IMG/VR virus record: IMGVR_UViG_3300043803_000064
Location: 1 to 21,181 of that record
DNA length: 21,181 nucleotides
Source of the DNA: a virus
Direction: 5' to 3' (one strand)
Below the pieces are notes generated by a model, which did not search any database, was not told where the DNA came from, and saw only the letters and a program-made list of their open reading frames with translations. Shown in pieces: positions 1 through 21,181 of the stretch; position 1 is the first letter of the stretch; the number at the start of each line of letters is the position of its first letter. The position numbers and the translations under genes were made by a program.

Positions 1-2073
1 GGTGCCAGCATCAACATCTAGACCGACCCCAATAACATCACCAGCCGTGAACGAGGCACCGTAACTTCCGCCACCGTATGTAGACGAGACTTTGACCCCA
101 GTGGAGTTGTATCCTGCGGTTTCGGCGGTGTTGTCGAAGTCGCTGTTGATAGCGACACCGCCTGCTCCTATTGCTTTCGAAACGCCGATGTTAGTGAAAT
201 TGGATCCACTCAGCGTGTTAACGGTAACTTCCCAGTACCATTTGCCGCTTGTTGGAGCGATTGTTGACCGATAACCCTTCCACGAAGTTGTGTTGTAGGA
301 AGCATCAAGATTGCCGTTTGCAAAAGTCGGACCGAACGTATCTAGCGGGTTCCATGTGCAGTAATTGCCACGAACCTCACCCCCCGCGCCCGTATCCGTG
401 CCGCTCGAAGAGGGAACGTCAACTACGGAATCGTTGCCGGGATCGCTCAGAACAGAGCTGGATGCAGTGAAGCTATAAATCTTGTAGCCGCCGGATGTTG
501 TTTTTGTATAGGTCAGGCTGGAGCCAATAAACGACAAATCGGGATTGGTATCGGCATAGCGGATTACAACAACGCCAGAACCACCATTGCCGCCATCTCC
601 ACCGAACTGACTGCCGCCACCGCCGCCGCCACCAGTATTTGCGGTGCCGTTACTGCCTGCGCCTCCTGAGGTGAACGCGCCATTCCCGCCGCCACCTTGG
701 CCGCCTGTGCCCGCGCCACCAGACAGCCGTGTGTCTCCTGCGCCGCCACCGCCACCGCCGTAATAGGTGGATGTGCCAGTAATGGACGAAGTTGCGCCGA
801 TGCCGCCGTTACCACCGCCACCCGTGCTGGTCGTGCCGTTAGAACCTGCTCCTCCAGCACCACCACCGCCGCCAGGACCACCGGGATAGCCAAAGCCGTT
901 GCCACCCGCATAGCCTTGGCCGGATGTTCCAGCGGCGCCGGTACGAGCTGAAGAATTAGATCCACCAGTCGATCCACCACCACCACTGCCGCCAGTAGTA
1001 GGAACGCCGTTATCTCCACCACCGCCGCCACCGCCATACGCAACGATTGATCCGAAGCGAGAGTCGCCGCCGTTAGAGCCTGCGGTATTACCTGTGTTGC
1101 CACTGCCCCCAGCACCAACGATGACTTGGTAAAGGGAGGAACTGGTGATTGAAGTGGACGAGGCAAGAACGCCACCGCCACCGCCACCACCTGACAGGTC
1201 GCCACCTGCGCCACCGCCACCACCTACAACGAGGTAATCGACGCTGCTGACGCCACTGGGGAATTGGATGGCGTTTGGAGTTGAGCTGACGGACAAATTC
1301 GACGGGGTGAAGTTATTCCCGTTGCCCGAAGTGTCCTTCCCTAATGTGGTCGCGGTTGCTGCACTGTTGTCCGCGAACTCAAGGTGGAAGCCGTTGGTGC
1401 CGTAGCTGCCGGTGTATGCCTTGGGGTTCCACACGCCGGTGGTGGCGTCGAACTCGCCAAAGCTGGTGGGGTCTAATGCTTGGCCGTCGATGAAGTGAAC
1501 GTCGGCCAGGTAACCATCAAAGAACCGCTGGGGTGTGCCGTTCAGGTTCAGGCATCCAACGTAATGAGTATCTGTGCTGTTGACCTGTACTCCTGCATAG
1601 TTCTGCGACGGATACGTGGCAGTGGAAAACGTGGTCACTTGCGTACCATTGACGTAGAGCCTGCATCTGTTTGCCGCTGTGGCCTGAGTCGTGTCTAACG
1701 CAACAACTATGTGATACCAGGCAGATGTATCTCGAAAAACCTGCGTTGTTGTCAACTCGATCTGCGTGGCGCCACTGACATACGAAAAGACATTGAACGT
1801 GTTATCGCTAAGCAAGCGCAAATCAAATCCACCCAGCGCTCCAGAAGTTGAGTAATTGGTGGTAAATATACTGTTGCTAATTGCAGGACTTAAAGCGGAC
1901 CTCTTTACCCACCCCGCCCAAGTCCAAGCTTGACGGTTACCTGCAGAAGCGGGAGTTCGGCTCAGATAACTGGAATCACCGGAAGAGAAGCGTAGTGATC
2001 TACTCACCCCGCCAGAGGCAGCAGCGGTTGCACTGCGCAGGAGAAGCGCATTGGCGTTGCCGGGAACTCCCAT
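1..2073 (-). CDS. Large multidomain tail fibre: LamG-like, glycine-rich, SPRY-like (3' end beyond window)
   Basis: The frame is open from ATG 2073 to the left edge, at least 691 residues, with no stop. Residues about 28-205 are a LamG/concanavalin-like jelly roll (SLRFSSGDSSYLSRTP, WYHIVVALDTTQATAANRCR, RFFDGYLADVHFIDGQALDP). The known phage-fibre follow-on to that domain comes next (KAYTGSYGTNGFHLEFADNS, then KDTSGNGNNFTPSNLSV). Residues about 278-506 are a glycine-rich domain bracketed by VDYLVVGGGGGAGG and GGSGVVVIRYAD. At about 545 the fibre pattern resumes (DSVVDVPSSSGTDTGAGGEV, RGNYCTWNPLDTFG). Residues about 590-691 look like the start of a SPRY domain (TSGKWYWEVTV, NIGVSKA, GDVIGVGLDVDAG). 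Probable function: adhesion to host-surface glycans or proteins. The true length and C-terminus are unknown. Confidence 0.88.
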   Translation of the reverse strand, partial: MGVPGNANALLLRSATAAASGGVSRSLRFSSGDSSYLSRTPASAGNRQAWTWAGWVKRSALSPAISNSIFTTNYSTSGALGGFDLRLLSDNTFNVFSYVSGATQIELTTTQVFRDTSAWYHIVVALDTTQATAANRCRLYVNGTQVTTFSTATYPSQNYAGVQVNSTDTHYVGCLNLNGTPQRFFDGYLADVHFIDGQALDPTSFGEFDATTGVWNPKAYTGSYGTNGFHLEFADNSAATATTLGKDTSGNGNNFTPSNLSVSSTPNAIQFPSGVSSVDYLVVGGGGGAGGDLSGGGGGGGVLASSTSITSSSLYQVIVGAGGSGNTGNTAGSNGGDSRFGSIVAYGGGGGGGDNGVPTTGGSGGGGSTGGSNSSARTGAAGTSGQGYAGGNGFGYPGGPGGGGGAGGAGSNGTTSTGGGGNGGIGATSSITGTSTYYGGGGGGAGDTRLSGGAGTGGQGGGGNGAFTSGGAGSNGTANTGGGGGGGSQFGGDGGNGGSGVVVIRYADTNPDLSFIGSSLTYTKTTSGGYKIYSFTASSSVLSDPGNDSVVDVPSSSGTDTGAGGEVRGNYCTWNPLDTFGPTFANGNLDASYNTTSWKGYRSTIAPTSGKWYWEVTVNTLSGSNFTNIGVSKAIGAGGVAINSDFDNTAETAGYNSTGVKVSSTYGGGSYGASFTAGDVIGVGLDVDAGT
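556..1242 (-). repeat. Glycine-rich, low-complexity coding segment in the large fibre
   Basis: About 230 codons dominated by GGT/GGC/GGA with Ser, Thr, Asn and Ala. Runs of five to seven glycines are separated by short beta-like strings (SLYQVIVGAGGSGNTGN; STSITSS; SITGTSTYYGGGGGG). This biased composition keeps other frames open by chance, which explains the long alanine/valine-rich frame seen on the same strand at 564-1223. The segment resembles the glycine-rich fold described at fibre tips, for example polyglycine helix bundles in phage adhesins, but that structural match is inference. Confidence 0.75.
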
Positions 2074-2076
2074 TGA

Positions 2077-2883
2077 TCAGCTCAGGTTGGTAATGAGGGT
2101 TGCGGTGATCTTTGTAGTGGACTGAACTGAATACACCAGACAATCCACGGCACTGGCTGCAGTGCTTAGCGTTGGTGCGGTGCCGCCACTGAAGTCCCAA
2201 TAGCTGCCATAAGCCAAGGTGTGCGAGCCAGTCGTCTGAGTAATCCAGATGCAGCCGCTTGCACCAGCAGTCAAATTGGTCGGGTTGGCAAGTGTCCTGT
2301 TTCCACCGATGGATAAAGAAAAATTGTTCGCCAAGCTGAAATCGGGCGTCACAGTAGCGCCGTCGGTCAGAGCAGAGATCGCACCACGCTGTTGAGCCGT
2401 GAAGGTCTGCGCTGTTGCCAGTGCGGCATAGCTTGCCCAAGACAGAACACCAGAGGCGTTAGTGCTCAGTGCTTGGCCGCTGGTCCCATCAGCACTCGGC
2501 AAGGTCCATGTGACGTTGCTGCTAACCGTGGCCGGTGCCTGCAGTGCAACCCAGTTGCTGCTGTCTGAATCCGCAAAACGCAGGTCAGATTGGGCGTTCA
2601 GCGTGATGTCGCCCGTGAAGGTCGCACCAGAGAGGGCAGCCAAACCCAAGTTGGCGACGGTCACGTCACCGATGGTGATCCAGGCGCTGTTGGCACCGTT
2701 GCGCAGTTTCAGCAGCGGGTTGGGGCTGACGCTGGTATCAATCCAAAGCTGATAGGCGTAGGTGGTGGTGGGTGCGGTTGAACCTGAGTTCTGACTTACG
2801 ACTGCAGCCAAGATCGTGTTCAACTCAGACCGGAAGTTGGCGCCGGACTGGTTAGCAAGGTTGTAATCAGATGCCTGTGCCAT
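2077..2883 (-). CDS. Tail fibre / side-fibre protein
   Basis: 268 residues, directly after J. The N-terminal segment (DYNLANQSGANFRSELNTIL, then APTTTYAYQLWIDTS, LLKLRNGAN) is a module I recognise from many environmental phage fibre proteins, where it probably anchors the fibre. The centre (DITLNAQSDLRFADSDSSNW, then TWTLPSADGTSGQAL, LSTNASGVLSWA) is a repeat-like beta segment also common in fibres, and the C-terminal 90 residues are beta-rich with SLSIGGNRTLANP. This is a trimeric fibre by family analogy. No chaperone gene is visible next to it. The gene shares one base with the J stop and ends 3 bases before the next gene's ATG. Confidence 0.8.
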   Translation of the reverse strand: MAQASDYNLANQSGANFRSELNTILAAVVSQNSGSTAPTTTYAYQLWIDTSVSPNPLLKLRNGANSAWITIGDVTVANLGLAALSGATFTGDITLNAQSDLRFADSDSSNWVALQAPATVSSNVTWTLPSADGTSGQALSTNASGVLSWASYAALATAQTFTAQQRGAISALTDGATVTPDFSLANNFSLSIGGNRTLANPTNLTAGASGCIWITQTTGSHTLAYGSYWDFSGGTAPTLSTAASAVDCLVYSVQSTTKITATLITNLS

Positions 2884-5800
2884 TAGGTGATCTGCCTGCC
2901 GTGGCCAACGGCTTGATAGTCAAAGGTCTTGCTCACCATGCTATTCGCGCTGTTTCTAAAGGTCACAGTAAAACCAGTACGGCTAATGCTTGAAAGGGTG
3001 AAGTAATCGCCGGTTGCCATATCCTGCGCAGTGATGCCAACGCTTGGTGTGCCGTAGAACGCGGTGGGGAAGGTGACGCTATAGGCTGCCGACCCACTGG
3101 CCAGGTTGCGCTGTTGCTCTGTGCGGCGTTCAAACTCACCGCGAACGCCTAGCTCTTCAACGACAACGTTCTGGGCCGGGTTGCTGCTAGTGGCTATGAG
3201 CTTGAACTGAAAACCGCGGCCACGGTGGGTGTTGTTGACAAAGGGCTGCCAGTCGCGCCAGGCCGGTGTGCTCGCGGGGTTGTCAGACGTTGTACGAACA
3301 AACAATTGGCAGTTCGCCGCACCAAGGTCATCGCCGTCTATGTCATCCCAAGAATCAATCAGCTCGATCCGTTCGTCATAGGTGTTGCCAGGCTCAAATG
3401 AACGTGTCTTGAGAATCTGTTGAAGGCCTAGGTCATAGACAGCACCAAGGTCGAGTGTCTCAGCAAACTGGTATTCGCCATCGGCTACTGCACCACCGAT
3501 GTAGTCGATCAGACCTAGAGCGTCCCAGTTGCCATCGGTTGCCATATTGTCTACTGGCTCATCAGCTGCCAGCACCAGACCGAGTTCCGTTTCGTTGTAG
3601 TACATATCCGTGGCACTACCGTTAAAAGGCGGACTGTTGTCCTCCTCGCGATATTCCTGAATCAGCAACAGGTCTTGAGGTGCCGGCAGGTCAACAACCA
3701 CGCTGGCCGTATTGGCAGATTCGTTGCCAAGGGAATCAACGGCACGGATGAAGTAGGTGCCCTCAAGCAGTGGAACGATTTTGCGAGTGCTGCTGCCAGC
3801 AACGGCAGGCACGATGTCGTTCGAGCGTCCCCATGTGGCGGTCACATCGGTCAGCGGGGTATGGCGAATGCGGATCTTGCCGCCAATCCTCACGTCAAGG
3901 TCAACGGCCTGCGGCCAGTACAGCTCAGCGGTGTGCTCATCAATTGGGGCGATGAACAGATCTGGGATGGTCTCTGGTGGCGCCGTCTTGCCAATGGCGT
4001 CATAGGTCTTGGTGGCAGCGGTGGATCGCTTGCTATTGATCGCACCAATCGCGGTCACCTCAATCTCATAGCGCCCCACGTCACTGTTTTGAATCTCGTA
4101 GTCAACGGAACGAACGTTGGCGGTGACCCAGTTGCCGTTGTTAAAGCGATAGCGCACCTCATAGGTCAGAGCACGTTCAGCAGCACGCCAGCCAACAATC
4201 AACTTTGCCAAGACCTGGCCGTTGCTTTCGTAGAGAACCTCTCTAACCACCAAGTTGGTTGGTGCCAGTGGGGGTTCGTTCAGGTCAGAAACGTCGCGGG
4301 TGCCGAGCGGAACGTCTCGCTCCACATAGTCGTATTTAGTGGAGTTGTAGGCAACAGCAGTGATGTCATAGGTCGCGCCATCGGTTTCCTTGACGTTGAG
4401 CACACGCCAAGTGGACATGGCTACCTCAGTGGTGCCGATGGTCCAAGGTGCGCCAACCGCTGGCGCCTCAGCAAGGGTGCTACCAGTAAAGATCGAGTTG
4501 CCAACAAGCGTTGAGCCAGGGACTATTGCAAGTTGGCCGCTGGGCAGCAGGACGTTAAAGGTGAAGCTGGCAGGCGGACCGCTGGGGAACAGATCAACGT
4601 CTGTGCGATCTAGGCGGACGCGGGTGGTGGTCGATCCAGTGGTGCAACGGCCAGAGCGCATGACGCCTGCGCGTACCGGGTCACCGATATTGATTAGGTC
4701 ACCAGGTCGAACAGTGATGCCGGCGGCAATGTCAGTGCTAAAGCTGACGATCTCAGTCTCGTTTTGTTCGGTGTAAAGCAGCCACTCACCAACACGCCGC
4801 GCTTGTCCTTGGCTGGTGCAGGCAAAGGCAGAAACCTCGATTTTGACGACGCCGAACTTGTCGATGCCTTCCTTGTCTTCAACAACCTCATAAGCAAGGT
4901 CGCGTAGCTCCATATCGAAATACTGCACCACTGCAACGGTGTGGCGAGTCTTGAGGCTGCTGCCGCTATAAGTAAAACCTTCTTCTGTGACGTTGGTTTG
5001 GTTAAAGATGTAGGAATAATCCTGCGGGCGATCTTGCGATATCTCTAATGCACCAGCAGACCAGAAGGGCATTGCACGGAAAACCGAGCACAAGTCGTTG
5101 ATTAGCTTGAAAGCCTGCTCTTGAGTTTGAATAACAACGTTGCAAGCAAAGCGAGGTTCTTGTCCACCTTTGCCATTAGAGACAACCTCGGCACAATACT
5201 GACTTGCGGCTAAAAAGCTCCACTTGTCGAGTTGCGCTGCGTCGATGTGATCACCAAAACCGTAACGCTTGCTTGTTAGTAGGTCCCACAGGATCCAAGC
5301 GGGGTCAGTTGTCCACTGCGCTGCTGCAAACGTGCCGTTCCATGTGCCGGCGTAAATCAGGCGACCGTTCTGCGGGTTGACCGTTGCATTGTTGGGTATA
5401 CGAACTTTGATGCCGCGAACGCGGTAAGCACGTGATGGGATGCTGCTGAATTGCTCAGCATTGAGCTTGACTGCAAATAGTGCGCTATTTGGGTAGGTCG
5501 TTTTGGCGTTGATCTTTTCGGTGTAGTCATACCAATAGAAATCACTGTTTTCAGTCGTGCTGCCTGACGGTGCAGCATCAGCATTAACGCGTACCACGCG
5601 AATATCAACTGGCGGGGGTGCGGTCAAATCAATGCGATGAATGCGTTGATAGAGGTCAGCAGTCCGGCCGCGAATTTCCTTCTCTTCAACAGTTGTGAAA
5701 GGACCGCCACTGTATGACGTTTGGATTCGGTATTGAATAACAGCACCTTCTACGTCACCATTGCTTTTGAAGACCTGGAGCGCGGGGGTGCCAATCGTGA

Positions 5801-6281
5801 CACGCACTGCATTCACATCCGGATCAGTGATCGAACGTGTGACAGGGGTCGACTGCGTGACCTTTGTATTGACTAGCGTTGTGCTTTGGTTGGCGTCACC
5901 TACGTTCTGGGTATAGGTCTGGTTTTGCGTGCCAGTGCGGAACTCAAATACAGCGTTCGTGATGTCAAAGTTGTAGTCAGATGCTTGGGCGTTGGTGGGG
6001 TCGGCATCGCCACGCAAAACTGGTGTGTTGTTGAGGTAAACATCCTTCAACATCGCGACGTTGTAATTCGTTGTGCCAACGGTGTAATCCTTGGCAGAGG
6101 GAAATCCCTCAATTTCACCTTCACCAATTAGGTCAATGATTCGTGCAACTTGACGTGAATCGAGGTTGTCACGGGTGACATTGGCTGACCCGCCACCACC
6201 ACCGCCGCCGCCCTTACCACCACCACCGCCACCGCCGCCGCCAGCGCCAGCAATCAGATGCTTGTCCATGTCAGACTTCAT
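2883..6281 (-). CDS. Tip attachment / host specificity protein J (lambda gpJ-like)
   Basis: About 1,130 residues; central tail-tip protein and receptor binder in lambda. Strong gpJ pattern in the first two thirds: TRDNLDSRQVARIIDLIGEG, then AWILWDLLTSKRYGFGDHID, then CSVFRAMPFWSAGALEISQD. Two fibronectin-III-like segments follow (window about 4275-4020 and 3995-3680). A C-terminal beta domain (about 3110-2883) has YGTPSVGITAQDMATGDYFT and RTGFTVTFRNSA, a module common at J C-termini and plausibly receptor-binding. The protein begins with an unusual poly-glycine block (nine Gly, Lys, eight Gly). The start is uncertain: ATG 6281 overlaps the I stop by 11 bases, ATG 6269 is one base after it, and 6332 would overlap by 62 bases. 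No clear Shine-Dalgarno sequence decides it. It ends TAATG, sharing one base with the fibre gene. Confidence 0.95.
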   Translation of the reverse strand: MKSDMDKHLIAGAGGGGGGGGGKGGGGGGGGSANVTRDNLDSRQVARIIDLIGEGEIEGFPSAKDYTVGTTNYNVAMLKDVYLNNTPVLRGDADPTNAQASDYNFDITNAVFEFRTGTQNQTYTQNVGDANQSTTLVNTKVTQSTPVTRSITDPDVNAVRVTIGTPALQVFKSNGDVEGAVIQYRIQTSYSGGPFTTVEEKEIRGRTADLYQRIHRIDLTAPPPVDIRVVRVNADAAPSGSTTENSDFYWYDYTEKINAKTTYPNSALFAVKLNAEQFSSIPSRAYRVRGIKVRIPNNATVNPQNGRLIYAGTWNGTFAAAQWTTDPAWILWDLLTSKRYGFGDHIDAAQLDKWSFLAASQYCAEVVSNGKGGQEPRFACNVVIQTQEQAFKLINDLCSVFRAMPFWSAGALEISQDRPQDYSYIFNQTNVTEEGFTYSGSSLKTRHTVAVVQYFDMELRDLAYEVVEDKEGIDKFGVVKIEVSAFACTSQGQARRVGEWLLYTEQNETEIVSFSTDIAAGITVRPGDLINIGDPVRAGVMRSGRCTTGSTTTRVRLDRTDVDLFPSGPPASFTFNVLLPSGQLAIVPGSTLVGNSIFTGSTLAEAPAVGAPWTIGTTEVAMSTWRVLNVKETDGATYDITAVAYNSTKYDYVERDVPLGTRDVSDLNEPPLAPTNLVVREVLYESNGQVLAKLIVGWRAAERALTYEVRYRFNNGNWVTANVRSVDYEIQNSDVGRYEIEVTAIGAINSKRSTAATKTYDAIGKTAPPETIPDLFIAPIDEHTAELYWPQAVDLDVRIGGKIRIRHTPLTDVTATWGRSNDIVPAVAGSSTRKIVPLLEGTYFIRAVDSLGNESANTASVVVDLPAPQDLLLIQEYREEDNSPPFNGSATDMYYNETELGLVLAADEPVDNMATDGNWDALGLIDYIGGAVADGEYQFAETLDLGAVYDLGLQQILKTRSFEPGNTYDERIELIDSWDDIDGDDLGAANCQLFVRTTSDNPASTPAWRDWQPFVNNTHRGRGFQFKLIATSSNPAQNVVVEELGVRGEFERRTEQQRNLASGSAAYSVTFPTAFYGTPSVGITAQDMATGDYFTLSSISRTGFTVTFRNSANSMVSKTFDYQAVGHGRQIT
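6187..6246 (-). repeat. GGN trinucleotide tract encoding poly-glycine in J
   Basis: A run of GGT/GGC codons near the 5' end of the J gene encodes nine glycines, one lysine and eight glycines in a row, after GAGAG-type residues (H-L-I-A-G-A-G). Codons are mixed rather than identical. Such tracts can change length in whole codons by replication slippage without breaking the frame. The tract lies before the first conserved gpJ residues (NVTRDNL), so it acts as a flexible leader or linker of unknown use. Confidence 0.8.
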
Positions 6282-6927
6282 CGGTGTTGATACCGGCAGA
6301 GACAATGACGCTGCCTGTAAAAACTTCGCCATAAATCACAGGTACCGGAACGCCCTGGCGGCTGACGTTTTGAATGCCACTAAACGAATATGAACGTTTG
6401 GGATCTGTTGCGCTGTCAGTCCCAGAACTAATTGTTGAGGTTGGGGTCAGTAACTGAGAAACACCACCAAGCACCAAGGCTGCACCGACAGCGCCAATAG
6501 CAGACGCAAAGCCACCGCCCACAAGTCCAAGGCTGACGGCAGAACCTGCACCAGTCGCCCCACCCAAACCAGCACCTAGGCCAAGAAAACCACCAGCAGC
6601 AGGGCCCAAAAGAATTGCGGCAGCAATCAGTCCTACGCCTGCCAAGATCTGGCCAGTGCCGCTTCCCGCACCACCAACAACCGGAACGATCCTGATGGCT
6701 TCCTGCGGCGCTGCTGGGTAGTGAAGCTGCATCGGCTCATCAGACAGCTGCAAGCCAAGACGGCCAACGGTTACCTGATATTCACCCTCGCTCATCACAC
6801 CACGAAGGCTTGGGAAGTTAGCCAGCAGGAAACGGATGGCCTCAGCCGGTGACTTCACCGCAGCCTTGAAACTCCGTTGTCCCAAGTGCTTGGCCAACTT
6901 GCCGTAAACCTTGATGACTCGGAACAT
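6271..6927 (-). CDS. Tail assembly protein I (lambda gpI-like)
   Basis: 218 residues. The N-terminal 80 residues form a compact ubiquitin-like beta-grasp fold (FRVIKVYGKLAKHLGQRSFK, then AEAIRFLLANFPSLRG), as in lambda gpI. A long Gly/Ala/Leu-rich hydrophobic stretch follows (about residues 84-160), where two membrane-spanning or amphipathic helices could form. The C-terminus holds the family-typical YSFSGIQNVSRQGVPVPVIY and then GEVFTGSVIVS. It is needed for tail-tip assembly and is thought to act with K and J. The gene is separated from K by a single base, and its stop overlaps or abuts the J start. Confidence 0.93.
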   Translation of the reverse strand: MFRVIKVYGKLAKHLGQRSFKAAVKSPAEAIRFLLANFPSLRGVMSEGEYQVTVGRLGLQLSDEPMQLHYPAAPQEAIRIVPVVGGAGSGTGQILAGVGLIAAAILLGPAAGGFLGLGAGLGGATGAGSAVSLGLVGGGFASAIGAVGAALVLGGVSQLLTPTSTISSGTDSATDPKRSYSFSGIQNVSRQGVPVPVIYGEVFTGSVIVSAGINTDEV

Positions 6928-6928
6928 C

Positions 6929-7639
6929 TCAACACCTGCTGGTATGCCGAACGATCAAGCCAGTGCTCTTCTGATAGTAGCCGCCCCATAAATCCCGACT
7001 GCTTAGGCGGCCGCGTAGATGGTGCAAAAACAGTTGGTCACCTAGGTAGACACCAACGTGATTAAGGCCTGGAGAGCCATCAAGTTGCATCAGTATCGCG
7101 TCGCCATATTCAGGAGCGCTAAGGCCCAGATCAACAAAACCAGCTTCCGAACAATACTTCTCGAACCATGGTGCTTGGTGAAAGTCCATCATTGATGGCG
7201 GGCGATTCCAATCCGGCAAATCAAGCCCCAGCTCTTCCTTGTACCAGTCACGCACCAAGGTCCAGCAATCGCTTACGCCCCACACCCATTGCCGCCCGAT
7301 TAGCGGAGCTTTATAGCCGGTTGGATGAATCTCGCACCACATCTGGGTGCCAGGGTTGCAGATAAACCACGGCAGACCTGACTTTTCACAGGACATGCGA
7401 TCTGCCTCACTGGGTTGAGCAGGACTGCGTGGATGGCTATGGAAGATTGCCGTTATTTCGCCGGCATCCTCAGCAGCGGCATAGTCCTCTGGGTCAATGA
7501 CAAAAAAGTCCTGGTCGGCGGCAAGGTTTTTGCATGGCCAGTAACGCTCGCGCCCCTTGACAACCAACACCAAACCGCACGCTTCCCGTGGCGCCTCCTG
7601 AAGCGCGTGCTCCAATGCGTCGTGTTTCCAGTGGGTCAT
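6929..7639 (-). CDS. Tail tip protein K: JAMM (MPN) plus NlpC/P60 peptidase domains
   Basis: 236 residues with two enzymatic domains. N-terminal residues about 5-110 form a JAMM/MPN metalloprotease-like domain: E19 in the APREACGL motif and the zinc ligands in HSHPRSPAQPSEAD (H67, H69, D80). C-terminal residues about 115-236 form an NlpC/P60 cysteine peptidase domain with C125 in GVSDCWTLV, H194 in GLNHVGVYLG and H206/H207 as a possible third site. Lambda gpK has this same architecture; the NlpC/P60 part is thought to cut cell-wall peptides during assembly or entry. All expected catalytic residues are present. It starts on a four-base overlap with the L gene. Confidence 0.95.
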   Translation of the reverse strand: MTHWKHDALEHALQEAPREACGLVLVVKGRERYWPCKNLAADQDFFVIDPEDYAAAEDAGEITAIFHSHPRSPAQPSEADRMSCEKSGLPWFICNPGTQMWCEIHPTGYKAPLIGRQWVWGVSDCWTLVRDWYKEELGLDLPDWNRPPSMMDFHQAPWFEKYCSEAGFVDLGLSAPEYGDAILMQLDGSPGLNHVGVYLGDQLFLHHLRGRLSSRDLWGGYYQKSTGLIVRHTSRC

Positions 7640-9204
7640 CCGTAGAAGGTGCCAGCGCTTGGGAATGATCCAAACGGTAGATCGGCATAATCACCAAAAC
7701 GCTTTTTGCAAGAGCTAATGCGCTTGCCGCATACATCCCGCAGTGGGTCGACCGTGCCGGTGGTCACCAAAGGTTCATTGCTGTTGCTGTAGCCCGAGGC
7801 GTACAACACTGTGTTTGTGTTGGTGTAAACGGTCAAGCCGCCATCAGCGTTGAGGGTAAGGCGGTTGTTTACGTTGCCGGTGACGCCAGTGATTTCAAGC
7901 TGTGGACCAGCTGAGTCAAGAACATCTACATCGGGGTTGTGATTTCTAAAAGGATTGCCACTGCTTAGGGTTCGTGTTGCATTAAAAACTTCGCCTTGGT
8001 ACCAAACGCCTGTGGAACTCACAATTGAATAGGAATTAGCAGACCAAGCAAACGGCAAACCCGTGTAATGCGTTGGCTCCAAAGCAACAGAACCAAAGCC
8101 AACAGTTAACCGAATTGTCTTACCGGCACTGATCGTAAAGGTGTAAGTGACAGATTGCGTTTGTCCTAAAGCGCTGGGCGAGGATCCAACCATCTCATAG
8201 CCAAAACCGCCACTACGGCCAATGCTTACATTGGTGGGATACCAGTTAATAAAGGAAACGGTGGTGGGCGAAGCTGTTGAGGCGGTGTTGCTTGCCCACA
8301 GCACTTCGCTGCCATTCCTGTAGAGGACAACGTTGCCATCGGTTTGCATCCTGAGCTGGTACGACCCACTGCCCCGAACAGTGTTGGTTGCCCAGACTGC
8401 ATTGTTACCAGGAATGCCTTGCGGGCCAGGCTTTTTGTAGACGACAAAGTTGCCGTCGTTTTGCATGATCCCTTTGTACCATCCGTTGGCAGATGTGATG
8501 TAGTCACCGTTATTTAGTGTCTCGCCGGCCGTTAGCTGGTTACCAAATGCACTTGCGGCAAAGTTGACTGCAGGTGTTGCGCCTAACGGATTGTCGTATT
8601 CGTCGTAATAATTTGTGCCCGTATAACCGCATTCAGCACTGCGGTATTTCCACTGACAGATGTTGGCAATGACTTGACGCTTTGGTGCTCTAACACCAGC
8701 TAGGTCAAAAACTGCGGCAAGCTCAAACTCAACAATCTCGCGGTTTTCAATTGCCTTACGGTCAATGTAGTAGACCTCACGGGGCATCTCCTCATTTGCT
8801 GGTGTGCCATAAGGGTTGACGCCGCCAGTGAAATTGACTGGATCCAGGAACCGGCTAAGCGTACGAATACGAATTAGCTTTGCACCTGTCAAATCATTAC
8901 CGGGTGTGATCTCATTGACGCCAAGCAACAATGCTGAAATGCTGCCGAGCAGGTTTGAAACTCGGATTCGCGGCCGTGGGAGCTGGCCATTGCCGCTGTA
9001 CTCAAAGCCTTCAGCCTGAATAGGTAGCGGTTGGTATGGCTCACCTTGCCAGTAGATATCACCGGCCGGGGTTTTCTGATTAACGCCAGCGTGAAAACGA
9101 ACTATCTCACTACTACCATGCAACTCTAAATCTAGGTGCAACTCAAAAAGCTCAATAATGGCATATGGATTAGAGCTAAGCAGCTCTCCAAACATCTCGC
9201 TCAT
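7636..9204 (-). CDS. Minor tail protein L (lambda gpL-like) with inserted B-lectin domain
   Basis: 522 residues, against roughly 230 in lambda. Residues 1-207 are gpL-like (NPYAIIELFELHLDL; YIDRKAIENREIVEFELAAV; PKRQVIANICQWKYRSAECG). Residues 487-522 are its expected C-terminus (DPLRDVCGKRISSCKKRFGD, LPFGSFPSAG). The four cysteines known in lambda gpL to hold an iron-sulfur cluster correspond to C183, C192, C492 and C499. Between the two pairs lies an insert of about 280 residues. Its first part (about 221-308) is a bulb-type mannose-binding lectin with two intact QxDxNxVxY sites (Q248-Y256 and Q287-Y295). A third, degenerate copy (N452-x-D454...Y460) appears after another beta-rich stretch at about 315-440. 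The short loop PGPQGIPG (259-266) is collagen-like. The core role is tail-tip assembly; the insert probably binds host-surface glycans. Confidence 0.93.
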   Translation of the reverse strand: MSEMFGELLSSNPYAIIELFELHLDLELHGSSEIVRFHAGVNQKTPAGDIYWQGEPYQPLPIQAEGFEYSGNGQLPRPRIRVSNLLGSISALLLGVNEITPGNDLTGAKLIRIRTLSRFLDPVNFTGGVNPYGTPANEEMPREVYYIDRKAIENREIVEFELAAVFDLAGVRAPKRQVIANICQWKYRSAECGYTGTNYYDEYDNPLGATPAVNFAASAFGNQLTAGETLNNGDYITSANGWYKGIMQNDGNFVVYKKPGPQGIPGNNAVWATNTVRGSGSYQLRMQTDGNVVLYRNGSEVLWASNTASTASPTTVSFINWYPTNVSIGRSGGFGYEMVGSSPSALGQTQSVTYTFTISAGKTIRLTVGFGSVALEPTHYTGLPFAWSANSYSIVSSTGVWYQGEVFNATRTLSSGNPFRNHNPDVDVLDSAGPQLEITGVTGNVNNRLTLNADGGLTVYTNTNTVLYASGYSNSNEPLVTTGTVDPLRDVCGKRISSCKKRFGDYADLPFGSFPSAGTFYG

Positions 9205-9536
9205 GGCTCAAATACCTCAACAAATTCAGCCTGCAAGGTGTTGTTGTTGTAACTAGTCATTTCAACAGACCATTGCATACAGATATATTTACCAGCTGTC
9301 CCGCGAGGCGGTGTCCAGTCAAAGGATTCAGAGCCTGCCCTTGCCTCTAAAAATGCCAGGATGTTGTCACGTTCACTATCAGTTCTGTTGGCAAACGACA
9401 AACGCCAAATCTTAGGATCAGTGTTCAAGCCATACCGCAAGCGCTGCTCATAGCCATCGCCAAACTGCACACGCCGCACACGTGGCTGACTTTGTTCGCT
9501 TGCAGAAAAGCTTGGCGTATAAGTAAACGTGGCCAT
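9201..9536 (-). CDS. Minor tail protein M (lambda gpM-like)
   Basis: 111 residues, close to lambda gpM. Conserved family features are visible: QPRVRRVQFGDGYEQRLRYG near the start, then IWRLSFANRTDSERDNILAF, and a FDWTPPRG motif, where the family usually has 'F.WTPP'. It is a tail-tip component added between the distal end of the tube and the L protein. It starts on the shared TAATG at the tape measure stop and overlaps the L gene by four bases (ATGA). Nothing unusual. Confidence 0.92.
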   Translation of the reverse strand: MATFTYTPSFSASEQSQPRVRRVQFGDGYEQRLRYGLNTDPKIWRLSFANRTDSERDNILAFLEARAGSESFDWTPPRGTAGKYICMQWSVEMTSYNNNTLQAEFVEVFEP

Positions 9537-12106
9537 TATGCAAGCAAGCCTCCAGGGCGCTTCTGCTTAATCAATTCTGCTTGAACTGCTGCACCAACGA
9601 CACGACCCAAGGCATTTGCATCTGAAGCATTACCTTGAACGCTTGAACCGCTTGCATCGACATTAACAACGATGCTGGTATTAGCACTGCCTGAAACCCC
9701 TAGCTTCCCGTCACGTCCACGCTTCAGCGGCATGATCGCCTCAGGGCCTGCCTCACCCATCAAGCCGAGGTTTCCAGCTCCACCATTGGCAAAGCGGAAC
9801 AAGGTAGGCCGGCTCACAACGCCACCCATAGCGAACGGCTTTATGCCATTTGCAGCGACCATGCCGTTGCCGACGAACTCAAGGGCGGCAAAGTTTGGTT
9901 TAAACAATGAGCTGCCACCTGTCTTAGGACCAAAGAAACTTGATATTGAATTAATTGCGGTGTTAATCACATAAATCTGCATCAACTGTTTGGCGATGTC
10001 AGTCAATACGCCAGATGCAATCTTTTGCAGACTTGCCCCAAAACCTTCAGCGCCTGTGATCAACGCATCAAACGCGGATGCCATACCCTGCCCGATGCTG
10101 TTGCCGATGCTGTCAGCAAGTTGCTTTTGCTTTTCTTGTTCAGCAGTGAACTGCTTGGCCGCCACTACGTTCTTGCCATATTCAGAAGTAATTAGTTCAA
10201 GCTCATTCACATAAAAAGGCAGAGCATCAATGTTTTGCTTCTGGAACGCAGCAATCTCACGTGCATATTGCGCTTGACTGGCTTGAAACCTATCTGCAAT
10301 CCCTTGCAGCTTTGCATCTTTATCAGCCTGTGAAATCTTTTCGCGTTGAATTTCAGCAGCTTCAGCAAGAAGTTTGACTCCGCGATCAATCATTTCAAGG
10401 CGAAGTTTTTCACCGGTATTCTGCGAACGTTCAGCTGCTGCTATGCGTACCTTTAAAGCTTCCTGAGATCGAAGCAAACCATTGGCAGCATTGATTGCTT
10501 GAAGCTGGCTTTCACGGCCCTTGGACGACTTAGCACCACCACCACCGCTGGCTAATGCAGCCAAGTTTGGGTCAAACCCAGAACCCATTGCATTTCCGCT
10601 TGACGTGCTGGGTCGAAACTGTCTCTGCGCCGAGCCAGGCGCATACCTACCCATGTCAGCAACAGATGGGGCAGATGCACGCGAGCTTGCTCCTACACCA
10701 TAACCAACAACCCTAGAAATTAAGCCTGCACCAGAACCTGAAAATTGGCTGGCAAGAATACCGCGAAGAGTTGGGTTTAGTTGATTCCACCACCTTGCAA
10801 TCGTATTTCCAATAGCAGCAAAATAAGACGTTGCATTTGCGCTCATTGCCTTAAAAGCTGATGCAAAGGAATTGCTCATGCTGCTGGCGCTAATTTGGCT
10901 CTTGCTTTCAAGATCAGGCAGCAATCCTTTTACATATTCAATAGCCTTTTGGGCTCGGTCCCCAAGGCCTTTCATTGAGTTCGTAAAATCATTTGCAATT
11001 ACAGATCCGATGTTATTAACCCAATTTCTAAATGCCAAATTGTTGTCGTACAGGGCTTTTGAGAGCAGGCCCAAAGCTGTGACTCCAGCAATAATCCAGC
11101 CCCAACCAGGAAGCGCGAGAATTGCAGCACCAAGGGCTCTGACATTACCTGTAAGCATTGGCATCACCCCACCAGCCAAAGCCGTCTGATAACGCAAGAT
11201 CTCCAATCCATTGGACAATACAGCGACAGCTGACACCACACCTCTAATGATTCCAGTGAGTGGCCCCCATGCGAAAGCCAATGCCGCGCCGCTAACGGCT
11301 GCACTCTTGACTACATCAGGCAAAGCGTTGAATGCAGTCACAAAACTGGTCACTGCATCGGTTATTGATTGAAGGGCTGGAAGTAGCGCAATCGTCAGGT
11401 CAGCCCCCAAGGCCCCAACCTTGCCGCTAAGGATTGCCAGCTTGTCACTGTATTCATCTGCCTTTTTCGCAAAGGCTTCGGTCATCTTGACGCTGAGGCT
11501 TTCAATGGCACTGCCACCCATGTTGAGCATGGGGATCATTTCGGCCCCAGACTTTCCAAACAATCTCAGCGCTAGAGCTGTCTTGGCAACACCGTCTGGC
11601 ATTGCCTTAAACCGATTGGCAACCTCAAGCATTACGGCGTCTGCCGATTTGAGCTGCCCGTTGCTGCCTTTGATGCTGATCCCCAATGCTTGAAATGTTT
11701 TAGAGGCGGTGGCGCTGCCACTATTTGCCTCAAGCATGGACTTGCTTAACTTCACCAGGGATTTACTGACATTCTCAAGATCAGTTCCGCTGGTAGCTGC
11801 AGCCTTTTTAAAACGTGCCAATGCTTCAACGCTGACGCCTGTTTTTTGGCTCAGGTCATACATGGCATCTCCAGCTTTGATGGTGTTCTGCACCATGCCA
11901 ACTAGGCCAGCCACGCTTAGCAGCGGCGCAAGAGTGCCCAATGCACCTGACAATCCAGCAGCAGCGCCGGTCATGCCACGCATAGCACCAGTAACGCCCT
12001 TTGCTGTTGTCTCTACAGATTGCAAGCCACGATTAAACGCGACGATGCCGTTCAGGCCATCAACCTTGGCGCTAAGCCTCAGGACTGAATCAACATTCAT
12101 CGCCAT
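9536..12106 (-). CDS. Tail tape measure protein
   Basis: 856 residues. Tape measure proteins set tail length and are ejected with DNA to help it cross the host envelope. The N-terminal third is helical (KTGVSVEALARFKKAAATSG is typical of these proteins). Hydrophobic segments suited to membrane insertion occur near residues 50-75, 265-300 and 325-350 (for example ILALPGWGWIIAGVTALGLL). A charged helical stretch follows at about 540-650. The C-terminus carries the lambda gpH-type signature (FAMGGVVSRPTLFRFANGG; LMGEAGPEAIMPLKRGRDGK). No peptidase or lysozyme domain is seen. By the usual rule of about 0.15 nm per residue, it predicts a tail near 125-130 nm. It begins after GAGG at good spacing and ends TAATG, sharing one base with the M gene. 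Confidence 0.95.
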   Translation of the reverse strand: MAMNVDSVLRLSAKVDGLNGIVAFNRGLQSVETTAKGVTGAMRGMTGAAAGLSGALGTLAPLLSVAGLVGMVQNTIKAGDAMYDLSQKTGVSVEALARFKKAAATSGTDLENVSKSLVKLSKSMLEANSGSATASKTFQALGISIKGSNGQLKSADAVMLEVANRFKAMPDGVAKTALALRLFGKSGAEMIPMLNMGGSAIESLSVKMTEAFAKKADEYSDKLAILSGKVGALGADLTIALLPALQSITDAVTSFVTAFNALPDVVKSAAVSGAALAFAWGPLTGIIRGVVSAVAVLSNGLEILRYQTALAGGVMPMLTGNVRALGAAILALPGWGWIIAGVTALGLLSKALYDNNLAFRNWVNNIGSVIANDFTNSMKGLGDRAQKAIEYVKGLLPDLESKSQISASSMSNSFASAFKAMSANATSYFAAIGNTIARWWNQLNPTLRGILASQFSGSGAGLISRVVGYGVGASSRASAPSVADMGRYAPGSAQRQFRPSTSSGNAMGSGFDPNLAALASGGGGAKSSKGRESQLQAINAANGLLRSQEALKVRIAAAERSQNTGEKLRLEMIDRGVKLLAEAAEIQREKISQADKDAKLQGIADRFQASQAQYAREIAAFQKQNIDALPFYVNELELITSEYGKNVVAAKQFTAEQEKQKQLADSIGNSIGQGMASAFDALITGAEGFGASLQKIASGVLTDIAKQLMQIYVINTAINSISSFFGPKTGGSSLFKPNFAALEFVGNGMVAANGIKPFAMGGVVSRPTLFRFANGGAGNLGLMGEAGPEAIMPLKRGRDGKLGVSGSANTSIVVNVDASGSSVQGNASDANALGRVVGAAVQAELIKQKRPGGLLA

Positions 12107-12109
12107 GAC

Positions 12110-12813
12110 TTAGCCCTCGTTTTTGTTGATCAGGGTCAGTGCAGCGCCCTCCATCACCTGCAGGTCCTCCAGCATGGAGCGCTGATCCTCTACTCCATAA
12201 AGTCTAAGCATCCATTCCACTGCTACATAATCCAAACCCAGCACACCACTCATCGACGTGCGCCATTGAGTTTGCAATCGCAGGAACATTTCAACGACCG
12301 CCCAGTTCTCCTCCAGCACCTCAAAATCAGACGAAATAGACGCCTCGTCTGTGATGATGTTGAAGGCCTGCGCTGCCTTTTCTAGATCCTTGTCTCCAGG
12401 GTCGCCGCCGGCCCAATACTCAGCGGCCTCAATCAGTTTTTTCGTTTTGCCCCTGCAAGGCTGGCAAAGTACGCCGACACGATGGCAGCCGTGACGGTAG
12501 GCACGTTCATCAGTTGTGCCTTGGCCTTTTCAGAGAACGGCACCTGCTCGGCTTTGTCGTCCAGCACCCCAGACCAGCCAACCAGAATCTCATCGGCGAT
12601 TTCCTGATCAGTGATCATGCCGTCAGTGTCGTCATCACGCTGAATAGCGCTTAGGCGTTTTTGAACGGCCTCTTGGATTTCGATGATGCGGCTTTGCGGC
12701 AGGCGCTTCAGCTCAGCGTCAAAAGTTTGCTTTTCATGCCGGCCCCCATCAACGGGAATGTCAAAGGAAACCGGCCAGCTGTAGGTGTCGGACTGCTTGA
12801 GAACAAATGCCAT
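12110..12813 (-). CDS. Tail assembly chaperone G-T fusion made by programmed -1 frameshift
   Basis: Predicted product of slipping at AAAAAAC: 126 residues of G followed by 108 residues in the -1 frame, 234 in all. After the slip the frame reads LIEAAEYWAGGDPGDKDLEK and stays open to TAA at 12110, with arithmetic that closes exactly (109 codons from 12436). The C-terminal half (ENWAVVEMFLRLQTQWRTSM, then VLGLDYVAVEWMLRLYG, then LEDLQVMEGAALTL) matches the DUF1799 / gpT-like family. In lambda, G binds the tape measure protein and the T part recruits tail tube subunits, so the G to G-T ratio matters for tail assembly. A stand-alone frame from a GTG at 12319 exists but would lack a third of the T domain. 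The stop is 3 bases from the tape measure ATG. Confidence 0.88.
12433..12813 (-). CDS. Tail assembly chaperone G
   Basis: 126 residues, acidic and mostly helical after a beta N-terminus (LKQSDTYSWPVSFDIPVDGG, then ELKRLPQSRIIEIQEAVQKR, then DEILVGWSGVLDD). This is typical of gpG-type chaperones that coat the tape measure protein before tube polymerisation. The codons CGA-AAA-AAC immediately before the TGA stop contain the canonical slippery heptamer A AAA AAC, so a fraction of ribosomes should shift by -1 and make the longer G-T protein described separately. The gene is between the tail tube and tape measure genes, as in lambda and most siphoviruses. Confidence 0.88.
   Translation of the reverse strand: MAFVLKQSDTYSWPVSFDIPVDGGRHEKQTFDAELKRLPQSRIIEIQEAVQKRLSAIQRDDDTDGMITDQEIADEILVGWSGVLDDKAEQVPFSEKAKAQLMNVPTVTAAIVSAYFASLAGAKRKN
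12436..12442 (-). promoter_or_regulatory. -1 ribosomal frameshift slippery heptamer A AAA AAC
   Basis: On the minus strand the gene G reading frame ends CGA AAA AAC TGA, so the heptamer is in the correct register (X XXY YYZ) and the zero-frame stop follows directly. Eight bases downstream, a GC-only 5-bp stem could form (GCCGC at 12427-12423 with GCGGC at 12408-12404, 14-base loop), with a competing GGCC/GGCC pairing in the same place. This is a candidate stimulatory structure at the usual distance. The heptamer is seen directly; its efficiency and the structure are inferred. Confidence 0.88.
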
Positions 12814-12827
12814 AGGGCTAGCTAGGT

Positions 12828-13763
12828 CTAAGTAAAGCTAAGCGCAAAGTCGTCGTTCCCAGCAGTTGTGGGGGTAGCGACGAACGGGAGGTTCATCATC
12901 TGAACACCGTCATTCTCCGAATAAGTCGGCGAGGTGATGTCGGACTGAGCAGAGGTGAAGGTCACCCGGTTACCGGCTGTGGTGCCGTGCAGGAAACTCA
13001 CGCTGCCGGTGCTGCTGCCCAAGGCCACGGTGAAGAAGTCCTTCGCTGCAATGGTCGGCGCTTCGATCAGGCAGGAACCAGCAGGCTTGCGATCCGTGAT
13101 CAGCACCTCACCTGTGGAGCTACCAACCAGCTGGCGGTAGACGGTGCTGTTGGCAACGTCAAAGTCAAACGACTGCAGCAGGCCGGAGTAGCCGAAGATC
13201 GAGAACGAAGAGGTGTTGCCCTGACGGAACACCAGCGGGGTGGCTTGGTTGCTGTAGGTGGCAGCTACCGGGGACACGTCGGTCGGAGCATTGAAGATGC
13301 CAACCATGGAAAAACTTAGAAGCGGGATCTGGCCCACCTCCGCCTGAATCGTGAATGAACCGCGGCAGCCAGTCAGCACATGGTTCAGCCCATCGCAGTT
13401 GTAGATGATGGTGGCGCTAGAGAAGCTGCTGCTCACCGGGGCGTAGGTCACCGACGTTGTGGCAACCACGGTCTCGGAAGTGCCGGAGGCTTTCAGCAGT
13501 GCGCCATAGCGCGGGGCCGTGCCAGCAGTCCCAGAGCCAGCCAGCTCAACCTCAAAGGTCAGCTCTGCATAGGTGCGAGCAATCAGCTGCTCACTGTTGC
13601 CCATGTAGGGCCTGATCAGATCACGGCTTACAACATCACCCGCCAGTGGGGTCAGCTGCAAGTTACGAACCAACACGGCGTCAGTGTTGGCAGGAGTCGA
13701 GCTGGTGCCGTAGGTGGCCTCGCTCTTAGCCAGGATGTACGCCTTCCGCGCAATCAGAGCCAT
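12828..13763 (-). CDS. Major tail tube protein
   Basis: 311 residues forming, by inference, the stacked hexameric rings of the tail shaft. It is rich in Ser, Thr, Ala, Gly and Val with alternating beta-strand patterns. It starts MALIARKAYILAKSEATYGT, which resembles phage tail tube proteins of the siphovirus type with an N-terminal arm and an early 'SEATYGT' motif. Position directly ahead of the assembly chaperone and tape measure genes is the universal siphovirus order. ATG 13763 is preceded by GAGGA at good spacing. There is no obvious C-terminal Ig-like domain of the kind found in lambda gpV; the protein ends soon after LPFVATPTTAGNDDFALSFT. Confidence 0.85.
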   Translation of the reverse strand: MALIARKAYILAKSEATYGTSSTPANTDAVLVRNLQLTPLAGDVVSRDLIRPYMGNSEQLIARTYAELTFEVELAGSGTAGTAPRYGALLKASGTSETVVATTSVTYAPVSSSFSSATIIYNCDGLNHVLTGCRGSFTIQAEVGQIPLLSFSMVGIFNAPTDVSPVAATYSNQATPLVFRQGNTSSFSIFGYSGLLQSFDFDVANSTVYRQLVGSSTGEVLITDRKPAGSCLIEAPTIAAKDFFTVALGSSTGSVSFLHGTTAGNRVTFTSAQSDITSPTYSENDGVQMMNLPFVATPTTAGNDDFALSFT

Positions 13764-13896
13764 TGCTCAAGTCCTCAGGTTGGGGGTCGGAGGGTTGGGC
13801 CGGCTCTGTCCGCTCAATGAGCTTTCGCTTGCCGGTTTTGGGGTCGAGTTCGTAAGAACCACCTTGGCCCCAGTATTCGTCCTTAATCGTAGCCAT
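13726..13896 (-). CDS. 56-residue small phage protein overlapping the tail tube gene
   Basis: A short frame with ATG only 2 bases after the stop of the tail terminator, so probably translated by re-initiation. It begins MATIKDEYWGQGGSYELDPK, continues with TGKRKLIERT, and has a proline- and acid-rich tail. Its last 38 bases overlap the start of the tail tube gene in another frame, and that gene's Shine-Dalgarno (TGAGGA, 8 bases ahead of its ATG) lies inside it. It fills what would otherwise be a 135-base gap in a module with no other gap of that size. No function is recognised; a role in tail assembly is a positional guess. Confidence 0.6.
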   Translation of the reverse strand: MATIKDEYWGQGGSYELDPKTGKRKLIERTEPAQPSDPQPEDLSNGSDCAEGVHPG

Positions 13897-13898
13897 CG

Positions 13899-14324
13899 TT
13901 AGCTTTCCAAGCTGCTAAGGGTTGTGCGATAACGGATTAGGTAGTCACACATGATGACGCCAGCTGTTTGATCAGCTTCGGCCATATCAAAATTAACTCC
14001 CTGTGGCGCAATGTCCATCGCATAACCACCCAAAGTCAAATCAGCCATCAGCTTTGAATGGGCTGAAACAATGATTGGGTCGGCAAGTTGGTCAGGAACA
14101 GAACCCCTAACGATGATTGCAATTCTGACGGTCAAAATCCACGTCAACGTGGGCAGACTCGTTTCAATAATTGCTTGGTCGTTGACCGCCTCTACGACAA
14201 TGGCGGGGCTTTCGTCCCTAGCAAAGGCCTCTTGGCGACTGCGATAAATCCGTGTACCCACGCCGCTAGTGCCCGTGAGCGCAGTGCGGACGGCCGCAAG
14301 GATGTTCTCTCGCTTGCTGGTCAT
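13899..14324 (-). CDS. Tail terminator / minor tail protein U-like
   Basis: 141 residues. The N-terminal helix (KRENILAAVRTALTG) and the layout (helix, a segment with SPAIVVEAV, a beta strand TWILTVRIAIIVRG, then a C-terminal CDYLIRYRTTL strand) match lambda gpU-type tail terminators, which cap the tail tube at the correct length and join it to the head. It starts inside the stop of the FII-like gene (ATGA). Lambda has two genes here (Z and U); this window has only one of comparable size, so it may carry out both steps or Z may be absent. The assignment relies on position and fold pattern. Confidence 0.7.
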   Translation of the reverse strand: MTSKRENILAAVRTALTGTSGVGTRIYRSRQEAFARDESPAIVVEAVNDQAIIETSLPTLTWILTVRIAIIVRGSVPDQLADPIIVSAHSKLMADLTLGGYAMDIAPQGVNFDMAEADQTAGVIMCDYLIRYRTTLSSLES

Positions 14325-14602
14325 GTCTTTTGCAGGCTGAGTTCAACAAATGCACCGTCATCAATCAACAGCGCCTCTCGCACCTTGTATGCAGTGCCAC
14401 CCACAGAAATGCTGTCGCCATAACGCAGGCTGCCAAAGTCACTGGCCTTGGCCGTCAACACGTAATCAGTGCTGATCACCATCCCATCAGCAGCCAGCAC
14501 GCGGCCAGGCATATCCAAGATGCCCAATGCAGAAACAGCCCCAGCGGTGCAGCTGAGGCCGAAGTCGTTTAGGAACTGATCGAGATCTTCAGACAGTGCC
14601 AT
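14321..14602 (-). CDS. Head-tail attachment protein (lambda FII-like)
   Basis: A 93-residue protein starting at ATG 14602 (MALSEDLDQFLNDFGL). The frame extends further upstream to 14668, but that would overlap the preceding gene much more. The second half (LRYGDSISVGG, then AYKVREALLIDDGAFVEL) follows the same pattern as the lambda FII C-terminal region (a 'RRGDTLTIGEENFWV' segment followed by a 'DDGG' turn). FII-type proteins bind the portal/gpW complex at the finished head and form the platform that accepts the tail. Position after the capsid and before the tail terminator fits. The ATGA overlap with the next gene suggests coupling. Similarity is by pattern and modest in strength. Confidence 0.7.
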   Translation of the reverse strand: MALSEDLDQFLNDFGLSCTAGAVSALGILDMPGRVLAADGMVISTDYVLTAKASDFGSLRYGDSISVGGTAYKVREALLIDDGAFVELSLQKT

Positions 14603-14771
14603 CAGCTTTGGGCTTACGTGTGACCTTTGGCTTTGGCTCTTCAGCAGGTGCTTCAACAGCACGGTCAAATCGCAGCAGCTCAGCCGCTACATTGCTGTCC
14701 AGCTCATAGGATTTGCCAGCTTCAAGGTATTGGCCTTGGGCCGCGCAATCAGTTGTGATTAAAACCTTCAT
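14589..14771 (-). CDS. Small head protein in the lambda FI position (function unknown)
   Basis: A 60-residue protein starting at ATG 14771 (MKVLITTDCAAQGQYLEAGK) with a basic, proline-rich tail (KPKVTRKPKADGTV). A longer reading from a GTG at 14801 would translate the terminator hairpin itself, so the internal ATG is preferred. No Shine-Dalgarno sequence is visible, because the bases ahead of the ATG are the hairpin T tract. It sits between the major capsid protein and the head-tail attachment protein and overlaps the latter by 14 bases. Small proteins of this shape (short beta N-terminus, K/P-rich tail) are common after phage capsid genes. No specific function can be read from the sequence, and the FI comparison is positional only. 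Confidence 0.6.
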   Translation of the reverse strand: MKVLITTDCAAQGQYLEAGKSYELDSNVAAELLRFDRAVEAPAEEPKPKVTRKPKADGTV

Positions 14772-14775
14772 AAGT

Positions 14776-14798
14776 AAAAAGGGGCGGTTGCCCGCCCC
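14776..14798 (-). terminator. Intrinsic terminator-like hairpin after the capsid gene
   Basis: On the minus strand, 8 bases after the capsid stop codon, GGGGCGG-GCAA-CCGCCCC forms a perfect 7-bp GC-only stem closed by a GNRA-type tetraloop and is followed at once by TTTTT. This is the classic form of a rho-independent terminator. It sits between the capsid gene and the next structural gene, with only ACTT between the T tract and the following ATG. It may therefore act as a partial terminator, or as a 3' stabiliser giving extra capsid mRNA, rather than a full stop. No promoter is evident downstream. Confidence 0.8.
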
Positions 14799-14806
14799 CA
14801 CGTCTA

Positions 14807-16696
14807 TCAGGTGGTGATGTCCAAGCAGGCAGCGAAACTCTTGGGATCGCGAACAGCTACGTCGTATGAGACGATGCCGCGAACGCTGGTAAGAGCCTTG
14901 CTGAAGTCGTCCTGATCTTCACCCACGGTGATCTCAAGACCGTTACCCCAGAAGCCAACCATGGCCTGGCTGAAGTCACCCATGAGCAGAGCAGAACAAA
15001 CACCGCTGCTGGAGCCCTTGGTCAGGTTGGAAGGAACCTGATTGGTGGCGGCCAGAGGGTATCCGTTCAGGGTGCCGGGGGTCGGACCGCGGCCGATGCG
15101 GGCGGCATCGGTGTTGAACAGGAAGGGACCGTCACCAGTGGTAGAACCACCAGCCCGCAGTTTCTTCAGAGCAGCCAGCACCTTGTAGTTGGTGAGGTAA
15201 GCCACAGAAGCCGGATTGACGGCACCGTTCACCTGCATCACGGCAGATTCCAGGTCCACCACTTTCTCAAGGGTGATGGCGCCACCGTTGGTGCCCATGG
15301 CCACCGAGCCAATGCCGGAGGTCTGCATGATGCCGGTGGGCTGACCGCTGGAGCCGGAGCCGTTCAGGATGCCGAGGTCAATGGCAAGGTTGATGCCATC
15401 GGTCAGGTCACGACGCACCAGCTCTTCAATGCCAGGGGTGCCCTGCAGAAGGGTCTGACGGCTGTACTTGGACAGAGCTGCCAGGTTTTTCGGGCTCATC
15501 GTCACCTGATCGAAGGTGGACTCCGACTGGGTGATCGCGGTGGTTTGGGTGCTCAGGTAATAGGTCGAAGCAACACCGGAGCGGCGGGGGATCGCCACGT
15601 TGCCGACCAGGCCAGGCATGGTGCGCACGCCCAGCTGCAGCATCACAGCGTTGTTCCGCAGGAACTCGATAAAGTCATCGGCCAGCAGATCCGTAGCAAC
15701 CAAGTTGCCGCCAGTGGTGGCGCCAGAAGTCACATAGGTGGCACGCTGACTCAGCGCAGAGAAGGGAACAAAGAAGCTCCGTTCAGTGGTCTTGGAAACG
15801 CCAGACTTCTCAACCTCGCGGGAGAGATCACGCACCAGACCAGCTTCGCTGGTGCTCCAATCGCCAGTCAGCATGGCGCGGATACCAGCAGTGATGCTGT
15901 AATTGGCACGCTCAGCAGGAGCAATGTCAACAGGAGCAACAGCCTCAACGGGCTGAATGTCCAGCTTGTCAAGGACAGCAGCGCGAGCTTCGTCAAGGCT
16001 GCGGCCACCGTCAATCAGTTGACGGCCCAGATCAGCCATGCCGTGCTTGTCAGTCAGGGCAGTAATGCCAGCAATGCGAGCACGCTCAGCCTTGGCAGCT
16101 TCTGCAGCCGCTTCAGCCCGCACCGCCGCAAAGTCGGTGGAGTTGTCCATCGGAACCTCGGGTTCTGTTTCGGGGGTTGATGATGCGGCAGGGGCCGCAG
16201 GTTGAGCGTCGAGAGCACGCCCGACGCCGACCGTGGGGTCTAAAGGAATGCTAACTGCGCTGAGTTCATAAGGCGTCCAAGAAGTGGCAACAAAATCACC
16301 ACCACCACGCTCTTCTAGCTTGTTGATTTGATAGCCAAAAGAGACATTTCGCAGGATGCCATCTTTCACATCAGCCATCACCTCTTGAGCAAAAGCGTTG
16401 CGGCTAAACCGGACCTTGGCGTAACCCCGCTTCTTTTGTGAATCAATCCAAGCCCGCTCCACCACACCGATGACCTTGTTGGGGTCATGGTTAAAGAGCA
16501 GAGGCGCACCGTCATTCAGGCGGCTTAGATCTGCCGCGCTCCGGTCATGGCTGAGGATTTCGTTTCCGAAGTAACGAGCAGCTGGATACTCAGAGCTGAA
16601 CGGGAACTCAATTGAGAGTTCATCTTCGCTGACGGTAAGGTCAACTGCCTCAGCACGAGTCAGCCGCTGACCGTCATAATCACGCGATTGGTCCAT
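14807..16696 (-). CDS. Fused HK97-type prohead protease and major capsid protein
   Basis: One continuous frame joins two functions that are often separate genes. Residue numbers here count from an alternative GTG at 16708; subtract 4 for the ATG at 16696 used for the coordinates. Residues about 25-165 are a U35-type prohead protease with the expected catalytic His (LLFNHD, H74), Ser (RNVSFGY, S123) and a conserved ELSAVSIPLDP element. Residues about 165-190 are a P/A/E-rich linker. Residues about 190-265 are an Ala/Glu-rich helical segment resembling the HK97 delta (scaffolding) domain. From about 270 to the end is an HK97-fold major capsid protein (TSGATTGGNLVATDLLADDF; NGSGSSGQPTGIMQTSGIG; LLMGDFSQAMVGFWGNGLEI). 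The protease would cleave itself and the delta region away during prohead maturation. Neither start has a strong ribosome site; both overlap the portal gene. No separate scaffold or decoration gene follows. Confidence 0.95.
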   Translation of the reverse strand: MDQSRDYDGQRLTRAEAVDLTVSEDELSIEFPFSSEYPAARYFGNEILSHDRSAADLSRLNDGAPLLFNHDPNKVIGVVERAWIDSQKKRGYAKVRFSRNAFAQEVMADVKDGILRNVSFGYQINKLEERGGGDFVATSWTPYELSAVSIPLDPTVGVGRALDAQPAAPAASSTPETEPEVPMDNSTDFAAVRAEAAAEAAKAERARIAGITALTDKHGMADLGRQLIDGGRSLDEARAAVLDKLDIQPVEAVAPVDIAPAERANYSITAGIRAMLTGDWSTSEAGLVRDLSREVEKSGVSKTTERSFFVPFSALSQRATYVTSGATTGGNLVATDLLADDFIEFLRNNAVMLQLGVRTMPGLVGNVAIPRRSGVASTYYLSTQTTAITQSESTFDQVTMSPKNLAALSKYSRQTLLQGTPGIEELVRRDLTDGINLAIDLGILNGSGSSGQPTGIMQTSGIGSVAMGTNGGAITLEKVVDLESAVMQVNGAVNPASVAYLTNYKVLAALKKLRAGGSTTGDGPFLFNTDAARIGRGPTPGTLNGYPLAATNQVPSNLTKGSSSGVCSALLMGDFSQAMVGFWGNGLEITVGEDQDDFSKALTSVRGIVSYDVAVRDPKSFAACLDITT

Positions 16697-18248
16697 CGCT
16701 TGACTCACTTTCAGTGGTGTCCTCTAGATTATCTGCGCTTTCTTCTATTGACTCTTGAGGTTCCATCGCAGGATCCTCCATTGCCTCGTGTTCGTTTTCT
16801 GGATTGGTATCGAAGTAAAGGTCTAGTTCTTCAGCACGATCAACCTCAGCTTTGCGAGCAAGGAGCAGTTCTTCAAGGTCACCACCCTGCTCAGCCACCA
16901 CGTCGGCTTGAGTCTTGAAGCCACAGCGCACAGCTTCTTTGTAGGCCTCAACTTCCTTGGCCGGATCAATCCAGCCCCAACCACGTGGCATAAAGCGGAC
17001 AGCGCGATAGCGGTCAGGGTCGGTTTCATAGGCCGGCAACCGCAATGCACCGCTGAGCACTGCCATCTCAAGCCATGCCTCAAAGACAGGGCGATGGAAG
17101 TTCTCGATCATGTATTGCTGCAGTGAGCGCCAGTTATCGCGATCCTCTAAGAGGCTGAGGCGACTGCTGGAGTAGTTGGACTGGCTGAAGTCACGGCTGA
17201 TCGTCTCGTAGCTGCAGCCCACACCAGCTGCCATGGCGCGAAGCATTACGCGCAGGAAGGGTTCCAGCTGGCCATCGGGTGCATCCAGCTGCGGGACCGT
17301 GACGCTTTCGCCGGGGGCCAGGTACTTAAAGACGCCGGGCTCAAAGTTGCTGACCCGTTCGTGGTCATAAAGGTCCTCACCCAGCAGCTCGCCATCGTTG
17401 TTGGTGATGAAGCCCATAAGCGCCGAGCTAGCCCTAGCCCGCACCACCTCAGCTTGTTCATATCCAGCCACCTGATGCAGACGCTGAATAGCCGTTGCCA
17501 GCCAAGGGATTCCGCGGTTTTGGCCAGGGCGCTCCTGCAGGTACAGGTGCAGGATTTGGTCAGCAGGGATCAGGCGGTGACGGCCTGCAGTTGACTGGCC
17601 AAACGTGGAATCGCCGGGGTGCTTGGTTAGGAAGGCGTAGCGAACAGGTCGGCCCCAGCTGTTCAGCTCGATACCCATCCGCCATTCGTTGCCCTCAGTG
17701 GAGCTAGGCCCCATATAGGTGTCGTCGAGGAGGTCGCTTTCGATCACCTCCAGCGCAAAGGGCACTTCACTGCCGCCAAACGGCTGGCGGACCATGCGCA
17801 CGAACACCTCACCCGATTCCGCCATGGCTCCAACCAAGAGCCGTTCCATATCAGGGAAGCTCAGGCGGCCAGCGGTGTGGCAATAGTCCTTGCAGCCCCA
17901 CTTAACCCATGCCTTTTCGATGGCATCGTTGACGGTCTGGTCAAGGCGGCCAGAGCCGCGCTGCATCTTGACTTGTGCCTGCAGGCGGATGCCGGTGCCA
18001 ATCACGTTCGCCTTGATTGCGCGGATGGCTTGCTTGGCGTAGTCGTTGTCACGTACCAGCTGACGACTGCGGTTTCTGAGCCGGGCCAGGCTGCCTTTGA
18101 TCTCGGCATCAGCAGAGGTGCCAGCCGTTACCCAGTCACTGGTGAGGCGTGAGACCTTGGCACCTTCATACATGCGACGACGCGGCGGCGCGACAGCTGC
18201 GGTGCGGTCAGAGCGGAACAGCTCACGGATTGCAGATCGAATGCCCAT
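16680..18248 (-). CDS. Portal protein (lambda gpB / Phage_portal_2 family)
   Basis: Forms the dodecameric ring at the unique head vertex through which DNA enters and leaves and to which the tail attaches. At 522 residues it matches the usual size of the lambda gpB family. Family-typical stretches include SRLTSDWVTAGTSADAEI near residue 33, RSRQLVRDNDYAKQAIRAIK near 60, GSEVPFALEVIESDLLDD, and SCYETISRDFSQSNYSSSR (about residue 345). The last 60 residues are very acidic (runs of E and D) and probably disordered. The ATG lies 2 bases past the stop of the upstream gene, with no clear Shine-Dalgarno sequence, suggesting coupled translation. The 3' end overlaps the capsid fusion gene. Confidence 0.96.
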   Translation of the reverse strand: MGIRSAIRELFRSDRTAAVAPPRRRMYEGAKVSRLTSDWVTAGTSADAEIKGSLARLRNRSRQLVRDNDYAKQAIRAIKANVIGTGIRLQAQVKMQRGSGRLDQTVNDAIEKAWVKWGCKDYCHTAGRLSFPDMERLLVGAMAESGEVFVRMVRQPFGGSEVPFALEVIESDLLDDTYMGPSSTEGNEWRMGIELNSWGRPVRYAFLTKHPGDSTFGQSTAGRHRLIPADQILHLYLQERPGQNRGIPWLATAIQRLHQVAGYEQAEVVRARASSALMGFITNNDGELLGEDLYDHERVSNFEPGVFKYLAPGESVTVPQLDAPDGQLEPFLRVMLRAMAAGVGCSYETISRDFSQSNYSSSRLSLLEDRDNWRSLQQYMIENFHRPVFEAWLEMAVLSGALRLPAYETDPDRYRAVRFMPRGWGWIDPAKEVEAYKEAVRCGFKTQADVVAEQGGDLEELLLARKAEVDRAEELDLYFDTNPENEHEAMEDPAMEPQESIEESADNLEDTTESESSDGPIA

Positions 18249-18250
18249 GG

Positions 18251-18817
18251 TCAGAAGCGCACGTAAAGGGAACGGGGGTCGCCCTGCCCGTTTTTGATCA
18301 GATCAGCTGCCTGCTCACGCTTGACGATGGCCTTCAGCTGGCTTTCCCGCTGGATCAGCAGGTTGAGGTCTTGCTTCTTAAAGCTCCGCCCGCCAATGGT
18401 GTATTCCTTGGCGCCTGAGGCGACCAACACCCGGATGGCAGTGGTGACAGCCTCAAGGTCTTTCTCCGCTTGGCTGCGGCCATCAAATGCACCGGGGGTC
18501 CCGGCATAGGTCAACGCGGCAAGGACCGTGAGCTGCCCGGAACCCAGCGTGTACTTGGTGCTGCCTGCGGTAGCAACGGCCTGCCAGTACCAAACGCCAG
18601 CATCAAAACCTGCGCTGGTAGCTGCCGAAATGGTGCTCTCCCATCCGTCGCCATACGCCGTGCCCACGACCGTTGCACCTTCACTGGCGGTATTGGTGCG
18701 CAGGTAATAAGTGAGCGTATAGGTGCCAGAAGTGATGGGGTTGCCGAGGAGATCAGCAAATGCCTTATCTCTCCAAGTAACCGTATCTCCGGCGCGAATG
18801 GTGGCAGGAATGTCCAT
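18251..18817 (-). CDS. Phage head protein in the gpW position (beta N-domain plus helical C-domain)
   Basis: This 188-residue protein lies between the large terminase and the portal, where lambda encodes the small head-completion protein gpW. It has two parts. Residues about 1-110 are Gly/Thr/Tyr-rich and look like a beta-sandwich (RAGDTVTWRDKAF near the start; WYWQAVATAGSTKYTLGSG near the middle). Residues about 115-188 are helical (AEKDLEAVTTAIRVLVASG, then YTIGGRSFKKQDLNLLIQRE), and the last part recalls the short helical gpW-type or related small head proteins. Proteins with this two-part layout occur in other phages at the same position, from memory of such families. The ATG follows the terminase stop by 6 bases, with a weak TAAGG ahead of it. 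A head-tail connector role is inferred from position and the C-terminal pattern, not proven. Confidence 0.65.
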   Translation of the reverse strand: MDIPATIRAGDTVTWRDKAFADLLGNPITSGTYTLTYYLRTNTASEGATVVGTAYGDGWESTISAATSAGFDAGVWYWQAVATAGSTKYTLGSGQLTVLAALTYAGTPGAFDGRSQAEKDLEAVTTAIRVLVASGAKEYTIGGRSFKKQDLNLLIQRESQLKAIVKREQAADLIKNGQGDPRSLYVRF

Positions 18818-18823
18818 CTGGCC

Positions 18824-20674
18824 TTACCAGTTGCTGATGAATGAACTGGCCTGGGAAGAGGCCACCTTTCGTGATTTTAGTTCTGGTTTAGTGCCTGACA
18901 GCCTGGCCTCTAGCTGATCCCAAACCGTCTTGCGGTCATAGCGCCTGAGCATCAGTTGCAACGCGGCATAGGCATAAACACAGCCGTCCAATTTTTCTGA
19001 ACGGTCACTGGATTTCTTGACCCATTCTTTGACTTGAAAGCCCCTGACCGTTTTGACCTGTTGCTTCTCTGCCGTGAGTTGATTAAAGAACTCCTCATCA
19101 GCTGCAAGGCCAAAGTGGAAATAACCAGGACCAGGTTGGTTATGGCGCAATCTGCCATAGATCGTGGTCTTTGCTGTATCGGTGCCGATCTGATAAACCA
19201 TGCCCGAGTTCTTCATGGTCTTGCCGCGGTAGTTGATGTCAACCTTGGCGCCGCGGTTGATGATCGGTTGATCGCGCCTGCTGCTGCCCTTCACCGCAAT
19301 CACTCCCTGCGCCTTCCGTTCCCTGGCGTACAGGTAGACCTGATGGCTGTAGTGGCCCCCAGAGTCCACGGCCATCTGCGCGATCTTTAGCGTCTTGCCG
19401 TTGGCACAGCTCCACTCAGTTGCCAACACATGGTCCAACTGTTCCCATACCTCAGGCAGGGCCGGGTCACCACGTAGCTCTTGGCTCCAAATCAACCACG
19501 CCTCTTCACCGCGGCCATAACCCCACACGTTCACATCCAGCCAGGTGTCCTGCGTGTCGACTCCAGCCACAAGACACAACACACCATCAGGACAGACGCC
19601 AGGCTCATAGTCCTCACGACGCTTCATCAGCCCTTCAGCGCTGAGCTTGCTGGCGTAATCCAGCTCAAACGTCTCACCCAACGTGACGTTGACGAAGGTG
19701 CGTAGCTGATCAGGGTCGCCCTTCACCTCAAGGAACTCACGCACCAGCTGCTCCCATGTGGCATTTGGGCTGTAGCTGTACCCGGCCCATAGGTGAAAGC
19801 TCACCAAGCCAGGCCGCTGCGCCACCGCCGTAGGCCGCCACTCACCACGGTCCACCATCCAACGCTTCTGCGTGTGCGGGATGCGGGTCTTGCAGTTTTC
19901 GCATTCGTAGGCCGCCGTATCGGGCCGGTCCTTTTCCCATTTCATCTGCTGCCACCGCAGGTACTGCCAGTGATCACACTCAGGACACGGCACGTAAAAG
20001 CGCCGTTGGTCGCCCTGCAGGAACCACCGCTCAACACGGCTGAAGTCTTTGGTCGTCGGCGTGCTGGCAATGCCGATCTTCCTGTTCCAGTAATACTCCG
20101 ACCGTTTGATGCCCAGCTTGATTTGGTCACCCTCAGACGTGGTAGCCGGGTAGCCATCCACCTCATCAAACAACACCACCCTTCGGCTGACACGCCTGAA
20201 GCCCCGTGCGCTGTTAGCCCCCACCATGCTCAGCGTCCCGCCAGGGAACTGCTTCATCAAAATCGTGTTGCTTCCATCCTTGGCCTTCGGCTCACTAACC
20301 AGCTCACGCAGCACCGGCGTATCGCGAATCATTGGCGCGATCTCATCTTTTGAATACCCCTCCGCGTCCTCCACCGTGGGTTGACACACCATCAAGGGGC
20401 ACGGGTCCTGGTGCATGTGGTATGCGCACAGGTGGTTAAAGATCTTGGTAGCCCCGACCCTGGCACTCTTCATCCACACCACCATCTCCACAGTGGGATC
20501 CGTAAACGCGTCCATGATTCCTTTCTGGTAAGCCAGCGTCCGCCAGCGCCCCGCCTCAGCCGAACTCTCAGCCGACAGGTAGGCATAGCGATCCGCCCAC
20601 TCACTCAACGTCAACCGCGGCGGTGGCTTCCACAGACTCAGCGCCTTGGCCTGCAGCTGCTGATCACTCGCCAT
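18824..20674 (-). CDS. Terminase large subunit (lambda gpA family)
   Basis: ATP-driven DNA packaging motor and endonuclease that cuts phage DNA at the portal. The 616 residues fit the gpA family (about 640 in lambda). Visible motifs: a Walker A-like KSARVGATK at about residues 69-77, matching the deviant gpA P-loop; Walker B VVLFDEVDG at 166-174 with D170/E171; two CxxC pairs (CPEC near 230 and CENC near 258) in the position of a zinc-ribbon-like element; and the nuclease-domain stretches GVDTQDTWLDV (D373) and AVDSGGHYS (D437), which carry likely metal-binding aspartates. The start ATG is preceded by GAGGAGG with 9-base spacing inside the end of the small-subunit gene. All key residues are present, so the gene looks functional. 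Confidence 0.97.
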   Translation of the reverse strand: MASDQQLQAKALSLWKPPPRLTLSEWADRYAYLSAESSAEAGRWRTLAYQKGIMDAFTDPTVEMVVWMKSARVGATKIFNHLCAYHMHQDPCPLMVCQPTVEDAEGYSKDEIAPMIRDTPVLRELVSEPKAKDGSNTILMKQFPGGTLSMVGANSARGFRRVSRRVVLFDEVDGYPATTSEGDQIKLGIKRSEYYWNRKIGIASTPTTKDFSRVERWFLQGDQRRFYVPCPECDHWQYLRWQQMKWEKDRPDTAAYECENCKTRIPHTQKRWMVDRGEWRPTAVAQRPGLVSFHLWAGYSYSPNATWEQLVREFLEVKGDPDQLRTFVNVTLGETFELDYASKLSAEGLMKRREDYEPGVCPDGVLCLVAGVDTQDTWLDVNVWGYGRGEEAWLIWSQELRGDPALPEVWEQLDHVLATEWSCANGKTLKIAQMAVDSGGHYSHQVYLYARERKAQGVIAVKGSSRRDQPIINRGAKVDINYRGKTMKNSGMVYQIGTDTAKTTIYGRLRHNQPGPGYFHFGLAADEEFFNQLTAEKQQVKTVRGFQVKEWVKKSSDRSEKLDGCVYAYAALQLMLRRYDRKTVWDQLEARLSGTKPELKSRKVASSQASSFISNW

Positions 20675-21181
20675 CGTTCTCGCCCTCCTCAGCCAGCTCC
20701 ATCAACGATTCACGTATCAGCTCATCAGCAATCGCCACCTCCTCCAAACTCAAATGCGGGATCCTCTGCCGTAACCGCGTCGGTACCGCCAGCAACTTGG
20801 TTTTCACCGTCGCCACCGTGTTGGCCCATATCCGCTCCACCTGATCCGCCGGCAGCAGCAGCTTTTCCTTTTGCTTGCGTTCAAGCTCCAGCAGGTTCGC
20901 CTTTTCGTATTCAGACCGCGCCCGGCTTTCGTTGTAATCAGGCAGCTGATAACCATTCTCACTATGCACATCCTGCATAACCACGTCCTTGCGCTTGCTA
21001 GCCCTAGCCATTGGCGCACCCTTTGGCCGCGGCGAATCAGTCCTGGTCCGCGTGATATTCATCCATGCAGCCTCAAGCCCCTCACGTTCAATCAAAGGGC
21101 CCGTAGGTCCATCAACAGATGCAAGCTCACCGCTACGAATCTTCCGGTAAATACTCCCGCGACTTTTTAATGCCAACACTG
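20664..21181 (-). CDS. Terminase small subunit (Nu1-like), 5' truncated by window edge
   Basis: Role known for the family: recognises the packaging start site in phage DNA and recruits the large subunit. The reading frame is open to the right edge, and the first possible start inside the window is a GTG at 21179. The visible N-terminus (LKSRGSIYRKIRSGELASV) looks like the second half of a winged helix-turn-helix DNA-binding domain, as in lambda Nu1, so the true start is probably beyond the window. The middle (about residues 75-110 of the visible part) is a charged, probably helical segment rich in E, K, R and L, followed by an LLLPADQVERIW stretch typical of phage small terminases. The tail is acidic. 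Its stop overlaps the large terminase start by 11 bases, which suggests translational coupling. The assignment rests on sequence character and on position immediately upstream of a gpA-type large terminase. Confidence 0.85.
   Translation of the reverse strand, partial: VLALKSRGSIYRKIRSGELASVDGPTGPLIEREGLEAAWMNITRTRTDSPRPKGAPMARASKRKDVVMQDVHSENGYQLPDYNESRARSEYEKANLLELERKQKEKLLLPADQVERIWANTVATVKTKLLAVPTRLRQRIPHLSLEEVAIADELIRESLMELAEEGENDGE

Follow-up and report, generated by a model that had tools for sequence, protein, structure and literature searches.

A split B-lectin predicted within the iron-sulfur cysteine loop of the tail-tip protein gpL of an IMG/VR virus

Introduction

Tail-tip hub proteins carrying an additional domain between the halves of a metal-binding region have already been described. 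In g13 of RcGTA, an oligosaccharide-binding domain lies between two segments of the ion-binding domain (PMC7296036), and the hub of roseophage R4C (vBDshSR4C_014) has an oligosaccharide-binding domain inserted between two ion-binding-domain segments (PMC10276861). In lambda, the cysteines of the gpL iron-sulfur (Fe-S) domain are C173/C182/C205/C212, the domain faces the outside of the tail tip, and the function of the gpL Fe-S cluster was described as still to be characterised (PMC10721106). JBD30 gp50 has cysteines C147/C156/C238/C245, with a loop of 81 residues and a putative metal identity (PMC11445458), and the C-terminal region of gpL was termed hypervariable by a recent study (PMC13243795). 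Given the RcGTA and R4C hubs, the gp50 loop and this last report, the insertion slot has to be considered known.

B-lectins are well described outside virions. Those of pyocin L1 and LlpA have D-rhamnose of LPS as their ligand, with selectivity set by another domain (PMC6240691), and several cyanophages use LPS as a receptor (PMC4390846). With most subscription journals outside our search, no literature on phage bulb-type lectins was found, and the combination of B-lectin, phage and tail returned only bacteriocin or antibiotic papers, again within that restricted set of journals.

Here we analyse a window of 21,181 nucleotides (positions 1 to 21,181 of IMG/VR record IMGVR_UViG_3300043803_000064), in which an earlier note, made from the letters alone, had placed a B-lectin domain in the Fe-S cysteine loop of a gpL homologue. 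As far as the libraries searched show, the new elements are the lectin fold, its nesting, an expansion to nine motifs and the exchange of the cassette.

Results

The gpL homologue and its neighbors

The 522-aa protein matches Phage_tail_L (PF05100) with 193.1 bits and 4.5e-57, well over the curated cutoff of 25 bits, and phrog_18 with 1.5e-83, while its predicted structure retrieves lambda gpL (8iyk_L) in Foldseek with 7.6e-15. Open reading frames and family matches reproduce the lambda gene order H-M-L-K-I-J around it (Table 1). At the C-terminus of the gpJ-like protein (2883-6332, minus strand), residues 1085-1133 give a weak H_lectin match (1.9e-4), which may be a second glycan-binding module at the tip. 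At positions 1-2073 on the minus strand lies a further ORF, open-ended and similar to tail fibres, in which Gly_rich_2 and SPRY domains were identified.

Only four cysteines are present, C183, C192, C492 and C499, with spacings CX8C and CX6C; in the alignment of 59 homologues C183 is invariant and C192 nearly so. Lambda gpL shares the core fold, these spacings and the gene order, but has 22 residues between the pairs and no insert. The T1 tail-tip protein (9l9p_J) and the F2-pyocin hub (25vf) have the same core fold as well. A chain of the JBD30 baseplate is also a structural match to the window model in Foldseek, and the upper baseplate protein gp50 (8rk3) combines the same spacings with an enlarged loop, although smaller than that of the window.

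In the window protein 299 residues separate the cysteine pairs. A scan started from an insert-free relative gave 80 loci, 78 of which have only 21-22 residues there, so about 278 residues of the window protein are extra. In the 59-homologue alignment the insert lies between the conserved stretch NYxDExDNPLGATPA, which follows the first pair, and DVCGKR at the second pair. On both sides of it the core aligns with insert-free gpLs, among them relatives 56-65% identical to the window protein, and both ends are intact. The extra length of about 280 residues and the position of the insert given by the earlier note were correct, as was the presence of two perfect lectin motifs.

Table 1. Features of the gpL region, in window coordinates.
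Feature	Position	Strand	Basis
gpJ-like central tail fibre/hub	2883..6332	-	phrog_31 4.6e-204
gpI-like tail assembly protein	6271..6927	-	phrog_32 8.6e-44
gpK-like JAB + NlpC/P60 protein, downstream neighbor	6929..7639	-	PF14464, PF00877, phrog_30
gpL homologue, tail-tip hub protein L, 522 aa	7636..9204	-	PF05100, phrog_18, Foldseek 8iyk_L
gpL C-terminal core, residues 487-522, with C492/C499 (CX6C)	7639..7746	-	CGKRISSCKKRFG segment common to insert-free gpLs
Whole insert, residues ~208-486	7747..8583	-	cysteine gap against insert-free relatives
B-lectin blade 3, residues ~441-478	7771..7884	-	gastrodianin alignment, TM 0.88
Degenerate third sugar motif, NADGGLTVY (452-460)	7825..7851	-	sequence
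D2 nested domain, residues ~309-440, long beta strands and one helix (predicted)	7885..8280	-	predicted structure
B-lectin blades 1 and 2, residues 214-306	8287..8565	-	phmmer to gastrodianin and pyocin L1; pLDDT
Intact sugar-site motif 2, QTDGNVVLY (287-295)	8320..8346	-	sequence
Proline/glycine-rich short loop, residues 258-268, only in close relatives of the window	8401..8433	-	alignment
Intact sugar-site motif 1, QNDGNFVVY (248-256)	8437..8463	-	sequence
gpL core N-side, residues 1-206, hub domain I and first Fe-S half	8587..9204	-	alignment up to junction with insert-free gpLs
First cysteine pair C183/C192 (CX8C)	8629..8658	-	sequence and 59-homologue alignment
gpM-like minor tail protein, upstream neighbor	9201..9536	-	PF05939 4.8e-28

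Architecture of the insert

The insert is predicted to be made of two nested domains, a three-bladed B-lectin split by a second domain, D2. For the lectin region, phmmer against the solved structures of PDB gives matches beyond chance, with gastrodianin at 1.4e-14 and pyocin L1 at 2.5e-13; pyocins are reached at about 1e-20 by the family profile. Searched alone, the window protein obtains 23.2 bits (1e-4) with Pfam B_lectin (PF01453), whose curated cutoff is 32.4 bits; relatives exceed it (41.0 bits in L069, 103.3 bits in P0006/L101), and for 29 of the 32 family members the E-value is <=0.001. These results support the placement of a B-lectin inside the gpL cysteine loop made by the earlier note.

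The AlphaFold2 model was built from 59 sequences, a first one with a shallow alignment having left the core unresolved. Its mean pLDDT is 81.5 and its pTM 0.50, with most of the insert at 85-98 and the Fe-S region at ~35-65, which is low confidence. Blades 1-2 are mostly at 86-96, falling to ~65 in the 261-270 loop, and D2 is at ~95-98. With Foldseek, the model matches gastrodianin 1xd6, a whole monocot lectin, with a TM of 0.88 by target length. This alignment spans 253 columns for a 110-residue target, the D2 gap included, and the ~143 extra columns suggest a lectin that is complete but interrupted, with the predicted beta-prism fold of three blades. The QxDxNxVxY motif of blade 3 is intact in L069, L071, L072, L076 and L080, in agreement with the split-lectin reading.

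Pyocin L1, LlpA, gastrodianin and snowdrop agglutinin share this three-bladed fold and the QxDxNxVxY sites. However, they are free-standing proteins found outside virions, with blades 2-3 uninterrupted, whereas the window lectin is split and is part of gpL. The lectin accounts for only about 93+38 residues of the insert. D2 has no match in Pfam, PHROG or PDB sequences. The clean domain insertion proposed earlier holds for the precise site and the intact core, but the lectin itself is interrupted in the predicted structure by the ~130 residues of D2.

A glycan-binding-type domain between Fe-S or ion-binding halves is what the window gpL shares with the published architecture of RcGTA g13 and the R4C hub. 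Their inserted domain has ~82 residues and resembles a T4 hub domain and a tailspike insertion domain, against ~278 residues with B-lectin and D2 in the window; the inserted folds therefore differ, a predicted B-lectin beta-prism as opposed to a T4-hub-like domain. The location is less surprising than the earlier note supposed, since these two hubs already carry an oligosaccharide-binding domain there, the lambda Fe-S domain is part of the outer tip surface and the cysteines of JBD30 gp50 enclose an enlarged loop.

Distribution and conservation

With the window protein as query, IMG/VR yielded 50 loci, and an alignment scan added at least ~42 further contigs of the window gpL type, some of them ending before or within the insert. 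The type is present in at least ~90 IMG/VR contigs. The largest loop was found in L101 (2998-5823), with 718 residues, nine lectin motifs and a B_lectin match of 1.2e-29; it is apparently composed of several tandem B-lectin units and one D2-like domain. On a tree of the core, with the insert left out, the lectin type groups together. The tree requires two changes for this type, apparently because the long-branched MED4-184, without an Fe-S domain, falls inside the group, and a single origin of the lectin-type gpL is likely. Homologues lacking the cysteine domain were noted in AG-345-A17 (L054:2986-3978) and MED4-184 (L053:2983-3555), the former with an insert in the N-terminal domain that looks cupredoxin-like.

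In 50,697 phage records the lectin query had two matches, both in Pseudomonas phages, and the window insert as query had none. In Pseudomonas phage Riah (H73, OR351070), the match is in a hypothetical protein at 12037-12345.

At least one sugar motif is kept in 26 of 32 representative gpLs, and in 22 both site 1 and site 2 are intact. The 6 of the 32 without any have lost all three motifs while retaining the lectin domain, including the structural glycines of the first two sites, which indicates that some members can do without sugar binding. Purifying selection on the lectin blades is strong (omega of 0.01-0.08 for those close pairs that allow it to be measured), and the constraint on D2 is somewhat weaker. 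D2 is among the least conserved segments, with a mean identity of 59% vs 86% in the core and 66% in blades 1-2; between the window and L004 its identity is 76%, against 99%.

Exchange of the insert and other modules in the loop

In L013, the insert resembles that of L028 (86-98% nucleotide identity in 150-base windows, vs 53-69% to L006), whereas both ends of gpL and the region downstream follow L006, with mostly 87-97% identity. The informative sites change type twice. The first change is at nt 597-599 (codon 199-200), directly behind the first cysteine segment; the second falls in the interval from about nt 1493 to 1527, at the other cysteine segment or directly behind it. A few mixed sites are present on either side of the breakpoints. 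This mosaic shows a double crossover that swapped just the insert segment. The swapped segment differs by 2-14% from L028, so L013 is not an assembly chimera of the sequences compared. A second divergence restricted to the insert is seen in L034/L040, and in L025/L027 the divergence is centered on D2, almost alone.

In other gpL homologues the same cysteine loop is filled by unrelated modules. Gp036 of S-CBS4 (L055:2863-4260) has an insert of ~240 residues there, with alanine-rich, coiled-coil-like stretches on either side of another region and no B-lectin match in Pfam; this type was found in 27 IMG/VR loci (L214-L240), most of them with the full insert. In L179 (1501-2682) the loop contains a coiled-coil-like insert and in L135 and L138 it is empty, with 83-85% identity between L179 and both of them on either side of the insert. 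A different insert of ~220 residues is observed in L113, L114, L118 and L129, after the second cysteine pair and before the LPFGSFPG tail; it marks a second insertion point in gpL.

Host

The host of this group of uncultivated viruses is probably a cyanobacterium, and we infer a picocyanobacterium. For gpJ, TerL and capsid, the nearest cultured phages are Prochlorococcus MED4-117/184 and Synechococcus S-LBS1, although the protein similarity behind this host assignment is only 36-48% and Roseobacter phages come close behind for TerL and capsid. L241 (1391-2614) was discarded as host evidence: it is 95% identical over residues 1-315 and then continues as unrelated bacterial sequence, in a chimeric MAG contig (RGVP01000028). 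Protein A23 of S-LBS1, a candidate for a large gpL by position, has no gpL core in its sequence. We did not find psbA (PF00124) in 12 relatives nor an integrase (PF00589) in 7 relatives, absences that say little since the contigs may be fragments.

Discussion

We consider it probable that the Fe-S loop of this gpL carries an exchangeable adhesin cassette, the split B-lectin with D2, serving to grip host sugars before gpJ acts; outward display, sugar binding and a role in adsorption are inferred here. Because the lambda Fe-S domain faces outward, the three gpL copies would present their lectin and D2 domains on the periphery of the tip. The two intact lectin sites could then grip a repeating sugar of the host surface, such as an LPS O-chain or exopolysaccharide, in a weak and reversible way, and specificity would come in addition from D2, the more variable domain, this contact preceding the engagement of the receptor by gpJ. 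Such a division of labor would be much like that of the lectin-like bacteriocins. Given the weak H_lectin-like match at the end of gpJ, the main adhesin may be a protein other than gpL.

The variability of D2 also fits another distribution of roles, in which the lectin is mainly a rigid scaffold, D2 is the true host contact and the lectin's own affinity for sugars is vestigial or accessory. The low conservation of D2, also between the window and L004, its divergence almost alone in L025/L027, and the members that keep the structural glycines without sugar motifs are in line with it. Nevertheless, most representatives maintain sites 1 and 2 together in strongly constrained blades, and L101 multiplied the lectin motifs and not D2, so we regard this reading as unlikely, if worth keeping in mind. 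The lectin could instead hold virions in polysaccharide matrix, mucilage or particles, as a general environmental adhesion. The affinity of LlpA for mannose is low (PMC6240691), and cyanobacterial exopolysaccharide contains mannose and rhamnose (PMC4390846), but a site beside the central fibre, the sharp-bordered exchange and the fast evolution of D2 fit selection on host range better, which makes this possibility rather improbable.

A purely structural insert, stabilizing the tip or docking tail proteins with no outside ligand, appears to us quite improbable. In its favor, the Fe-S domain lies against the hub, gpJ could offer D2 and lectin a surface to pack on, and some members lack the motifs. 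Yet relatives 56-65% identical to the window protein do without the insert, and its exchange in one piece, with downstream genes that remained of the other type, speaks against tight contacts shaped by co-evolution. As for an assembly or chimera artefact, the MAG match L241 is clearly chimeric past residue ~315, but ~40 loci from many separate metagenomes have the same uninterrupted architecture, with 65-100% identity and mostly synonymous differences, and we rejected this explanation as having next to no chance of being right.

Beyond the lectin type, we tentatively propose, at somewhat below even chances, that the gpL Fe-S loop serves generally as a docking site at which one adhesin can be exchanged for another, with the cluster clamping the base of the insert and the cysteine segments acting as recombination arms. 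If so, the gpL Fe-S cluster would be a staple for an insertion platform, and siphophages would exchange surface-recognition cassettes while leaving the hub untouched.

The probable adhesin cassette would offer a concrete reason for the variable loop beside the gpL Fe-S cluster. It would also bring B-lectins, almost absent from the phage records searched, into the repertoire of phage adhesion domains. Fibres and spikes are where host-range modules are usually looked for, and here it is a ring protein of the hub that would bear an exchangeable lectin cassette.
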